Positions 1 to 57,753 of a DNA stretch of 57,753 nucleotides are shown in pieces. Within the stretch, counting starts at the first letter, position 1. Each line of letters begins with the position of its first letter. Source of the stretch: a virus. The stretch covers positions 1 through 57,753 of the IMG/VR virus record IMGVR_UViG_3300037156_000089; one strand, 5' to 3'. Position numbers and translations under genes: made by a program. The notes under the pieces were generated by a model that saw only the letters and a program-made list of their open reading frames with translations, made no database searches and was not told the DNA's origin.

Positions 1-127
1 AGGAGAAGATCGAAGAGGCGGTTTTACCCATTGCGATCAAACAATCGGCCAGCGAATTAAGGGCTGAGCAGCTATCCGAGAAGCTCAAAGATTTCGAGGT
101 CAGCGTAGTTTCGAACTTCGTCTCGAA
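1..127. repeat. Terminal direct repeat, left copy
   Basis: Bases 1-127 are identical to 57627-57753, and a single open frame continues across the join. This means the contig is circular, or the genome is circularly permuted as expected for headful packaging; the repeat is most simply the overlap left by an assembler closing the circle. Confidence 0.95.
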
Positions 128-245
128 CACCGCCGTCCAACGCCTAGAAGGCCGGATGGACGAGGGCTTTAAGGGGATGCGCGATGAGGTGAGCGCGCTC
201 CGGGACATGCTGATTAAGAAGATGGCCGAGCCGTCGCCGCGATGA
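1..245 (+). CDS. Membrane-anchored coiled-coil protein, C-terminal part (continues from 57485)
   Basis: This is the end of the gene that begins at 57485; joined across the circle it encodes 128 residues. The part here is charged and heptad-like, with many Glu, Lys, Leu and Ile residues, and ends at TGA 243-245. The N-terminal part (57485 onward) has one hydrophobic segment at about residues 9-27. A short one-helix protein with a soluble coiled coil at the end of a lysis cassette could be a holin-associated or spanin-like component, but no family was recognised. Confidence 0.75.
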   Translation, partial: EKIEEAVLPIAIKQSASELRAEQLSEKLKDFEVSVVSNFVSNTAVQRLEGRMDEGFKGMRDEVSALRDMLIKKMAEPSPR

Positions 246-295
246 TTTTGAATTGGCCCGGCTTCGGCCCGGCCTCCGCTGCCCCTTGGGGCGTG

Positions 296-484
296 TCAGC
301 GGGTGTTGAGAATGGACAGCAGAAGGAGACGCACGGCCTGCGAGCGTGACGGCTTCGGGGCCGGCTGCTCAGAAATCCACGCATCGATAGCGTCTAGCAA
401 ACGCCGCTCCATTCTGGACCGGACCATCTCGCTATCCTTACGAGGGCGACCTCGCGCTGTTTTTATGGGCTCATTTATTGACAT
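296..484 (-). CDS. Ribbon-helix-helix DNA-binding protein, copy A
   Basis: A 62-residue protein with the pattern of CopG/Arc-type ribbon-helix-helix proteins: a basic N-terminal segment (RGRPRKDSE), an amphipathic helix around LLDAIDAWI, then SRSQAVRLLL. It is a clear paralogue of the protein at 49001-49186, and both are transcribed away from the same promoter and stem-loop unit. Start chosen at 484, because an 11-bp perfect dyad (461-471 and 498-508) brackets this start codon and looks like its own operator. Likely a local repressor of itself and of the divergent gene at 578. Confidence 0.75.
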   Translation of the reverse strand: MSINEPIKTARGRPRKDSEMVRSRMERRLLDAIDAWISEQPAPKPSRSQAVRLLLLSILNTR

Positions 485-508
485 CTGGCAATTTATAAGC
501 CCATAAAA
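461..508. promoter_or_regulatory. Dyad operator candidate of RHH copy A
   Basis: TTTTATGGGCT at 461-471 is the perfect reverse complement of AGCCCATAAAA at 498-508. The dyad covers the start of the RHH gene and the rightward promoter. At the second RHH locus an imperfect dyad with a different core (GCGCG) sits at the same relative place, as expected for paralogous repressors with diverged specificity. Confidence 0.6.
478..507 (+). promoter_or_regulatory. Rightward promoter of cassette A
   Basis: TTGACA at 478-483 and CATAAA at 502-507 are separated by 18 bp. The same pair occurs at 49180-49208 with 17-bp spacing. Transcription would start just before the stem-loop at 512. Confidence 0.6.
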
Positions 509-511
509 GGC

Positions 512-546
512 GGGCCGCAAGCGATTTACGAGATCGCAGGCGGCCC
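512..546 (+). ncRNA. 35-nt leader stem-loop, copy A
   Basis: Arms GGGCCGC/GCGGCCC (512-518, 540-546) enclose a second stem GCGAT/ATCGC (521-525, 533-537) with a 7-nt loop. Copies of the same length lie at 25455-25489 and 49213-49247. Copy B keeps the inner stem by a compensatory C-G to T-A change, which supports a paired RNA. It would form the extreme 5' end of the mRNA of the gene at 578. Confidence 0.7.
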
Positions 547-577
547 TAACCAGAGCAACGCTTGATAGGAGCGCGCC

Positions 578-943
578 ATGGCTGACGTGATCGTTAGCAA
601 ACCCATCTCCGCATGTCCAAGGTGCGGTTCGCCACGAAAGCGCATTCGAACCACAGCCCGCCCCGTTTATGGGAAAATGGTGTGTGGAGTATGCGCAGGT
701 ACGCGGCTCAAAAAGCATCGAGAAAACAACAAAGATCGCGGTGTCTCTTCAGTTCAGAGGGCCGCGCACAAGGCGGTCGCAACGGCCGTCTTACATGGAA
801 TTCTGATGAGGCGTCCCTGCGAAGAATGCGGGGCCGAGGCAAATGTCCACGCTCATCATCATGACTATGCCCGGCCCTTGGATGTGCAATGGCTTTGTGC
901 CACGCATCACAAGGCCGAGCATCGGCGCGCCCGGTCGCTCTAA
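578..943 (+). CDS. Small zinc-finger, HNH-like protein
   Basis: A 121-residue protein with an N-terminal CPRCG...CGVC zinc finger (about residues 14-40) and a C-terminal CEECG-N5-HAHHHDY-N6-QWLC-N2-HH pattern. The C-terminal pattern resembles the small HNH-like zinc proteins of phages and that of the gene at 2077-2586; whether it is a nuclease is not shown. It has its own promoter, a structured leader (512-546), a GGAGCG ribosome site and its own terminator at 964-1000, so it is an independent accessory unit opposite the RHH gene at 296-484. Confidence 0.7.
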   Translation: MADVIVSKPISACPRCGSPRKRIRTTARPVYGKMVCGVCAGTRLKKHRENNKDRGVSSVQRAAHKAVATAVLHGILMRRPCEECGAEANVHAHHHDYARPLDVQWLCATHHKAEHRRARSL

Positions 944-963
944 CCGGGGTTTCTCCCTAGACT

Positions 964-1000
964 GGCCCCTGTCTCACTTCGGTGGGGCAGGGGTCTTTTT
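964..1000 (+). terminator. Intrinsic terminator after the gene at 578
   Basis: A GC-rich stem (CCCCTG...CAC / GTG...CAGGGG, with two G-T pairs) closed by a TTCG loop is followed by a run of T at about 994-1000. It separates the rightward cassette from the end of the long leftward operon. Confidence 0.8.
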
Positions 1001-1016
1001 GCGTTGGGCATGGTCA

Positions 1017-1295
1017 TCAGCCGCCATCGCTGGCTTCGGGCGGGGCGGAGAGCGGATGCCTGCGCGCGATGAATGCAGAAAGCCGACGCCGCAATTTCGC
1101 GAACCGATCCGAGTCCATTGAATGGTAATGGCAGCGTTGGCCGGGATAGCGATCCTCGGGGATGGCTTCTTCGCACTCGCAACGTGCTCGGATCGCAGAT
1201 CGCGCTAGCGCGTTATAGGCGGCCTTCTTCGTGAAGTAGCGTCGGCCAGCGGCCTTATAGGCAACCGCCGCCACGCGCAAGATTACGTCGCTCAT
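1017..1295 (-). CDS. Small basic protein, unknown function
   Basis: A 92-residue basic protein with a CEC near the middle and a C-terminal tail SAPPEASDGG. Start at 1295 is set by the ribosome site GGGAGAGTGAG directly before ATG. The segment ahead of the start and the tail both have near-identical copies at the gene 4888-5109, although the two proteins differ between them. No family recognised. Confidence 0.65.
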   Translation of the reverse strand: MSDVILRVAAVAYKAAGRRYFTKKAAYNALARSAIRARCECEEAIPEDRYPGQRCHYHSMDSDRFAKLRRRLSAFIARRHPLSAPPEASDGG

Positions 1296-1296
1296 C

Positions 1297-1713
1297 TCAC
1301 TCTCCCTTGGGCGCAGCGGACGGGGTGTATCGGCACTTCTCGTTGCAGAGCCAGTCGTTACATGGTGGGCATCCATCCACGCATTTGCGCGGCGCGGCGG
1401 ACGGGGCGGAAGCATCAGTCCAAGGCGTGATTTGCATGATGCTCACGCGCGGATTGTAGAGTTCGAGCGCAGTCTGCCAGTCCGCATGCGTCATGTTCTT
1501 TTCGCTCCGCATTTCATCGCCGTTAGCAAAGCGCACTTCCACGCCGATGGCGCGCAGAGCAATCTCGATCTCACCTGCAATCGCGCTTTTGCCTGATGCG
1601 ACTGGTCCAGCGATGATGATTGTGATGTCGTTTCTGCGAGGTTCGGTCATTTCATCTCTCCCTTGGGCGGCGGCTTCGTGCCGCGTCATGAGTTTGGGGA
1701 CGTCCTGGCTCAT
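1297..1713 (-). CDS. Small P-loop NTP-binding protein with Cys-rich tail
   Basis: A 138-residue protein with a Walker A motif GPVASGKS at about residues 36-43, as in small phage nucleotide-binding or kinase-like proteins. No clear Walker B is visible and the domain is short. The C-terminus is a cysteine-rich module (CVDGCPPCNDWLCNEKC) bracketed by SAAPRK and SAAPKGE; a similar arrangement ends the gene 5111-6136. The start at 1713 overlaps the upstream stop (ATGA) after AAGGAG; a second good start lies at 1650 (GGGAGAGATGAA ATG), giving 117 residues. Confidence 0.65.
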   Translation of the reverse strand: MSQDVPKLMTRHEAAAQGRDEMTEPRRNDITIIIAGPVASGKSAIAGEIEIALRAIGVEVRFANGDEMRSEKNMTHADWQTALELYNPRVSIMQITPWTDASAPSAAPRKCVDGCPPCNDWLCNEKCRYTPSAAPKGE

Positions 1714-2084
1714 GCGGCGGGCTCCTTGGCTGCGGCGTTAGCAAGTTCGAGCAGAACGTCCGCATGGCAGGCCATATCCGGCGCACAAAAACAGGCGAGG
1801 TTCTTGCCGCGAAGCTCGCCCATTCGGCGCAACAAGGTGCCCCGCTGAACCTGCGTTCCCGCATAGGCGCCGCAGCTCTCGAATTGCTCGCCATCTGAAC
1901 AGGCTAGCCATTGGCGAAACCAATCTACGGCGAACCTATGGGCAGACTCGCGGCCACAATCGAACACCTCGGCGGCGCTCTGCACGGTGAATGGGTTGCC
2001 GAACGGGGTGCCCCGAGTTACGGCAACCGTATTCTCCGGCATTTTCCAACCCTTCGTACGTTTCCGTTGGATGCGGTCAACCAC
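1710..2084 (-). CDS. DUF4326 domain protein
   Basis: About 124 residues starting at GTG 2084, with AAGGAG seven bases upstream. It begins VVDRIQRKRTKGWKMPENT and ends with LRGKNLACFC-N3-MACHADVLLELAN, the two hallmarks of the DUF4326 family found in many phages and bacteria. The family's biochemical role is not established; its conserved Cys/His residues suggest metal or nucleotide binding. It overlaps the HNH gene upstream by 8 bp and the P-loop gene downstream by 4 bp. Confidence 0.8.
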   Translation of the reverse strand: MVDRIQRKRTKGWKMPENTVAVTRGTPFGNPFTVQSAAEVFDCGRESAHRFAVDWFRQWLACSDGEQFESCGAYAGTQVQRGTLLRRMGELRGKNLACFCAPDMACHADVLLELANAAAKEPAA

Positions 2085-2586
2085 GGGCGGCCTCCTTGGC
2101 AATGAGGGCGGAGAGAACGAGGGGGCGCTGAACATGCTTCCAAATCCTGCAACGCCGGATGCCGGAAATCTCGGTAGGCGTCACGCCAAAGTCGAAGGCT
2201 ATAGCCTTTCCCTGCTCGCCATTGGCTAATCTCGCGAGAATCTCTGACACCTTTTTTTCGTCCAGCTTTGCAAACGGATTGCCGCTCCCGCGCAGGGTCT
2301 CACGATGAATAAACCCGCCGGTCTTTTCACGTGGCGCGACCGGCGTTACCTGCCTATGGCATTTCACGCATAGCCACTGGACCTCTGTCGGGTGCTCATA
2401 GCCTTTGTAGTGATGACCTTGGATCAGCGAACGGCCATCAATCCCTCGTGGGGGCTGGACTTCGCACCTCGAGCAGATCTCAGGCTTTATGATAAGCCCG
2501 CGGTTGACGAGTGACCGCACGATCCGGCGGGCGACCCCTTGGCTCACCCGCTCGCGCAGGGCCGTGAGTGTTGCAAGATCAGCCAT
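2077..2586 (-). CDS. HNH-like protein with C-terminal helix-turn-helix
   Basis: A 169-residue protein. The centre (about residues 38-80) has CSRC-N18-GHHYKGYEHPTEVQWLCVKCH, a zinc-bound HNH-like fold. The C-terminal part (KLDEKKVSEILARLANGEQG then GVTPTEISGIRR) looks like a helix-turn-helix as often attached to phage homing endonucleases. The start overlaps the previous gene's stop by 8 bp. Could be a free-standing homing endonuclease or a structural DNA-binding protein. Confidence 0.7.
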   Translation of the reverse strand: MADLATLTALRERVSQGVARRIVRSLVNRGLIIKPEICSRCEVQPPRGIDGRSLIQGHHYKGYEHPTEVQWLCVKCHRQVTPVAPREKTGGFIHRETLRGSGNPFAKLDEKKVSEILARLANGEQGKAIAFDFGVTPTEISGIRRCRIWKHVQRPLVLSALIAKEAARG

Positions 2587-3382
2587 GCGCCGCCTCCATG
2601 TGCTGGACCGTCATGCGGTCGATGTTCTCGCGGTGAACGGTGAATGTGTAGGCCGCAACCCACTGGTTCGCCTCCCACGCGCCGGAGCCGTTGATCGAGT
2701 TCCAGAGCGTGCGGTAGGAGGCCCGCCCGATCTCATCCTCCGGCACATAGACGCTAGGATCGGTGTAACAATCCGGCCCGCCCCACATGCAGAACCACCC
2801 ATCCGACTTGGAATAATTGCGGACGGCAAGAGCTTGATCCCAAACGTCGGTCTCGATGCCCTCGGCCAAAGCGTCTTCCTCGCTGATCTCCTGTAACCGC
2901 TGCACGCGAACGTCGGTCACAGCCAGCGTCAGGCGCGAGTTCGCACGCGGCATGTGGATCGAGGGACGCCATCGAATGTCGCTTGCCGGGGGCACGTTCT
3001 CGTATTGAGGCGAGACGCATTCTGGATAGTCGGCGCGCGTAACGTAAAGGGCGGGATCACCGGAGCCGACGAACGCATGGGCCTCGCGCACCCAGAGGCG
3101 GTCGCCGATCTGAATTGGCATGGCCATGCAAGTGCCCGTGGTGCGATGCCAGATAGCAGCTTGCTCCGGCGCCGGGACACGCTCTCTGTGCTTACCGATC
3201 GTGAAACACCCCCCGCCGCCGTGGGTTGTTGCTTCCCATCCGCCCATGTCGGGACGCTCATAAATAGGGCCGCCAGAGTGGGTCTTCGTCGGAAGCTTCA
3301 GGACGCGCCGGGTTTGCGTTTTGCGGCCGGCGAGCAACGCCTGGATCATCGGCGCGGAGAAGAGAATGGGGCGATCAGCCAT
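2579..3382 (-). CDS. ASCH-like phage protein
   Basis: A 267-residue protein starting MADRPILFSAPMIQALLAG, with RKTQTRRVLK, then GDRLWVREAHAF and, near the end, LWNSINGSGAWEANQWV. This series is seen in a widespread phage family with a PUA/ASCH-like fold, probably RNA-binding. The start at 3382 follows GGGGAG and overlaps the upstream stop by 8 bp. Function is not known experimentally. Confidence 0.75.
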   Translation of the reverse strand: MADRPILFSAPMIQALLAGRKTQTRRVLKLPTKTHSGGPIYERPDMGGWEATTHGGGGCFTIGKHRERVPAPEQAAIWHRTTGTCMAMPIQIGDRLWVREAHAFVGSGDPALYVTRADYPECVSPQYENVPPASDIRWRPSIHMPRANSRLTLAVTDVRVQRLQEISEEDALAEGIETDVWDQALAVRNYSKSDGWFCMWGGPDCYTDPSVYVPEDEIGRASYRTLWNSINGSGAWEANQWVAAYTFTVHRENIDRMTVQHMEAAHG

Positions 3383-3647
3383 TGGGCTTCTCCCCGTTGC
3401 TAGCGAGTGCGCGGATGGATGCGGCGATAGCCTCCGCAACCTCACAACCCTCGTGCGCGTTTTCCTCCGCCACCCTAGCCGCCTCATCCAGCGCGGCCGC
3501 CCGTATCAGCGGAGCGACTGCGGAGAGGATGTTCCGCACATCATCACCATCGACATACCCTCGCGTGACTATGCACCTCGGTGCATCGGCGGCTTTTAAG
3601 CCTGCCTCGATCCACTCGCTCTCGATCTTCATGGGGGCGCGAGTCAT
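3375..3647 (-). CDS. Small protein with shared APMKIE start
   Basis: A 90-residue, Ala- and Glu-rich protein of unknown function. Its start MTRAPMKIE is almost the same as those of the next two genes upstream (MSAPMKIE at 3895, MSAPMKKK at 4122), and the match is at DNA level (cttcatgggggcgc). It is coupled by ATGA to the gene before it. The rest of the three proteins is unrelated. Confidence 0.65.
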   Translation of the reverse strand: MTRAPMKIESEWIEAGLKAADAPRCIVTRGYVDGDDVRNILSAVAPLIRAAALDEAARVAEENAHEGCEVAEAIAASIRALASNGEKPNG

Positions 3648-3895
3648 TGAACTAATCCTTTCCGACCCTCAACACGCAGATCAAATTCCTCGGATGAGCC
3701 CCAACCATCTCCGGGGCCGAGCAGTCGAATATTCACCAGATATCCAGCGATCAAATCGTTCTCAGATCGAAGCCAAACCGTTTGGTCTGCCAGGGCATAA
3801 TGGCTGCGCGCAATATGATCTTCGCTGTGATGCCCACCCCATACGTCGTAGCGGAGAACCCGTCCGTCAGTTTCGATCTTCATGGGGGCGCTCAT
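3644..3895 (-). CDS. Small unknown protein (MSAPMKIE start)
   Basis: An 83-residue protein without recognised family: an aromatic, Gly-rich sequence (YDVWGGHHSED, GPGDGWGSSEEF) that may form a small beta fold. Start chosen at 3895, where ATG overlaps the upstream stop as ATGA and falls in the repeat ATGAGCGCCCCCATGAA. Part of the leftward early operon. Confidence 0.65.
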   Translation of the reverse strand: MSAPMKIETDGRVLRYDVWGGHHSEDHIARSHYALADQTVWLRSENDLIAGYLVNIRLLGPGDGWGSSEEFDLRVEGRKGLVQ

Positions 3896-4122
3896 GACGG
3901 ACGACCTCCTGCATTGATGCATTCAGTAAGATATTCGGCCGCAGCTTTTGCAGCCCGAAGCGCACCTTGGCGGTCGTTGACATCGAGCTTCTCAAGAGCT
4001 TGTTTTGCGGTCAGTCCGGGCGGACGGCGCAGATCAAAGCAGGCTTCGACGATGCGCGCCGCAAGTTCGGCGGAATCGATCTCAGCAATGAAGTCGCATT
4101 TCTTCTTCATGGGGGCGCTCAT
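3892..4122 (-). CDS. Small helical protein (MSAPMKKK start)
   Basis: A 76-residue, mainly helical, Ala- and Lys-rich protein of unknown function. ATG at 4122 overlaps the stop of the HNH gene by 4 bp and opens the first of three copies of the repeat ATGAGCGCCCCCATGAA. Coupled translation with its neighbours is likely. Confidence 0.65.
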   Translation of the reverse strand: MSAPMKKKCDFIAEIDSAELAARIVEACFDLRRPPGLTAKQALEKLDVNDRQGALRAAKAAAEYLTECINAGGRPS

Positions 4123-4658
4123 GTGGAAAACCGTTGCGTCGGGTTGAAGGGGTGAAATTTTGCTTTAGCTACATCGCGCGCGGCTACGGCTTCATCCTTT
4201 GTGCGGAAATAGCCGAGGTTCTTCCACTCGCGCCTGACCCGTATTCGAGCATGGAATTTTCTCTTGCCGCTATGGAAATAGAAGCCAGGGTGTCCACTCG
4301 AATTATTTGAGCCAACTTTGTAGTTCTGGCAGTTCTCCAAATGTGATGCCTCTCTCAGATTGCACAGACGATTATCGCTCTTAGCGCCGTTAATATGGTC
4401 GATCTCATCGGCGGGCCAATTCCCATTTGAGAACAACCAAGCAAGCCTATGAGCCCGATATTTATGGCCATAAATTCTGATAGTGACGTAACCTCGTCCA
4501 TCATCAGACCCAGCTTGAGAGCCTGCATATCTAGTATTCCAACATTTATCGTAACGACTTACCCCGCGACGGAGAATCCACTTAAAGACTCCCGTCTCAG
4601 GATCGTATTGGAGTAATTGGCGTAGGGCCTCTGCCGTGAGATCCGACTTTCCAGTCAT
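4119..4658 (-). CDS. HNH endonuclease with AP2-like domain
   Basis: A 179-residue protein. The N-terminal LLQYDPETGVFKW is the usual start of the phage HNH-AP2 family; the HNH core is YRAHRLAW then EIDHINGAKSDNRLCNLREA (about residues 70-105), and the C-terminal part YKVGSNNSSGHPGFYF...WKNLGYFRTKDEAV...AKAKFH is AP2-like. The gene is visibly more A+T-rich than its neighbours, a sign of separate origin. Two relatives lie at 17351 and 25516. Probably a free-standing homing endonuclease. Confidence 0.9.
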   Translation of the reverse strand: MTGKSDLTAEALRQLLQYDPETGVFKWILRRGVSRYDKCWNTRYAGSQAGSDDGRGYVTIRIYGHKYRAHRLAWLFSNGNWPADEIDHINGAKSDNRLCNLREASHLENCQNYKVGSNNSSGHPGFYFHSGKRKFHARIRVRREWKNLGYFRTKDEAVAARDVAKAKFHPFNPTQRFST

Positions 4659-4891
4659 GTGCGGGGCTCCGGCTTCCTAAACGCCGCGCGTCCCTTGGTC
4701 GTCAGAGCCCAAAGTGTCCCGCCAGCTTCGATCCCTCGGTCGGATGAAAATGCGTCGATATCGTCATCGGTGACTGCCCTCAAGTGAGCGAACCCCGCTT
4801 TCTCCATCCGCTCGATGAAGTTGTCGGGCACCGGATCCGCATCGCAGAAATTGTTCCAGTGCGCTCTTAGGTCTGCTGCTGCACGGCTCAT
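4655..4891 (-). CDS. Small unknown protein
   Basis: A 78-residue acidic protein linked by ATGA overlaps to the genes on both sides. The sequence (NFIERMEKAGFAHLRAV, then GTLWALTTKGRAAFR) suggests a small winged-helix-like fold with a final LTTKGRAAF strand-turn, but no family is recognised. Confidence 0.65.
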   Translation of the reverse strand: MSRAAADLRAHWNNFCDADPVPDNFIERMEKAGFAHLRAVTDDDIDAFSSDRGIEAGGTLWALTTKGRAAFRKPEPRT

Positions 4892-5109
4892 GTGCGATCC
4901 TCGCTGGCTGCGGGCGGGGCGGAGCGTTCATACTTCACACCACAGAAGGGGCAGAAACTCGCCATCAGGACCGGCGTCCGCTTCCCTCTAATTTTCTTCT
5001 CGGTGTAAGTCTCGACGCACGCTTCTGGCGGGCCGAACAGGCTGGACATCACCACTGCTCCGTAGGGCTTGAGAAGTTCATTGGTATTTTTGATGCAATC
5101 GCACTTCAT
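4888..5109 (-). CDS. Small zinc-ribbon-like protein
   Basis: A 73-residue protein starting MKCDC and containing CPFCGVKY near residue 57, so four cysteines in two pairs likely bind zinc. Start at 5109 is fixed by GGGAGAGTGAG ATG. It resembles short phage proteins of unknown role. Its upstream junction and its tail (SAPPAASEDRT) are repeats of those around the gene 1017-1295. Confidence 0.7.
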   Translation of the reverse strand: MKCDCIKNTNELLKPYGAVVMSSLFGPPEACVETYTEKKIRGKRTPVLMASFCPFCGVKYERSAPPAASEDRT

Positions 5110-5110
5110 C

Positions 5111-6136
5111 TCACTCTCCCTTGGGCGCGGCGGACTTGAATGTGCTGCATTGGCAGTATTTGCATCCAACCGCAGCCCACTCTTCGTAAGAGTCGAAATG
5201 CCGCTCATATGGATGCCCGCATTCACAGACGGCCTGTTGATCGTGGCTCGGATCGTAAACTCCCTTGGGCGCGGCGGACGGGGGCTGCTGGGGGTTAAAC
5301 GGCCTATTGGGGTAGGGCTGACCCGCACCCGGCTTTCCCATCTTAGAACCCTCCGGCGCGCCCTGAGCGGGCTGCGGCGAAGCAGCACATTCTGGGCAAG
5401 GCTCGCTGCGATACCCCGCCTCTGCATGATCGAATCCGCCGATTTCTCCGCGTCCTTCGCACATTTGACAGTGCAGCGGCGATGCGGAGAGGGCGGCAAT
5501 TGCGTGATAGCTCAAATCCCTACGGTCGAACGCCGGTCCATGAGGATGCGGCTTGTAGATTTCCGGGTTTGCGTACCATTCCAGCGCCTTCCGCAGATCC
5601 CCGCACTCGCACGGGTTGGCCTGCGCGGCGGATCGGAGTGAGGCGGCAAAGGAAACCGAATAGTCCCGTGCGATTTTCTCGATTACTGCCGCTTCCATCG
5701 CCCCGCAGGAGCGGGGGGAGGGGAGAACCGCAGCACGCAGCGCGGATCGCAATTTGTCGCGCTCCGCATAAAGCTCGTCTAATTGGTCTATGGCTTTGTC
5801 GAGGGTCTGACTGACGGCATCCCTTTCGGCTATCACGCTCGCCAGCGTCGAACCGTCTTGTGTATAAGAAACCGGGGTTGGTGATACACAAGCCGCGTTG
5901 CTTACAATGGGAGACACACAAGCGAGCGTCGGTGCGCCAGCGGTCTCAGGCGTGATGCCGAGGGCGGCGTCGATGAAGTCCACAACCGTTTCGTTTGGGT
6001 GATCGTCTGGCATCCAGAGGGTATCGGTCACGATGCCGAACGGTGCTTCCATGATGGCGCGGCGAACTTCGGCCAACGCCTTCCGCGCGACGGCCTCGCG
6101 CGTCGCTTCGTAGTCAGATGTATCGTGCAAGGACAT
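5111..6136 (-). CDS. Mosaic early protein with zinc-binding modules
   Basis: A 341-residue modular protein: an N-terminal helical part, a coiled-coil-like stretch (ASVIAERDAVSQTLDKAID), a segment CGDLRKALEWYANPEIY common to variable phage early proteins, a CQMCEGRGEIGG...CPEC DnaJ-like zinc knuckle, a Pro/Gln linker and a C-terminal CECG...CKYCQC module. The last module sits between two SAAPKG peptides, as in the P-loop gene at 1297. Start chosen at 6136 (GGAG six bases ahead). It seems to have been built by in-frame cassette joining. Confidence 0.65.
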   Translation of the reverse strand: MSLHDTSDYEATREAVARKALAEVRRAIMEAPFGIVTDTLWMPDDHPNETVVDFIDAALGITPETAGAPTLACVSPIVSNAACVSPTPVSYTQDGSTLASVIAERDAVSQTLDKAIDQLDELYAERDKLRSALRAAVLPSPRSCGAMEAAVIEKIARDYSVSFAASLRSAAQANPCECGDLRKALEWYANPEIYKPHPHGPAFDRRDLSYHAIAALSASPLHCQMCEGRGEIGGFDHAEAGYRSEPCPECAASPQPAQGAPEGSKMGKPGAGQPYPNRPFNPQQPPSAAPKGVYDPSHDQQAVCECGHPYERHFDSYEEWAAVGCKYCQCSTFKSAAPKGE

Positions 6137-6344
6137 TGCCATCTCCATTCAACCGGACGCGTTTGTTGTCATGATCGAACTCAACGAGTTCCGCTGGCAC
6201 GTCTGTCGTCACGAGATTCCAAAGAATTCCACTCACCTGGCGCCATCCGTCGCCAATGTCTGGGCTCCTCATGATGAGTTTCAGTGTGCCGCTCTCCTTG
6301 CTCGAAAGCCTCAAACTCTCGCGCTTTGATTCGTTGTCAGTCAT
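6114..6344 (-). CDS. Small unknown protein
   Basis: A 76-residue protein of unknown function with a strong ribosome site (AGGAGG) before ATG 6344. It overlaps the gene before it by 8 bp and the gene after it by 23 bp. The pattern (VSGILWNLVTTD, then VEFDHDNKRVRLNGDGNVL) suggests a small beta-rich domain. Confidence 0.6.
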   Translation of the reverse strand: MTDNESKRESLRLSSKESGTLKLIMRSPDIGDGWRQVSGILWNLVTTDVPAELVEFDHDNKRVRLNGDGNVLARYI

Positions 6345-7044
6345 GCGAGACCTCCTGTTGGGCGCCGGTAGCGTTGCTTATCGCCACACGGCAAACATCG
6401 CGCATGACGGCGCCGTCGGGATGAACAGACAGCCACCACTCAAGCCGAACGACCACGTCAAGCAAGTCACTATCAACCTGCGGGAGAGCACGCTTTGATG
6501 TCTGGATATGCTTCGATGATCTCGACATTGATCGCCCGTCCAACATCATCAAGCATTCGGGGGCGTCTTGGACGGAAGGACATCCGTCCTCAGAAATTGT
6601 CAGCACTGTCAGGAGCGAGGTAGGCCGAGCGTCCATGAACTCGCGGAGCGTCTTTGCCATCACGGCGATGGGCCATGGGCCTTTCATATCTGGAACACAG
6701 CCCGGATCGCGAACAATGATCCAGAACCGACCCTGCGCGACGGATTCGCGCTTCGCTTCGTAGTTGGTCGGGGGACTCGCCAGCGTCGGTACGTTCACTA
6801 CAAAGCCGCCGCACTTCTTGCAGAACTTCCCCGACTCACCCTCTGCGCTGTAGGGCTCCCAATCATGGATGCACTTCTCAAACGAAACCTTCCACATTTC
6901 ATTGCACCCGCCGCACCAGAAGCTTGTGTCCAAAGCTGGTGAATGAGCATTGCTAATTGGCGCTGTCTTTTCGCAATGCTCGCAGATGAAGGTTTCTTCG
7001 GATTCCGTAATCGCAGTTTCTGGCGTCGGTTCATTCTCGGTCAT
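6337..7044 (-). CDS. Zinc-ribbon phage protein
   Basis: A 235-residue protein with three CxxC pairs in the first third (CEHCEKT, CGGCNEM, CKKCGG), a double zinc ribbon, followed by an alpha/beta part of unknown fold. Start at 7044 has GGGAGG upstream; a TTG/ATG start further out at 7068 is less likely. A nearby motif, NYEAKRESVAQGRF, recurs in short early phage genes. Function unknown. Confidence 0.65.
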   Translation of the reverse strand: MTENEPTPETAITESEETFICEHCEKTAPISNAHSPALDTSFWCGGCNEMWKVSFEKCIHDWEPYSAEGESGKFCKKCGGFVVNVPTLASPPTNYEAKRESVAQGRFWIIVRDPGCVPDMKGPWPIAVMAKTLREFMDARPTSLLTVLTISEDGCPSVQDAPECLMMLDGRSMSRSSKHIQTSKRALPQVDSDLLDVVVRLEWWLSVHPDGAVMRDVCRVAISNATGAQQEVSHD

Positions 7045-7054
7045 TGTGGCCTCC

Positions 7055-7444
7055 CTATTGATCGACAAACATCGGGCGTGGACAGCCCAGCGGGTTCAAG
7101 TTCTTGCGGGCCTTCTCAGCTTTCTTCATCAGCGCGGACTCGATCTTCTTCGTGTCCTCACGCTTGATCCCCAGCGCGGCCTTCTTTTGCGCCTTGGCTT
7201 TGACGATCCGTTCCATGTCGGATTCGGTCTTGACCTCGGCGCATACACGATGCGCGGGGCCGCGGTTGGCCATTTCGTTGCTGCCGCCAAGTGCAAGCGG
7301 GCGAATGTGTTCGTCTATCCATGGATCGCCAGCGCGGATCAGCGTCTTGCAAATGCAGCAGAGGCCGGAATGAGCCTCGAACATTTTAAGCCGTTGCGTT
7401 GGCGTCAGGGGCTTTCGGACAGTGGTCCCGACGTCGGTCGTCAT
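7055..7444 (-). CDS. HNH endonuclease
   Basis: A 129-residue protein with CCICKTLI, then DEHIRPLALGGSNEMANRG and a second Cys (AHRVCAEVKT): the DH-N-H/C arrangement of HNH nucleases, about residues 26-70. The C-terminal third is basic and helical. It starts with an ATGA overlap at 7444. Could act in DNA packaging, recombination or homing; its place in the recombination-gene operon does not decide this. Confidence 0.8.
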   Translation of the reverse strand: MTTDVGTTVRKPLTPTQRLKMFEAHSGLCCICKTLIRAGDPWIDEHIRPLALGGSNEMANRGPAHRVCAEVKTESDMERIVKAKAQKKAALGIKREDTKKIESALMKKAEKARKNLNPLGCPRPMFVDQ

Positions 7445-7647
7445 TTGGGCTGATCCTCCCACTTCGGAACGGCGGGCGCGGTCGGAGCCGATGGCGTGAT
7501 GCGAAGGCGGTAGAGGGGCTTGTAGTGGAAGGCCTTTGCCGCAAAATCGGCGCGCTGCTCTCCGGCTGCTCGGGTGAGGGCTTCGTATTCACCCACGAAC
7601 TGGTCGCCGATCGTGTCCCTGTAGACGGTGCGGAAATGGGGCTGCAT
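7441..7647 (-). CDS. Small unknown protein
   Basis: A 68-residue protein joined by TGATG to the gene before it and ATGA to the one after it. The sequence has an aromatic start (MQPHFRTVYRDTIGDQFVG) and a Pro/Ala-rich end. No family recognised. Confidence 0.6.
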   Translation of the reverse strand: MQPHFRTVYRDTIGDQFVGEYEALTRAAGEQRADFAAKAFHYKPLYRLRITPSAPTAPAVPKWEDQPK

Positions 7648-7967
7648 CAGAAGCCCTCCACTTTCGCGAGGGCTTGATCGATCTTGTTCCGGGCCATCGG
7701 TGGGATGGTCGGCAAGCCATCGCGGCGGCAGTCTTCGTCCGCGTCGCGAACCATGATCAGGGCTTCGAGTAGATCGGGCGCGGCTGCGATCAGGCGGGCG
7801 TTTGCTTCTTCTTCGGCGCGCGTGAAGACGCTAAATTGCAAAGGCTTTCCGAAGACGATCGCGACAGCAGATCCCATGGAGTTGTTGCAATAGACGTATC
7901 CAGGTTGACCATTCCCAATTTCCCCGACTTCCCACGGCCCGGCTGTGTGCGTCACTTGCTCGCTCAT
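7647..7967 (-). CDS. Conserved small phage protein (HTAGPW family)
   Basis: A 106-residue protein with HTAGPWEVG near the start and ANARLIAAAPDLLEAL in the middle. This pair of motifs defines a very common small phage protein family of unknown role, usually in early operons. ATG 7967 chosen over TTG 7970. Confidence 0.85.
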   Translation of the reverse strand: MSEQVTHTAGPWEVGEIGNGQPGYVYCNNSMGSAVAIVFGKPLQFSVFTRAEEEANARLIAAAPDLLEALIMVRDADEDCRRDGLPTIPPMARNKIDQALAKVEGF

Positions 7968-7970
7968 CAA

Positions 7971-9401
7971 TCAGCCCTCCACAGTCGCGTCGGACATGGC
8001 GTCTTTGGCCTTGTCCCAGCCTTCGACCCAAGCATCAGCCTCGGCCTTGCGCGCGGCGGTCCGATATTCAGCCGGGATCGCGCTGCGCTTCGTCTGCGCT
8101 TGGTTCGCGTCCCATCCCGCTTTCATCGCAGCGAGCGCAGGGTCTACATTCGGGGCAGGGGCCTCCTCGTCATCCCAAGGTGCAGCGGCGTCATCCGCGG
8201 CCTTCGCAGCGAGCAAAAGCTCCGGCAGGATCGGCTTGACGTGCTCGGCGTATTCCTCTGGCGTGATACTCTTCGCCCAAAGGCGGAGGCGGTTCGCGCC
8301 TTTCGCGGCCTTGGCGCGCGCGGTGGTCGCGACCTCGTGTTCGGCGGCAGTGCCATCGTCAGCTTCGGGCTCAACGATATCGCCAGCCACGGGGCCGAAG
8401 TCATCGACGATCGTGTCGGCCTTCACTTCCTCCGCAATCTCTCCCGTCTCCGGATCGTGCGCGGGCTCCAGTTCGGCCTTGGCGGTAGGCGTGGCGGTCT
8501 CCGCCGCAACGAAGGCAGCATCAAACCCTGTCGATGCCTTTGGGCCGCTGGCGGGGCTCGGGTCGCCATCGGTGACGATCTTCGGGGCCTGGTCGGACAG
8601 CGGGTTCGCGACCACTTGGTGTGCCGCCGCCGCAGTCTGACGGGTCGAGAACATCTCTTCGACGGTCGCTTCGCCGTTTTTCAGCGCGGCAAACATACCT
8701 CGGAGGACCGGGATTTTATCTAGACCAATGTCGTCAAGCCCTTGCACGGCAATAGCCGCAAAGACTTGCTCCGGCTTCACGCCGTAATTAGCAAAGGCCT
8801 TGAGGCTCTTGTCCCGAGTTACAACCAGGGTCTCGATTGTACCCGCGACAACCTTCCGAACGGCGTCTTCTGCCTGTCGCCAGACCGGCTTCGGAACCCC
8901 GCCCAAGATCGCATTGCGCTTTGCAATCGAACAGGCGGCATTCCCGGTCACAATAATCATATCGTCCGAATAGAGGCGTCCCTTGGAGTCCACGATACGG
9001 CGGCGAACCCGTGCCATCGTCGCACTGTTCGTTTCCAAATCGTGATAGACGCCTTCCGCCTCAACGAACTTCTCGGTCCGGTCGACATGGACGACGCGCG
9101 CCGCGACTCGACAATTGCCCCAACACTGTTGGATGATCTCGGCAAGGCGGATGGACGGCCCGGTGATCGGCTTCCCGCCTCGTGGCAGGGCATAGGTGCA
9201 TTCTTCCGCCGTCATCTCGTCCAGCGTCGCGAGCGTGAAGATTGCATCCGTTGCGCGCTTGATCGAGCGGGGATAAGCCCGTGCGGTTGCGATTTGCTGG
9301 TCAATCTCGGCGCGGGTCAGGCCGATTGCCAAGCTTTGATCCGGGGCCGTCATTTCAATGACTTCGCCGTCTTGCGTGATGATTTCGTTCTTATTTTCCA
9401 T
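7971..9401 (-). CDS. Probable single-strand annealing protein (RecT/Erf-like role) with RMF-like tail
   Basis: A 476-residue protein. Residues about 25-270 (YPRSIKRATDAIF, ALPRGGKPITGPSIRLAEI, ARVRRRIVDSKGRLYSDDM) match a phage family found beside RecE-like nucleases, so an annealing role is inferred from its partner at 9407-10405 rather than from a motif. A long acidic Ala/Pro-rich linker follows. The last 45 residues (AAMKAGWDANQAQTKRSAI, then AWVEGWDKA) resemble the ribosome modulation factor motif of alphaproteobacterial proteins. Start at ATG 9401; AAGGA upstream. Confidence 0.6.
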   Translation of the reverse strand: MENKNEIITQDGEVIEMTAPDQSLAIGLTRAEIDQQIATARAYPRSIKRATDAIFTLATLDEMTAEECTYALPRGGKPITGPSIRLAEIIQQCWGNCRVAARVVHVDRTEKFVEAEGVYHDLETNSATMARVRRRIVDSKGRLYSDDMIIVTGNAACSIAKRNAILGGVPKPVWRQAEDAVRKVVAGTIETLVVTRDKSLKAFANYGVKPEQVFAAIAVQGLDDIGLDKIPVLRGMFAALKNGEATVEEMFSTRQTAAAAHQVVANPLSDQAPKIVTDGDPSPASGPKASTGFDAAFVAAETATPTAKAELEPAHDPETGEIAEEVKADTIVDDFGPVAGDIVEPEADDGTAAEHEVATTARAKAAKGANRLRLWAKSITPEEYAEHVKPILPELLLAAKAADDAAAPWDDEEAPAPNVDPALAAMKAGWDANQAQTKRSAIPAEYRTAARKAEADAWVEGWDKAKDAMSDATVEG

Positions 9402-9406
9402 GACGA

Positions 9407-10405
9407 TCAAGTCCTTCCGAACCAAGCGGGCATTTCTTCAACGAACAGCTCATTCACCGGGCTCGCGACGACCCAAGGCGTGTCGGGGCCAAACTGCTCC
9501 ATGTGGCTGCGATAATTGGCTTCGGCGCGGGTGATCGTCGCTCGAGCGATGTCGTGAATTCCGTTGCCGGGAGAGATTGAGCAAGCCCATGTCAGGGGCG
9601 CCCCTTCAGCCTGCCAGAACACGAAAACCCATGCGAAGGCGTCAGCATCGGCAACCGATTGAAGCCATGCTGGGTCGACTTCGCCGCTGACATTCCCAGC
9701 GGCGATCAACTTCCGCATGGCCTCTCGGCCTTCACGGTAATGCTCGACTTGAACGTCATAACGGTATTCGGAAATGGCGCGGCGGCAGGCTTCCGAAAAT
9801 TCAATGGACCTAGAATTGCGGATCGACTTCAAGTCCACAGTCGCGCGGACCTTCACGTAATCGAGCCGGCACTTTTTCCGCACACCGTCCTTGACCCAAA
9901 AGACCGAAACTTCAGCCCGCCCGCCGCTGAAGGCATCGGACAGATAGGGGTTTGCACGGATCATGGCAGAGGCTTGTTGGATGCGATCAAAGTCCGCACG
10001 CTTCAGCGCCGTCTTGCCGAGCACGGCAATCAATTCGCGTTCCACCTTCCCGGCCTTGATATTCCCCGGGTAATCGCAAGGCGCGTATTGCCGATCAAAT
10101 ACGGACCGCCCCTCAAGAACATTGGAGTGGACCGCGCGGCCGAAGATTTGCGCCGTGGTAGGATCGCCATCAGCTTCCCGGAGCGGGTTCAGCGGGGAAT
10201 CAAACCAGTAATCAGCTGGAGAATAGGCAAGGCGCTTCACATCACCGGAGCCGAGCGCGGCATCGCCGTGATAGTCCGCTTCCGGCATTCCGAAATAGAC
10301 CCCCGGCTCAACTGGCTCCCGAGCCAGTTTCTCGACTTCTGCGTTTGCGATCACGGCAGCAGCGGCGGAGCCAAGCGATGTCACGGGGAAAGTGGCGATA
10401 TTCAT
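9407..10405 (-). CDS. RecE-like PD-(D/E)XK exonuclease
   Basis: A 332-residue nuclease of the exodeoxyribonuclease VIII type. Visible landmarks: an N-terminal GVYFGMPEADYH segment, FGRAVHSNVLEG with the conserved His at 93, Glu165 in GGRAEVSVFW, Asp182 in CRLDYV, the core TVDLKS with Asp191 and Lys193, and the YDVQVEHYREG helix. It would degrade one strand of duplex DNA to give tails for the annealing protein that follows. Start has GGAGAACGCAA upstream and overlaps the previous small gene by ATGA. Confidence 0.88.
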   Translation of the reverse strand: MNIATFPVTSLGSAAAAVIANAEVEKLAREPVEPGVYFGMPEADYHGDAALGSGDVKRLAYSPADYWFDSPLNPLREADGDPTTAQIFGRAVHSNVLEGRSVFDRQYAPCDYPGNIKAGKVERELIAVLGKTALKRADFDRIQQASAMIRANPYLSDAFSGGRAEVSVFWVKDGVRKKCRLDYVKVRATVDLKSIRNSRSIEFSEACRRAISEYRYDVQVEHYREGREAMRKLIAAGNVSGEVDPAWLQSVADADAFAWVFVFWQAEGAPLTWACSISPGNGIHDIARATITRAEANYRSHMEQFGPDTPWVVASPVNELFVEEMPAWFGRT

Positions 10406-10572
10406 TTGCGTTCTCCGGTTTGCTTGGATTTCTGTTCAGGCGCGTCGATCTCGTCGTCTTTGTCGGGCGGGTAGGGCAGGCGGCGGGATTTTCGGCGCCG
10501 CTCTCCGGCCTCGTAAAAGCGAGCGAGCGCTGCTTCAAAGGCCGGGTTGGGCGCGTCGTGCCGGGATTTCAT
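10402..10572 (-). CDS. Small basic protein upstream of the exonuclease
   Basis: A 56-residue charged protein (MKSRHDAPNPAFEAALARF..., then ERRRKSRRLPYPPDKDD). It has ATGA overlaps with both the gene upstream (stop 10569-10571) and the exonuclease downstream (start 10405), which is strong support that it is translated. No family recognised; short enough to be missed by length cut-offs. Confidence 0.65.
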   Translation of the reverse strand: MKSRHDAPNPAFEAALARFYEAGERRRKSRRLPYPPDKDDEIDAPEQKSKQTGERK

Positions 10573-11060
10573 TGCGCGAGATCCCGGTAACGGACGGGCT
10601 GCTCATCCTCGTCGTCGGGCTCGTCATCAGGCGCGGGGCGCGGAGCAGGCCCGAAGATCAGCCAAGCAATCGACAATGCCGCGAGCGTTCCGATGAAGTA
10701 GAGAGGCCACAGAGCGGGCGCCGGGTCGGCATTGGCGAGCGAAGCCGCATGGGCGGTGCCGGGCCAGAACGCGACCAGTGCAATCGCCGGCGCCAGTGCC
10801 GCGACATAGAGGGCTGCGGCAATCGGATCGGCATTAATCTCATGCTGGCGCAAGCGCCGGGCCTGTTCGGTGACAAGATCGAGAAGGCTCATGATGTCGC
10901 GAGGGGCATATTTGCCAACTAGCGCGTGGATGATCGCGCGCTCGTCGCCGAGGTCGCAACCATGCGGCAGGTCGTCGATCATGCTCGCGAGCATTGCGCG
11001 CTCGAGACCAGAGAGGATGCGCGGGGCAGGAATCGTCCGGCGGCGGGCGGTGGCGGCCAT
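10569..11060 (-). CDS. Two-helix inner-membrane protein
   Basis: A 163-residue protein with a soluble helical N-terminal part (about 1-75) and two hydrophobic segments at about residues 82-103 and 117-136, followed by an acidic Pro-rich tail (PDDEPDDEDEQPV). It probably sits in the inner membrane. TGATG links it to the gene before. Function unknown. Confidence 0.65.
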   Translation of the reverse strand: MAATARRRTIPAPRILSGLERAMLASMIDDLPHGCDLGDERAIIHALVGKYAPRDIMSLLDLVTEQARRLRQHEINADPIAAALYVAALAPAIALVAFWPGTAHAASLANADPAPALWPLYFIGTLAALSIAWLIFGPAPRPAPDDEPDDEDEQPVRYRDLAQ

Positions 11061-11440
11061 CAGCGTGCCTCCGCTTTCGTGACTGCATCGCGGGCAAACT
11101 GATAGGCGGATTCCATCGAAGGGCAGGCGAACTTCGGATCGAGCGGCCCGTCTGGTCTCGCGGTCTCTGATACTTCCGCCATAAGCATCTTTAGTGCTTC
11201 CAGCGGGTCATCTTCCTTGCGGCAACCTTCCTCGCGAGCGGCGATCATGGCATCGGCGATGCGGTACGCGCCGTTGCCGTAATAATCCCAATCGGCGCAG
11301 CCGGGGCCTCTGATGGACGCGGCAAGCCCGGTGAGCGCCTGCCCGGCGAACCAATCGCGGATGGTCATTCCGTTATGGCCATTCGCATCATAGTTACGGG
11401 GAAACGCGGGCTCGTTCTTCGGCGTATCGGCGGCCATCAT
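11060..11440 (-). CDS. Conserved small phage protein (GMTIRDWFAGQAL family)
   Basis: A 126-residue protein carrying PAFPRNYDANGHNGMTIRD and WFAGQALTG, followed by AYRIADAMIAARE. These motifs mark a very common phage protein of unknown function that lies in early operons. The start at 11440 overlaps the upstream stop. Confidence 0.85.
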   Translation of the reverse strand: MMAADTPKNEPAFPRNYDANGHNGMTIRDWFAGQALTGLAASIRGPGCADWDYYGNGAYRIADAMIAAREEGCRKEDDPLEALKMLMAEVSETARPDGPLDPKFACPSMESAYQFARDAVTKAEAR

Positions 11441-11769
11441 ACCTCCCCCCTTGCCATGTCTCGATCGTGTTCCAAATCCTCAGCAGCGGCAGCACAAAGC
11501 GCGTCTGTGTCGAGGTTTTCGGTGATGATTTCTTCGAGCCACTTTGGGCAGTCGAGAGTGATCGTCGCGCCAGCCTTCGGGCCGGGGTAATAGATCGAGA
11601 CCGACTGAACTTCGACAGAGTCGGGTTCCGCCGGATGGCCCGGATAGTTCATATCCCCCATGTGCGCGGCGATGCCCGCGTCATAGGTGAACGTGATGCA
11701 GGCCATGACCTCCGAGCTGCCGCCGCCCGCACAAATCTCGATTGAAGTGTCGTGCGTGTGCTTGCTCAT
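11437..11769 (-). CDS. Small unknown protein
   Basis: A 110-residue protein starting MSKHTHDTSIEICAGGG, with a beta-rich middle (VMACITFTYDAGIAAHMGD) and a section ITLDCPKWLEEIITEN. It is one of the short conserved early phage proteins without assigned role. ATG 11769 overlaps the stop of the tiny membrane gene upstream. Confidence 0.7.
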   Translation of the reverse strand: MSKHTHDTSIEICAGGGSSEVMACITFTYDAGIAAHMGDMNYPGHPAEPDSVEVQSVSIYYPGPKAGATITLDCPKWLEEIITENLDTDALCAAAAEDLEHDRDMARGEV

Positions 11770-11873
11770 TGTCCCGCCCCCGTATTTTTTTGGTCGAAGA
11801 GATGCGTGAGCGCGAATGCCGAAAACATCAGCGCGGGAAAGGCGAAGAGGAAGAAGGTGGCGAAAGCGAACAT
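11766..11873 (-). CDS. 35-residue membrane peptide
   Basis: MFAFATFFLFAFPALMFSAF and 15 further residues: one hydrophobic helix (about 2-24) and a polar tail. It is held between the two flanking genes by TGATG and ATGA overlaps, so it is likely translated. Such single-helix peptides in early phage operons often affect membrane proteins of the host; no function can be assigned here. Confidence 0.6.
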   Translation of the reverse strand: MFAFATFFLFAFPALMFSAFALTHLFDQKNTGAGQ

Positions 11874-12124
11874 CAGGCGGCCTCTTGAACTTGGCTCGCC
11901 AGATAGGCGGCGCGTGCAACAAGGCTCGGCTGTGCAGCGAGCGCGGCGTTGAGCGCGGCGGCGGCGGCTTCGATGAGGGCGGGCGGCGTGTCGCGCTCAA
12001 AAAACAGGTTCAAATCGCTTAACCCGAGCGGCTCCTCTCGGAGCGAGAGTGTGGAAAAGCTACCCGGCACGACATCGGCGGTGACTGTTGCTGTTTTCGA
12101 GAAGTGATAATTACAGGCGATCAT
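11873..12124 (-). CDS. Small unknown protein
   Basis: An 83-residue protein with a beta-like N-terminal half and an Ala-rich helical C-terminal half (ALIEAAAAALNAALAAQ). Linked by ATGA to the first gene of the operon. No family recognised. Confidence 0.6.
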   Translation of the reverse strand: MIACNYHFSKTATVTADVVPGSFSTLSLREEPLGLSDLNLFFERDTPPALIEAAAAALNAALAAQPSLVARAAYLASQVQEAA

Positions 12125-12462
12125 GTGCGTGCCTCCGATTGAGCAAGGATCGCGGCGCGCGCCGCAAAAGAGCGGGCGGTTTCATCGATCATGTCGGCGC
12201 CAAACAGCGCGGCGCGGCGATCAGCGAGGCGGGCGCTGGCCTCGGGCGTCAGCAGCGCCTCAGCGCGAGCGGCCTTAGCAAAGGCCCACACAAGGCGGAG
12301 GTTCGCGGGGAAGGCTTCGCGGTATGTCGTGGGGGCAAAGCCCGGCAGAAGCGGGCCACTGACCTGCCCACGGCAGGAGCGCGCGGCCTCGGCCATGATG
12401 GCCCGGCGGTTGAAGCTCAGGTCGGCGTTTAGAAGGGGGTGGGGATGGCTGCTGCTGAGCAT
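12121..12462 (-). CDS. First gene of the leftward early operon, unknown function
   Basis: A 113-residue, Ala- and Arg-rich helical protein. ATG 12462 has AAGGAG upstream and lies about 27 bp from the -10 box of the leftward early promoter. No family recognised. As the promoter-proximal gene it should be among the earliest made. Confidence 0.65.
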   Translation of the reverse strand: MLSSSHPHPLLNADLSFNRRAIMAEAARSCRGQVSGPLLPGFAPTTYREAFPANLRLVWAFAKAARAEALLTPEASARLADRRAALFGADMIDETARSFAARAAILAQSEART

Positions 12463-12488
12463 GTCGGTCGCTCCTTGGGTGTGGAGCG

Positions 12489-12517
12489 AGTATCCAATAT
12501 GGAAACTATGAGGTCAA
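12489..12517 (-). promoter_or_regulatory. Leftward early promoter
   Basis: Read leftward: TTGACC (12517-12512), 17-bp spacer, GATACT (12494-12489). It drives the run of genes from 12462 down to about 1 kb. Operator 12490-12506 covers its -10 box and spacer. Confidence 0.75.
12490..12506. promoter_or_regulatory. Operator site 1
   Basis: gtatccaatatggaaac, a 17-bp near-palindrome with half-sites GTATCC and GGAAAC and 5 bp between them. It lies on the leftward promoter. The same form recurs at 12525, 14342 and 14377. Confidence 0.65.
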
Positions 12518-12524
12518 GCGAGAA

Positions 12525-12541
12525 GTATCGGATTTGGAAAC
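12525..12541. promoter_or_regulatory. Operator site 2
   Basis: gtatcggatttggaaac. It lies just upstream of the leftward -35 box and also just ahead of the rightward promoter of the Rha gene, so a repressor bound here could affect both. Confidence 0.6.
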
Positions 12542-12549
12542 TTTTTTAG

Positions 12550-12577
12550 TTGAGCCGGTGTGAAGGGGTGCTAAAAC
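12550..12577 (+). promoter_or_regulatory. Possible rightward promoter of the Rha gene
   Basis: TTGAGC (12550-12555), 16-bp spacer, TAAAAC (12572-12577). Moderate match only. It would give a leader of about 155 nt containing the hairpin 12641-12682. Confidence 0.4.
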
Positions 12578-12640
12578 AAAATGCCAGGCGCTAGGCAAAT
12601 CAGTTCATGCGTCAAGCGCGGCCCGTTCTTCGGGCGCCAC

Positions 12641-12682
12641 AGTGACGGGGCTATCGGCCGGAAAACCTCGCCCCGTCACTGC
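12641..12682 (+). promoter_or_regulatory. Leader hairpin before Rha gene 1
   Basis: CAGTGACGGGGC (12641-12652) and GCCCCGTCACTG (12671-12682) are perfect 12-bp complements with an 18-nt loop. No T run follows, so it is not a simple terminator. The second Rha gene also has a 12-bp hairpin with the core GACGGGG in its leader. Confidence 0.6.
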
Positions 12683-12740
12683 CCAAACACCGCGTTGAAG
12701 CGCGGCGCCCTATCAATCCGGCTTTAGAGGAGCCAAACTG

Positions 12741-13454
12741 ATGCTTCAGCATATCACGACCAACGACGGGGGCATGCCGTCTGCGGCGACGCCTAGCAGC
12801 CTCACGATGTCGAGCCGCGAAATCGCGGATCTGCTCGAGAAGCGCCATGATAACGTGAAGCGGACCATCGAGACGCTCACGGAGCGATCCGTGGTCCATC
12901 CTCAAATTGAGGATGAACAGGAATGCGACGCTCTCGGACGGGTAAGAAGCACGCAAGTCTACCGCGTATGCAAACGCGACAGCTTCGTCATTGTCGCTCA
13001 AATGTCGCCCGAGTTCACGGCCCGCGTCGTGGATCGGTGGCAAGAGCTGGAGACACAGCTTGCATCTGTCGCCATGCCGAACTTCTCCGATCCCGTCGCG
13101 GCGGCACGGGCATGGGCGGATCAATACGAGGCTCGCGTGATCGCGGAGCGGAGGAAGGCTGAGATAGGCACTCGTCGGGAAGCAACGGCGATGAATACCG
13201 CTAGCCAGGCGGTCAAGAAGGCCAACCGGCTCGAACTCGAATTGGACCGGTCCAAGCAGTACGCCAGCGTCAAGCGCATGTCGCTGCTTTATCACGGGCA
13301 GGAATTTCAGTGGCGGACACTCAAGCACGTCTCGGCTGAGATGGATATGCCAGCGATTGATGTCTTCGACGCCAACTACGGGACAGTGAAGGCATACCAC
13401 GCCGACGTGTGGCAGGAGGCATACGCGCTCGGAATCCCGGAGGGCAGCGCATGA
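12741..13454 (+). CDS. rha: Rha-family phage regulatory protein 1
   Basis: A 237-residue protein. The N-terminal domain (about 20-105) has MSSREIADLLEKRHDNVKRT and RDSFVIVAQMSPEFTARVVDRWQELE, the signature of the Rha/phage-regulator family. After a helical linker the C-terminal domain (YASVKRMSLLYHGQEFQWRT...) is of the antirepressor type. Rha proteins influence the lysis-lysogeny choice. GAGGAG before ATG 12741. It faces the leftward operon across the operator region; a second Rha protein is at 49937. Confidence 0.85.
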   Translation: MLQHITTNDGGMPSAATPSSLTMSSREIADLLEKRHDNVKRTIETLTERSVVHPQIEDEQECDALGRVRSTQVYRVCKRDSFVIVAQMSPEFTARVVDRWQELETQLASVAMPNFSDPVAAARAWADQYEARVIAERRKAEIGTRREATAMNTASQAVKKANRLELELDRSKQYASVKRMSLLYHGQEFQWRTLKHVSAEMDMPAIDVFDANYGTVKAYHADVWQEAYALGIPEGSA

Positions 13455-13807
13455 TCATGCCGGAAAACGAACAAGGATCGATTACGGACTGGTTCCCGAT
13501 CTCACGATTTGTGGATTTAAACACCTATCTTCAAAACCCCTCAGAGGGCCGGGAGATAGCGCGCCTGCGCGAAGAGATGACCATACACGAAGCGCCCCCT
13601 CAAGGTGGCGAAGTTTTAGCTCTCCGCCTAGTGTCATGGTTTCGACGTGCCGCGCTAAGCGTTCAGAGATTGTCGCAAGCCCTACAGAGGCGGTCGGATC
13701 GGCTTTATTATCGAGTGCGGTCACAACAGCGCGCTCGAGGATATGCTCTGTGGCTGCAATCACGCGAAGGACTGCCCCAAATCGACGCATCCCTGAAAAG
13801 GAAGTAA
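13451..13807 (+). CDS. Possible protein coupled to Rha (overlaps a leftward frame)
   Basis: Its ATG overlaps the Rha stop as ATGA, and the first 45 residues (MIMPENEQGSITDWFPISRF...) look protein-like. The C-terminal half is Arg- and Gln-rich and lies antisense to the gene 13482-13958, so only one of the two may be real over that stretch. No family recognised. Confidence 0.35.
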   Translation: MIMPENEQGSITDWFPISRFVDLNTYLQNPSEGREIARLREEMTIHEAPPQGGEVLALRLVSWFRRAALSVQRLSQALQRRSDRLYYRVRSQQRARGYALWLQSREGLPQIDASLKRK

Positions 13808-13958
13808 GTTCGCGGTGCAGCACCTCAGTGAGTTCCTCAGCCGAGGAAGGCCGGAACTCGAAGCAGTACGCCAGCACGAAGACCAGTATGTCCGATCGGA
13901 TCGTCATCGGAAGCTTAACGAGGAAGTTAGCAACGGTTTCGTCGGGATCTGCCATCAT
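13482..13958 (-). CDS. Helical protein downstream of the repressor, unknown
   Basis: A 158-residue frame that starts 7 bp after the repressor stop. Its first 120 residues look like a folded helical protein (TIRSDILVFVLAYCFEF, ELTEVLHRELTSFSG, FGAVLRVIAATEHILERAVV); the last 35 are less convincing where it overlaps the rightward frame 13451-13807. Probably co-transcribed with the repressor. No family recognised. Confidence 0.55.
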   Translation of the reverse strand: MMADPDETVANFLVKLPMTIRSDILVFVLAYCFEFRPSSAEELTEVLHRELTSFSGMRRFGAVLRVIAATEHILERAVVTALDNKADPTASVGLATISERLARHVETMTLGGELKLRHLEGALRVWSSLRAGALSPGPLRGFEDRCLNPQIVRSGTSP

Positions 13959-13965
13959 CAAGGGA

Positions 13966-14307
13966 TCATCCAGCCTTGAGGAGTGTACTTATTACCTTTA
14001 GGGCTCGCTCCCTGACTTCCTCGGGGGCGGCTAGAAGATCGCGGATTTCCTCAGGAGCTTTTAGCAGGAGAGATCGAACATCGTCCGCCTTCGGGTCTCG
14101 TAAAAGGTCCCCAGGCTCGATGTTGAGGCCCTCTGCGCACAATGCGATCCACTTATCGTTGAATCTCTGTGCCCCAGTCTCAAGCTTCGAAATTTGCCCC
14201 TTGCCGGTCCCAATTCTCTCGGCGAGCTGCTCCTGCGTCAGATTGAAGTGGTTCCGCCATTCTGGCAGGAACCATCGAAGGGGCTTTTTCGAACCGATGC
14301 GATCCAT
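13966..14307 (-). CDS. CI-like repressor with XRE helix-turn-helix
   Basis: A 113-residue protein with a typical XRE helix-turn-helix at about residues 22-48 (LTQEQLAERIGTGKGQISKLE) and a helical C-terminal half; it lacks a LexA-type peptidase domain, so it would not be cleaved like lambda CI. It faces the Cro-like gene across two operators (14342, 14377). Start at 14307 is the most compact choice; the frame is open further upstream. A weak leftward -10 (GATAAC, 14346-14341) sits inside operator 3. Likely represses both early promoters. Confidence 0.75.
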   Translation of the reverse strand: MDRIGSKKPLRWFLPEWRNHFNLTQEQLAERIGTGKGQISKLETGAQRFNDKWIALCAEGLNIEPGDLLRDPKADDVRSLLLKAPEEIRDLLAAPEEVRERALKVISTLLKAG

Positions 14308-14341
14308 TCTGACAGCATAGGCGACGCCACAGCAGACGTCG

Positions 14342-14358
14342 TTATCCGGAATGGAAAC
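14342..14358. promoter_or_regulatory. Operator site 3
   Basis: ttatccggaatggaaac, matching the half-sites of the operators at 12490 and 12525. It overlaps the probable leftward promoter of the repressor gene, consistent with autoregulation. Confidence 0.6.
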
Positions 14359-14366
14359 TTTTCTGC

Positions 14367-14394
14367 TTGACGAGAGGTTTCCAATTTGGATACC
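14367..14394 (+). promoter_or_regulatory. Rightward early promoter
   Basis: TTGACG (14367-14372), 16-bp spacer, GATACC (14389-14394), similar in form to the leftward promoter TTGACC-N17-GATACT. Transcription would start only a few bases before the ATG at 14404, so the Cro-like mRNA may be almost leaderless. Confidence 0.65.
14377..14393. promoter_or_regulatory. Operator site 4
   Basis: gtttccaatttggatac, the same operator in the other orientation. It covers the spacer and -10 box of the rightward early promoter. Confidence 0.65.
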
Positions 14395-14403
14395 ATCGTG
14401 GTT

Positions 14404-14631
14404 ATGGAAACGCACCCCATCAAGTCCTTTCGGAACTCCACCGGCCTCTCTCTTGAGGACTTCGGCCAACGTGTTGGCGTCAAGAAGGCCGCCGTTTGTA
14501 AATGGGAACACGGCAAAGCACCGTCTCCTGCCTGTGCTCAGAAAATTGAAGAGGTGACAGAAGGTGCTGTCCCCCGCTGGAAGTTGCGGCCCGATCTTTG
14601 GTCTGACCCCAACATCGGGGCCGCCGCATGA
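14404..14631 (+). CDS. Cro-like protein
   Basis: A 75-residue protein with an XRE helix-turn-helix in the first 45 residues (LSLEDFGQRVGVKKAAVCKWE), like small YdaS/Cro-type regulators. It is transcribed away from the repressor under the shared operators, the classical place for Cro. No clear ribosome site precedes ATG 14404; an in-frame TTG lies at 14386. Confidence 0.8.
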   Translation: METHPIKSFRNSTGLSLEDFGQRVGVKKAAVCKWEHGKAPSPACAQKIEEVTEGAVPRWKLRPDLWSDPNIGAAA

Positions 14632-14683
14632 CCCTAGACCGCATCATCATCCTTTCCACCCCCTCGAAAAACGCAGGTGAAGC

Positions 14684-14971
14684 ATGGCCGACTTTATCGA
14701 AGACCACATCGAAACCAACCTTCTGCCAAGCGGCCTCTCCCGCCGCGACCGGACGACCGTTACTCGTGAGCGGAAGCGTGACGTTTCCGTGCATGAGACC
14801 AATGGCGGCGTCGTCCAGCTGTTCCTCGGCGAATTTCGCAACCAGCCGCTCGGGCCAGAAGCGCGCGGCGAATTCCTCGACATGTCGCCAGCCGACGCCC
14901 GCCACCTGGCGCAGGTCCTTATTGATGCTGCTGACCGCAGCGAGGCTCGCGCAGGTTGCGTCGCCGCTTAA
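14684..14971 (+). CDS. Small early protein, unknown
   Basis: A 95-residue protein (MADFIEDHIETNLLPSGLSR, then GGVVQLFLGEFRNQPLG and DMSPADARHLAQVLIDAAD). It reads as a compact alpha/beta protein; AGGTGA precedes the ATG. It ends over the last bases of the leftward gene 14968-15228. No family recognised. Confidence 0.65.
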   Translation: MADFIEDHIETNLLPSGLSRRDRTTVTRERKRDVSVHETNGGVVQLFLGEFRNQPLGPEARGEFLDMSPADARHLAQVLIDAADRSEARAGCVAA

Positions 14972-15228
14972 GGCGCGTCGTCTGGGCCAAACACCTTTGA
15001 CCGACGACGTCCGTGGTCCTCCAATTTTTGCAATAGGTCCGCCATGGTCGCCCTCGAATCCTCGTGGACCCATTCGTCGACTAGGAACTCCAACCCTTGG
15101 TCGCCAGATGCGCCATCGATCAGGCTGTCTTCCAGCTCGCGCCGCTGCGCCTCGGGCATCCGGCGGATCACTCGCTTCAGGGCTAGCTCGATCATGCGGA
15201 TGCGGGCCTCGGTTTCGGCTCGGTTCAT
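14968..15228 (-). CDS. Small helical protein, unknown
   Basis: An 86-residue acidic, helical protein (MNRAETEARIRMIELALKRV). GGAGAGAGAC precedes ATG 15228, which overlaps the stop of the upstream gene 15225-15422. The two form a short leftward operon inside the rightward region. No family recognised. Confidence 0.65.
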   Translation of the reverse strand: MNRAETEARIRMIELALKRVIRRMPEAQRRELEDSLIDGASGDQGLEFLVDEWVHEDSRATMADLLQKLEDHGRRRSKVFGPDDAP

Positions 15229-15422
15229 GTCTCTCTCCATCGGCTGATTCGCACCCCGATGGTGACGGGAGTCGGGTCGCCCCACAAGGCGACCTGACGC
15301 TCCCTTCTGTCTGCCCAGTGATCTCTGACGCCAATCTGATGCTCGCTGGGCTTCTTCTGTGCATCCATGATTAGCAACACTTCCCAATCGAGGGTCGTGA
15401 CTGGTCTCTTGTTCTCTTCCAT
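15225..15422 (-). CDS. Small unknown protein, first of a two-gene leftward unit
   Basis: A 65-residue protein (MEENKRPVTTLDWEVLLIMD...) coupled by ATGA to the next gene. The start at 15422 lies just after a dyad (15430-15460) built from GTTTCC/GGAAAC half-sites, so this unit may be under repressor control. An internal ATG at 15368 is an alternative. Confidence 0.6.
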   Translation of the reverse strand: MEENKRPVTTLDWEVLLIMDAQKKPSEHQIGVRDHWADRRERQVALWGDPTPVTIGVRISRWRET

Positions 15423-15429
15423 CTAGTCC

Positions 15430-15460
15430 CCGCGTTTCCCCAATTCTCATGGAAACACGG
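15430..15460. promoter_or_regulatory. Dyad with operator-like half-sites between divergent genes
   Basis: CCGCGTTTCC (15430-15439) and GGAAACACGG (15451-15460) form a 9-of-10 dyad with an 11-bp gap. The GTTTCC/GGAAAC half-sites equal those of the 17-bp operators but the spacing is longer. It lies between the gene pair 14968-15422 (leftward) and the gene at 15504 (rightward). Confidence 0.5.
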
Positions 15461-15503
15461 GCATCTTTGCGGATTTGCAATCTTCCCATGTGAGGTGTTT
15501 TCC

Positions 15504-15830
15504 ATGACTCAGTACGTCAAGAAAGCCCAACAAATGGCTCACGCTCTCGTCGCTCGGGAAACCATCAGCGGCAGGGACACGGGCGAGGCGATGCGGATCG
15601 CGTCTCGGAAGTACGGCATTCCTTACAACGCGCTTTGGTCGCTTCGCTATCGCGCCCCGAAAGACATCTTCGCCAGCATCTATTTCGCAATTTCCAGCGC
15701 GCACGAGGCCATGTGTGACCAGCAACGTCAGAAACTTGAACACGAACTTTCCGTCGCCAAAGCGCGCGGGGCTCATCCGGATTTGCTTCGCGAGGTTAGC
15801 GCTCTCGGCGGCGTGCACGAGCCGGAGTGA
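15504..15830 (+). CDS. Conserved alphaproteobacterial phage protein
   Basis: A 108-residue helical protein (MTQYVKKAQQMAHALVARE, then AMRIASRKYGIPYNALWSLRYR and PKDIFASIYFAI). This set of motifs recurs in phages and genomic islands of Alphaproteobacteria; the central segment looks like a helix-turn-helix. Function unknown. GAGG precedes ATG 15504. Confidence 0.75.
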   Translation: MTQYVKKAQQMAHALVARETISGRDTGEAMRIASRKYGIPYNALWSLRYRAPKDIFASIYFAISSAHEAMCDQQRQKLEHELSVAKARGAHPDLLREVSALGGVHEPE

Positions 15831-15942
15831 CGATCACGAAGGGTCGTTCTTCTGGGGCCTATTGTGCGGCGGCGGCCCCTTAATCCTGCTCTGGGCGCTG
15901 ATCTATCTCGCAGTGCTCGCAGTCCGATGGGCGGTGTCCTGA
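15715..15942 (+). CDS. Possible overlapping small membrane protein
   Basis: After the stop of the previous gene the next frame reads GSFFWGLLCGGGPLILLWAL and continues hydrophobic to TGA 15942, a convincing membrane helix. The frame has no ATG; a GTG at 15715 inside the previous gene would give 75 residues with a poor N-terminal half. The true start is unclear. Confidence 0.3.
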   Translation: MTSNVRNLNTNFPSPKRAGLIRICFARLALSAACTSRSDDHEGSFFWGLLCGGGPLILLWALIYLAVLAVRWAVS

Positions 15943-16091
15943 CAGCCACTCACGCATTCAAACCGGGCTCGTGTTCGCTCGGTTCTTAGTTCCCCAGAGT
16001 ATTCATCCCGCATCGCAGCAATGCCGCAACCCTGACGCGTCTGTCTAGGGCGATTTGTTGCACCTGTACTCTTAAAAACCGGAGCATGAAA

Positions 16092-16439
16092 ATGAACATC
16101 ACCCTCAACGATGGCGAGCAGTTCGCAATCGAAACCGCAATCGAAAACGCTTCTGCCGTTCAGGCTGCTGCGGCGGCCTATTTCGATCGCATCGGACAGC
16201 CTGGCATGGCGGACTCGATGCGCCTTTCGCAGAACTACCAGCGCACCGTTCGCGAGATCCTGGCGAGCAAAGGGATGGTGATCAGCGCCCCGAAGGTCTC
16301 GGTTCGCTCTGTGGGTTCGCAGGCGGTGGCGGACTCGCTGGCGCGCATGGTGGTCACGTCCACTTCGCCGGAAGGCACGCTCGACCAGGCGCTGTCCCTC
16401 GCAATCAGTGGCCAAGCTGACGAAACGCACGCCCAATGA
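16092..16439 (+). CDS. Small early protein, unknown
   Basis: A 115-residue, mainly helical protein (MNITLNDGEQFAIETAIENA, then ARMVVTSTSPEGTLDQAL). Start at 16092 rather than 16086 because GGAG lies seven bases before it. First of a chain of five genes joined by ATGA overlaps that leads into GapR. Confidence 0.65.
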   Translation: MNITLNDGEQFAIETAIENASAVQAAAAAYFDRIGQPGMADSMRLSQNYQRTVREILASKGMVISAPKVSVRSVGSQAVADSLARMVVTSTSPEGTLDQALSLAISGQADETHAQ

Positions 16440-16549
16440 TCGCGCGCCTCGCCCTTCTTTTTCGCGGGAGGGCGTGGCGCCAAACCCGTCCGGTGGCCCG
16501 CACATTCATCGCCCGGAACGGCTTTTATCACCGCGTCGGCGCGCCATGA
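16436..16549 (+). CDS. 37-residue basic peptide in an ATGA chain
   Basis: MIARLALLFRGRAWRQTRPV and 17 more residues: short and Arg-rich. Its start overlaps the gene before (ATGA, 16436-16439) and its stop overlaps the next start (16546-16549). Translation is inferred from the coupling only. Confidence 0.45.
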   Translation: MIARLALLFRGRAWRQTRPVARTFIARNGFYHRVGAP

Positions 16550-16599
16550 TCGGGTTCTTAGCAGTCATCATTCTAGCAATCATATGGGGGCTCTCATGA
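16546..16599 (+). CDS. 17-residue membrane peptide in an ATGA chain
   Basis: MIGFLAVIILAIIWGLS, essentially one transmembrane helix. Both ends are ATGA junctions (16546 and 16596). Very short, but position and hydrophobicity make it a real candidate rather than chance. Confidence 0.45.
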   Translation: MIGFLAVIILAIIWGLS

Positions 16600-16916
16600 T
16601 CTCTCCGCATACACCGCCGGGGACGAAGGTCGTTTGCATTGATGCGAACGCAAATAGCAACAAGAAGCCTGGGTTTAATTACAAAGGCGACTTGGACGGT
16701 TTGTCTGAAGGGCAGGTTTACACGGTTAGCCATCTCCAAATCGGCGACCAACTTGATCATATGGGCGAATTTGAAGTTGTACTCGTAGAAATTCGACGGC
16801 TCGGCAGCGTTGGGTATCTACTATCACGCTTCCGTCTCGCCGTTCTCCCTTCCTGCCTCACTGACTGCCTGACATCAGCCCCTATCCGCACCCGCAAGAC
16901 CGTAGGTGCAGCATGA
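16596..16916 (+). CDS. Small beta-rich protein, unknown
   Basis: A 106-residue protein: TPPGTKVVCIDANANSNKK then LSEGQVYTVSHLQIG and FEVVLVEIRR, a pattern of a small SH3-like or beta-barrel domain found in short phage proteins. ATGA coupling on both sides. Function unknown. Confidence 0.65.
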   Translation: MISPHTPPGTKVVCIDANANSNKKPGFNYKGDLDGLSEGQVYTVSHLQIGDQLDHMGEFEVVLVEIRRLGSVGYLLSRFRLAVLPSCLTDCLTSAPIRTRKTVGAA

Positions 16917-17164
16917 GCGAGATCGGCAGCAACTCCGTCAACGCCGGGCAATTGCGCGCTTTCATCGAACGGGCTGAGCGCCTGCACGAAGAGCGGCAGG
17001 CTATCGCGGATGACATCAGCGAGGTTTTCAAAGAAGCGAAATCCGAGGGCTACGATGTCGCCATCATCAAGAAGGTGATGGGGCTGCGCCGCATGGACCC
17101 TCAGAAACGTCGTGAGATGGAAGAACTTTTGGCGGTTTACTGTTCAGCCCTCGGGGAGGCTTGA
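16913..17164 (+). CDS. gapR: GapR-like DNA-binding protein (DUF2312)
   Basis: An 83-residue protein matching the DUF2312 family across its length: NAGQLRAFIERAERLHEERQ, DDISEVFKEAKSEGYD and IIKKVMGLRRMD. GapR is a chromosome-associated protein of Alphaproteobacteria that clamps overtwisted AT-rich DNA and helps replication. Here it is coupled by ATGA to the gene before it and lies just ahead of GcrA-like and methyltransferase genes. A phage copy may act on phage or host chromosome topology. Confidence 0.88.
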   Translation: MSEIGSNSVNAGQLRAFIERAERLHEERQAIADDISEVFKEAKSEGYDVAIIKKVMGLRRMDPQKRREMEELLAVYCSALGEA

Positions 17165-17165
17165 C

Positions 17166-17354
17166 ATGAAGCCGCAAATCACCGACGCGCATGTGCACCT
17201 GCGCAAGATCAGATGCGCGGCTCTCACTATCAATCTGGTTTTGGACGCATTCAACTCCGGCCTCGATACATCGGATATCGCCCATATCTACAATGTATCT
17301 GAGGCGGCGGTCTATAATCTGCTGGCGAAGATGGATGGGGAGGTCGCGCAATGA
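17166..17354 (+). CDS. Small helix-turn-helix-like protein
   Basis: A 62-residue protein whose second half (LVLDAFNSGLDTSDIAHIYN, then VSEAAVYNLLAKMDGE) has the form of a resolvase-type helix-turn-helix. GGGGAGG precedes ATG 17166. It probably binds DNA; target unknown. Confidence 0.65.
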   Translation: MKPQITDAHVHLRKIRCAALTINLVLDAFNSGLDTSDIAHIYNVSEAAVYNLLAKMDGEVAQ

Positions 17355-17905
17355 GGCACGATCTGACCGCCGAAGAACTACGCGCTTTGCTGGATTATGA
17401 TCCTGTGGCTGGTGTTTTTATTTGGAAAACACGTACAGAAATGACGCGTGAAGATAAGATATTTAACACGAAATGTGCTGGAAGATTAGCAGGAACGCAT
17501 GACGATAACGGATACAATCAGATCCGCATTCATGGTTATACTTATCGCGCCCATCGCCTCGTCTGGTTGCATGTCTATGGAAGGTGGCCATTGCATGTGA
17601 TTGACCATGAGAATGGTGTAACGGGGGATAATCGTCTTTCTGAACTACGCGAGGCGACGCGCGCCGAGAATCAGCAGAATCAAAAGTTAAATTCTCGAAA
17701 TAAAAGTGGTGTAGATGGCGTATCTTGGGACAAGAAACGAGAAAAGTGGCGTGTCTGCATAGGAGTAGACGGAAAACATAACCATATTGGTCGGTTCTCC
17801 GACTTCGATGAAGCATGCGCCGCTCATGTAAAGGCCAAAGCCAACTTTCATAAGTTCAATCCCGCTCATCGTAATCACTCGATCACCGTTCGGGAGGTCG
17901 CATGA
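17351..17905 (+). CDS. HNH endonuclease with AP2-like domain
   Basis: A 184-residue relative of the proteins at 4119 and 25516: LLDYDPVAGVFIWKTR at the start, YRAHRLVWLH and VIDHENGVTGDNRLSELREA for the HNH core, and a C-terminal AP2-like part (NKSGVDGVSWDKKREKWRV, GRFSDFDEACAAH). The core has DHENG instead of the usual DHING. The gene is clearly A+T-richer than its neighbours. Inserted in the early operon with ATGA overlaps on both ends. Confidence 0.9.
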   Translation: MRHDLTAEELRALLDYDPVAGVFIWKTRTEMTREDKIFNTKCAGRLAGTHDDNGYNQIRIHGYTYRAHRLVWLHVYGRWPLHVIDHENGVTGDNRLSELREATRAENQQNQKLNSRNKSGVDGVSWDKKREKWRVCIGVDGKHNHIGRFSDFDEACAAHVKAKANFHKFNPAHRNHSITVREVA

Positions 17906-18450
17906 TCTGGCTTGGTTGGACACTCGAATCCGAGACTGAACTGCGCAGGCTTCATGCGCGCGGATTGAGCTTCGGCACGATCGCCAAAGAACTCGGCGCA
18001 ACACGCAATTCCTGCATTGGCAAGGGCAGGCGCCTTGGTCTCGAAGCGCGGAACTCGCCGATCCAGATCGTAGAAGTCGCGGTTTCCGTGAATGGGCGCC
18101 CCATCTTCGTGACCGAACCCATCGTCGTGGCAAAGCCCCCGCGCGCCCGGCCCAAGTCTTCGGCGGATGTTGTGCCGATCCATGTCCCGCTTACGGACAC
18201 AACACCGCCGGAGGCTTTGCCGGGCGTCGGCTTTATGCAGCAGCGGGACGGTCTTTGCCGGTTTCCGATCAGCGAGGAAACCAGCTTCGAGCTATTCCGC
18301 GCCTGCGGATGCCCCTGCAATATCGAAAAGCCCTATTGCGCCGAGCACACGAAGCGCGCCAGCGCCGGCCGTCCTGTCCCTGCGCCCCGCGTACGGCAGA
18401 GGGGCGGAATGATGCCCCGCAACCACGTATTCGCGGGGGTGGCGGAATGA
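17902..18450 (+). CDS. gcrA: GcrA-like transcription regulator
   Basis: A 182-residue protein with the GcrA layout. The N-terminal helix-turn-helix (about residues 6-48) reads LESETELRRLHARGLSFGTI then LGATRNSCIGKGRRLGL. The C-terminal domain (about 115-153) has GLCRFPISEETSFELFRACG and PYCAEHTKRA, the Cys/His part of GcrA that contacts sigma-70. In Caulobacter GcrA activates promoters carrying methylated GANTC sites. The next gene is a DNA adenine methyltransferase, which supports a joint role in resetting host transcription. Confidence 0.85.
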   Translation: MIWLGWTLESETELRRLHARGLSFGTIAKELGATRNSCIGKGRRLGLEARNSPIQIVEVAVSVNGRPIFVTEPIVVAKPPRARPKSSADVVPIHVPLTDTTPPEALPGVGFMQQRDGLCRFPISEETSFELFRACGCPCNIEKPYCAEHTKRASAGRPVPAPRVRQRGGMMPRNHVFAGVAE

Positions 18451-19040
18451 GCGCGACCGTCAGCCACACGAGCGAGAAGAAAGCAATTCAGGCGCACCTC
18501 TGGGCGCGCGATCCTCTTGACTATTACACCGAGCCGAGTTGGATCTCCGAAAGGCTTTTCGCGGTCGAGAAGTTCGAAGGCGATATCGTCGATCCGGCTT
18601 GTGGCTCGGGGCGCATCGTGCGCGCCGCGCGCGCCGCTGGGTTGCACTCCTTCGGCACGGACATCAAGAAGCGGTGCGAGGAATGCCTAGTCGTCCGCGA
18701 CTTCCTCGGCGAGACCGGCGCGCGATACGACAACATCGTCTCTAATCCTCCCTTCAAACACGCTGAGGCATTTATCGACCTCGCGCTCAAGCGGACAGAG
18801 CGCAAGGTCGCGATGATCCTGCCTGCGAAGTTCATGTCGGGCGACAAGCGTTCGCGCTGGCTTGAGACGACGCCGCTCCGCAGGGTTCTCCATATCACGC
18901 CCCGGCCTTCTATGCCGCCCGGCGCAGTCATCGAAGCCGGTGTTTCTCCCGGCGGCGGGAAGGAAGATTTCGCGGTCCTCATCTGGCTCAAAGGCTTCGA
19001 CGGCAAGCCCGAAACCGGCTGGCTCAGGAGGCAGGCATGA
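18447..19040 (+). CDS. DNA N6-adenine methyltransferase
   Basis: A 197-residue class I SAM-dependent methyltransferase. Motif I is DPACGSGRIV (residues 49-58), an acidic TDI follows at about 71-73, and motif IV is SNPPF (99-103), which marks amino-methylation of adenine in DNA. No target-recognition domain or restriction partner is present, so it is an orphan enzyme and its site is not predictable from sequence. ATGA-coupled to the GcrA-like gene. Confidence 0.85.
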   Translation: MSATVSHTSEKKAIQAHLWARDPLDYYTEPSWISERLFAVEKFEGDIVDPACGSGRIVRAARAAGLHSFGTDIKKRCEECLVVRDFLGETGARYDNIVSNPPFKHAEAFIDLALKRTERKVAMILPAKFMSGDKRSRWLETTPLRRVLHITPRPSMPPGAVIEAGVSPGGGKEDFAVLIWLKGFDGKPETGWLRRQA

Positions 19041-19228
19041 GCGTCGAATGGGGCCACAAGGAAAACGATCTGCGCAGCAAAGAACGCCTCTGGGTCAAAG
19101 GCCCGGAAGACGTGTCCATGCAGAAGCGGCTTCGCGCCGTACGCAGGAAGGATGCAGGGCTCAGCCGGGCGCAAGCCGCCTATTGGGTCGCCTCTGCTGA
19201 ACGGCAAACACTACGGGGGGTGGCATGA
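19037..19228 (+). CDS. Small helix-turn-helix-like protein
   Basis: A 63-residue basic protein (WGHKENDLRSKERLWVKGPED, then KDAGLSRAQAAYWVASAERQ, shortened here). ATGA overlaps on both sides. The second half could be a DNA-binding helix pair. No family recognised. Confidence 0.6.
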   Translation: MSVEWGHKENDLRSKERLWVKGPEDVSMQKRLRAVRRKDAGLSRAQAAYWVASAERQTLRGVA

Positions 19229-19797
19229 GCGATCCAAGGAAGAATCCCGTCACCCCTGAAAAGTTGCACGCAATGATTCGGCTCCATCAAAAAGGCTGGA
19301 ACCATGCGCAGATCGGCCACCATTTGGGCTTCGCCAGTTCAACGGTGACGACCCGGCTCGGGCGGCATTACGATGAAGTCACGTCCAGGGGGAAGGCTCT
19401 CCCCGAACGCGAAACTCGCCTCGACATAAAGCAGGTCGCGCACTTCAAGCCATCGGACGAACCGATGCTTCGCGAGCTTTACGCGGCGGGCATTCCCTAT
19501 GCTGCGCTGACGAAAGCATTCCCCGGCCAGACAGTCGACTCGCTTTATGGGGCGATCAAACGGCTTGGCCTTCCGGGCCGGGGTGGCCGATCGCGCAACT
19601 CCGAGACGGTGGAGGAGTACGAGGTCAAGCAAAAGACCGCGCCCCCCGCCATGTGCGAGGCGATCGAAGACCGCATCAGCGAGCTCGCCAAGCGCGGCCT
19701 CGGTCCCATGCTCATCGCAACCCATACACGCCAGCCTTATCGGGTCATCAATGAGACGATGGAGCGGCTGGGACTGCTTCGGGCGGTGGGGGCATGA
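19225..19797 (+). CDS. DNA-binding protein with repeated helix-turn-helix units
   Basis: A 190-residue protein that contains two or three helix-turn-helix-like units: about residues 15-45 (LHQKGWNHAQIGHHLGFASS), 70-100 (LRELYAAGIPYAALTKAF then TVDSLYGAIKRLGLPG), and a C-terminal ELAKRGLGPMLIATHTRQP. The middle unit resembles GcrA-type domains. Between the methyltransferase and DnaB; it could be a replication-origin binder, but that is inference. Confidence 0.65.
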   Translation: MSDPRKNPVTPEKLHAMIRLHQKGWNHAQIGHHLGFASSTVTTRLGRHYDEVTSRGKALPERETRLDIKQVAHFKPSDEPMLRELYAAGIPYAALTKAFPGQTVDSLYGAIKRLGLPGRGGRSRNSETVEEYEVKQKTAPPAMCEAIEDRISELAKRGLGPMLIATHTRQPYRVINETMERLGLLRAVGA

Positions 19798-21254
19798 ACG
19801 CGCACACGAACCCACCCGTGCTTGAGCGCGCCCCGCCGGCGAGCATACCGGCAGAGCAAGCCGTCCTTGGCACGCTTCTTATGCGGAACGACCTTTTCCA
19901 GCGGATTGCCGGCATCCTGAAGCGCGAGCACTTTTTCGAAGAGCTTCACGCACGCATCTTCGAAGTGACAGCTGAGCTCATAGCTTCGGGAAAGACCGCC
20001 TCGGTGATCTCTCTTCCGACCTTTCTCGGGAACCACGATCTCGGTAACGGGATGACGATTGTTCGTTATCTCGCCCAGCTCTCCGCCGAATGCGGGAACC
20101 CCGCGCACGTCGTCGATTATGCGGTCTGCGTTCGGGATCTCGCGGCGCGCCGGCAGATGATCGCGGTCGCCGAAACCCTCATCGGCAAGGCTTACGATCT
20201 GCCCGTCCAGACGACGCCAGCTTCGATTGCGAGCGATGCGACGACGGAATTCCTTTCGATCACTTCGACGGGGGCGGTGACGGATACAATGCGAGATCCG
20301 GGGAACAGCGCAGCCGCGCTCATCCAGCGGGCGACGGACCTTCGCGACAAGAAGATTTCGGACGCGGGCGCCACAACGGGGATCTCGGCCCTTGATCGCA
20401 GCACGGGCGGTTTTCAGCCCGGCGCGCTTTGGGTGGTCGGGGCACGGCCTGGCATGGGTAAGTCAATTATGATGACCTCGTGCTCGCTTAAAGCGGCCCG
20501 TGCGGGCTCTGGGGTGCTTGATTTCTCCCTTGAAATCTCCGAGCCGCAGTTCGTGGCTCGGATGCTCTCCGACCTCGCCTATGACGCTAACAGGCGGGCT
20601 CTGCCGTTTGGAAACATCCTTCGCGGATACGTCAGCAACTCCGACATTGTGCGGCTGGATGACGCCAGCCGGATCTTGCGTGAATTGCCGATCTCGGTCG
20701 ATTTCGCCTCCCGCCTCACGGTCGCTCAAATCACGATGCGCGTCCGGGCGGAGAAGAAGCGCATGGCCGAAAAGGGCCAAAGCCTCCGCGTCATCTTCCT
20801 CGATTACCTCAAGATGATTCAGGCCTCGGATAGATACCGGGGAAACCGCGTCTACGAGGTCGGCGAGATCTCGGGCGGGCTCAAGCAACTCGCAAAGGAC
20901 GAAGAGATCTGCGTCGTTCTCCTGGCGCAGCTAAATCGCGGTCTCGAAAACCGGGAAGACAAGCGGCCGCAACTGTCGGACCTCCGCGAATCCGGCGATC
21001 TGGAAGCGGATGCCGATGTCGTCGCCTTCATCCATCGGGAAGCCTATTTCCTCGAACGCTCCCCAGACCTGAAATCAACCAATGCCGAGAAGTCCGGAAT
21101 CGCCACGGCCCTTCTGATGGCCGCGCAGGGCAAGATGGAACTCATCATCGGGAAGAACCGTGCCGGCCCCATGGAGACGCTCAACCTTCTTTGCGAGGTT
21201 GGGGCCTCAAGGATCGACGAAGACCCGTCGCAGACGCGCGCAGAGGGATTTTAG
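19794..21254 (+). CDS. dnaB: Replicative DNA helicase, DnaB-like
   Basis: A 486-residue DnaB-family helicase. The N-terminal domain is clear (PAEQAVLGTLLMRNDLFQRI, ARIFEVTAELIASGKTAS). The RecA-like domain has Walker A GARPGMGKS at about 216-224, VIFLDYLKMIQ as Walker B, and LLAQLNRGLENREDKRPQL then LRESGDLEADADVV. It should unwind the phage replication fork and load host primase. ATGA-coupled to the DNA-binding gene upstream. Confidence 0.93.
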   Translation: MNAHTNPPVLERAPPASIPAEQAVLGTLLMRNDLFQRIAGILKREHFFEELHARIFEVTAELIASGKTASVISLPTFLGNHDLGNGMTIVRYLAQLSAECGNPAHVVDYAVCVRDLAARRQMIAVAETLIGKAYDLPVQTTPASIASDATTEFLSITSTGAVTDTMRDPGNSAAALIQRATDLRDKKISDAGATTGISALDRSTGGFQPGALWVVGARPGMGKSIMMTSCSLKAARAGSGVLDFSLEISEPQFVARMLSDLAYDANRRALPFGNILRGYVSNSDIVRLDDASRILRELPISVDFASRLTVAQITMRVRAEKKRMAEKGQSLRVIFLDYLKMIQASDRYRGNRVYEVGEISGGLKQLAKDEEICVVLLAQLNRGLENREDKRPQLSDLRESGDLEADADVVAFIHREAYFLERSPDLKSTNAEKSGIATALLMAAQGKMELIIGKNRAGPMETLNLLCEVGASRIDEDPSQTRAEGF

Positions 21255-21256
21255 CA

Positions 21257-21811
21257 ATGAGCGTGAGCCCGACACTCCGAGACATCCGCTTTAGGTTCGA
21301 TATGCTTCATGACCCCGCGGTCCTGGCCTTATCTCCTGAAGCATTTAAGGCGCTCATGGAGCTGGTTAAGTATGTGGCCGCGGGTCAGGTCTGGACCTAT
21401 TCCGCGCCAAGCGACGGCAGTTTGCATAGTGACGATAAGCGACTGAGCCTGATGCTGGCCGTCGATCTTGATGACTGGCTACGGGTCAAGGCGAGTGTCC
21501 TCGCGTTTTTCGAGATGCGGGACGGACGGCTATTTCTTAAGCCAGATTGGATTTTGATCGTCGGCGGCTCTGAGCGCCCGGTTATATCCGCGGCGATCCG
21601 GATGGCCGTCATGCGTCGAGATAACTGGACCTGCGGCTACTGCGGCACCACCGAGGCCCCGTTTGATCTCGATCATATTATCCCGGTAAGCCGGGGCGGG
21701 AGCAATTCTGACAAGGAAAACCTGATCTGCGCGTGCGCCAAATGCAATCGGTCAAAGGGTGCGGACACTCCGGCCGAATGGCTGAATCGCGCGCCTAAAG
21801 GGGGGCTGTGA
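21257..21811 (+). CDS. HNH nuclease fused to a DUF1376/replication-like domain
   Basis: A 184-residue protein. Residues about 1-100 (RDIRFRFDMLHDPAVLALSP, ALMELVKYVAAG, LRVKASVLAFFEMRDGRLF) look like the winged-helix part of phage replication initiators. Residues about 112-175 form a classical HNH domain: NWTCGYCGTTEAPFDLDHII, RGGSNSDKENLICACAKCN. The order just after DnaB and before DUF1376 suggests a hybrid of a replication protein and an HNH nuclease. Confidence 0.8.
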   Translation: MSVSPTLRDIRFRFDMLHDPAVLALSPEAFKALMELVKYVAAGQVWTYSAPSDGSLHSDDKRLSLMLAVDLDDWLRVKASVLAFFEMRDGRLFLKPDWILIVGGSERPVISAAIRMAVMRRDNWTCGYCGTTEAPFDLDHIIPVSRGGSNSDKENLICACAKCNRSKGADTPAEWLNRAPKGGL

Positions 21812-22779
21812 TGGTCGCGTTTTACAAGCACGACATACCGCACTGGCGCGGCGGCACCGCTAGTCTCTCGGATCGGGCGTACCGCGTCTATCACGTCATC
21901 GTCGAGGAAATCATGATGCAGGAAGGCTCCTTCCCGCTTCACGAGCGATCGCTTGCAGGTATGGCGAACAGGTCTGTCCGCGACTGCAAGCTTGCGCTCA
22001 ACGAGCTTGTGGCATGTGGAAAAATCAAGATCGAGGGCGGCCGGATCTTCAACGAACGGGCCGAAAAAGAACTCGATTGGATTCGTGAAAATCGGAAAAA
22101 CGCAGCAGCTGGCGGGAAAAAAACAGCCGAGAAGGTCTCGACTACTCCGCGAGATGATCTCGACTGGTCAGCGACCACGCCGCGAGAGGCCGTCGAGAAT
22201 ATTGGAAGACACAATGAAATCAGTAGCGCTGTTGAAGCGGCGCTTGATGCAGCTAACAAGCCTAAAAGAGAAGAGAAGAGAAGAGAAGAGAAGAAAGAAT
22301 CCTTTCCCCCAGCATTGAGCTTGATCCCCGCGACGGCCGAGCCGCCCGCGACCGAGAGCGCTGTTGTTGAGCTGAAGAAAGGAATTGTCCAAGCGTTCAT
22401 TCGGGCAGGGAGCATGAACACGAACCCCGACACGCACCAGGCGTCCCTTTGGATTTCGCTAAAGTACCACCCCTCGGTTTGCCTCGCTGTCATCGAGGGG
22501 ATTTTGGCGAAGAACCCGAACGTCCGTTCGCTGAGCTATTTCGATTCCGCGATCCAGCAGGCGCACGAAAAGCTTATCCCCGACTTGCCGCCCGAGAAGC
22601 CCATGGAGCCGAAGTTCGATCTCGGCTGTGGGGTTGTCATGCCAGCCTCCTTGATTGCCATCCATGTGGCTAATTTCACGAAGACGGGGCACTGGCTCGG
22701 GATGCTCGGCCCACCCCCCGGCGAGCACGGTTGCCGCATCCCCTCGCAATTCCTCCCGAAAAAGGAACAGGCAGCATGA
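21811..22779 (+). CDS. DUF1376 replication protein, probable initiator or helicase loader
   Basis: A 322-residue protein. The N-terminal DUF1376 domain (about 4-95) reads AFYKHDIPHWRGGTASLSD, ERSLAGMANRSVRDCK and LNELVACGKIKIEGGRI. A polar linker carries a run KREEKRREEKKE encoded by five AAGAG units, and a C-terminal helical domain follows (SLWISLKYHPSVCLAVIEGI). DUF1376 proteins lie beside phage helicases and are thought to start replication. TGATG overlap with the gene before it. Confidence 0.8.
   Translation: MVAFYKHDIPHWRGGTASLSDRAYRVYHVIVEEIMMQEGSFPLHERSLAGMANRSVRDCKLALNELVACGKIKIEGGRIFNERAEKELDWIRENRKNAAAGGKKTAEKVSTTPRDDLDWSATTPREAVENIGRHNEISSAVEAALDAANKPKREEKRREEKKESFPPALSLIPATAEPPATESAVVELKKGIVQAFIRAGSMNTNPDTHQASLWISLKYHPSVCLAVIEGILAKNPNVRSLSYFDSAIQQAHEKLIPDLPPEKPMEPKFDLGCGVVMPASLIAIHVANFTKTGHWLGMLGPPPGEHGCRIPSQFLPKKEQAA
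22266..22290. repeat. Pentanucleotide tandem repeat (AAGAG)5
   Basis: Five perfect AAGAG units inside the linker of the DUF1376 gene, followed by AAGAA. A gain or loss of one unit would shift the frame. Confidence 0.9.
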
Positions 22780-23204
22780 GCAATGGATTTCGGACTTTCG
22801 GATTTGAAACCAAGGTCTCGTTTCTCGCTTGGGAGGAGCACAAAGATCACCCGAACTATCTCGCCTCTATCCGGGGATCTGCTGGGCGAGCTTTGGCGGA
22901 GAAGATCTTGGCCGACGCTGCTGTCTACAAACGGATCGACCTGCCCGACTGCGACCCCTTCGGCAAAGTCTCCCACCGCTGGACGGTCGGTATCCAGACG
23001 GACCTTTCCGAGATCGCAGCGCGGGAGGTTGAGAAGGAAATCGCTCGGATCGAAGGGCGCAGGGAAGCCGCTGCGGTCTGCCTCGCGGCTGCAAGTCGTT
23101 ATCGGCGGCAAGACGGCGGATGCGCCTATGTGATCGCCTCTGCGCTGGAAGATGCAGCAAGGGCAATTCAGACCGCAACAGATCAGGGGAGGGCAGGGGA
23201 ATGA
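22776..23204 (+). CDS. Unknown early protein
   Basis: A 142-residue helical protein (MSNGFRTFGFETKVSFLAWE, then KEIARIEGRREAAAVCLAAA). ATGA overlaps with both neighbours. No family recognised; its place after the replication genes suggests an accessory replication or early function. Confidence 0.65.
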   Translation: MSNGFRTFGFETKVSFLAWEEHKDHPNYLASIRGSAGRALAEKILADAAVYKRIDLPDCDPFGKVSHRWTVGIQTDLSEIAAREVEKEIARIEGRREAAAVCLAAASRYRRQDGGCAYVIASALEDAARAIQTATDQGRAGE

Positions 23205-23371
23205 TCTGGCTCATCAAGTTCCTAATCTTCGGCCACGCCCATAAGTGGGAGACGATCAAAACCGAGAAGTTAAGCGACATCATCGTTGAAGGGGCGCCCG
23301 GACACCACGGCTCCCGCTACATCTGCCGTTGCACCAAGTGCGGCTCTATTCGGAAATTCGACTGCTTCTAG
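23201..23371 (+). CDS. Small zinc-ribbon-like protein
   Basis: A 56-residue protein with a hydrophobic start (MIWLIKFLIFGHAHKWETI) and CRCTKCGSIRKFDCF at the end, so a partial zinc ribbon. ATGA-coupled to the gene before. No function known. Confidence 0.65.
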   Translation: MIWLIKFLIFGHAHKWETIKTEKLSDIIVEGAPGHHGSRYICRCTKCGSIRKFDCF

Positions 23372-23459
23372 GACATGAGGGGATCACCCCATTCCTTATT
23401 CACATCAGCGGCTTGCGGCTATTTCTAGCCTCGAAGGAAATCACCGTCTAGGAGGCCAC

Positions 23460-24002
23460 ATGAGCAGACCCGGTCGCAAACGTAAGATGGCACCACGCAC
23501 CCCCTGCGGAAAAATCAAACTGAGAAGGCCGACCATGACCGAACTCGCAACCCTCGACCGCGAAGCCCGTCAATCCGAAATGCAGGTCGTCTTGCTCCAG
23601 CCTCACCGCCTGGGCGATACGGACCAATTATGCGTCTCGGCCCTAGGAAGGTTCGTGAAGGCCCATAAACTGCGTCGGGAGTACCATGACGCCGCGGAGA
23701 GTTATGCGGGCCTGGTGCGCCGCCTGTGGGCCGCCAAGGGGGTTCCTACAGACCAGAGGTCGGGTGAAACTGGTTCCGGCATCGGTCCATCCGACGCGAC
23801 CGTGCGCAAATGGGAAAAAGAAGAGCTTGCGGTCCGGACGGCTTTGATGCGGGTCCACACGCAGGCGTTCCTGACGGTGCGGCGTGTGGCGATTGAGGAC
23901 CGGGAGATTCGGGACGAGATGGCACAGTTCCTGATCGCAGGGCTGAAAGTGGTGGCGGTCGAATACGGCATGGCGAGGGCTGGCGATCACCCTTTCCGAT
24001 AA
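23460..24002 (+). CDS. Unknown protein at the early-late boundary
   Basis: A 180-residue basic protein beginning MSRPGRKRKMAPRTPCGKIK, with QPHRLGDTDQLCVSALGRFV and a helical C-terminal half. AGGAGGCCAC precedes ATG 23460. Relatives with the GRKRK-P-G start occur before the terminase genes of alphaproteobacterial phages, where late activators or antiterminators usually lie; that role is only suggested by position. Confidence 0.65.
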   Translation: MSRPGRKRKMAPRTPCGKIKLRRPTMTELATLDREARQSEMQVVLLQPHRLGDTDQLCVSALGRFVKAHKLRREYHDAAESYAGLVRRLWAAKGVPTDQRSGETGSGIGPSDATVRKWEKEELAVRTALMRVHTQAFLTVRRVAIEDREIRDEMAQFLIAGLKVVAVEYGMARAGDHPFR

Positions 24003-24355
24003 AATGGGCCATGGTCCAGATGTCAGCTTGACAGCTTATCGCAAATCAGTCAGGTTTTCCGATATCCAAAATCCAAACCCGCGCCCGGAGCTGAATAAAC
24101 GCCCGGGCGTGATTCGTTTAAGCGCCCGTCTGGTCCCATGATAGGCTTGGCGGCGCATGAAAAGGCCATGGCTTTGGCCTCAGTGGCGGTGGCGTCTTCT
24201 TGTCCGGTGGGCGCCACCGCCGCGCACCTTTTCAAGTTTCACGGTAAGTGCCTGGCGCAGTCCTCGCTCGCTGCACCTAGTTTGTCCTAGGCATCTGACA
24301 ACCCGCCGGGGCGGGCCGTGAGTTCAGTTTCAGAGTTTGCCGCGTAGGCAAGAAA

Positions 24356-24418
24356 GTCAGGCAGGTTCAATTCCTGCTCGCTGACCGAGATCAGGTGAAA
24401 TGACGGTTCAAATCCGTC
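24356..24418 (+). other. Two tRNA T-arm-like stem-loops
   Basis: GCAGG-TTCAATT-CCTGC (24361-24377) and GACGG-TTCAAAT-CCGTC (24402-24418) each have the 5-bp stem and 7-nt TTC-loop of a tRNA T-arm. They lie 41 nt apart, too close for two full tRNAs, and no matching acceptor or anticodon arms with CCA were found. They may be tRNA remnants, part of an attachment site, or tRNA mimics inside the structured RNA. Confidence 0.5.
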
Positions 24419-24472
24419 CGGCGCTTTCGAGCGCTCGCAGTCCGCAGGGGTGTGCGGAGGTCTAACGTTTCA

Positions 24473-24498
24473 GGGCCATCCTCCGGGGTGGCCCTTTT
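24473..24498 (+). terminator. Intrinsic terminator inside the structured region
   Basis: GGGCCATC (24473-24480), loop CTCCGG, GGTGGCCC (24487-24494), then TTTT. One U-G pair in an otherwise perfect 8-bp stem. It could end the early rightward transcript or the first half of the structured RNA. Confidence 0.7.
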
Positions 24499-25239
24499 CA
24501 ATTCAAGGACCGAACCCATTCCGAAATGGAATGAGTTTGAATTCCGGCAGGGTTAGATTAAGTGCAATACCGCCGCCCCGCCATCCACGTAGGGCAGGGC
24601 AGGCCTCAAGCCTATTTCTGCGCCGGGTATAGCCAGAACCTAATCGAAGGCATCGGCCGGGCGCCCTAGCGCCGCGCCTTCCATCCTTTCGTCGGGCCGT
24701 GCTCGAGCCCGATGCTGAGACAGCGCGCACCTCTCCGGAGCAAGCGGGCCTCGTAAGTTTCGCCCGAAGGGGCGTCCGACTCCCAGGGCAGTTTGGGCCT
24801 GCCTTACCTCCGCGCCGGTTTCCGGGGTCAGCGCGACAGGGACAAATGAAACCGGCGCGCAAGGCGCTCCAATAGGAGGCCGCAAGCGCGACAATTCGCC
24901 CGAACGGGCAACGATGGCGCCCGCTGCATCAAAGGTGCAGCCCGGTTCAAACGATGGCGAGTTCGCGCCGTGGGCCATGAAGTTTGTGCGGCGGCGGAGT
25001 TCTGGAACAAGCCAGATTAAAGCGGAGGCACCTTCCCGCGCCTCACCCGCACAATTCAATCGCATCCAACCGGCAGGCATCGAACCCTCGCCCGGCTAAG
25101 TCTCAGCGGACAGGTGCGACCTCATGATGGCTGGACGGCTAAACGCAACGCGCCGTCCGCACCACCCACGGTAATAATCAAACAGATCCCGTGCACAACG
25201 GTTTCAGCTAAGCCGCAAACTCTTTCCCCAGAGAGCCCC

Positions 25240-25413
25240 ATGCCCGAACCTCATCAGGCCATCACCCGTGTCCTCGTCACAGAGTTCGGTGAGCAAATCC
25301 GGGCCATGCAGCCCGTCGCCATAGAACCCGGCTCAGACTTCGATCGGGAGTGTCGTGAAATATTGGAGCGGATCGAGAGCGCCTATACCAAAATAAAGGC
25401 CGATGGAAACTAA
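25240..25413 (+). CDS. Small acidic protein, unknown
   Basis: A 57-residue acidic, helical protein (MPEPHQAITRVLVTEFGEQI, then REILERIESAYTKI). AGAGAG precedes the ATG. It lies between the structured region and the second leader stem-loop. No family recognised. Confidence 0.55.
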   Translation: MPEPHQAITRVLVTEFGEQIRAMQPVAIEPGSDFDRECREILERIESAYTKIKADGN

Positions 25414-25420
25414 TAACTCA

Positions 25421-25448
25421 TTGTGCCGAAAGTAAAACATCGTAGAAT
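25421..25448 (+). promoter_or_regulatory. Rightward promoter of cassette B
   Basis: TTGTGC (25421-25426), 16-bp spacer, TAGAAT (25443-25448). Start of transcription would fall at or just before the leader stem-loop at 25455, as in cassettes A and C. Confidence 0.6.
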
Positions 25449-25454
25449 CAAAAC

Positions 25455-25489
25455 GGGCCGCAAGTGATTTATCAGATCACAAGCAGCCC
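25455..25489 (+). ncRNA. 35-nt leader stem-loop, copy B
   Basis: Arms GGGCCGC/GCAGCCC (25455-25461, 25483-25489; one C-A mismatch) and inner stem GTGAT/ATCAC (25464-25468, 25476-25480). The inner stem differs from copies A and C by a paired change that keeps complementarity. It precedes the HNH gene at 25516. Confidence 0.7.
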
Positions 25490-25515
25490 TAACCAAACCG
25501 CTGTAAGGAGCGATT

Positions 25516-26049
25516 ATGGCTAAGGTCAAAGATACCCCGACTTGCGGGGATTTACAAACGCGCCTCGATTACGACCCTGATACCGGCGTTTTCACTTGGA
25601 AAGCGCGGTTGGAAGGTACTCGCCAGAGCCGTCATTTCAATACGGTCTACGCTGGGAAGGTTGCAGGTAGCGTCGAGACGACCGGATATCGGGTAATCTG
25701 GATCGATGGGAAGCGTTATAAGGCGCACCGCCTCGCGATGGTCTACATGAGCCACGCTGTTGAATGTATTCAGGTCGACCACATCGATGGCGACAAAGAG
25801 AATAACCGTTATTCGAACCTACGGCTCGCAACCCCATCTGAAAACTCTCAGAACCTTGCAGCGCCAGCAGGTAGGCTTATGGGCGCGTACTTCCGCCCGA
25901 AAGACGGCTTCTGGGTCGCCAGCATCCGCCTCAATAGGCGCTCTCACTATCTCGGCTGCTTCTCAAGCGCCGAACTTGCTCATGACGCTTATACCTCCGC
26001 AAAATCCAGACTTCACATATTCCAGCCCACTTTGAGAGTGGCCCGCTAG
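25516..26049 (+). CDS. HNH endonuclease with AP2-like domain
   Basis: A 177-residue protein: RLDYDPDTGVFTWKAR, then YKAHRLAMVYM and VDHIDGDKENNRYSNLRLAT for the HNH core (about residues 65-100), and a shorter AP2-like end (GAYFRPKDGFWVASIRLNRR, LGCFSSAELAHDAY). It has its own promoter and structured leader and sits just before the terminase genes. Probably a free-standing homing endonuclease; an effect on packaging is possible. Confidence 0.9.
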   Translation: MAKVKDTPTCGDLQTRLDYDPDTGVFTWKARLEGTRQSRHFNTVYAGKVAGSVETTGYRVIWIDGKRYKAHRLAMVYMSHAVECIQVDHIDGDKENNRYSNLRLATPSENSQNLAAPAGRLMGAYFRPKDGFWVASIRLNRRSHYLGCFSSAELAHDAYTSAKSRLHIFQPTLRVAR

Positions 26050-26160
26050 CATGCGCCAAAGGCTCGCGGAGATCGAGCGCAGGATCGCCGCTGATAAGGC
26101 GACGGAGAGTTAAGCTGCGTCCCACCAATAATTAATCCATCCAAACCCAAGAGGTCTGAA

Positions 26161-26646
26161 ATGAAAAAGAGCATTCTCGCCCTGTCGATGTTCGCCGCCC
26201 TGGTCAGCTCTACTGCCTATGCCGGAAACTATAGCGCCTATCCCTCTGCCGCAGGCGCCCTCACGGGCATCGAATCTATGCCGGCCGACACCAATCTCCC
26301 GAACGGGGCCAATCCCCAGACCGAAATCATCTCCGTTCAGTCCCTCCGCGCCAGCGCATACGCCCAGAGCACGCCGTCGACGGCCTTCTCGATCACCCCC
26401 GGCCTCGGCGTACAGGTCGTGCAGATCACCCCTGCCGGTACGCTCGCCACGGGAACGATCACCACCCCGGCGGCCCCGGTAGACGGACAGACGCTCCGCA
26501 TCTTCTCGACCCAGATCGTCACCGCCTTCACCCTGACGGCAAATACCGGGCAGACCATCAACGGCACTGCCGTGACCGCGCTCGCTGCGAACGTAGCTGT
26601 CACCTACATGTACTCGGCCGCAACTGCCGCTTGGTTCCGCATCTAG
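26161..26646 (+). CDS. Secreted or virion-surface protein with signal peptide
   Basis: A 161-residue protein. Residues 1-21 (MKKSILALSMFAALVSSTAYA) form a textbook Sec signal peptide with an AYA cleavage site. The rest is Thr/Ala/Gly-rich and beta-like (AGTLATGTITTPAAPVDGQT, TANTGQTINGTAVTA), like small phage beta-sandwich proteins. AAGAGG precedes the ATG. A signal peptide just before the terminase genes is unusual. Confidence 0.7.
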   Translation: MKKSILALSMFAALVSSTAYAGNYSAYPSAAGALTGIESMPADTNLPNGANPQTEIISVQSLRASAYAQSTPSTAFSITPGLGVQVVQITPAGTLATGTITTPAAPVDGQTLRIFSTQIVTAFTLTANTGQTINGTAVTALAANVAVTYMYSAATAAWFRI

Positions 26647-26660
26647 AGATCAGGTGTGCA

Positions 26661-27305
26661 GTGACAGAGCAAAAAAAAGCCCCGACCGACTGGGAATCCA
26701 TAGAGAAGGATTATCGGGCCGGGGTTCTTTCCATCCGCGAAGTGGCGAAGATCCACGGGGTTTCAGATACCGCTATTCGGAAAAAGGCCAAGGCCGAAAG
26801 TTGGCAGCGCGACCTCACCGAGCGAGTAAACGAGCAGGTTCGCGCCGAGTTGGTTCGCAATACGGTTCGCGCGAGCGACCCGCAAACCGAACGGGAGATC
26901 GTAGATGCTGCCGCAGCGACCGTTGTTCAGGTCGTGCGAAGTCACCGAACCCGGATTGGCCATGGAAACGACCTCGTCGATCTGCTCACCAAGCAATTAA
27001 TGGACGTCGCCGGGAAGCGCGAAGACTTCGAGCAGGCGATTGACCTCGAATGCGCGGGGGATAAAAGCCCCGAGCGACGCACCCGGCTTATGAAGGCCGT
27101 GGCCTTGTCGACGCATGCGGGAATGGCGGTAAATCTCGCCAATGCCCTGAAGGTTTTAATCGGCCTTGAGCGCCAGGCCTTTAATCTCGACGCCCCTGCC
27201 GAGACAGCCATCATATTGGATGCAACCGACGCCACGACCGCATCCCGCCGCAAAGCCGCTCTCGCGCTTCTGCTGGCAAAGCAAGACGAAGGACAGCCTT
27301 CATGA
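26661..27305 (+). CDS. terS: Terminase small subunit
   Basis: A 214-residue protein starting at GTG 26661. The N-terminal helix-turn-helix (KDYRAGVLSIREVAKIHGVS then DTAIRKKAKAESW) is typical of small terminases that bind the packaging site; the long helical middle fits oligomerisation. It lies two genes ahead of the large terminase. The start codon is the first that keeps the HTH intact. Confidence 0.8.
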   Translation: MTEQKKAPTDWESIEKDYRAGVLSIREVAKIHGVSDTAIRKKAKAESWQRDLTERVNEQVRAELVRNTVRASDPQTEREIVDAAAATVVQVVRSHRTRIGHGNDLVDLLTKQLMDVAGKREDFEQAIDLECAGDKSPERRTRLMKAVALSTHAGMAVNLANALKVLIGLERQAFNLDAPAETAIILDATDATTASRRKAALALLLAKQDEGQPS

Positions 27306-27703
27306 GCATTTCAATCGATCGCAAGATCATCGAGCCTGTTATCGACGGCAGGGCGCTCCGGATCACGATTGATGACCACGGGGCTCATGTCGAACTGAGC
27401 TCGGCTAATCTCAATCATACGTTCTGCCAGATTTCGGATTCGGCATGGCTCCTCGAGGATTGTGCGGACTTCCACCGGGTGATTGCGATCATCAACCGTG
27501 ATGGGACGGTTTGCGCTGCGAATGCCCCGCCCGCCGTCGAAGATGAGGATCCTGTCCTCGTCGCCGAGCCCGATGCCATCATTGCGGCCGCGCTCGCCGC
27601 TCCGGAGCCGCAGGCGCTTGTCGCCGAGCCCGCCAGCGCTGTGCTCGAGCCCATCCATGATGTCGCTCTCGTGCCTCTGGCATTCCCTGAAGCTGAAGGC
27701 TGA
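27302..27703 (+). CDS. Unknown protein between the terminase genes
   Basis: A 133-residue acidic protein, ATGA-coupled to the small terminase. The first 80 residues look like a small beta domain (RALRITIDDHGAHVELSSA); the rest is an Ala/Pro/Glu-rich tail (EPDAIIAAALAAPEPQ). No family recognised. Confidence 0.65.
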   Translation: MSISIDRKIIEPVIDGRALRITIDDHGAHVELSSANLNHTFCQISDSAWLLEDCADFHRVIAIINRDGTVCAANAPPAVEDEDPVLVAEPDAIIAAALAAPEPQALVAEPASAVLEPIHDVALVPLAFPEAEG

Positions 27704-27729
27704 CCCTTCGAAACCTTGCGAATTAACTC

Positions 27730-29331
27730 ATGTCCGCTCTCGATCGTCTTGAGGCTCTTCTATCTGGCCTCGACGCGAAGCAAACTGCTGATCTGGACCG
27801 GTTGCTCGTTGAGGAATTAAAGAAGCCGTGGCTCCCGACGCCGGGGCCTCAGCTAGTCGCGTACCTCTCGGCGGCCGACCTGCTCCTTTTCGGCGGCAGT
27901 GCTGGTGGAGGGAAGAGTGATTTGATCTGCGGGCTCTGCCTAAACGAGCATCAGCGTTCGGTCGTGTTCCGAAGCCAATCGAAGGATCTGGACGGGTTCT
28001 GGGAGCGACTCTGCCAGTTGGCGAAGGGAACGAAGTCTCAGAACTCGGTAATGAAGAAGCTCGTCACCTTCGATGATCGAATGGTCGAGGGCGGGCATCT
28101 CGAAAAGCCGGGTTCGGAAAACTCATGGCAGGGCCGCGCACACGACTTCATCGGGTTTGATGAGGGGGCGCAGCTTACCGCCTACAAAGTCAAATTCGTG
28201 ATGGGCTGGCTCCGCTCCGCAGGCGGGCGCCGGTGCCGGGCCGTGATCGCATCGAACCCGCCAATCGGCGGCGAAGGATCATGGCTCCTCGAATGGTTCG
28301 CACCTTGGCTGAACCCAATGTTCTCGAACCCGGCAAAGCCTGGGGAGCTTCGTTGGGCGATAGCGATCGGCAGCAAGAGTGAGATCAAGACCATCTGGTG
28401 CGATGGACCGGACCTCGTTTACCTGAATTCAGACGGAACGGTCCGCTTGGCCACGGAGGAGGAGATTAATCACTCCCCGCCGCTCGATCAGATCAACAAG
28501 CCGCTCTCGCGCACATTCATTCCATCGCGACTGGACGATAACCCGCATCTGAGGGATACCGATTACCGCGCCCAGCTCATGTCGATGCCGGAGCCTTTGC
28601 GGTCGCAACTGCTCCATGGCGACTTTCTCGCCGGGCGCGAAGACGACGAATGGCAGGTCGTTCCTTCAGACTGGGTTCGCATTGCACAAGCTCGATGGGT
28701 TGACCCCAGCTCGACGCGCATGATCGCGCTGGGTGTCGACGTGGCGCAGGGCGGGGCCGATTCCAGTGTGCTCGCTCCGCTGCATGAGAAGAACGTGTTT
28801 GGCAAGATCGAGACGCGGCCGGGCCGGGATACGCCGGATGGGCCGTCTATCGCCAATCTAATTCTGAAATACCGCAGGGACGGCGCGGCGATCGCGATTG
28901 ATACGACCGGCGGCTGGGGCGGCTCCGCGAGGGACCATCTGAAAACCCATCATCAGATCACGGTCGTGCCGATTGTTTATTCGGCCGGGGCCGATGGAAT
29001 GGACCCATCAACACGGCTTGGTTACGCGAACGTGCGGGCGAAAATGTACTGGGAACTCCGGCTCGCGCTCGATCCGTCGAAGAACGAGAACGTCGCGCTG
29101 CCGCCAGGTGATCGCATCCTCGCGCAATTAACCGCCTCTCGCTGGAAGCCGCGCAACGGCAAAATCGTGATTGAGAGCAAGGAAGACATCCGGGCTCGTC
29201 TCGGATCATCGCCTGATGAGGCGGACGCAATCGTTGAGGCATGGCACGTCCGGGACCGCGCCTACAAGGCGTCCAAGACGCGCAGCGGGGCGTCTGACGC
29301 CAATCCGTCGAGACTGGGGTGGCTAGGTTAG
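27730..29331 (+). CDS. terL: Terminase large subunit
   Basis: A 533-residue packaging motor and nuclease. Walker A is GGSAGGGKS (55-63), Walker B ends IGFDEG (141-146) and a coupling segment ASNPP follows. The C-terminal RNase H-like nuclease shows GVDVAQGGADSS near 335 and SSPDEADAIVEAW near 493. Length is close to P22 gp2 (499 residues). Together with the circular map this supports headful packaging. Confidence 0.95.
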   Translation: MSALDRLEALLSGLDAKQTADLDRLLVEELKKPWLPTPGPQLVAYLSAADLLLFGGSAGGGKSDLICGLCLNEHQRSVVFRSQSKDLDGFWERLCQLAKGTKSQNSVMKKLVTFDDRMVEGGHLEKPGSENSWQGRAHDFIGFDEGAQLTAYKVKFVMGWLRSAGGRRCRAVIASNPPIGGEGSWLLEWFAPWLNPMFSNPAKPGELRWAIAIGSKSEIKTIWCDGPDLVYLNSDGTVRLATEEEINHSPPLDQINKPLSRTFIPSRLDDNPHLRDTDYRAQLMSMPEPLRSQLLHGDFLAGREDDEWQVVPSDWVRIAQARWVDPSSTRMIALGVDVAQGGADSSVLAPLHEKNVFGKIETRPGRDTPDGPSIANLILKYRRDGAAIAIDTTGGWGGSARDHLKTHHQITVVPIVYSAGADGMDPSTRLGYANVRAKMYWELRLALDPSKNENVALPPGDRILAQLTASRWKPRNGKIVIESKEDIRARLGSSPDEADAIVEAWHVRDRAYKASKTRSGASDANPSRLGWLG

Positions 29332-29352
29332 TTGGTGCGGCCGGAGATGCGT

Positions 29353-29943
29353 ATGAGCCCCAAGACTGCCTACGCCATCCAACAGTTGATTGAGCGCAAA
29401 TTGGCGCAGGGGGCTGCGGAATTCGAGTTCGTCTCCGCCACAAACGCAATTCTGCATGATCTGCCATTCGTTGAAGAACAGAACCAAGTCAGGAATCTTT
29501 CTATGACCCATGACGCATACAGCACGAAACGCGTGACCGTTTGGGATGAGGCCCGGGCCGGAGTTCCCGGCAAGGCGGTCAAGTATCAGGACGGTTACAC
29601 GTCATGGTGCCCGGACACGGTTTTCGAGCGCGATTATCAGGCAGTCTCGGCCATGTCGTTCGGTCACGCAGTCCATGCGCTCAAAGCTGGCCACCGCGTC
29701 TGTCGTCAGGGCTGGAACGGCAAGGGCATGTTCCTTTTGCTTGTGCCCGGATCGACCGGCCTGACGGTTGATGAAGGGCGCCCGCTCGCGAAGGCTGGCC
29801 TGCCTATCGGTACGAAGTTCAATTATCTGCCGCATATCGACATGTGGACGGCGCAAGGCGATTTCGTGCCATGGCTCGCCTCACAGACCGACGTTCTGGC
29901 GGATGACTGGATGATCTGCGCCCCAGACGACAAACAGGCATAG
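29353..29943 (+). CDS. Tad2-like anti-Thoeris protein (DUF2829) with N-terminal extension
   Basis: A 196-residue protein. Residues about 101-193 match the DUF2829/Tad2 family: MSFGHAVHALKAGHRVCRQG, WNGKGMFLLLV, then YLPHIDMWTAQGDFVPWLAS and QTDVLADDW. Tad2 proteins sequester the cyclic nucleotide signal of Thoeris defence. The N-terminal half includes a helical part and a VTVWDEARAGVPGKAVKYQD segment common in phage accessory proteins. Start at 29353 has GGAG six bases upstream. It sits between terminase and portal, so it may be made late or carried as a moron. Confidence 0.8.
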   Translation: MSPKTAYAIQQLIERKLAQGAAEFEFVSATNAILHDLPFVEEQNQVRNLSMTHDAYSTKRVTVWDEARAGVPGKAVKYQDGYTSWCPDTVFERDYQAVSAMSFGHAVHALKAGHRVCRQGWNGKGMFLLLVPGSTGLTVDEGRPLAKAGLPIGTKFNYLPHIDMWTAQGDFVPWLASQTDVLADDWMICAPDDKQA

Positions 29944-29946
29944 CGC

Positions 29947-32076
29947 ATGTCTGACACTGTCGGCATCGACGAAGAGACAGCTGGGCTTACTGGCGACGTC
30001 CTCATTGTGACCGAGGCGAAGACGCGCTTTAAGCGATGCGTCGAGTGGGAATATACCCCGCGTGAGCGCGCGGTCGCTGATCTTAAATTCGTTAACGGCG
30101 ATCCGGACAACGGCTGGCAGTGGCCCGACGAACTTCTGAGTTCGCGCGATCTTCAGGCCAAGGTCTCACTCACGCTCAATAAGACCCGCGTGCATTGCCT
30201 CCAGATCGAAAACGAAGCCCGAAAGAACAAGCCTTCCGTCAAGATCCGCCCCACGGGCAACGGCGCGACCTATGAGGCCAGTCAGGTATTCGAGGGCATC
30301 GTCCGCCATATCGAATACATCTCGCGGGCCCAGAACGCCTATATGACAGCAAGCCGGTTCCAGATCCGGACCGGCATCGGATACGTCCGGCTTGTGACCG
30401 ATTACGTGGGCCCGGACACGTTCGACCAAGAGATATTTATTCGGCGTGTGAAAGACCCGACGACGGTCTATCTCGACCCGGACATCAACGAAGAGGACGG
30501 GTCCGACGCTCGTTTCGGCTTCGTCTATGACGACATGCCGAAGGATGAATTCCGGAACAAATATCCGAAGTTCACGGATGTCGCAGCCTCGTCTGCCCTC
30601 GGCGACGGCATTGATTCGGGATGGATCGGTGAAGATCACGTCCGCGTCTGCGAATATTTCCGCAGGACGGAGAAGACGGACACCTTAATTCAGGCGATTG
30701 ACCCCGCGACGGGAGAGATCGTCCGGGGCCGGAAGAGCAAGCTGCCGCCAGACGTCTGGAAGGCGCTTGATAGCAGCCTCGACAAGAAGACCCGTGACAT
30801 CGTTGAGAACAAGGTCGAGTGGTTCACGATCGCGGGATCGAAGATCATTGATCGCCGCGATTGGCTCGGGGAATACATCCCGATCGCGCGCGTGGTCGGC
30901 GAAGAAACGATCGTCGAGAAGAAGCTTGATCGCAAGGGCCATGTCCGGCCGATGAAGGATGCGCAGCGCCAGTACAATTTTTGGGCGTCTGCGACGACTG
31001 AATCCGTTGCGATGCAGCCAATTCAACCTTGGCTGATAGACCCGCAGTCCATCGAAGAGCTTGAGAGCGTTTGGGCGACGGCGAACACCAAAAAGCACGC
31101 CTATCTCCCTTGGAAAAAATGGGATGATGAAGGCCGCGAGCTTCCTGCGCCCGTGCGCGTCGCCCCACCGATGATCCCCGAAGCCCTCATCAAGGGAATG
31201 CAGATCGCCGAAACCCAACTGATGATGGTTTCGGGTCAGTATCAGGCCCAAATGGGCGAGAACGAGAACGCCAAGTCAGGCCGCGCCATCCAGGAGCGTC
31301 AGGCGCAGGGCGACAATGCGACCTATCATTTCAACGACGGCATGGCGACGATGATCCGGTTCGTCGGCAAGATGCTGATTGATCTAATTCCGAAGGTTTA
31401 CGATACCAAGCGCGTGGTCAAGATCCTCGCTGAGGATAATTCGGAAGAGGAGGTTGAGGTCGATCCGCAGGCGAAGCAGGCGTATTTCAAAAAGCAGGGC
31501 CAAGATACCCGCAACGTGCAGGCGATTTTCAACCCGAACGTCGGCACCTACGAGGTCGAGGCGGATATCGGCCCGGATTACGCGACGCGCCGCCAGGAGG
31601 CCTACAACGCCCTGACGCAACTGATGGCGTCAAACAAGGATCTCCTGCTTTGGGCGGGCGACCTCCTGATGAAGGTTTGCGACTTCCCGATGGCTGATGA
31701 GCTGGCCGAGCGTCTTCGTCGCATGGTGCCCCCGCAGGCCCTCGGCGAAGCACCGCCGGCCCAGATCCAAGAGCAGATGCAGCACCTCTCGCAGCAGAAT
31801 CAATCGTTGCAGAACTTGGTCACGGAACTGACCAAGAAGATCGCCGAGGACGCGATCAAGATCAAATCGCACGCGGAGCAAAAGGATATCGACGTGATGG
31901 ACGCCGAGTCGCGTCGGATCACGGCGGTTTCGAATGCCATTCCGGAAGTGGGCAAGGACGACGCCCGCCTGATCGCGGTCATCCAGAAGACGCTGCACGA
32001 GATGCAGGGCAGCGACCCGGGCGCTGATGTTGTCGCCGCGAATGCACCGGAGCTGACGGAGGGAGCAGACGCATGA
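29947..32076 (+). CDS. Portal protein, P22 gp1-like
   Basis: A 709-residue portal (P22 gp1 has 725). Recognisable parts: AKTRFKRCVEWEYTPRERAV near the start, FVNGDPDNGWQWPDE, the long central wing and crown, GQYQAQMGENENAKSGRAIQ, and a Gln-rich coiled coil at the end (QIQEQMQHLSQQNQSLQNLV). It forms the dodecameric DNA channel. It follows the terminase directly. Confidence 0.93.
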   Translation: MSDTVGIDEETAGLTGDVLIVTEAKTRFKRCVEWEYTPRERAVADLKFVNGDPDNGWQWPDELLSSRDLQAKVSLTLNKTRVHCLQIENEARKNKPSVKIRPTGNGATYEASQVFEGIVRHIEYISRAQNAYMTASRFQIRTGIGYVRLVTDYVGPDTFDQEIFIRRVKDPTTVYLDPDINEEDGSDARFGFVYDDMPKDEFRNKYPKFTDVAASSALGDGIDSGWIGEDHVRVCEYFRRTEKTDTLIQAIDPATGEIVRGRKSKLPPDVWKALDSSLDKKTRDIVENKVEWFTIAGSKIIDRRDWLGEYIPIARVVGEETIVEKKLDRKGHVRPMKDAQRQYNFWASATTESVAMQPIQPWLIDPQSIEELESVWATANTKKHAYLPWKKWDDEGRELPAPVRVAPPMIPEALIKGMQIAETQLMMVSGQYQAQMGENENAKSGRAIQERQAQGDNATYHFNDGMATMIRFVGKMLIDLIPKVYDTKRVVKILAEDNSEEEVEVDPQAKQAYFKKQGQDTRNVQAIFNPNVGTYEVEADIGPDYATRRQEAYNALTQLMASNKDLLLWAGDLLMKVCDFPMADELAERLRRMVPPQALGEAPPAQIQEQMQHLSQQNQSLQNLVTELTKKIAEDAIKIKSHAEQKDIDVMDAESRRITAVSNAIPEVGKDDARLIAVIQKTLHEMQGSDPGADVVAANAPELTEGADA

Positions 32077-32438
32077 GCAGGAAATCCTACGGGCGCAAGC
32101 ATCGCGAATATGATTTTTCGAACATCGCTCAGAATCATGTGATGCCCGAAGACGTGCCCGTCCTAATCCGCACGAGCGCCGAGCAGATCGCGGGCGCATT
32201 CTACGAGGACGATCGATCGCCGCGCTTTCGCGGTCGGTGGATCAACCAAGACGTCTACGTGAAGCTGAACTGGGCTTCGTTCGTGCCGGTCGCGCGGAAA
32301 GTTCTGTCGCACATGCTCGAGCTTTCGAGCACGTCGCTCGCCCAGAAGGAAGAGATTTACGAGGCTTTCGTTCAGCAGGGCCAGACCCGGACAATGCTGG
32401 ACTTTTCGGAAGCTCTCGCCCCGGGCAATGTCCACTAG
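32073..32438 (+). CDS. Unknown protein between portal and scaffold
   Basis: A 121-residue protein ATGA-coupled to the portal gene. It contains EQIAGAFYEDDRSPRFRG and a helical second half (VARKVLSHMLELSSTSLAQK). Similar small genes occur at this place in P22-like phages of Alphaproteobacteria; function unknown. Confidence 0.7.
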   Translation: MSRKSYGRKHREYDFSNIAQNHVMPEDVPVLIRTSAEQIAGAFYEDDRSPRFRGRWINQDVYVKLNWASFVPVARKVLSHMLELSSTSLAQKEEIYEAFVQQGQTRTMLDFSEALAPGNVH

Positions 32439-32446
32439 GAGTTCAC

Positions 32447-33397
32447 ATGCCGAATGATGACAATCGCAGCCTCGCCGCTTGGGCCGCGTCCGATATCGCA
32501 GATGAGCCCGTAGCGGCTGCTCCTGCGCCCGTGGCGCCTGTTGCTGCGGCTCCGGAGCCAGTGATTGAGCCCGTCGCTGAGCCTGTCGCTGAGGTTCCTG
32601 AGCCCGTCGCCAGCACCCCCGCAATCGTCACGGATGACGACGAGCCGGAGGCTAAACCCGAGCCCGAGCACAAGCCAGAAGGTTCGCAGAAAAAACCCAA
32701 GGCCATGGAGCCTTGGATGAAGGATCGCCTCGCGGAGCAGACCGCGAAGCAGCGGGAAGCCGAGCGGCAGGCGACGGAAGCCATTGCTCGACAGAGGGTG
32801 CTCGAGGCGGAATTAGAGACGCTGCGTCGTCGCCCGCCCGCTCCGGATGCCGCTGAGGCGGCGATGGGCGACGCCCCGGCAGCGGCAAGCGGCGCGGTCC
32901 CGGCAGGCTACGTTCCGGCGGAGCGAGTGCAGGAGGAAGCATCCCGGATCGCTGCACAACAGTCGTTTGATGCGCAGGCAAACGCTGCTTATCACACTGG
33001 CAAGGAATCTTATTCGGATTTTGACGAGGCCTTGCAGCCGCTTCAGGCGATGGGCGCGATCCAGCGCCGCGACTTCCAGGAAGCGGCTCTCGCGACCGAC
33101 GCCGCATCCGACGTTCTCTATCATCTCGGGAGCAACCCGAATGAAGCGAGCAAAATTCTCGGCTTCCTGAAAGCCGGGCAGAGCGCTAAAGCCGTCTCGG
33201 AGATGACCAAGATTGCGATGTCGCTCAACGCCGAGAAAGCAGCGAGCAAAGCCGTTAGGGCGAAGCCGTCTGCTGCTCCCGCGCCTATCCGCCCCGTTGG
33301 CGGCTCGGCTCTTCCGTCCGTCGATCTTGAGAAGGCGTCGGATGAAGAATTTACCCAAGGCTTTGACAAGATGGCCAAGGCGAACGGCTGGTATTGA
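32447..33397 (+). CDS. Scaffolding protein, P22 gp8-like
   Basis: A 316-residue protein (P22 gp8 has 303). The N-terminal third is a low-complexity Pro/Ala/Glu tract, the middle is coiled coil (KQREAERQATEAIARQRVLE), and the C-terminal end is basic and helical (SDEEFTQGFDKMAKANGWY). It lies between portal and coat as in P22. It should direct procapsid assembly and then leave the head. AGGAGTTCAC precedes ATG 32447. Confidence 0.85.
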   Translation: MPNDDNRSLAAWAASDIADEPVAAAPAPVAPVAAAPEPVIEPVAEPVAEVPEPVASTPAIVTDDDEPEAKPEPEHKPEGSQKKPKAMEPWMKDRLAEQTAKQREAERQATEAIARQRVLEAELETLRRRPPAPDAAEAAMGDAPAAASGAVPAGYVPAERVQEEASRIAAQQSFDAQANAAYHTGKESYSDFDEALQPLQAMGAIQRRDFQEAALATDAASDVLYHLGSNPNEASKILGFLKAGQSAKAVSEMTKIAMSLNAEKAASKAVRAKPSAAPAPIRPVGGSALPSVDLEKASDEEFTQGFDKMAKANGWY

Positions 33398-33404
33398 TCT
33401 GCGT

Positions 33405-33523
33405 GCTCGTTAAATTCTCAGCGTCGAGCAACTGAGGACCGCGCATATCGGCTGCGTCCAACGCCGAGCAAGCTCGTAAATGCAGTGCACCGAGCAAACT
33501 GCAAACCGCGCATCTGGCGCGTA
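33405..33523 (+). promoter_or_regulatory. Two tandem covarying stem-loops in the coat leader
   Basis: Two related units, 33405-33457 and 33472-33523, with a 67-bp period. Unit 1 pairs CTCAG (33417-33421) with CTGAG (33432-33436); unit 2 pairs GCAGT (33482-33486) with ACTGC (33498-33502). The stems differ but remain complementary while the loop sequence CGAGCAA is kept, so RNA pairing is supported. Confidence 0.6.
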
Positions 33524-33546
33524 ATCCAGAGCACGTCCGCAAACGT

Positions 33547-33611
33547 CTGATCTCGGGCCCCAGACACAAATTGCGACTTTGAAAGGGTCGCTCCAAATCC
33601 CCCGAGATCAG
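33547..33611 (+). promoter_or_regulatory. Hairpin over the coat gene ribosome site
   Basis: CTGATCTCGGG (33547-33557) is the perfect complement of CCCGAGATCAG (33601-33611), enclosing a smaller stem GCGAC/GTCGC (33573-33577, 33587-33591). The 3' arm reaches the AGGA ribosome site of the coat gene, so folding could limit coat translation. Confidence 0.55.
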
Positions 33612-33622
33612 GATGCCTCAAA

Positions 33623-34933
33623 ATGGCTAATTCACTTATCACCATCAACATGGTCACCCGTATGGCCGTGCGCATCTTCAAGAACACGAACCGTTTCCTG
33701 AAGAGCATCAACACGCAGTACGATCCCGCCTTCGGCATCGACGGCGCCAAGATCGGCGACACCCTGCGCATCCGCCTGCCGAACGATTACACCGTTCGCT
33801 CCGGCGCCGCGGCCTCCGTCCAGAGCACGACGGAACAGTATACCACGCTCCCCTTGCAGACGCAGCTTGGCGTGGACACCGGCTTCTCGACCGCCGAGCG
33901 CACCCTGAAATTGGATGATTACGCCGAACGCGTGATGCTCCCCAAGATGAACAAGCTCGCCGGCGCGATCGCGGCCGATCTCATGTCCATCGGCGAGTCG
34001 GGTTACACGACCATTTACGGTGGCGCGGCTCCTGTCGGTGGCGGCGGCGGCATCTGCAACATGGTCGGCAACTTCGCCAACGGCCCTGGTTCCGCGATGC
34101 TGAGCCCGACGCAGTTCACCTGGCTCGCGGCCGGCGCGCTCCTCGATGACAACTCCGCTCCGGAGCTTCGTCGCAAGGCGATCAACGACCCGACCGCCGA
34201 CGCTCGCGTTGCTGGTCTCCTCACCGGCCTCATGAACCCGGCCACGGAAATCTCCGGGCAGTATCGCTCCGGCTCCATGAAGAACGCCTTGGGCTTCGAT
34301 TGGGCCAAGGATCAGACCGTTCTCAAGCACACCGTCGGCTCCTTCACCGCAGGAACTGTCAACAGCGCAGGACAGGGCGGCAACCCCGGCAGCACGAACC
34401 TCGTCGTGAACGCGATCACCGGCACGCTGAACGCTGGCGATATCATCACGATCGCGGGCGTGAATGCCGTCAATCGCGTGACCAACCTCTCGACGGGCAC
34501 TCTGCGCCAGTTCGTCGTGACTGCGAACGTCGCGACCGGGGCGACCATGATCCCGATCTATCCCGGCATCGTCGGCCCGACGCTGGTCAACGGCGTCAAC
34601 GTGCCCTCGCAGTACCAGACTGTTACGCCGTCCGCTGTGAACACCGTCACGCCTGCGAATGGCGCGGCAATCAACCTCGTGACGCTGCCGGGCATCACCT
34701 ACCGCAAGAACATCGCCTTCGCGCCTGAGTTCATGACGATGGCGACCGCCGATCTCGTTCTCCCGCCGAACCTTCAGGAAGGCTCGCGCGCGAACTATGA
34801 CGGCGTGGCGATGCGCGCCCTGACGCAGTACCAGGCTGGAACTGACGTGTTAATTTCTCGTCTCGACGTGATCTACGGCGCAGTCGTCCCGCGCGGCGAA
34901 TGGGGTTGTATTGTGCCCGACATTATCGGTTAA
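33623..34933 (+). CDS. Major capsid protein, P22 coat-like
   Basis: A 436-residue protein of the P22 coat family (P22 gp5 has 430). The N-terminal region is diagnostic: MANSLITINMVTRMAVRIFK, LKSINTQYDPAFGIDGAKIG and LRIRLPNDYTVRSGA, followed by LPLQTQLGVDTGFSTAER. The C-terminal end has the YQAGTDVLISRLDVIYGAVV strand typical of the family. HK97-like fold. Confidence 0.95.
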   Translation: MANSLITINMVTRMAVRIFKNTNRFLKSINTQYDPAFGIDGAKIGDTLRIRLPNDYTVRSGAAASVQSTTEQYTTLPLQTQLGVDTGFSTAERTLKLDDYAERVMLPKMNKLAGAIAADLMSIGESGYTTIYGGAAPVGGGGGICNMVGNFANGPGSAMLSPTQFTWLAAGALLDDNSAPELRRKAINDPTADARVAGLLTGLMNPATEISGQYRSGSMKNALGFDWAKDQTVLKHTVGSFTAGTVNSAGQGGNPGSTNLVVNAITGTLNAGDIITIAGVNAVNRVTNLSTGTLRQFVVTANVATGATMIPIYPGIVGPTLVNGVNVPSQYQTVTPSAVNTVTPANGAAINLVTLPGITYRKNIAFAPEFMTMATADLVLPPNLQEGSRANYDGVAMRALTQYQAGTDVLISRLDVIYGAVVPRGEWGCIVPDIIG

Positions 34934-34999
34934 GATCATTGAAACAGTGGTGCCCAATCATTATATTTCTTGTGCTTAATAAGCATGGGGATTGTAGCG

Positions 35000-35674
35000 A
35001 TGGGCACCATTGTTGATCTTACCGGGAAGCGCTTTGATCGTTGGTTGGTGCAAGATATTTGTAGCGATAGCGGCAAGGTGAAATTCTGGAACTGCATATG
35101 TGATTGTGGCGTAAAAAGGCGGGTCTTTGGCGGTGATCTCAAGCGCGGAATGTCAAAAAGCTGCGGTTGTTTAGCCAAGGAAGTTGTCGGCCAGCATTGC
35201 ATAACTCACGGCATGTCTTTTCATCCAGCGTATCGAAACTGGATTCATGCAAAGACAAGATGCGAAAACCCCGCTGAAGATGCTTTCAAAGATTACGGCG
35301 GTCGTGGAATTTCGGTCTGTGATCGGTGGTCATCATTTGAAAACTTTTGGCAGGACATGGGGCCTACGTGGGTCAAAGGACTGACAATTGACCGCATCGA
35401 CGTCAACGGTTCTTACGAGCCGGGAAATTGTCGATGGGCGACCGCAAAACAGCAGGCTAATAATCGGCGCAATAATAGAATCATCAACACGCCTCGTGGG
35501 CCGATGAATATCACCCAAGCAGCTCTTGCTTTTGGCATTAAGCGAGTGACCCTTGCATCTAGGGTAAACAGCGGATGGCCGGAATCTGAACTCTTATCTC
35601 ATGTCAATTTCACGATGAGATGGCATGGGCGAACCACTTCTGAGGAAACCCCATGCGCTTCGACCAACAGCTAG
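35000..35674 (+). CDS. HNH endonuclease inserted in the virion region
   Basis: A 224-residue protein. The N-terminal half (GKRFDRWLVQDICSDSGKVK, CICDCGVKRRVFGGDL, KSCGCLAKE) carries a zinc-binding Cys cluster; the core LTIDRIDVNGSYEPGNCRWA and NNRRNN is the HNH signature of this phage family; a C-terminal helix-turn-helix follows (NITQAALAFGIKRVTLASRV). It is A+T-richer than the virion genes on both sides. A free-standing homing endonuclease between coat and the next head gene. Confidence 0.9.
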   Translation: MGTIVDLTGKRFDRWLVQDICSDSGKVKFWNCICDCGVKRRVFGGDLKRGMSKSCGCLAKEVVGQHCITHGMSFHPAYRNWIHAKTRCENPAEDAFKDYGGRGISVCDRWSSFENFWQDMGPTWVKGLTIDRIDVNGSYEPGNCRWATAKQQANNRRNNRIINTPRGPMNITQAALAFGIKRVTLASRVNSGWPESELLSHVNFTMRWHGRTTSEETPCASTNS

Positions 35675-35937
35675 CCGCGCGAATGCAGGCCGCCAAGCCC
35701 CGTGAATTCCTTGAATATCCGAAATGGATCAAGGTCGATGGGGCCGACGTGCTTGTGCAAAGCGCGGAAGAAGAGGCCGAGGCGCTTGGGGCTCCTTCCG
35801 AGAATGAGGGGCCGTCGTCTGAAGAAGACGCGGCGGCTTCCGTCGAAAATCTTCTCAGTGCGCCCGATAAGCGCAAGCCGGGTCGGCCTGTCGGATGGCG
35901 CAAGCCCGTCCTGGTCCCCAATGAATCGAAGGATTGA
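35653..35937 (+). CDS. Small head-region protein
   Basis: A 94-residue acidic protein (MRFDQQLAARMQAAKPREFL, then KRKPGRPVGWRKPVLVPN). It overlaps the end of the HNH gene by 22 bp, which suggests the HNH gene landed just upstream of its original start. Unknown function; similar small genes follow coat in related phages. Confidence 0.65.
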   Translation: MRFDQQLAARMQAAKPREFLEYPKWIKVDGADVLVQSAEEEAEALGAPSENEGPSSEEDAAASVENLLSAPDKRKPGRPVGWRKPVLVPNESKD

Positions 35938-36353
35938 TGATCATGTTCCAGCCTTTCCCCCTGGGTATGGCGCTGCAGGATGGCGGCGCGCTTAATGCCG
36001 CTTTCGCAGCTGGCTTTGCCGGCGCGGCAGATGGTATCGTCGCCTTTGCCGGCGGTGGCCAGACAGGCGCCATCCCGCTCACGGCCGCCATGAGCAACAT
36101 CAAGACTGTGGCGACGACGGCCGATAGCGTGAAGCTACCGCCATCTCTCCCGGGTGCATGGATCTCGATCACAAATAGTGGATCCAACAGCCTGCAGGTG
36201 TTCTCCGCGCTCACCTCCTCGATCCCCAGCAATGTTCTCGACACGATCAACGGCACGGCTGGCGCGACGGGCGTCGCCGTTGCTGCGGGTAAGACTGCCG
36301 AGTTCCGCTGCTTCTCGGCGGGTGCCTGGGTCGGCCCGGTTGCGTTAGCCTAA
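35937..36353 (+). CDS. Small virion-region protein
   Basis: A 138-residue Ala/Gly-rich protein. After a hydrophobic start it reads as beta strands (WISITNSGSNSLQVFSALTS, GKTAEFRCFSAGAWVGPVAL), a pattern of small decoration-type proteins. ATG 35937 overlaps the upstream stop. Role inferred from position only. Confidence 0.6.
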   Translation: MIMFQPFPLGMALQDGGALNAAFAAGFAGAADGIVAFAGGGQTGAIPLTAAMSNIKTVATTADSVKLPPSLPGAWISITNSGSNSLQVFSALTSSIPSNVLDTINGTAGATGVAVAAGKTAEFRCFSAGAWVGPVALA

Positions 36354-36356
36354 ACC

Positions 36357-37103
36357 ATGACAACAGCGCGCGAGATCATCACATCTGCGCTCGAGGATGT
36401 CGGCGTTCTGGGCGTTGGCCAGACGCCGCTCGCCGAGGACGTGAACTTCGGTCTCGTGCGGCTCAATCGCATGATTGGGCAATTCAACCGTCGCCGCTGG
36501 CTCGTCTTTCATCTGATGGACGTTGCCTGCACGGCGACGGGGAATGCCTCATATACGGTCGGGACAGGTGCGAGCTTCGATATCCCGCGTCCCGACAAGC
36601 TCGAAAACGGGTGCTTCTACCGCCTCAACGGGATCGATTACCCGCTGACCCTGCTCGAATCCCGCGAGGATTACAGCCGGGTTGCAATGAAGAACCTCGG
36701 GAGCTGGCCGTCCCTCGTCTATTACGATGCCGCGATGACCCTGCACACGCCCATTGCTGGCGGGGCCACGCAATTCCCGTGCGGGAACCTGCTGATTAAC
36801 CCGGTCCCGGCCTCGGGGCAGGGCGAGATTCACCTTCTCGTGAAGGACGTGCTTGGGACGCTGGCGAACCTCTCGACGGTGCTCCTGACGCCTCCCGAAT
36901 ACGAAGAGGCGTTCGAATACAATCTGGCCCTGCGCTTCTGCGCAAAATACCAGATCGATGCGTCCAAGGAGATCGCAGGGCTCGCGCGCGCCGCGCTGTC
37001 GACGATCCGCTCTGCAAATACGCAAGTGCCGCTGTTGCAGCTTCCCGCCGGACTCGTCGGCACGGGTCGGCGTTACAATATCTTTTCCGATCGGAGCTCG
37101 TAA
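36357..37103 (+). CDS. Head completion protein, P22 gp4-like
   Basis: A 248-residue protein with TAREIITSALEDVGVLGVGQ, ALRLNRM-type helix (VRLNRMIGQFNRRRWLVFHL) and a C-terminal EEAFEYNLALRFCAKYQID. These match the tail accessory factor gp4, which adds to the portal ring. It is longer than P22 gp4 (166), as in many alphaproteobacterial relatives that have an added central beta domain. Directly followed by gp10. Confidence 0.88.
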   Translation: MTTAREIITSALEDVGVLGVGQTPLAEDVNFGLVRLNRMIGQFNRRRWLVFHLMDVACTATGNASYTVGTGASFDIPRPDKLENGCFYRLNGIDYPLTLLESREDYSRVAMKNLGSWPSLVYYDAAMTLHTPIAGGATQFPCGNLLINPVPASGQGEIHLLVKDVLGTLANLSTVLLTPPEYEEAFEYNLALRFCAKYQIDASKEIAGLARAALSTIRSANTQVPLLQLPAGLVGTGRRYNIFSDRSS

Positions 37104-38609
37104 ATGCTCGTTCCCCTGACAGGCGGCGCGTATCAAAATCGCAGCCTGCTCCCGAACGCGCAGCGTCAGGTCAATCTGTATTCCGAGAACAATCCTCAGA
37201 ACTCGCAGGCTCCGACCCCCGTCACGACCTATCTCACACCGGGGCTGCGGCTGCTTGTGACCGCGCCGAATATCGAGGGATACCGGGCGACCTATCGCGC
37301 GTCGAACGGCGATCTTTACGTCTGCGTCGGGTCTCAGGTCTATTACGTCAACCCGTCGTTTGTGTTCTCGCTTCTCGGTGTGATCCCGGACAATACAACG
37401 CCGGTTTCGTTCTCGGACAATGGAATCGTGATGGTTCTGGTCGATGGGACCGGCACCGGATATTGCGTCGATATCACGCCAACCTCGATCAGCGGCCTTC
37501 CTGTCCCCAGGACGTGGGGTGCCATCGCAGATCCGAACTTCCTCGGGTCGAACTTCGTCGACTACATCGACACCTATTTCGTCTTTAATCAGCCGGGAAC
37601 GTCGAACCTCTATATCTCGCTGTCCGAAGTCTCCTTCCAGATGCTCACGCAATCGAGCATCGGAACTGGGGTGATTTCCAGCGCAGGTTCGAGCTACACG
37701 AACGGCACCTATTACGGCGTCCCAATGAGCGGTGGGACCGGCATTGGAGCCATGGCGACGATCACTGTAGCAGGGGCTGCTGTGACCGGCGTCACGATCG
37801 ACAATCCGGGGCAAGGGTTTGCGGCCGGGCAAGTGCTCACGGTTGCAGCCTCTCATATGGGGGGCTCGGGCACCGGATTCACCTATACGATCTCGACCAT
37901 GGCTCCGGCATTCGATCCGCTCGACATTGCCGGGAAGACGGGCTCCCCGGACGCCATCCAGCGCGTGATCGTCGTTTATCGGACGGTCTGGCCGATTGGC
38001 ACGCTAACGACTGAGGGATGGATTGATTCCGGCGCTGCGGACTTCGCATTGCAGCCGCTGCCGGGTGTGTTCATCGAGCATGGGTGTGCGGCGCCGTTCT
38101 CTGTCGCAGCGCATGACCGATCGGCCTATTGGCTGTCCATGGACAGGCAGGGAACGGCCATCGTCATCAAGATCAAGGGCTATGGCGCTGAGCGCGTCTC
38201 GACGCACGCCATAGAGTCCATCTTTCAGAAATACGCTAATATCTCGGACGCGATCGGGTTCACGTTCCAGCAAAAAGGCCACGTCTTTTACGTCATTACG
38301 TTCCCCAGCGCGAACGCAACATGGGGCATGGATATCGAGACTGGCGACTGGTTCCAATGGGCCTTCACTGACGATAACGGAAACCTGAATCGGCATCGGG
38401 CGAACTGCGGCTGCTTCGCCTATGGGCTGAATATCGTCGGGGATTGGCAGAACGGCAATCTCTACGCGCTCGACCCCGGCGTCTACACCGATAACGGCCA
38501 CCCCATCACGCGCATCCGCACCTTTCCGCATCTTCGCGAAGATGGCTCGCGCGTGACCTATACGAGCCTCATCGCCGATCTTCAGTCAGGGCTTGAAACG
38601 CCCGCCTGA
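37104..38609 (+). CDS. Packaged-DNA stabilisation protein, P22 gp10-like, lacking its usual C-terminal strand region
   Basis: A 501-residue hub protein starting MLVPLTGGAYQNRSLLPNAQ, then QVNLYSENNPQNSQAPTPVT and YLTPGLRLL. A Gly-rich insert at about 188-272 (GTYYGVPMSGGTGIGAMATI) resembles add-on tail domains. The body continues AHDRSAYWLSMDRQGTAIVI and ends FPHLREDGSRVTYTSLIADL. In relatives this is followed by SLRWSDDRG and FELSW strands; here those are found at the end of the protein 39177-40466 instead. Confidence 0.88.
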   Translation: MLVPLTGGAYQNRSLLPNAQRQVNLYSENNPQNSQAPTPVTTYLTPGLRLLVTAPNIEGYRATYRASNGDLYVCVGSQVYYVNPSFVFSLLGVIPDNTTPVSFSDNGIVMVLVDGTGTGYCVDITPTSISGLPVPRTWGAIADPNFLGSNFVDYIDTYFVFNQPGTSNLYISLSEVSFQMLTQSSIGTGVISSAGSSYTNGTYYGVPMSGGTGIGAMATITVAGAAVTGVTIDNPGQGFAAGQVLTVAASHMGGSGTGFTYTISTMAPAFDPLDIAGKTGSPDAIQRVIVVYRTVWPIGTLTTEGWIDSGAADFALQPLPGVFIEHGCAAPFSVAAHDRSAYWLSMDRQGTAIVIKIKGYGAERVSTHAIESIFQKYANISDAIGFTFQQKGHVFYVITFPSANATWGMDIETGDWFQWAFTDDNGNLNRHRANCGCFAYGLNIVGDWQNGNLYALDPGVYTDNGHPITRIRTFPHLREDGSRVTYTSLIADLQSGLETPA

Positions 38610-38648
38610 CCTGCCTCCCCAAACCCTTCTTTCGCAAAGGAAAGCCTC

Positions 38649-39086
38649 ATGGGCGCTCTCTCCGACTACGCCGAAAATCACTTGATCGACTGGTTTTTCC
38701 GTGGCCAGACCTTCACACCCCCGGCGACGATGTACGTCGCCTTGATGACGGCGGCACCAACGGACACGGGCGGAGGCACCGAATGCACGGGCGGTTCTTA
38801 TGCCCGCGTCGCCGTCACGAGTGCGCTTGCGAACTGGGCAGGCACGCAGTCGGCAGGCTCGACGACGGCATCGTCTGGCACCGGTGGCACCACGTCGAAT
38901 AACGGCGTCATCACCTACCCGACCCCGACCGCAGGCTGGGGAACTGCCGTTGCAATGGCCGTTTACGACGCCTCCACGAGCGGCAATCTTCTCTTCTACG
39001 CAGCCCTCACGGTTTCGAAGACAATCAACACGGGCGACGTCGTAGACTTCCCGGCTGCTGCCTTGACGTTCCAGATCGACAACTAA
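38649..39086 (+). CDS. Small tail-fibre-type protein
   Basis: A 145-residue protein of a common phage family annotated as tail fibre protein: LSDYAENHLIDWFFRGQTFT, PATMYVALMTAAPTD, GGSYARVAVTSALANW and ASTSGNLLFYAAL. Probably a trimeric or decoration beta protein of the tail. It lies between the two parts of the gp10-like sequence. Confidence 0.8.
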   Translation: MGALSDYAENHLIDWFFRGQTFTPPATMYVALMTAAPTDTGGGTECTGGSYARVAVTSALANWAGTQSAGSTTASSGTGGTTSNNGVITYPTPTAGWGTAVAMAVYDASTSGNLLFYAALTVSKTINTGDVVDFPAAALTFQIDN

Positions 39087-39096
39087 GGCTAGACGA

Positions 39097-39180
39097 ATGA
39101 TCGATCGCGCGAACGGATTGCGCGCGTGGACGGGCTTGCGCGAGTTCTCGCGCGCGGTGCGCGGTGAGGGCTCGGCATGA
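39097..39180 (+). CDS. 27-residue basic peptide
   Basis: MIDRANGLRAWTGLREFSRA followed by 7 residues; its stop overlaps the next start as ATGA (39177-39180). It is very rich in GCGC. Supported only by the coupling and the lack of other use for this gap. Confidence 0.35.
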   Translation: MIDRANGLRAWTGLREFSRAVRGEGSA

Positions 39181-40466
39181 CCACAACATGGAACCCATCT
39201 TATATTCCGGCCTCAATCTCGCTAAGCGGCGGAAATCTTACCTGGACGCAGGCGATCAGCACCACGTTCACGGTGCCTGCTACGGGTGGGTTCAGTACGG
39301 GCAAGCTCTATTTCGAAGTTCTTCTGTCGTCCGTCACGTCTGATTGCCTAGTCGGAATCACCAACCAGTCGACCGGGAGCGCGACGGTCGGTCTTGGGCT
39401 CGACGCTCACGGCTTCGCCTATGACGCCGCGACCGGCAAGGTTTACAATAACAACACGGCCTTCGCGACGGGATCATACGTCACCTATACCAGCGGCGAC
39501 CGCGTCATGGTGGCCGTCGATCTGGTCAATAATCTTCTCTATGTCGGGAAGAACGGCACATGGTCACTGGGCGGGAACCCGTCTGCGGGCACTGGCGGCA
39601 TATCGATCCCGGCCAATACGTATTTCCCGGCCTTCGGCGCAGCTTCTAGCCGGAGCAACGGAACCGCGAATTTCGGCGCGACTGCTTTCACTTATTCCCT
39701 GCCGACAGGATACTCCGCTTGGGATGTGGCGATCGTCGATGATCTCGCTGCATCCGCCATCGCACAAGCGACCGCAACGGCAACACTCGACGTCGAGCAT
39801 AACCTCGCGGCCTCCGCCGCCTCTATCGCCTCTGCTACCTCTGCGATCGACGTTCAGAACCACCTAGGGGCGCTCGCCGCAGCAGTTGCGACAGGCACGG
39901 GCGCTCTCGATCTCAAGCACCATCTCGCGGCAGCCGCGGCTTCTATCGCGACCGTGATGGCGACTCTGACGTCCGACCCATCGGGAGTGGAGCACCTCGC
40001 GGCGAGCGCCGTCTCTGTGGCGTCGGCAACAGCCTCTCTCGATTTGCAACACCACCTCGCGGGTGCAGCAGCGGCAATCTCTACCGCCGTGGCATCGCTC
40101 GACCTGCAACACCCGCTGTCAGCAGATGCTGCTGCCAGCTCAGTAGCGGCAGCCGGCCTCCGGCTCGCGCACCACCTGGCCGGGGCCGCTATTGCGGAGC
40201 CGCTAGTTACAGCCGGCCTCGTTGGCCCCACAGACACGCCAGTGCGCCCGTCTCCCATGATCTCCCTTCGATGGAGCGATGACCGGGGCGCGACGTTCGG
40301 AAACCCTGTCGAACAATCGATGGGCGGGGCAGGCGAGTTTCTGACCTCGATCAAGTGGAATCGCTTGGGTATGGCGCGGGATCGCGTGTTCGAACTCTCA
40401 TGGTCCTGCAATTCCAACACCTGTCTCAGCGGCGCATTCATCGAGACCATCAAGCACAAGTCGTAA
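39177..40466 (+). CDS. SPRY-like lectin / Ala-rich repeat protein carrying the gp10 C-terminus
   Basis: A 429-residue mosaic. Residues about 15-185 are a SPRY/concanavalin-like domain (FSTGKLYFEVLLSS, GFAYDAATGKVYNNN, GDRVMVAVDLVNNLLYVGKN). Residues about 195-345 hold six or seven repeats of about 24 residues of the type LDLQHHLAGAAAAISTAVAS, likely an extended stalk. The last 70 residues (MISLRWSDDRGATFGNPVEQ, RLGMARDRVFELSW, LSGAFIET) are the usual C-terminal end of gp10-like proteins. Confidence 0.75.
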   Translation: MTTTWNPSYIPASISLSGGNLTWTQAISTTFTVPATGGFSTGKLYFEVLLSSVTSDCLVGITNQSTGSATVGLGLDAHGFAYDAATGKVYNNNTAFATGSYVTYTSGDRVMVAVDLVNNLLYVGKNGTWSLGGNPSAGTGGISIPANTYFPAFGAASSRSNGTANFGATAFTYSLPTGYSAWDVAIVDDLAASAIAQATATATLDVEHNLAASAASIASATSAIDVQNHLGALAAAVATGTGALDLKHHLAAAAASIATVMATLTSDPSGVEHLAASAVSVASATASLDLQHHLAGAAAAISTAVASLDLQHPLSADAAASSVAAAGLRLAHHLAGAAIAEPLVTAGLVGPTDTPVRPSPMISLRWSDDRGATFGNPVEQSMGGAGEFLTSIKWNRLGMARDRVFELSWSCNSNTCLSGAFIETIKHKS

Positions 40467-40481
40467 TGCTCGGGGCAGATC

Positions 40482-40820
40482 ATGGCAGCCAATAAAGGAA
40501 CGCCGTCGTGGTCGAACCCGGTGGTTGATCCAGGCACGGGGATTGCGACTCCGTCATGGTTCTCATTTTTTGCGCTCCTGGCCGGCGCGCCGGGGCCGAT
40601 CGTGCCGGTGCAGCCGACAGCAAGCCCATTCTCCTTTCAAGCGCCGTCGCGCGGGTCGCTCGCGGTCTCTGGCGGGACGGTCTCCGCGATCCTGCTCAGC
40701 CGGGGCCGGGTGTCGGGCGTGAATATCGGGTTTACCAACGGCCCGGTTCCGATGGCAGCCGGGGATACCGTCTCGATCACGTTTTCTGCGGCCCCTACGA
40801 TCAATTTCATCCCGCAATAG
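40482..40820 (+). CDS. Small virion-region protein
   Basis: A 112-residue protein (GTPSWSNPVVDPGTGIATPS, FSFFALLAG, then SPFSFQAPSRGSLAVSGGTV and GDTVSITFSAAP). It resembles short hypothetical genes near tail and ejection genes of related phages; the second half is a small beta domain. Function unknown. Confidence 0.65.
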   Translation: MAANKGTPSWSNPVVDPGTGIATPSWFSFFALLAGAPGPIVPVQPTASPFSFQAPSRGSLAVSGGTVSAILLSRGRVSGVNIGFTNGPVPMAAGDTVSITFSAAPTINFIPQ

Positions 40821-40830
40821 GAGAGAGCAT

Positions 40831-41145
40831 ATGGCATGGCCGAAGAAGGGAAACGCAATCGACCGGGCAGCCGACAAGGCGACTGGGGCCGCGCAGAGTG
40901 GCGGCTCTCCCGGGTGGTCCGATAAGGCGAGGGAAGCGGCCGCTGCATCGCGGCAGGCTCATGCGGCCACAGTCTCTCCTGCTATCCAGAAAACCCGCGA
41001 CAAAGCGACTAAGGCTGGGATGTCTCACGATCAATATTCTCAGAGCCTTGGTTACAAAAGCCACCAAGAGCACATGGATTTGACTGCACCTCGGAAGGGT
41101 GCCGACAAGGGCCGTTATCGTCCGAAGACGATGGGAGAGTGGTAG
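40831..41145 (+). CDS. Small basic virion-region protein
   Basis: A 104-residue basic protein rich in Ala, Lys and Ser (KKGNAIDRAADKATGAAQSG, SHDQYSQSLGYKSHQEHMD). It could be a DNA-associated or ejected protein, but no family is recognised. GGAGAGAGC precedes the ATG. Confidence 0.6.
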   Translation: MAWPKKGNAIDRAADKATGAAQSGGSPGWSDKAREAAAASRQAHAATVSPAIQKTRDKATKAGMSHDQYSQSLGYKSHQEHMDLTAPRKGADKGRYRPKTMGEW

Positions 41146-41147
41146 TC

Positions 41148-41345
41148 ATGGCCAAATCGAAGAACAAGGACGTGGACAACGCCATTGCCAAGGTCTCCCC
41201 GGGCTATGCCGAGGACATGGGATGGAAGGCAGACGACGCCATGCGCACGATCGCCCGGGCGGAAGAGCACAAGGCCGACAAGCCCCTGATGAAGGCGGTC
41301 AAGAAGAAAGCCTCCGATCTGGTCAAGGCCGTGGCGAAGTGCTGA
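41148..41345 (+). CDS. Small basic protein
   Basis: A 65-residue Lys/Ala-rich helical protein (MAKSKNKDVDNAIAKVSPGY, LMKAVKKKASDLVKAV). Start at 41148; TGATG-like spacing to the preceding stop. Unknown function, same strand and operon as the virion genes. Confidence 0.6.
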   Translation: MAKSKNKDVDNAIAKVSPGYAEDMGWKADDAMRTIARAEEHKADKPLMKAVKKKASDLVKAVAKC

Positions 41346-41358
41346 GGGGTCGAAGAGA

Positions 41359-41898
41359 ATGAAATTCTTCACCCCGATTGCGCAGAACATCGACATCGTT
41401 CCGGTCATGAATGCGCTCGCCGTTCACCCGGAACTCTGGGATCAGAACACGCTGCGCACGACGCACCCGGGGACGGCTCACTCGGACGTGAGCGATATCT
41501 GGATTTGGTTCAATGACCCCACGAACCCCGCCGAAGTCGTCAATGACCGCGAGGTGATCGAATATCCGGCATGGCGCGCTATCCCGCAGTTGCGCCCGAT
41601 CATCTTCGACCTGATGCGCCGCGTCGATGCCGTGCGCCTTGGCCGGGTGATGATTACTCGTCTCCCTCCAGGCAAGACGATCACTCCCCACATCGATGGC
41701 GGGGCGCCTGCTACCTACTTCACCCGCTATCAGATCGCGCTGCAGAGCCTTCCCGGTGCGCTCTTCAATATCGGTGACGAGACGGTGAATTTTCGAAACG
41801 GAGAGTGCTGGATGATCGACAATCGCGTTGAACATAGCGTAGTCAACAACAGCGCTGACGACCGGATCGTGATCATCGCGGATCTTCGACTCGCATGA
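41359..41898 (+). CDS. 2-oxoglutarate/Fe(II)-dependent oxygenase, aspartyl hydroxylase-like
   Basis: A 179-residue cupin-fold oxygenase. The metal triad is visible: His111 and Asp113 in PHIDGG, and His159 in VEHSVVN; Arg169 in DDRIVIIADLR is placed to bind 2-oxoglutarate. The layout RYQIALQSLPG, then GECWMIDN fits the aspartyl/asparaginyl beta-hydroxylase group. It is ATGA-coupled to an acetyltransferase within the virion genes, so a virion protein or a host surface molecule may be its target. Confidence 0.85.
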   Translation: MKFFTPIAQNIDIVPVMNALAVHPELWDQNTLRTTHPGTAHSDVSDIWIWFNDPTNPAEVVNDREVIEYPAWRAIPQLRPIIFDLMRRVDAVRLGRVMITRLPPGKTITPHIDGGAPATYFTRYQIALQSLPGALFNIGDETVNFRNGECWMIDNRVEHSVVNNSADDRIVIIADLRLA

Positions 41899-42356
41899 TC
41901 ACCTTTTCGACGGAGCCATGGGATCTGATCAAGCTCGAGATCCTGCCGCTCTGGCAGGAGCATCATGCCGCGATCGCGGACCCGGACGATGCGGGATATG
42001 TCCCGCTCGATCCGGACTGGGCGAAATACCAGGCCACGGCGGATCGCGGCGCGTTGCATATCACGGCGGCGCGGGACCGGGGCGCGCTCGTTGGGTATGC
42101 CTTCGCGTTTATCGAGACGGGGCTTCACTACAAATCGACGCTCTTCGGGCATTTCGATCTGTATTGGATGGCACCCGGCGCGCGCGGTCACTGGGTTGGA
42201 ATTCGGCTTTTCAAGGAAGTCGAGCGGGCCATGAAGGCGCGCGGCGTCCAGAAGATGACGAACGCGCGGAAGATTTGGCACGACACGGGACCGATCTTTC
42301 GTCGCCTCGACTGGCGCGACGTGGAAGTCCGTTCGACGAAATGGATCGGAGTTTAG
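41895..42356 (+). CDS. GNAT-like acetyltransferase
   Basis: A 153-residue protein with an acetyl-CoA-binding region ARGHWVGIRLFKEVERAMKA (about 108-127), preceded by the strand YKSTLFGHFDLYWMAPG. Such GNAT-like genes are common near the ejection genes of P22-like phages. The usual RxxGxG/A is only loosely kept (ARGHWVG). Overlaps the oxygenase by ATGA. Confidence 0.75.
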   Translation: MITFSTEPWDLIKLEILPLWQEHHAAIADPDDAGYVPLDPDWAKYQATADRGALHITAARDRGALVGYAFAFIETGLHYKSTLFGHFDLYWMAPGARGHWVGIRLFKEVERAMKARGVQKMTNARKIWHDTGPIFRRLDWRDVEVRSTKWIGV

Positions 42357-42357
42357 A

Positions 42358-43071
42358 ATGGTCATCGTTGCAACCATCGGGGCCGCCGCTATCGGGGCCG
42401 GAGCGACCGTGTACGCTGCCAACTCGGCGGCCGACGCGCAGAAGTCCGCCGCCGATTCCGCAAGCGCGACCCAGATGAACATGTTCACCAAGATGCAGGG
42501 AAACCTGCAACCCTACATGGATACGGGCACCTCTGCGAATAACGCCCTGACCGGGCAATTGCCGAGCCTGACGGCCCCGATCAACATGAACGAAAGCACG
42601 CTGCAGAACACGCCCGGCTATCAGTTCAACCTCACGCAGGGCCTGAAGGCCACACAGAGCGCAGCGGCGGCGCGCGGCTTGGGAGTGTCGGGCGCAGCCT
42701 TAAAGGGCGCAGCGACCTATGCCACCGGCCTTGCGGACAGCACCTATCAAAACCAGTTCAACAACGCGAATACAAACCGCCAGACGACATACAACATGCT
42801 CTCCGGCCAGCAGTCGCTCGGCGAGAACGCAGCTGCGGGCGTCGGCAACGCGGGCATCCAGACCGGCAACAGCATCGCCTCGAACACGATCGGCGCGGGC
42901 AATGCGCAGGCCGCAGCTGATATGGCGATGGGCAAGGCTGTCGGCGGGGCTGCTAGTTCAATACCGAGCGGCATGGTGTTGAATAATCTTCTGAGCAATA
43001 ACATGGCCGGCGGCTCGCAGAATAGCATTGGGTCGAACAACTATTTTGACGGCCTCGGAGGGCTTCAGTAA
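42358..43071 (+). CDS. DNA ejection protein, P22 gp7-like
   Basis: A 237-residue protein. It begins with a hydrophobic, Ala-rich segment, then NLQPYMDTGTSANNALTG, TPGYQFNLTQGLKATQSAAA and ARGLGVSGAALKGAATYATG, the standard signature of the small P22-like injection protein. It leaves the virion with DNA and helps cross the envelope. Confidence 0.88.
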   Translation: MVIVATIGAAAIGAGATVYAANSAADAQKSAADSASATQMNMFTKMQGNLQPYMDTGTSANNALTGQLPSLTAPINMNESTLQNTPGYQFNLTQGLKATQSAAAARGLGVSGAALKGAATYATGLADSTYQNQFNNANTNRQTTYNMLSGQQSLGENAAAGVGNAGIQTGNSIASNTIGAGNAQAAADMAMGKAVGGAASSIPSGMVLNNLLSNNMAGGSQNSIGSNNYFDGLGGLQ

Positions 43072-44408
43072 TGCCGATCGATGTCTCGATGTACAATCAA
43101 GAGCCCGTCGACCCCATGGCGGCCATTGGCAAGACCGTGGGTGTGGCGAACCAGCTGACCCAGAACCGAATCCTTGGCACGCAAAGCGAGCGGGCACAGG
43201 CCGAACTCGCAGCGGATCAAGCAGTCGGCTCGGCTGCGCAGAACAACATGCTTGCAAACGGGACTCTCAACCAAGCGGGATTTGGTGCGGCCGTCGCGGC
43301 AGACCCGCGCGCCGGGATGCGCGCCCTTTCCGCACTTCAGACGGGCGGTACCGTTCAGGGCCAGAGCCTTTCCAATCAGGGCACGGGCGTCGTTCAGGCG
43401 CAGCAGCGGCAGGATAATTTCGCAGCCAAAGTCGGCGCGCTCGGGCCGAACCCCACTCGTCAGGACGTGTTGAAAGTCGCTTCGGACATGCTCCATCAGG
43501 GGCAGCTTATCCCAGACGATACGCCGGGCATCCTCGGCGAGATCCCGATGAAACCGGCTGATGTCGCAGATTATGCCCGGCGGAAGGTTATGGCCGCCCA
43601 CTCGGCGCAACAGCAGACAGCGCAGACACCGGCTGGCGTCGGACCTGACGGGGCCCCATTGCAAGCTCCCCTGGCAACTGTTGTGAGGCAGCAGGCAGCG
43701 GCGCCGAGCGGTGCTATCCCGTCTGCGCTCCCGCCCGGCCAAGGCGACGTCATGGCTAACGATGAGAAGTCCTATCAGGCAGACCAGCAGGGGGCGGCGT
43801 CGATTATGAAGAATGCACGCCCACTTCAAGCGGCGCTCCCTCTCATCGAGCGGTTGAACAACCATTCATTCGGCCCGGGATCCAAACAGTTCAACAAGAT
43901 CAAAGGCGCGCTTCAATTCGCAGGCATCATCCCTCCCGGAACCACAGACACAGAAGTCCGGCAGGAGGCGAACAAATATTTCCACAACTATGCGGCAAGC
44001 ACGGGAGGCGCTGGGCGTTCAGATCAGGCCCTTTCCCAAGCGGCAATATCGAACCCGAGCATGGAGCTGACGCAGGGCGCAAACCTTGACCTCATCAAGA
44101 GTCAGATTGGCCGCGATCGTATGGACGCCTCTCTTGCGAGCGCGTTCAAGGCTCAGAACCCCAACGTGAAGGGTGGCGCCGGCTACTCTGACTTCAAGAG
44201 TCGATTTTACCAGCAAAATGACCCGAGGGCGTTCAGCTACGATTTGCTGGATCCGGCGGGAAAGCAGAAGGTCCTGAATAGCATCGGGAAGCCGGGATCG
44301 GATGCGTACAATAAATTCGGGCGGTCGCTCAAACTCGCGCACGAGGCTGGCATGTTGCAGATGCCGCCGCCGCCATCAGCAACGACGCCCCCAGCAGGAG
44401 CTCAATAA
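43071..44408 (+). CDS. Second DNA ejection protein
   Basis: A 445-residue protein that follows the gp7-like gene by a 1-bp overlap. It has the helical, Gln/Ala-rich make-up of injected proteins (GVANQLTQNRILGTQSERAQ, AAQNNMLANGTLNQAGFGAA) and a C-terminal part SKQFNKIKGALQFAGIIPPG. Equivalent in position to P22 gp20. Confidence 0.75.
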   Translation: MPIDVSMYNQEPVDPMAAIGKTVGVANQLTQNRILGTQSERAQAELAADQAVGSAAQNNMLANGTLNQAGFGAAVAADPRAGMRALSALQTGGTVQGQSLSNQGTGVVQAQQRQDNFAAKVGALGPNPTRQDVLKVASDMLHQGQLIPDDTPGILGEIPMKPADVADYARRKVMAAHSAQQQTAQTPAGVGPDGAPLQAPLATVVRQQAAAPSGAIPSALPPGQGDVMANDEKSYQADQQGAASIMKNARPLQAALPLIERLNNHSFGPGSKQFNKIKGALQFAGIIPPGTTDTEVRQEANKYFHNYAASTGGAGRSDQALSQAAISNPSMELTQGANLDLIKSQIGRDRMDASLASAFKAQNPNVKGGAGYSDFKSRFYQQNDPRAFSYDLLDPAGKQKVLNSIGKPGSDAYNKFGRSLKLAHEAGMLQMPPPPSATTPPAGAQ

Positions 44409-45026
44409 ATGGCCGGTAACAGACTTGCGGGCTCCGGCCCGACGATGCCGGGCGATGGCGGGGATGGGCCTTCGGCCGGATTGTCCGGGACGATGGGCGC
44501 AACGCCACAGGCGGCCCCACAGGCGGCCCCGAACATGCTCAGCGGCGCGCAGCCCCAACAGCAACAGCAAGGCCAGCCACAGGCCGCACAGGGCCAGCCT
44601 GGCGCCCCGCTCGTTCCCCCGTCCCACGCGACGCTGATCGACGTCTTCCATCGCGGGTCATACGTGGTCTCGGCGCTCAAGCAACTGCTCAGCAAGCCCG
44701 ACCTGAAGACGAAGGACATCCTCGACACAGTTGGTGAGATCGTCGCCGATCAGGTCATGTCGCCCTTCGATGCCGCCAAATATCTGGCCGACATGCCGAC
44801 GCAGGCCGATCCGCTTCAGCTCCGCCAATGGGTCGGGCAGCATTACGCTAATTCGGCGAAGAACCTTCAGACGGTGGCTGAAATGCTGCACGCGCATGGA
44901 GCGATGACGCGCCGCATGGCGCAGCAGCCCCCGCAAATGATGCCCCCGGACGCCTCGCCCCAGATGCCGCCCCCAGATCAATCGGGCGGAAACCTCCTGT
45001 CTCAGACAACGCAGAGCGTGCACTGA
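44409..45026 (+). CDS. Pro/Gln-rich virion protein
   Basis: A 205-residue protein with a low-complexity N-terminal third (PQAAPQAAPN, QQQQQGQPQ), a helical middle (DVFHRGSYVVSALKQLLSKP, FDAAKYLADMPTQADPLQLR) and a Met/Pro-rich end. It lies among the ejection genes and is probably a virion part or ejected. Confidence 0.65.
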   Translation: MAGNRLAGSGPTMPGDGGDGPSAGLSGTMGATPQAAPQAAPNMLSGAQPQQQQQGQPQAAQGQPGAPLVPPSHATLIDVFHRGSYVVSALKQLLSKPDLKTKDILDTVGEIVADQVMSPFDAAKYLADMPTQADPLQLRQWVGQHYANSAKNLQTVAEMLHAHGAMTRRMAQQPPQMMPPDASPQMPPPDQSGGNLLSQTTQSVH

Positions 45027-47659
45027 TGCAAGACGACACCCAGCCTTCCGTCGCGATCAGCCCGGCTGACCGAGACATCGCGATCCGGACCATGATCGGC
45101 GAAGAAAGTACGCCCCATGGGCAGGCTGGGGTTGCCTCGACCATGCTCAATCGCGCGACGAGCGGGAAATACGGCGGCAAGTCACTGTCTGACGTGGCGT
45201 TCGCGCCCGGGCAGTTCGAGCCTTGGTCCTCTCGCGCCGCGGATCTGCTCAAGATCAGCCCGGACGATCCGAAATATCAGCGCGCGGGCGCGATCCTCGA
45301 CGGCGTTTCGTCGGGCGAGATCCCCGATTTTACCGGCGGCTCAACCCATTTCTATTCCCCCGGGTCGCAGGCTGCTTTGGGTCGGAATGCTCCCAATTGG
45401 GCGAGCGGGCAGGGCACGCCATTGGGGAAGACGATGTTCTACGCCCCAGAGGGTCCTGTGAGCTATAAACCGGCGGCAAAGGCGATTGCGGCGGCGACCA
45501 CGGCACCGGTGGCAGACCCGTACGCCGGACTGATCGCGCAATATACGCAGCCGACTGCTCAGGCTGATCCGTATGCTGATCTGATCAAGCAATACACCGG
45601 TGCGCCGGAAGCATCCGGCGCTGGACCGTCGGCAGCGCCGACCGCGGCCGCAGCATCAGCCGCCGTAGACCCGTACGGCGACCTAATTCGGCAGTACACC
45701 GGCACACCGGATGCCGCGCCAGCCGCGCCCACCGCTCCCGCGACGCCCATCGGCGTCAACGATTCCGTGCGCGCCATTGCGCGAGGCGTGCCGATCATCG
45801 GCGGCGCCCTAAATAAGATCGATGCGGCGACAAACGCAGCTCTCGCGCCTATCGCAAACCGGTTCTTCGATCCGCAGGACCAGTTGAAAGGCGAAACCTT
45901 TGGCGAACGCTACGCAAATTCGCTCGAGCAACAGAACCAGGGGGACAAAGCATTCGGCGAACAGCACCAGATAGCTGACAACGTGCTTGGCGCGGTCGGC
46001 GCTGTCGGCGGGACTGTACCGATGATGATGGCAGCCCCCGGCGCCTTTGGCGTTGGCTCAGGCAACCTGCTTGCGCGCTCTGTCGCCAGTGCGGCCTCCG
46101 GGGGCGTTATCGGCGGGGCTGACGCAGGTGTTCGCTCCGGCGGTGATCTGGATGCGGTGAAGAGCGGCGCTGAGGTAGGGCTGGCGTTTGGCGGCATTGC
46201 TCCTGCAATTGGATCGGCCGTCGGCGCGGGCATCAACAAGCTCACAAACTTCGCTACCCGCACCACGCCCGCTGCGCGCAATGTCGCCGGTGTCCTATCC
46301 GATATCGGCATGACGCCGCAGCAGGCGGATAACGCCCTCTCTCGGATTGGTCCGCAGGCGGTTTTAGCTGATATCGATCCGGCTTTGACCACAGAGGCCG
46401 GAGGCCTCGCGTCTCTCGGCGGAGCGCCTACGTCGGTCCTCAAGAAAGCTATGGCTGCGCGCGGGGCGGGAGCAGACAACCGAGTGGCGCAGGCGGTCGA
46501 TCAATCGCTCGGCCCGAAGCCAGACCTCACAGCAGCCGTGGAAGCCATCGAAAAGGACGCCGCGACTCGCGCTGGGCCGCATTATAACGCTGGCCGGAAC
46601 GGTGCGCCCATGGACGTAACCGGCGTGCTCGCCGACATCGACTCGCGGCTACCGAATGCCACGGGCGGGGCTGAGAGCGTCCTGAACAAGATCAAGGGCT
46701 TCCTGACGGACAAGGTCGCCAGTGGGGCCAATCCGACCGGCCTCGACGTCCCCAAGAGCGACCCCGGCGCGATCCATGCCGCCCGGCAGGCGCTTGACGA
46801 CATGATTGAAAAAATGCCGCTCGATACGTCCGCCGGCAAGAACGCATATCGGGTGGCGAATGATCTTCGTAACAAACTAGATACGGTCGTGAAGGGAAAT
46901 CCGGACTTCGCGGCGGGCGACGCCATCTATGCGCAATCGATGGGGATTCGAGATGCGATGCAGGAAGGCGTTGACGCATTCAAAAAGGCTGTCCGCCCCG
47001 AGGATATGGCGCGCACGATTGCATCAATGAGCCCAGAGCAGGCTGCAGCCTACCGTCAAGGGGCGCGCGTTACGATCGGCGACACGATGGAGGGCGCCCA
47101 GCGCGGTGAGCACGCTGGCGCGCAAAGCATGTTTGGGCGGGGCTCTGCGAACAGGGCGAAGCTCGACACGCTCTTCCCGAAAGCCGGCGATGTTTTCGAC
47201 ATGCTGCACGGCGAGGCGTCTATGCGCACGACGGAGCAGCGCGTGGCCCTCAATTCCGCGACCGCAGAGCGTCAGGCCGTCCAGCAAAAATATTCGCCCT
47301 CGTCAGAGCAAGGCATGAGTGCGGCTGTCCCGGTGCTGGGTCAGGCTATGGGCGGCGGGTATGGTGCAGCGGCGGCCACCGGCGGTCGGATGTTATATGG
47401 TGCCCTGCATGATGCCTTTACGACAGCGGCTCGGAACAAGCTGACCGAGGGAACGGCGCGCGGTCTGGCGGCATCGGGGCCGGAACAACGTGCGTTCATG
47501 GCCCAAATCGGCAGGGCAGCAAACTCGCAGCGGGTATCGAACGCGCTTACGGGCGGGGTCTCATCGGCCGCGAATGCCCTCACGAGATCAGGGGCTCAGG
47601 AATATAATAATCAGGTCATCCCGACGCTGACCGTCAACCGCCTATCGGGGGCTCAATAA
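45026..47659 (+). CDS. Large ejection protein with N-terminal cell-wall hydrolase domain
   Basis: An 877-residue protein in the place of P22 gp16. Residues about 15-130 form a SleB-type cell wall hydrolase domain: DIAIRTMIGEESTPHGQAGV, STMLNRATSGKYGG and VAFAPGQFEPW. Three repeats of the type DPYADLIKQYTG follow (about 170-230), then a long helical and Ala/Gly-rich body. It would open the peptidoglycan and form part of the DNA-entry channel. The longest gene of the window. Confidence 0.85.
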   Translation: MQDDTQPSVAISPADRDIAIRTMIGEESTPHGQAGVASTMLNRATSGKYGGKSLSDVAFAPGQFEPWSSRAADLLKISPDDPKYQRAGAILDGVSSGEIPDFTGGSTHFYSPGSQAALGRNAPNWASGQGTPLGKTMFYAPEGPVSYKPAAKAIAAATTAPVADPYAGLIAQYTQPTAQADPYADLIKQYTGAPEASGAGPSAAPTAAAASAAVDPYGDLIRQYTGTPDAAPAAPTAPATPIGVNDSVRAIARGVPIIGGALNKIDAATNAALAPIANRFFDPQDQLKGETFGERYANSLEQQNQGDKAFGEQHQIADNVLGAVGAVGGTVPMMMAAPGAFGVGSGNLLARSVASAASGGVIGGADAGVRSGGDLDAVKSGAEVGLAFGGIAPAIGSAVGAGINKLTNFATRTTPAARNVAGVLSDIGMTPQQADNALSRIGPQAVLADIDPALTTEAGGLASLGGAPTSVLKKAMAARGAGADNRVAQAVDQSLGPKPDLTAAVEAIEKDAATRAGPHYNAGRNGAPMDVTGVLADIDSRLPNATGGAESVLNKIKGFLTDKVASGANPTGLDVPKSDPGAIHAARQALDDMIEKMPLDTSAGKNAYRVANDLRNKLDTVVKGNPDFAAGDAIYAQSMGIRDAMQEGVDAFKKAVRPEDMARTIASMSPEQAAAYRQGARVTIGDTMEGAQRGEHAGAQSMFGRGSANRAKLDTLFPKAGDVFDMLHGEASMRTTEQRVALNSATAERQAVQQKYSPSSEQGMSAAVPVLGQAMGGGYGAAAATGGRMLYGALHDAFTTAARNKLTEGTARGLAASGPEQRAFMAQIGRAANSQRVSNALTGGVSSAANALTRSGAQEYNNQVIPTLTVNRLSGAQ

Positions 47660-47829
47660 CCGGATCTTTCCGCTTTCTGGCCAGCCCACAATACCAGAAG
47701 TGTCAACACGACGCCGAGGGCGAACCCATCGCCGAATTGGCTGCTAATCCCAGTAACGAGGTACCGGACACAATAATAGACCCCGACCATAACAACTGTG
47801 CCGAGCGTGTAGGTGATAAGCTTTCTCAT
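47653..47829 (-). CDS. 58-residue two-helix membrane protein
   Basis: Reverse-strand gene starting MRKLITYTLGTVVMVGVYYC, with two membrane helices (about 5-27 and 34-52) and a charged end. Its stop overlaps the end of the ejection gene. It is below common length cut-offs but strongly membrane-like. Placed against the direction of the late operon, it may be a moron such as a superinfection-exclusion protein; that is inference. Confidence 0.6.
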   Translation of the reverse strand: MRKLITYTLGTVVMVGVYYCVRYLVTGISSQFGDGFALGVVLTLLVLWAGQKAERSGY

Positions 47830-47912
47830 ATTCTCGGCACTTTCTTCGGACTAATCAGGGTATGGTTAAGCGGAGAAATCGGTTTTGTTGGAGCGGTCAC
47901 TTGGTCTCCTGC

Positions 47913-48374
47913 TCATTTCTCTGAAGATGTGCATTTCCCTGTATTTAAATCCATTCCGTACTGCCCGAGATTTGTAGTCCAGATTTTTTTATAATCTCCA
48001 CTTAGCTTATTTATTATGATAGTAATTGTGTAAATAGCATTATTACCGTCGTCATTTAACGATGCTTTTTCAGCATGCGCTATGGTCGCAAATTTATTGT
48101 TGGTGGTAATTTTGTATGTGGCTGGATAAAATGGGGTTCCTAAGTACTTATGAACTAAGTCAAGTACAGGCTCCTTCTGTCCAGGAACTGGATCTGCCGC
48201 GCCTTTGGCCTCATCTTTAAGGAATGCGCCATCAACAAGGTACTGATCGATTGTTATGTCGTTGGTCGGCTGACCGGAGGAGTGAGCGCAATACCAGCGC
48301 GTGCTTTCAAGGCCTAGCGCGGGCGACCCAGCCAGCAACCCGCACGCCATCACAACCACTGCAATTTTCTTCAT
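47913..48374 (-). CDS. Exported protein of unknown function
   Basis: A 153-residue protein with a Sec signal peptide (MKKIAVVVMACGLLAGSPAL, cleavage around residues 22-24). The mature part has ESTRWYCAHSSGQPTNDITI, then FATIAHAEKASLND and YTITIIINKLSGDY, with two cysteines that could pair. The DNA is much more A+T-rich than the surrounding phage sequence. GGGAGG precedes ATG 48374. It resembles periplasmic accessory proteins carried as morons. Confidence 0.7.
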   Translation of the reverse strand: MKKIAVVVMACGLLAGSPALGLESTRWYCAHSSGQPTNDITIDQYLVDGAFLKDEAKGAADPVPGQKEPVLDLVHKYLGTPFYPATYKITTNNKFATIAHAEKASLNDDGNNAIYTITIIINKLSGDYKKIWTTNLGQYGMDLNTGKCTSSEK

Positions 48375-48439
48375 TCCCGCCTCCCCAGACTTTAGGGGAG
48401 GGAGCATAGCTGAACTTAACTGAGAGAGGATAGCCCCGC

Positions 48440-48730
48440 ATGGAACAGGGAAAAAAGCCCAGAACGTCAAAAAGCGTGGTGCCTTACGTCCTCACCCTCA
48501 TCGAATGGGTTGATGCGAGTCGTCTGAGCGACGGCTGGATGGACTTAAGCAGCATCCCCGATCCGTATGCGCACAAGTGCGTTACGGTCGGGTTTGTCGT
48601 CGCTGAGAACGATTTTGCGAAGGTATTGGTCCCGACCATCGGGGACACAGAGCACACCGGCAATAGTCATACGTACGGAGGAATGATGATTCCCCGGTCC
48701 GCGATCATTCAAGAGAGGGTTCTTCGCTAG
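48440..48730 (+). CDS. Small accessory protein
   Basis: A 96-residue protein (SKSVVPYVLTLIEWVDASRL, YAHKCVTVGFVVAENDFAKV, TYGGMMIPRSAI). The pattern of strands ending in TYGGMMIPRSAI occurs in small hypothetical phage genes. GAGAGGA precedes the ATG. Divergent to the exported protein at 47913. Confidence 0.65.
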   Translation: MEQGKKPRTSKSVVPYVLTLIEWVDASRLSDGWMDLSSIPDPYAHKCVTVGFVVAENDFAKVLVPTIGDTEHTGNSHTYGGMMIPRSAIIQERVLR

Positions 48731-48736
48731 AGGCGC

Positions 48737-48898
48737 TTACCTCTTTTTCGACTTACCCTTGTCGGCCACCCCTTGCCGGGCTGCTACTGAGGCGTCTGCC
48801 ATTGTCCGTCCACCGGATGAATGGCCTCCGCGAAGCTCTTTGCTTCCGTCAGTGGTCTCTTTCTTGGTCGGAGGCTTGATTATCTCTTTCTTGGCCAT
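48737..48898 (-). CDS. Small basic protein
   Basis: A 53-residue Lys/Thr/Gly-rich protein (MAKKEIIKPPTKKETTDGSK, then GKSKKR at the end), probably disordered. Start at 48898 is preferred (AGGATCGCGGAA before ATG); the frame is open up to 48949. Function unknown. Confidence 0.5.
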   Translation of the reverse strand: MAKKEIIKPPTKKETTDGSKELRGGHSSGGRTMADASVAARQGVADKGKSKKR

Positions 48899-49000
48899 TT
48901 CCGCGATCCTCAGGGCAGAGCCAGAATCAGCTCTGCGTTGATGATACATGGTTGTTTCGGAAAGCAAGCGACGTGGGCGGGAGTCGAATCTGGGTCCGGG

Positions 49001-49186
49001 TCAGCCCTTCAGTGCTTTCTCAAGAATGCGCCGAATGGCTTCTGAGCGTGAAGGTTTTGGATCGGGCTGTGCTGAAATCCAAGCGTCGAGTCGATCCAAG
49101 AGACGTCGATGAATGCGCGCACGAACCTCCTCGGTGTCTACCGGGGGGCGGCCTCGTGTCGATTTCTTGCGCGCATCAATTGACAT
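49001..49186 (-). CDS. Ribbon-helix-helix DNA-binding protein, copy C
   Basis: A 61-residue paralogue of the protein at 296-484: STRGRPPVDTEEVRARIHRR, LLDRLDAWI, then SRSEAIRRILEKALKG. The shared frame, length and the shared divergent promoter and leader show that the whole unit was duplicated or exchanged. Its probable operator has half-sites around TTGCGCGCA (49167-49175) and ATACGCGCATAAAA (49197-49210). Confidence 0.75.
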   Translation of the reverse strand: MSIDARKKSTRGRPPVDTEEVRARIHRRLLDRLDAWISAQPDPKPSRSEAIRRILEKALKG

Positions 49187-49208
49187 GGCGATTTTATACG
49201 CGCATAAA
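49180..49208 (+). promoter_or_regulatory. Rightward promoter of cassette C
   Basis: TTGACA (49180-49185), 17-bp spacer, CATAAA (49203-49208). The start codon of the RHH gene (49186-49184) overlaps the -35 box, as in cassette A, so a bound repressor would block both genes. Confidence 0.65.
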
Positions 49209-49212
49209 AGAC

Positions 49213-49247
49213 GGGCCGCAAGCGATTTGCGAGATCGCAGGCGGCCC
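49213..49247 (+). ncRNA. 35-nt leader stem-loop, copy C
   Basis: Same stems as copy A (GGGCCGC/GCGGCCC at 49213-49219 and 49241-49247; inner GCGAT/ATCGC), differing only by one loop base. Directly upstream of the gene at 49278, with the same spacing to a GGAGCG ribosome site. Confidence 0.7.
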
Positions 49248-49277
49248 TGACCACCGAACGCTTAACAGGAGCGCCCC

Positions 49278-49703
49278 ATGGCTAATTCCGCGAATACCAC
49301 GAATCTGTCCCGCCGTCTCATGCTGCTGCGCACGGGCGGGGCGCTTGCCGCCACCGCCGTTCTTCCAGCCGTTGCTCTGGCGACCATGCAGCCCGCATCC
49401 GCACAAGCCGTCATGGCGACGGGCATCGACCCTGTTCTGAAAGCCATCGGTGTATATTGGGACGCGCGCGACGGCATGAACGCCATTGCGGATCCTTATG
49501 ATGACGATGCCATCGATGCAGCCGCCGACCGTCTTATGGAAGCAAGGAGAGGCATTCTCTACGCGCTTCCGACAACTCAGGCCGGAGCCGTCCAGTTGGC
49601 GCGCTTCACGGCGAACGAAGCCAGTAAGGAAGACCGAGATCTGGGCATAGCGATCGATACGATCTGCGCTTTTCTCGTCAACACCGTTGGGACGAGTGTC
49701 TGA
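49278..49703 (+). CDS. Exported protein with Tat-like signal
   Basis: A 141-residue protein. Residues 1-42 look like a twin-arginine signal: NLSRRLMLLRTGGALAATAV, a hydrophobic stretch and ASAQA. The mature part is helical (VLKAIGVYWDARDGMNAI, DDDAIDAAADRLMEARRG). It has its own promoter and leader (cassette C). Possibly a periplasmic protein made from the prophage or early in infection; function unknown. Confidence 0.7.
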   Translation: MANSANTTNLSRRLMLLRTGGALAATAVLPAVALATMQPASAQAVMATGIDPVLKAIGVYWDARDGMNAIADPYDDDAIDAAADRLMEARRGILYALPTTQAGAVQLARFTANEASKEDRDLGIAIDTICAFLVNTVGTSV

Positions 49704-49825
49704 TCTCACCTTTTCACGAATTCCCCGCTGCCATGGGGATGAGCGCGCCAAGCTCCCGCTTGTAAAGCCGGGCAACACCTAGCAACGCTGTATTTCTGAA
49801 TTCAGTTTCGCGCTTCGGCGCGGAG

Positions 49826-49890
49826 GCTCGTGCTTCTACCACGAGCGGACGGGGGAGCCTGAGCTTGCAGGCAGTAGAGCTCCCCCGTCC
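49826..49890 (+). promoter_or_regulatory. Back-to-back hairpins before Rha gene 2
   Basis: GCTCGTG/CACGAGC (49826-49832, 49840-49846) is followed at once by GGACGGGGGAGC/GCTCCCCCGTCC (49847-49858, 49879-49890), both perfect. No T run follows. The GACGGGG core is shared with the hairpin before Rha gene 1. They may control Rha expression at RNA level or bind a regulator as DNA. Confidence 0.6.
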
Positions 49891-49936
49891 TTCATCCACG
49901 GCCGCGTAGAAGACGGCCATGGACTAGGTCAAGCAG

Positions 49937-50650
49937 ATGACCAATAATGATCTTTCTACAGTCCCCCTCACCATGTCGAGTCTGGAAATCGCGGGCTTAG
50001 CGGTGAAGCGGCATGACCATGTCATCCGCGACATAAAGAAAATGCTCTCTGATCTAGAAATCACTTCTCCCCAAATTTGGGGGAAAGTAGCTTCTGACGG
50101 CGGGCGCCCACTAGATGTGGCGTATCTCTCAAAGAGAGAGACCTTGATCCTCGTCTCCGGCTATTCGACCGAGCTTCGAGCCCGGATCATCGATCGCTGG
50201 ATGCAGCTCGAGGCCGCGGTCGCTGGGGATGGAGACGGCATTATTACGAAGCTGGACCGCTCCGTGATGAACGACCTCGGCGGCATGATCAAAGGCATCC
50301 TTCACAAGCAGCTTGCCAACGTCGTTCCCGACATGGTGGAAGCTGAGATCGCGAAGCGGCAGTTCGCAGTCGTGCACGCTGTCACTGCTGGCGAGGTCAT
50401 TGTTATGGCCGGTATCGAGAACCGGAAGGGTTTGAAAGGCTTGGCGAGCGTCATTTCCAAGCACTTGCAGCGGTTCCATGCCGCGCACGCAGTGGCTGTG
50501 AAAATTGCTACTCTCGGCACGCGCTCGGCATATGCCTTCGACCCGGCACTCTGTCGGCAGTGGCTCGCAGAGCAGGGCAAGGATCTGATCTTAAAGCGCA
50601 TCGCAGAGCGTCGTGGGCAGGGCGTACTGAAGCTCGTTCCGCCGAAGTAG
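49937..50650 (+). CDS. rha: Rha-family phage regulatory protein 2
   Basis: A 237-residue protein. The N-terminal Rha domain (about 10-90) has LTMSSLEIAGLAVKRHDHVI, AYLSKRETLILVSGYSTELR and ARIIDRWMQLE. The C-terminal part is unlike that of Rha 1 (GLKGLASVISKHLQRFHAAH, ALCRQWLAEQGKDLILKRIA) and could be another DNA-binding domain. It is the last gene before a terminator and the tail fibre genes. Confidence 0.85.
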   Translation: MTNNDLSTVPLTMSSLEIAGLAVKRHDHVIRDIKKMLSDLEITSPQIWGKVASDGGRPLDVAYLSKRETLILVSGYSTELRARIIDRWMQLEAAVAGDGDGIITKLDRSVMNDLGGMIKGILHKQLANVVPDMVEAEIAKRQFAVVHAVTAGEVIVMAGIENRKGLKGLASVISKHLQRFHAAHAVAVKIATLGTRSAYAFDPALCRQWLAEQGKDLILKRIAERRGQGVLKLVPPK

Positions 50651-50695
50651 AGCCCGATTCAAAGCCGGTCGGTCGCACATCGACACGCAACATCA

Positions 50696-50719
50696 GGGCG
50701 TCCTTCGGGGCGCCCTTTT
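50696..50719 (+). terminator. Intrinsic terminator after Rha gene 2
   Basis: GGGCGTCC (50696-50703), TTCG loop, GGGCGCCC (50708-50715), then TTTT. It lies only 15 bp before the ATG of the tail fibre gene, so that gene needs read-through or its message starts beyond this point. Confidence 0.8.
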
Positions 50720-50733
50720 CTTATGGAGCCCAC

Positions 50734-52272
50734 ATGACCACGAACCGCGTTCTAAGCCTGTTCCTGGCGCTTTGCTTCAGCGGCATGGCCCACGCAGCCA
50801 CGCTCCTCCCGCCCGGAGAGATCACGTTCCTTGACAACAATGGCCTGCCGTTGGCCGGTGGCCTAGCTTATTTCTACGTCCCCAACACTTTGACGCCGAA
50901 AAACACCTATAGGGACGGTGCCCAAACGACCCTTAATCAAAACCCCGTGCTGCTGGACGGTTCCGGCCGGGCGATCATTTACGGGGCCGGCACCTATCGC
51001 CAGATCCTGAAGGACTCGACCGGGAACCTCGTTTGGGATCAGACGACAGCAGACACGTCGAGCAACAACTTCTCTTGGGCCGGAATAACTGGCGGGTCCG
51101 CCAATGCCCAGACTGTCACGGCGCCGAACTTCACCATCGGCGATGGCCAGACGATCGGCTTTGTCGCCGGCCTGACGAATACGGGGGCGACGACCCTTAG
51201 CGTCAACGGCGGCACTCCGATCAATCTTGCGAAAGCGACCGCATCCGGCCCGATCAGCCTCAACGGCGGCGAAATCATCCTCGGCAACCAATACGAGGTC
51301 ACATACAGCGCCTCAGCCGGAAACCTTCAGCTCGTATCATTCCCGACCCCGCCGGGCATCGGGCAATCCAGCACGATCGCTTCTGCCTCCACGACCGATC
51401 TCGGCACGATCACATCCCATCTTGCCAACATCAGCGGATCGACGCCGATCACATCATTCGGCGCTTCGGCAAGCACGTCCTCCCCGTTTTATGTCGTGAC
51501 GTTTAGTGGTGCCCTTTCTGTCACCTACAACGCATCGAGCATGATCCTGCCCGGCGGCGGGAACATCACGACTGCATCCGGTGATAGCCTATTCGCTCAA
51601 TATCTTGGTTCTGGAAACTGGCGCGTTCTTTCCTATATGCCCGCGGCCTATCTTAGTGGGTATCCCGGTGAATTGCGGCCCTTCGCGGTGAATGCGTGCC
51701 CGGCGGGCTGGCTCAACGCGGACGGAACGCTCCGGTCTCGCAGCACCTATCCGACGCTGTATGCGGCTCTGGGGACAACCTGGGGCGCTGGGGATAGCTC
51801 CACGACGTTCGGCACGCCCGACACCCGAGGCCAGTTCATGCGCGGATGGGACAACGGGGCAGGGCTCGACGTGACCGTCATATCCGGCGTGACGACGAGC
51901 GGGAGCAATAGCGTCACGGGCCTGACGAGCACCGCAACATTCTACGTCGGGATGCCGATCAGCGGCGCGGGCATTCCGAGCGGGGCGACCCTCTCTTCGA
52001 TCGCGTCCTCAACCTCGGTGACTCTCTCGAGCAACGCGACAGCGAGCGCTACCGTCCCCCTGACATTCACAGGGCGAGCCTTCGCCAGCGCAGAAGATGA
52101 CGACCTCAAGGCGCACTCGCACGGCGGCATTCCCAACGGTTCGCTTGGCGTCAATACCAGTTCTTCCGGGTCTGCCGTTCCGGCGGGAACATCAGGCGGG
52201 ACCACGGCATCGACCGGCGGCGCTGAGACCCGCCCGAAGAACCTCGCGGTCCTCTACTGCCTGAAGACCTGA
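50734..52272 (+). CDS. Tail-collar fibre protein with signal peptide
   Basis: A 512-residue protein. Residues 1-22 (MTTNRVLSLFLALCFSGMAHAA) form a Sec signal peptide. The next part (GEITFLDNNGLPLAGGLAYF) is typical of tail fibre N-termini. Near 310-470 there is a phage tail collar domain: GWLNADGTLRSRSTYPTLYA, FGTPDTRGQFMRGWDNGAG, and the end ETRPKNLAVLYCLKT. An export signal on a fibre protein is unusual. Confidence 0.8.
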   Translation: MTTNRVLSLFLALCFSGMAHAATLLPPGEITFLDNNGLPLAGGLAYFYVPNTLTPKNTYRDGAQTTLNQNPVLLDGSGRAIIYGAGTYRQILKDSTGNLVWDQTTADTSSNNFSWAGITGGSANAQTVTAPNFTIGDGQTIGFVAGLTNTGATTLSVNGGTPINLAKATASGPISLNGGEIILGNQYEVTYSASAGNLQLVSFPTPPGIGQSSTIASASTTDLGTITSHLANISGSTPITSFGASASTSSPFYVVTFSGALSVTYNASSMILPGGGNITTASGDSLFAQYLGSGNWRVLSYMPAAYLSGYPGELRPFAVNACPAGWLNADGTLRSRSTYPTLYAALGTTWGAGDSSTTFGTPDTRGQFMRGWDNGAGLDVTVISGVTTSGSNSVTGLTSTATFYVGMPISGAGIPSGATLSSIASSTSVTLSSNATASATVPLTFTGRAFASAEDDDLKAHSHGGIPNGSLGVNTSSSGSAVPAGTSGGTTASTGGAETRPKNLAVLYCLKT

Positions 52273-52314
52273 ATCGCCCCTTCTGAATTCCGCCTCTCAA
52301 CAAAAGGCTACATC

Positions 52315-52986
52315 ATGCGCACCTTCCGAGTTTCCTTGATCGCGGCACTCCTTTTCAGCGCGGGGCCGCTGCTCGCCGCTCCGGCTCCCAATACCTCCGG
52401 CTCCATGGGTGTTTGCGATCAGAGCGCCCCGACGACAAACTGCCTCAAGCCGGGCGCAGATGGCTCAATCAACACGATTCCTCAGATCGGCGGCGCCCCG
52501 GTCACGACATCGAACCCTTTGCCTGTCGGAGCAGGGAACACGGTTTCGGTCTGCGTCACGCCGACGGTGACGGCGAGTAATGCCTATGGGACGAACTATG
52601 TCGTGGGCGGGCTGCTCACGTTCTCCAATGCCTTCACGGCGAAGGGCTCCGGACTTCTTCAGGGTGTCGCCGTCACGATCAAGAAGGTCGAGACATCGGG
52701 ATTCACCTTTGTTCCGTTCACATCGAACCCCTCAAATACAACTTGGACGGATGCTGCGGTGGCGGCCATCAATGCGGCAGATGTTGCGGCGGTGCGCGGC
52801 CCCGTTACGCTCACCAACTATTCCGGGCTTGGGACGCATACGGTCGCCTCTGCGGCGGCTATCGCTGAGGCGCTCGCGCCGGGAGCGACGCTTTACGGCG
52901 TGTTGATCGCGAATGGGGCTCTGACCAACAACTTCGGGTCGACGTCCGACGTTCAGGTCTGCGTTAAAACCCTGCAGGACCAGTGA
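52315..52986 (+). CDS. Signal-peptide protein of the tail-fibre region
   Basis: A 223-residue protein with a hydrophobic N-terminus (MRTFRVSLIAALLFSAGPLL then AAPAPN). The rest is beta-rich (KPGADGSINTIPQIGGAPVT, NYVVGGLLTFSNAFTAKGSG). Similar proteins occur beside fibre genes in alphaproteobacterial phages. It may be a minor fibre part. Overlap with the next frame at the stop. Confidence 0.7.
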   Translation: MRTFRVSLIAALLFSAGPLLAAPAPNTSGSMGVCDQSAPTTNCLKPGADGSINTIPQIGGAPVTTSNPLPVGAGNTVSVCVTPTVTASNAYGTNYVVGGLLTFSNAFTAKGSGLLQGVAVTIKKVETSGFTFVPFTSNPSNTTWTDAAVAAINAADVAAVRGPVTLTNYSGLGTHTVASAAAIAEALAPGATLYGVLIANGALTNNFGSTSDVQVCVKTLQDQ

Positions 52987-52988
52987 TC

Positions 52989-54911
52989 ATGAAGCCCGTG
53001 TCCCGCCTTCTCTCGGCGCTCTGGATCATCGTCTCTGGCCTCATGGCCGGAGGCGTCAATCCGGCGTTCGCGCTCAGCGGCAATAGCCTGTTTGAGACCT
53101 CCGCGCTCAGCCATGTGTCGAGGGATCATTACGATGCGGAAGGCATCGATTGGGCGCGAGATCGTGTTGAGGTCGCGTCTCTCATCGGGCCGCGCCGGGC
53201 GCTGCTAGGCGGGAGTGGGTTCAAGCCCGCCCTCTCCCTGCCGTTCTACCAGATGTCCACCGGCGCGGACCTCTCCTCGCGCGGCGTCACGTACTCCGGC
53301 CCCGGCAACAAGACACAGTATGACAGCACGGGGAAGCTGACGTACGCGCCGAATAACCTGATCCCAAACTCAACATCCTCGACTTGGTGGTCCACCGGCA
53401 AGTCAGCGGGAACCACGGTCACGGGCGGGCAAGTTGACCCTTTTGGCGGGGCACTGGCTTCTCAGCTTACCTTCGGCGCTCAAGGCGATTTTGCGGGCTC
53501 AAATATCGCGACGCTAGCTGCTAGTAACTACATCAACTCACTGTGGGTTCAGGGTAACGCAAGCGGCACGATCCATCTTTTCGACGCATCACATGGTGCA
53601 TGGAATGTCTCAGTTCCAGTAACAACTACTTGGACTAGGGTTGATACCGGTTCGATCTTTATCGCTTCTGGCCGCATTATAGCGATTCAGCGAGGATCTG
53701 GGGATCTTACTCAAGTCAATGTGTATGCCCCCCAACTCGAAGCCGTCACCTACCAGACCACGCCCCGCACCTACGTTGCGACCACCAGCGCAACCTATTA
53801 CGGCCCGAGGTTCGACTACCGCTACAACGCGACAAGTGGCCTGTGGGAAGCCGCTGGCCTGCTGATCGAAGAGGTGCGGACGAACCTTGCGACTTACAGC
53901 GGCGACTATACAAACGCTGCGTGGACCCGGGCCGGCAAAGTCAACGTCACTGCAAATGCTATTCTTGCACCTGACGGTACAACGACAGCCCAAAAGCTAT
54001 CCGCCTCGGTTTCGGCAAGTGACAACTATCAGACCTTCCAAATTGGCAAGACGATAACCAGCGGATCGGCGTATACAGCGTCCGAGTACTTCAAGGCGGC
54101 TGAATACACATTCGGTATTCTCAACATCTATGACGGCACGAACAAGCGCGCATGGTTCAACCTATCGACAGGGACTGTTGCGACAACTGATGCCGGTGTC
54201 ACCGCCACGATCACCTCCGTGGGTGGAGGTTGGTATCGCTGCACGGCTACCGCCACGGCGGGCTCTACCAGCGGCGGCATGTCCATTGAGTTCTCCAACG
54301 CTGACAATGTGTTTACATTCGCGGCGACTGCTGGCTCCGGGGTGTATGCCTACGGGACGCAATACGAACTCGGCTCCTTCGCCACCAGCTATATCCCAGA
54401 TACGTCCGCAGCCGTTACTAGAGCGGCTGACTATGTGAGCATGACGGGGACGGCGTTCTCGAGCTGGTATAATCAGGCGGAAGGAACTTGGGTTGTCGAG
54501 GCGGACTCCGCAAAGCCGAGCGGTGGTTCTGCTGGCGTGTTCGTCGTTAGCGATAATACTGGCAACGAGCGGATGCTAATCTCTCACGATCTGAGCGGCA
54601 CGAACATTGAGTCCATCGTGATCTCAGGGGCTGTGCCACAGGCCGATATTATCTCTGCGGGCTCGACCACGACGGGTTCCGCGTACAAGACGGCGCTCGC
54701 CTACAAGGCAAATGACATCGCGGCGGTTACCGCGGGCGGCACGGTTGGTACTGACACATCTGCCACTATCCCGACCGTGAACCGATTGGACTTCGGGTTC
54801 TATTACCCCGGCCTGTCTAGCTCGAATATCCTCAACGGCCACATCAAGTCCCTCGACTATTACCGCACCCGCCTACCCAACCCCACGCTCGTCACCAAGT
54901 CGACACCATAA
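52989..54911 (+). CDS. Large tail fibre or tip protein with signal-like N-terminus
   Basis: A 640-residue protein. Residues 1-29 (MKPVSRLLSALWIIVSGLMA, then GGVNPAFA) look like a signal sequence. After a linker come beta-jelly domains; two segments are typical of adhesin-like phage tail proteins: LLIEEVRTNLATYSGDYTNA and FATSYIPDTSAAVTRAADYV, with SSWYNQAEGTWVVE. These occur in receptor-binding fibres with carbohydrate-binding folds. Confidence 0.8.
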   Translation: MKPVSRLLSALWIIVSGLMAGGVNPAFALSGNSLFETSALSHVSRDHYDAEGIDWARDRVEVASLIGPRRALLGGSGFKPALSLPFYQMSTGADLSSRGVTYSGPGNKTQYDSTGKLTYAPNNLIPNSTSSTWWSTGKSAGTTVTGGQVDPFGGALASQLTFGAQGDFAGSNIATLAASNYINSLWVQGNASGTIHLFDASHGAWNVSVPVTTTWTRVDTGSIFIASGRIIAIQRGSGDLTQVNVYAPQLEAVTYQTTPRTYVATTSATYYGPRFDYRYNATSGLWEAAGLLIEEVRTNLATYSGDYTNAAWTRAGKVNVTANAILAPDGTTTAQKLSASVSASDNYQTFQIGKTITSGSAYTASEYFKAAEYTFGILNIYDGTNKRAWFNLSTGTVATTDAGVTATITSVGGGWYRCTATATAGSTSGGMSIEFSNADNVFTFAATAGSGVYAYGTQYELGSFATSYIPDTSAAVTRAADYVSMTGTAFSSWYNQAEGTWVVEADSAKPSGGSAGVFVVSDNTGNERMLISHDLSGTNIESIVISGAVPQADIISAGSTTTGSAYKTALAYKANDIAAVTAGGTVGTDTSATIPTVNRLDFGFYYPGLSSSNILNGHIKSLDYYRTRLPNPTLVTKSTP

Positions 54912-54924
54912 GGAGGGCGCACAG

Positions 54925-55302
54925 ATGGATTACGTTCTCAAGTCACCCTCCCAAGCCGCCTTCATGGCCGCAGCGGAACAACTCGGCTACGTCCAGCGCG
55001 ACACGGACGGCACCAACCCGCGCCTCATCGCGCAGGGCATCACGAGTGACGGCGGGGATTACTTCATAAATGTCGTGGGTGATGCTTTCAAGCCCACTGG
55101 CAAGATGCTCATCGGACCGATGGGGCCTTATCCTGAAATGGTGCAGGACCCCGGCTATTGGGTGCGTATCAGGCCCAACAACGGGCGGCCTCTCCCGGAA
55201 CTGCCTGATGGGTTCGAACTGTTCCCGCCCAAGAAGTATCTCGCGGATGGCGTGACGGTCGATACGAGCTATGTGCAGCCGCCCTATGGGGAGATCGCCT
55301 AA
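54925..55302 (+). CDS. Small protein after the fibre genes
   Basis: A 125-residue protein (MDYVLKSPSQAAFMAAAEQL, GDYFINVVGDAFKPTGKMLI, PGYWVRIRPNNGRPLPELPD). Its strong SD is AGGAGG. Proteins like this are often found behind tail fibre genes; a chaperone or minor tail role is possible but not shown. Confidence 0.7.
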   Translation: MDYVLKSPSQAAFMAAAEQLGYVQRDTDGTNPRLIAQGITSDGGDYFINVVGDAFKPTGKMLIGPMGPYPEMVQDPGYWVRIRPNNGRPLPELPDGFELFPPKKYLADGVTVDTSYVQPPYGEIA

Positions 55303-55330
55303 CCGCTTCCGCTTTCCGGCAATCCAGCAA

Positions 55331-55353
55331 CCCGCCCTCGTGGCGGGTTTTTT
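55331..55353 (+). terminator. Intrinsic terminator between tail and lysis genes
   Basis: CCCGCC (55331-55336), loop CTCGT, GGCGGG (55342-55347), then six T (55348-55353). A strong terminator that separates the tail genes from the lysis cassette, which may therefore be partly read through or have its own promoter. Confidence 0.9.
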
Positions 55354-55367
55354 ATTGAGGCAAGCTC

Positions 55368-55793
55368 ATGATTAATCTCGATCCATCATCGCTATCCAAG
55401 CTGGTCGGCGTGCACCCCGATCTCATCAAGGTCGTGCACCGAGTGGCTGAACTCTCGACGATCCCATTCTGCGTCGTCTACGGCGTTCGGACGATCGCCG
55501 AGGAAATCGAAGCGATAGATTCGGGCCACTCTTCCCTGAGCGACCCGACGAAATGCCGCCACGTCCCGACGGGCCACCCGCCCTATGGGCACGCTGTCGA
55601 TATCGCTCTCTGGCTCAACGGCCGGCCGTCCTTTCACGACAACGCGCAGATGACGACGTTCATCAAGATCGGCCAGCTTTTCCAGCAAGTCGGCGTCGAG
55701 CTGAAGGTTCCCGGCGGCATCCGCTCTGGCTTCATGTGGAAGACATTCAAGGACTGGGGCCACCACGAGCTCACGGCATGGGCCTATCCCTGA
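55368..55793 (+). CDS. Endolysin, M15-type peptidase
   Basis: A 141-residue protein with the pattern of phage L-alanyl-D-glutamate or D-Ala-D-Ala peptidases: VYGVRTIAEE (about 37-46), KCRHVPTG with His65, GHAVDIAL with Asp78, and a C-terminal FKDWGHHEL with the third zinc ligand. It cuts peptidoglycan peptides. First gene of the lysis cassette; it has no signal peptide, so it needs a holin. Confidence 0.88.
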   Translation: MINLDPSSLSKLVGVHPDLIKVVHRVAELSTIPFCVVYGVRTIAEEIEAIDSGHSSLSDPTKCRHVPTGHPPYGHAVDIALWLNGRPSFHDNAQMTTFIKIGQLFQQVGVELKVPGGIRSGFMWKTFKDWGHHELTAWAYP

Positions 55794-55811
55794 CCTTCGG
55801 AGCCATTGGCT

Positions 55812-56444
55812 ATGCGTCATTCTGATCTCGCCGCGCTCGCGCAGCGCGCATACACGGCCACGCCCGAATGGCAATGCGCCGGGCACGTCCGGGCGATGCT
55901 CGACATAGTCGATGGGGTTCCTGTCGTCTCGGTGCCGGGCACGGACCCGATGAGCTTCGCGGACGATTCCCGCGATCTCGATTGCGATCAGGTGTTCGTT
56001 CCGGGCCTCGGCTACTGCCACGACGGGTTCCAGAGCGCGGCCCTTTCGATTTGGCCGATGGTGAAGGAAACGCTCTTCGCCAACGGCAAGCACGCGCCTC
56101 GGATCACATTCACCGGCCACTCGCTCGGCGGCGCAATCGCGGTGATCCTCGCTGCCCTGACGTTACGCGACAAGCTCGCCGATGAGGTGGAACTCGTCAC
56201 GTTCGGATGCCCGCGCGTCGGTGCGCAACGCCTCGCCCTGAGCCTCTTCTCCGCGAAAAAGACGCTGTACCGCTTCGGGATCGATCCGGTGACGCAAGTG
56301 CCGTTCACCTGGCTCTTCCACCTCCCTCCCGTCGTCTACATGCACCCCACAACGATCTCGCGCATAGGCGCGCCGGAACTGCCGCTGATCTGCAATCACG
56401 CAATCAGCAATTACGTGACTGAGCTTCAACGGCTCGGCCTTTAA
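55812..56444 (+). CDS. Class-3 lipase / esterase of the lysis cassette
   Basis: A 210-residue alpha/beta-hydrolase. FTGHSLGGAIAVI carries the nucleophile Ser at about 104; the acid is likely in RFGIDPVTQVP, and the His in ICNHAISNYV near residue 196. VSVPGTDPMSFADDSRDLDC is the usual start of phage class-3 lipases. Immediately after the endolysin, it may attack membrane lipid at lysis. Confidence 0.85.
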   Translation: MRHSDLAALAQRAYTATPEWQCAGHVRAMLDIVDGVPVVSVPGTDPMSFADDSRDLDCDQVFVPGLGYCHDGFQSAALSIWPMVKETLFANGKHAPRITFTGHSLGGAIAVILAALTLRDKLADEVELVTFGCPRVGAQRLALSLFSAKKTLYRFGIDPVTQVPFTWLFHLPPVVYMHPTTISRIGAPELPLICNHAISNYVTELQRLGL

Positions 56445-56457
56445 AGGAGTAATGACC

Positions 56458-57084
56458 ATGGATGGAACGAAATCTCTGCTCGCGAGCCGGACTTTTTGGG
56501 GTGCCGTCCTCGCGCTTATCGGCATTGTCGCGCCCGCCTTTCACCTGACCGCGCTCGCTTCATGGGCCGGCGCACCCGCGACGCTCGACACCATCCTCCA
56601 GGTTGCGGGCATTGCGGGCGGCCTGCTTGCGATCGTCGGGCGCATCGGTGCAACCAAGACGATCACCCTTCCGACCAGCGCGGGGCCGACCGTTGGTCTC
56701 CTCGCATTTCTGGCAGTCCTGCCGCTCGGCCTCGGCGGATGCGCGAAGGTCGTGGACCAGTTGCAGCAGGGCACGGTCGCATTGACCAATTTCAATAACG
56801 CTCTGATTCAGCTTCAGCTCACGATCCTCGGCAACATGCAGGCGCAGGCCAAGCAGCTTGCGCCGCTCGTCTGCGGCACGATCTCGCTCGGCACCACGAT
56901 TGCCGCCAACCCGGCCGTCGCGGGATCCGTGAATGACTACCTCGGCAAGCACAAGGCCGCAGGGCAGATTATCGCGGTCGCCAGTGAGCTTTGCGCAGTC
57001 GCCGGCCTGCCTGTCACGGTTACGGCGGTCCCTGCGGGGGCAACTGTTCCCGTGCCGGCCGCGCCCCCCGCAGTGGGAGGCTGA
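56458..57084 (+). CDS. Holin-like protein with internal lipobox
   Basis: A 208-residue protein. The N-terminal part has two membrane helices (about 10-32 and 47-62), and a third hydrophobic segment (VGLLAFLAVLPLGLGGCAKV) ends in LGGC, a lipobox. The rest is soluble and helical with an Ala/Pro tail. This combines features of a holin and of an outer-membrane spanin lipoprotein. Start at 56458 (AGGAG at proper distance) rather than 56452. Confidence 0.65.
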   Translation: MDGTKSLLASRTFWGAVLALIGIVAPAFHLTALASWAGAPATLDTILQVAGIAGGLLAIVGRIGATKTITLPTSAGPTVGLLAFLAVLPLGLGGCAKVVDQLQQGTVALTNFNNALIQLQLTILGNMQAQAKQLAPLVCGTISLGTTIAANPAVAGSVNDYLGKHKAAGQIIAVASELCAVAGLPVTVTAVPAGATVPVPAAPPAVGG

Positions 57085-57086
57085 AC

Positions 57087-57377
57087 ATGTCGCCAGAAGC
57101 CCGGCAATTCATCGACGCCCGTGTGGCGGACATCGCGCGGATTAACGCCGTCGCGAAAGCCATCACGGGGTCGCCGATCACGCTCGAGATGGAGGCCATT
57201 ATTCCCGGACTGGCTCAGATCGTGGCTCAGATCGAAGTCGCGGAGGAGATCGCGAGTCTCCTCACGACGGCGGTCCCGATTCTCGAAGGCCTTTCGGGCG
57301 TTTTCATCGGCCTTGAGATCAGGCCAATGACGGTCGAGGAAATGGCCGCGCGCGACGAAGAGGCGAACTGGCATTAA
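57087..57377 (+). CDS. Small protein of the lysis cassette
   Basis: A 96-residue protein (MSPEARQFIDARVADIARIN, then PGLAQIVAQIEVAEEIASLL). The mid part is a hydrophobic amphipathic helix. GGGAGG precedes the ATG. It may be a second holin-associated protein; no family recognised. Confidence 0.6.
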   Translation: MSPEARQFIDARVADIARINAVAKAITGSPITLEMEAIIPGLAQIVAQIEVAEEIASLLTTAVPILEGLSGVFIGLEIRPMTVEEMAARDEEANWH

Positions 57378-57419
57378 GCCAGCGCTGAAGGATCGGAATC
57401 GACAACACTTTTGGTGAAC

Positions 57420-57488
57420 ATGGGGGCTGGGCGTATGGCGACGGGGACAGAGGGCGAAGTAGGCACGATCACGGGCGCGCTCAAATGA
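57420..57488 (+). CDS. Possible 22-residue peptide
   Basis: MGAGRMATGTEGEVGTITGA plus two residues; its stop overlaps the next start as ATGA (57485-57488). Only the coupling supports it. Confidence 0.25.
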   Translation: MGAGRMATGTEGEVGTITGALK

Positions 57489-57753
57489 TCGGGGACTTTC
57501 AGGGCACGACAATCACCGTAGGGGCACTACTCCTCATCGCGGGCGCAATATGGGGCGTGGTTCGAACGCTCGATTGGCTAAATGCCAAGTTTACGGCGAA
57601 CGAAGATGCGAGCAAGCAGCTCCTGAAGGAGAAGATCGAAGAGGCGGTTTTACCCATTGCGATCAAACAATCGGCCAGCGAATTAAGGGCTGAGCAGCTA
57701 TCCGAGAAGCTCAAAGATTTCGAGGTCAGCGTAGTTTCGAACTTCGTCTCGAA
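57485..57753 (+). CDS. Membrane-anchored coiled-coil protein, N-terminal part (continues at 1)
   Basis: The first 90 residues of the protein whose end lies at 1-245. It starts MIGDFQGTTITVGALLLIAG, with a membrane helix at about 9-27, followed by a heptad-like helix (KQLLKEKIEEAVLPIAIKQS). The 127-bp terminal repeat lies within it, so the gene is intact only on the circular map. Confidence 0.75.
   Translation, partial: MIGDFQGTTITVGALLLIAGAIWGVVRTLDWLNAKFTANEDASKQLLKEKIEEAVLPIAIKQSASELRAEQLSEKLKDFEVSVVSNFVS
57627..57753. repeat. Terminal direct repeat, right copy
   Basis: Exact second copy of bases 1-127. It lies inside the gene that starts at 57485, whose frame is kept when 57626 is joined to base 1. 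A biological 127-bp terminal repeat cannot be excluded from sequence alone, but a length of 127 is typical of k-mer overlap. Confidence 0.95.

Follow-up and report, generated by a model that had tools for sequence, protein, structure and literature searches.

The 5' part of a gene-free gap at positions 24003-25239 of the window, by which we mean the whole 57,753-nt stretch of phage DNA analysed here, reads as a Q-like late antitermination control segment whose leader combines a stable three-way junction, two orphan T-arms and at least two terminators, an interpretation to which we give a probability of roughly 0.7. A structured non-coding transcript likely starts at the 5' end of the gap, because a conserved promoter and a terminator hairpin lie right after the upstream gene and because positions 24003-24560 fold unusually well. 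Rather than a new giant ornate RNA, this folded 5' segment most likely represents the late transcript's leader. The antitermination module would account for the 5' part of the gap; the remainder, 24561-25239, is not explained by it.

The upstream gene and its neighbourhood

The gap is preceded on the plus strand by a gene for a 180-residue putative late antiterminator (23460-24002), termed Q-like by its position and context. Relatives of the gene were found by tblastn and HMM searches in a few phage contigs, and a search with relatives of the large terminase subunit uncovered further phage contigs carrying a gene of this type. Profile searches detected members in 24 of the 297 genomes taken from a single alphaproteobacterial order, the one to which a Bosea genome belongs, and in 12 of the 30 genomes of one genus. 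The window protein itself has no match in Pfam, NCBIfam or PHROG. Its relatives likewise lack a Pfam or NCBIfam match, and several of them are matched by phrog_15385, an unnamed family. An AlphaFold2 model of the protein (pLDDT 79) returned nothing from Foldseek at E <= 0.001, and the top VIA-align row was 3hug_A, a sigma region 4 domain aligned over 66 residues with a Z of 3.9, a modelled similarity that would fit a Q-type role yet lies within noise. The structures of lambda Q and 21Q are absent from the VIA-align rows for the model, which excludes nothing. We found no sequence tie to a named Q family; the proposal that the protein works like Q, as an antiterminator, is drawn from the Q-pR'-tR' order of lambda and from the parallel with GafZ of the Caulobacter gene transfer agent. 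Class-level hits at three loci (L141, L143 and L145) were considered as GafZ, an idea that found no support: the published gafY primers do not match those loci.

In this family, the gene sits between replication genes and terminase genes, and the succession of antiterminator-type gene, promoter and packaging genes is common to the window, L013, L039, L049, L052, L058 and L074. The late operon of the window begins on the plus strand (25516-29331) with an HNH endonuclease (25516-26049), the small terminase subunit (26631-27305) and the large terminase subunit (27730-29331), all assigned by PHROG matches, and the same genes lie downstream in relatives. One relative (L003, 6705-9419) has a large terminase of 904 residues compared with the usual ~530; it matches the window terminase in two separate segments and probably carries an intein or other insertion.

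Several repeats were also noted in the window. A leader hairpin, GGGCCGCAAGYGATTTNNNAGATCRCARGCRGCCCTRACC, occurs in three plus-strand copies (512-551, 25455-25494 and 49213-49252), each shortly upstream of a Shine-Dalgarno-like AGGAGCG and an ATG. The copies differ by paired changes and fold with z between -3.6 and -4.5, and a second hairpin pairs with the AGGAGCG. The repeated hairpin has a chance expectation of 0 and no exact match in viral contigs, and it suggests a shared leader with a translational or antitermination role. Another dispersed repeat, TCATCTCACTCTCCCTTGGGCGCRGCGGAC, is found at 1292-1321, 5106-5135 and 5250-5279, near the boundaries of leftward genes. An exact 127-bp direct repeat is present at both ends of the window (1-127 and 57627-57753), so that the record probably represents an entire phage genome of about 57.6 kb, assembled as a circle.

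Putative promoter, spacer element and terminators

The comparative anatomy of the region was drawn from 58 family loci, some of them weakly scoring, with 200 random placements in the same loci as control; since some of the loci are related, the counts overstate their independence. A TTGAC motif lies at -45 to +75 of the stop codon in 28 of the 58, as against 3.0 +/- 1.6 at random, and at 17 loci the TTGAC of the -35 itself contains the stop codon, TGA. It is on this enrichment that TTGACA at 24028-24033 (plus strand) is assigned as the -35 of a putative late promoter in the window. The accompanying -10 position, CAGGTT at 24051-24056 on the same strand, is a poor match and is placed by the 17-nt spacing from TTGACA and by alignment with relatives. 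Between the two lies CAAATCAG (24042-24049, plus strand), a candidate binding site for the antiterminator. The hexamer CAAATC recurs 14 nt 3' of where the -35 begins, in spacers that have otherwise diverged, and the register is fixed: TTG-N11-CAAATC occurs 7 times beside stops (8.25 kb) and 0 times in the 259.5 kb that make up the rest of these loci, a count confined to loci found by protein. In L011 the arrangement CAGCTTGACAG-N5-CGCAAATCAGT stands right behind the gene, the same as in the window, and L005 has the promoter in a diverged form.

Roughly half of the 58 family members carry no promoter or terminator. The spacer motif is also found in phage contigs L014-L016, where the adjacent gene is outside the 180-residue family, so that the motif might be bound by another factor; part of these hits may be due to chance. 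A scan of genome contigs for the promoter pattern returned one alphaproteobacterial locus (L020), with the same element as L014, together with matches in three scattered taxa that are likely chance.

Terminators follow the promoter closely. A hairpin with a T-rich tail is present within 180 nt of the stop in 19 of the 58 loci, where random placement gives 0.95 +/- 0.92. The first such intrinsic-terminator-like hairpin in the window (24080-24111, plus strand) is tR'-like, has a weak T-tract (ATTCGTTT) and has homologous hairpins in relatives. In L011 the promoter is followed by GCGCCCGGAGCTT..GCCGGGCGTTTTT, which matches the window hairpin, and the hairpin of L005 is nearly identical; more broadly, GCGCCCGG..CCGGGCGT with a run of T is common to L005, L011, L050, L051, L058, L059 and L147. 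Across 11 sequences of the first terminator, all six stem pairs tested are standard throughout, and one of them shows a compensatory change, a double change of C-G to T-A in 3 of the 11. A second, stronger intrinsic-terminator-like hairpin, AGGGCCATCC-TCCG-GGGTGGCCCT-TTTC, is predicted by folding at 24472-24500 on the plus strand.

These elements suggest a regulatory scheme. RNA polymerase would start near 24063 from a promoter abutting the gene for the 180-residue protein, with its -35 at 24028 and CAAATCAG at 24042-24049. Without this protein, transcription would stop at the hairpins near 24111 and 24500 and yield short leader RNAs resembling the 6S RNA of lambda. Once loaded at the spacer element, the protein would allow polymerase to read through the leader into the HNH, terminase and structural genes.

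Coding content and structure of the gap

A sequence-only reading of this DNA had described the gap as free of convincing genes, packed with stems and near tRNA-like sequences, had suggested a large ornate RNA of the GOLLD or ROOL kind, and had pointed to Rfam and to homologous regions in related phages as ways to examine it. The lack of a convincing gene is borne out. Open reading frames within 24003-25239 score near the wrong-frame background in a codon-usage test and have no PHROG match, and the longest has no tblastn match among phage sequences. At the DNA level, the gap found no match among phage records and, when searched against its own genome, matched only itself. Undetected or decayed small protein genes may nonetheless fill 24561-25239, where the next plausible open reading frame begins only at 25240 and a 146-residue open frame runs along the minus strand (24640-25080). 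That frame has a codon score of -0.04 (genes: median near 0.18; wrong frames: mean -0.19), and neither PHROG nor phage tblastn gave a hit, which leaves such genes rather unlikely.

The description of the gap as packed with stems fared less well. The individual stems quoted in its favor are present to the nucleotide, but their abundance is near chance: the gap holds 84 perfect Watson-Crick stems of at least 5 bp where dinucleotide shuffles give 67 +/- 9.6, and 3 of at least 8 bp where shuffles give 1.2 +/- 1.3, and tiles of the same length (1237 nt) elsewhere in the window are equally rich, also reaching 3 stems of at least 8 bp and a maximum of 12 bp. Stem counts are misleading in GC-rich DNA, and fold energies are more telling. 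Compared with shuffles, 24003-24560 has a z of -5.0 on the plus strand and -3.8 on the minus strand, with the excess concentrated in 24121-24240 (z -5.3), whereas 24561-25239 is ordinary (-1.9 and +0.2, respectively). Unusual structure is thus a property of the first segment and not of the second, which makes up about half of the region and which, by the folding, codon, PHROG and tblastn results together, is a gene-free remainder without excess structure. Within 24121-24240 folding predicts a stable three-way junction on the plus strand (24158-24234), closed by TGAAAAGG/CCTTTTCA and bearing the arms GGCC..GGCC and GGCGGTGGCG/CGCCACCGCC, which appears in both the minimum free energy and the centroid folds. 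A possible long-range pairing of 16 nt, 24332-24347 with 25208-25223, is 88% complementary. Elsewhere, the non-coding stretches 3' of the gene in L010 and L002 have no significant fold. In L074, ~650 nt without evident genes (7640-8320) lie directly ahead of the terminase genes and end in a GC-rich terminator-like hairpin; their folding (z -1.9) is not clearly above chance.

Might the gap nevertheless encode a large structured phage RNA that acts as RNA itself, be it of the GOLLD/ROOL kind or of a new class? Phages carry RNAs of that kind close to tRNA islands (PMC12286853). The strong folding of 24003-24560, its stable junction and the position of the gap near T-arm-like elements would all be in keeping with such an RNA, but no Rfam covariance model reaches its gathering threshold anywhere in the window, and no family matches the gap, including GOLLD, ROOL and the other large RNAs of Rfam. 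Permissive searches to E 10 gave only CRISPR-DR63, Plastid-ycf2, tRNA-Sec and Plasmid_R1162 at 16-20 bits, which we judged to be noise, and the two-piece tmRNA of alphaproteobacteria, also considered, had no Rfam hit. Half of the stretch is unstructured, and at other loci most long leaders are no more stably folded than their shuffled versions. Related phages did supply homologous sequence for the 5' end of the gap; its body, 24121-25239, has no homologue among the 148 loci gathered, and covariation could therefore be examined for the first terminator only. With no homologue for the bulk of the gap, membership among the GOLLD- or ROOL-like RNAs is unsupported, and an RNA of this description, known or new, appears very unlikely.

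The proximity to tRNA-like sequences stood in part. A motif scan identified two perfect orphan T-arms on the plus strand, 41 nt apart: GCAGG-TTCAATT-CCTGC (24361-24377) and GACGG-TTCAAAT-CCGTC (24402-24418). Neither ARAGORN nor the Rfam cloverleaf model (RF00005) detects a tRNA in the gap; with lowered thresholds ARAGORN made many implausible calls on both strands, which were judged noise. T-loops are also common in RNAs other than tRNA. One explanation is that 24240-24470 is what is left of a tRNA cassette in the late leader, of which the T-arms alone survive. This draws on the prophage L022, in which genes for tRNA-Ser and tRNA-Arg (2363-2450 and 2615-2688, called by ARAGORN and Rfam, with Rfam positions) and a third tRNA-like sequence between them form an insertion that separates the Q-like module from the late genes; because of this arrangement at the corresponding place, the two T-arms of the window may be relics of such a cassette. 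L044 similarly has two T-loop motifs there. For the window T-arms, however, no acceptor, D or anticodon arm was found, the best tRNA-type score is 17 bits, and candidate acceptor partners were only GC-rich chance matches. Downstream of the family, moreover, T-loop-type motifs show only a mild overall enrichment (0.68 vs 0.44 per kb). A decayed cassette is plausible, if on the unlikely side. The segment 24121-24471, in which the three-way junction and the tandem T-arms lie between the two terminators, may contain a new RNA; that this would be a new leader RNA acting as RNA in antitermination or late-gene control, read for example by the Q-like complex or serving as a tRNA mimic, has a slim chance in our estimate.

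Relation to known systems

How alphaproteobacterial phages control their late genes is largely uncharted. Reading the folded start of the gap as the leader of a late operon puts forward an unnamed family, common among the prophages of a single alphaproteobacterial order, as their antiterminator, and names an exact promoter element and terminators for testing. It also illustrates that a phage region which seems structured and free of genes can turn out to be the leader of a late operon, a possibility to be excluded before any claim to a new class of RNA. Like GOLLD and ROOL, the gap is phage-encoded, gene-free and set in a tRNA-like neighbourhood. It differs from them in its lack of a covariance-model match, in being half unstructured and in its promoter-terminator anatomy.

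The lambdoid phages offer a parallel. In lambda, Q is followed by pR', tR' and the late genes, and the short leader is the 6S RNA. The window has the same kind of order, from replication through antiterminator, promoter and early terminator to terminase, and it has a conserved element between -35 and -10; a short leader RNA would be expected. Unlike lambdoid Q, the window protein has no detectable relation to Pfam or NCBIfam families, and unlike that of lambda, the window leader is up to ~435 nt long, with two terminators and extra structure, and is followed by ~700 nt without genes. Experiments have shown that Q binds an element located between the late promoter's -35 and -10, after which polymerase ignores terminators (PMC6606751).

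GafZ of the Caulobacter gene transfer agent also acts by antitermination and, again by experiment, has its binding element between -35 and -10 (PMC11150451). That element, GCGCCCG-CTGGCGC, is unlike CAAATCAG of the window. By layout, the basis of this comparison, the window resembles the GafZ system of Caulobacter crescentus: both are alphaproteobacterial, the window has a candidate element between -35 and -10, and terminators stand ahead of the packaging-gene cluster, where read-through is proposed for the window as well.
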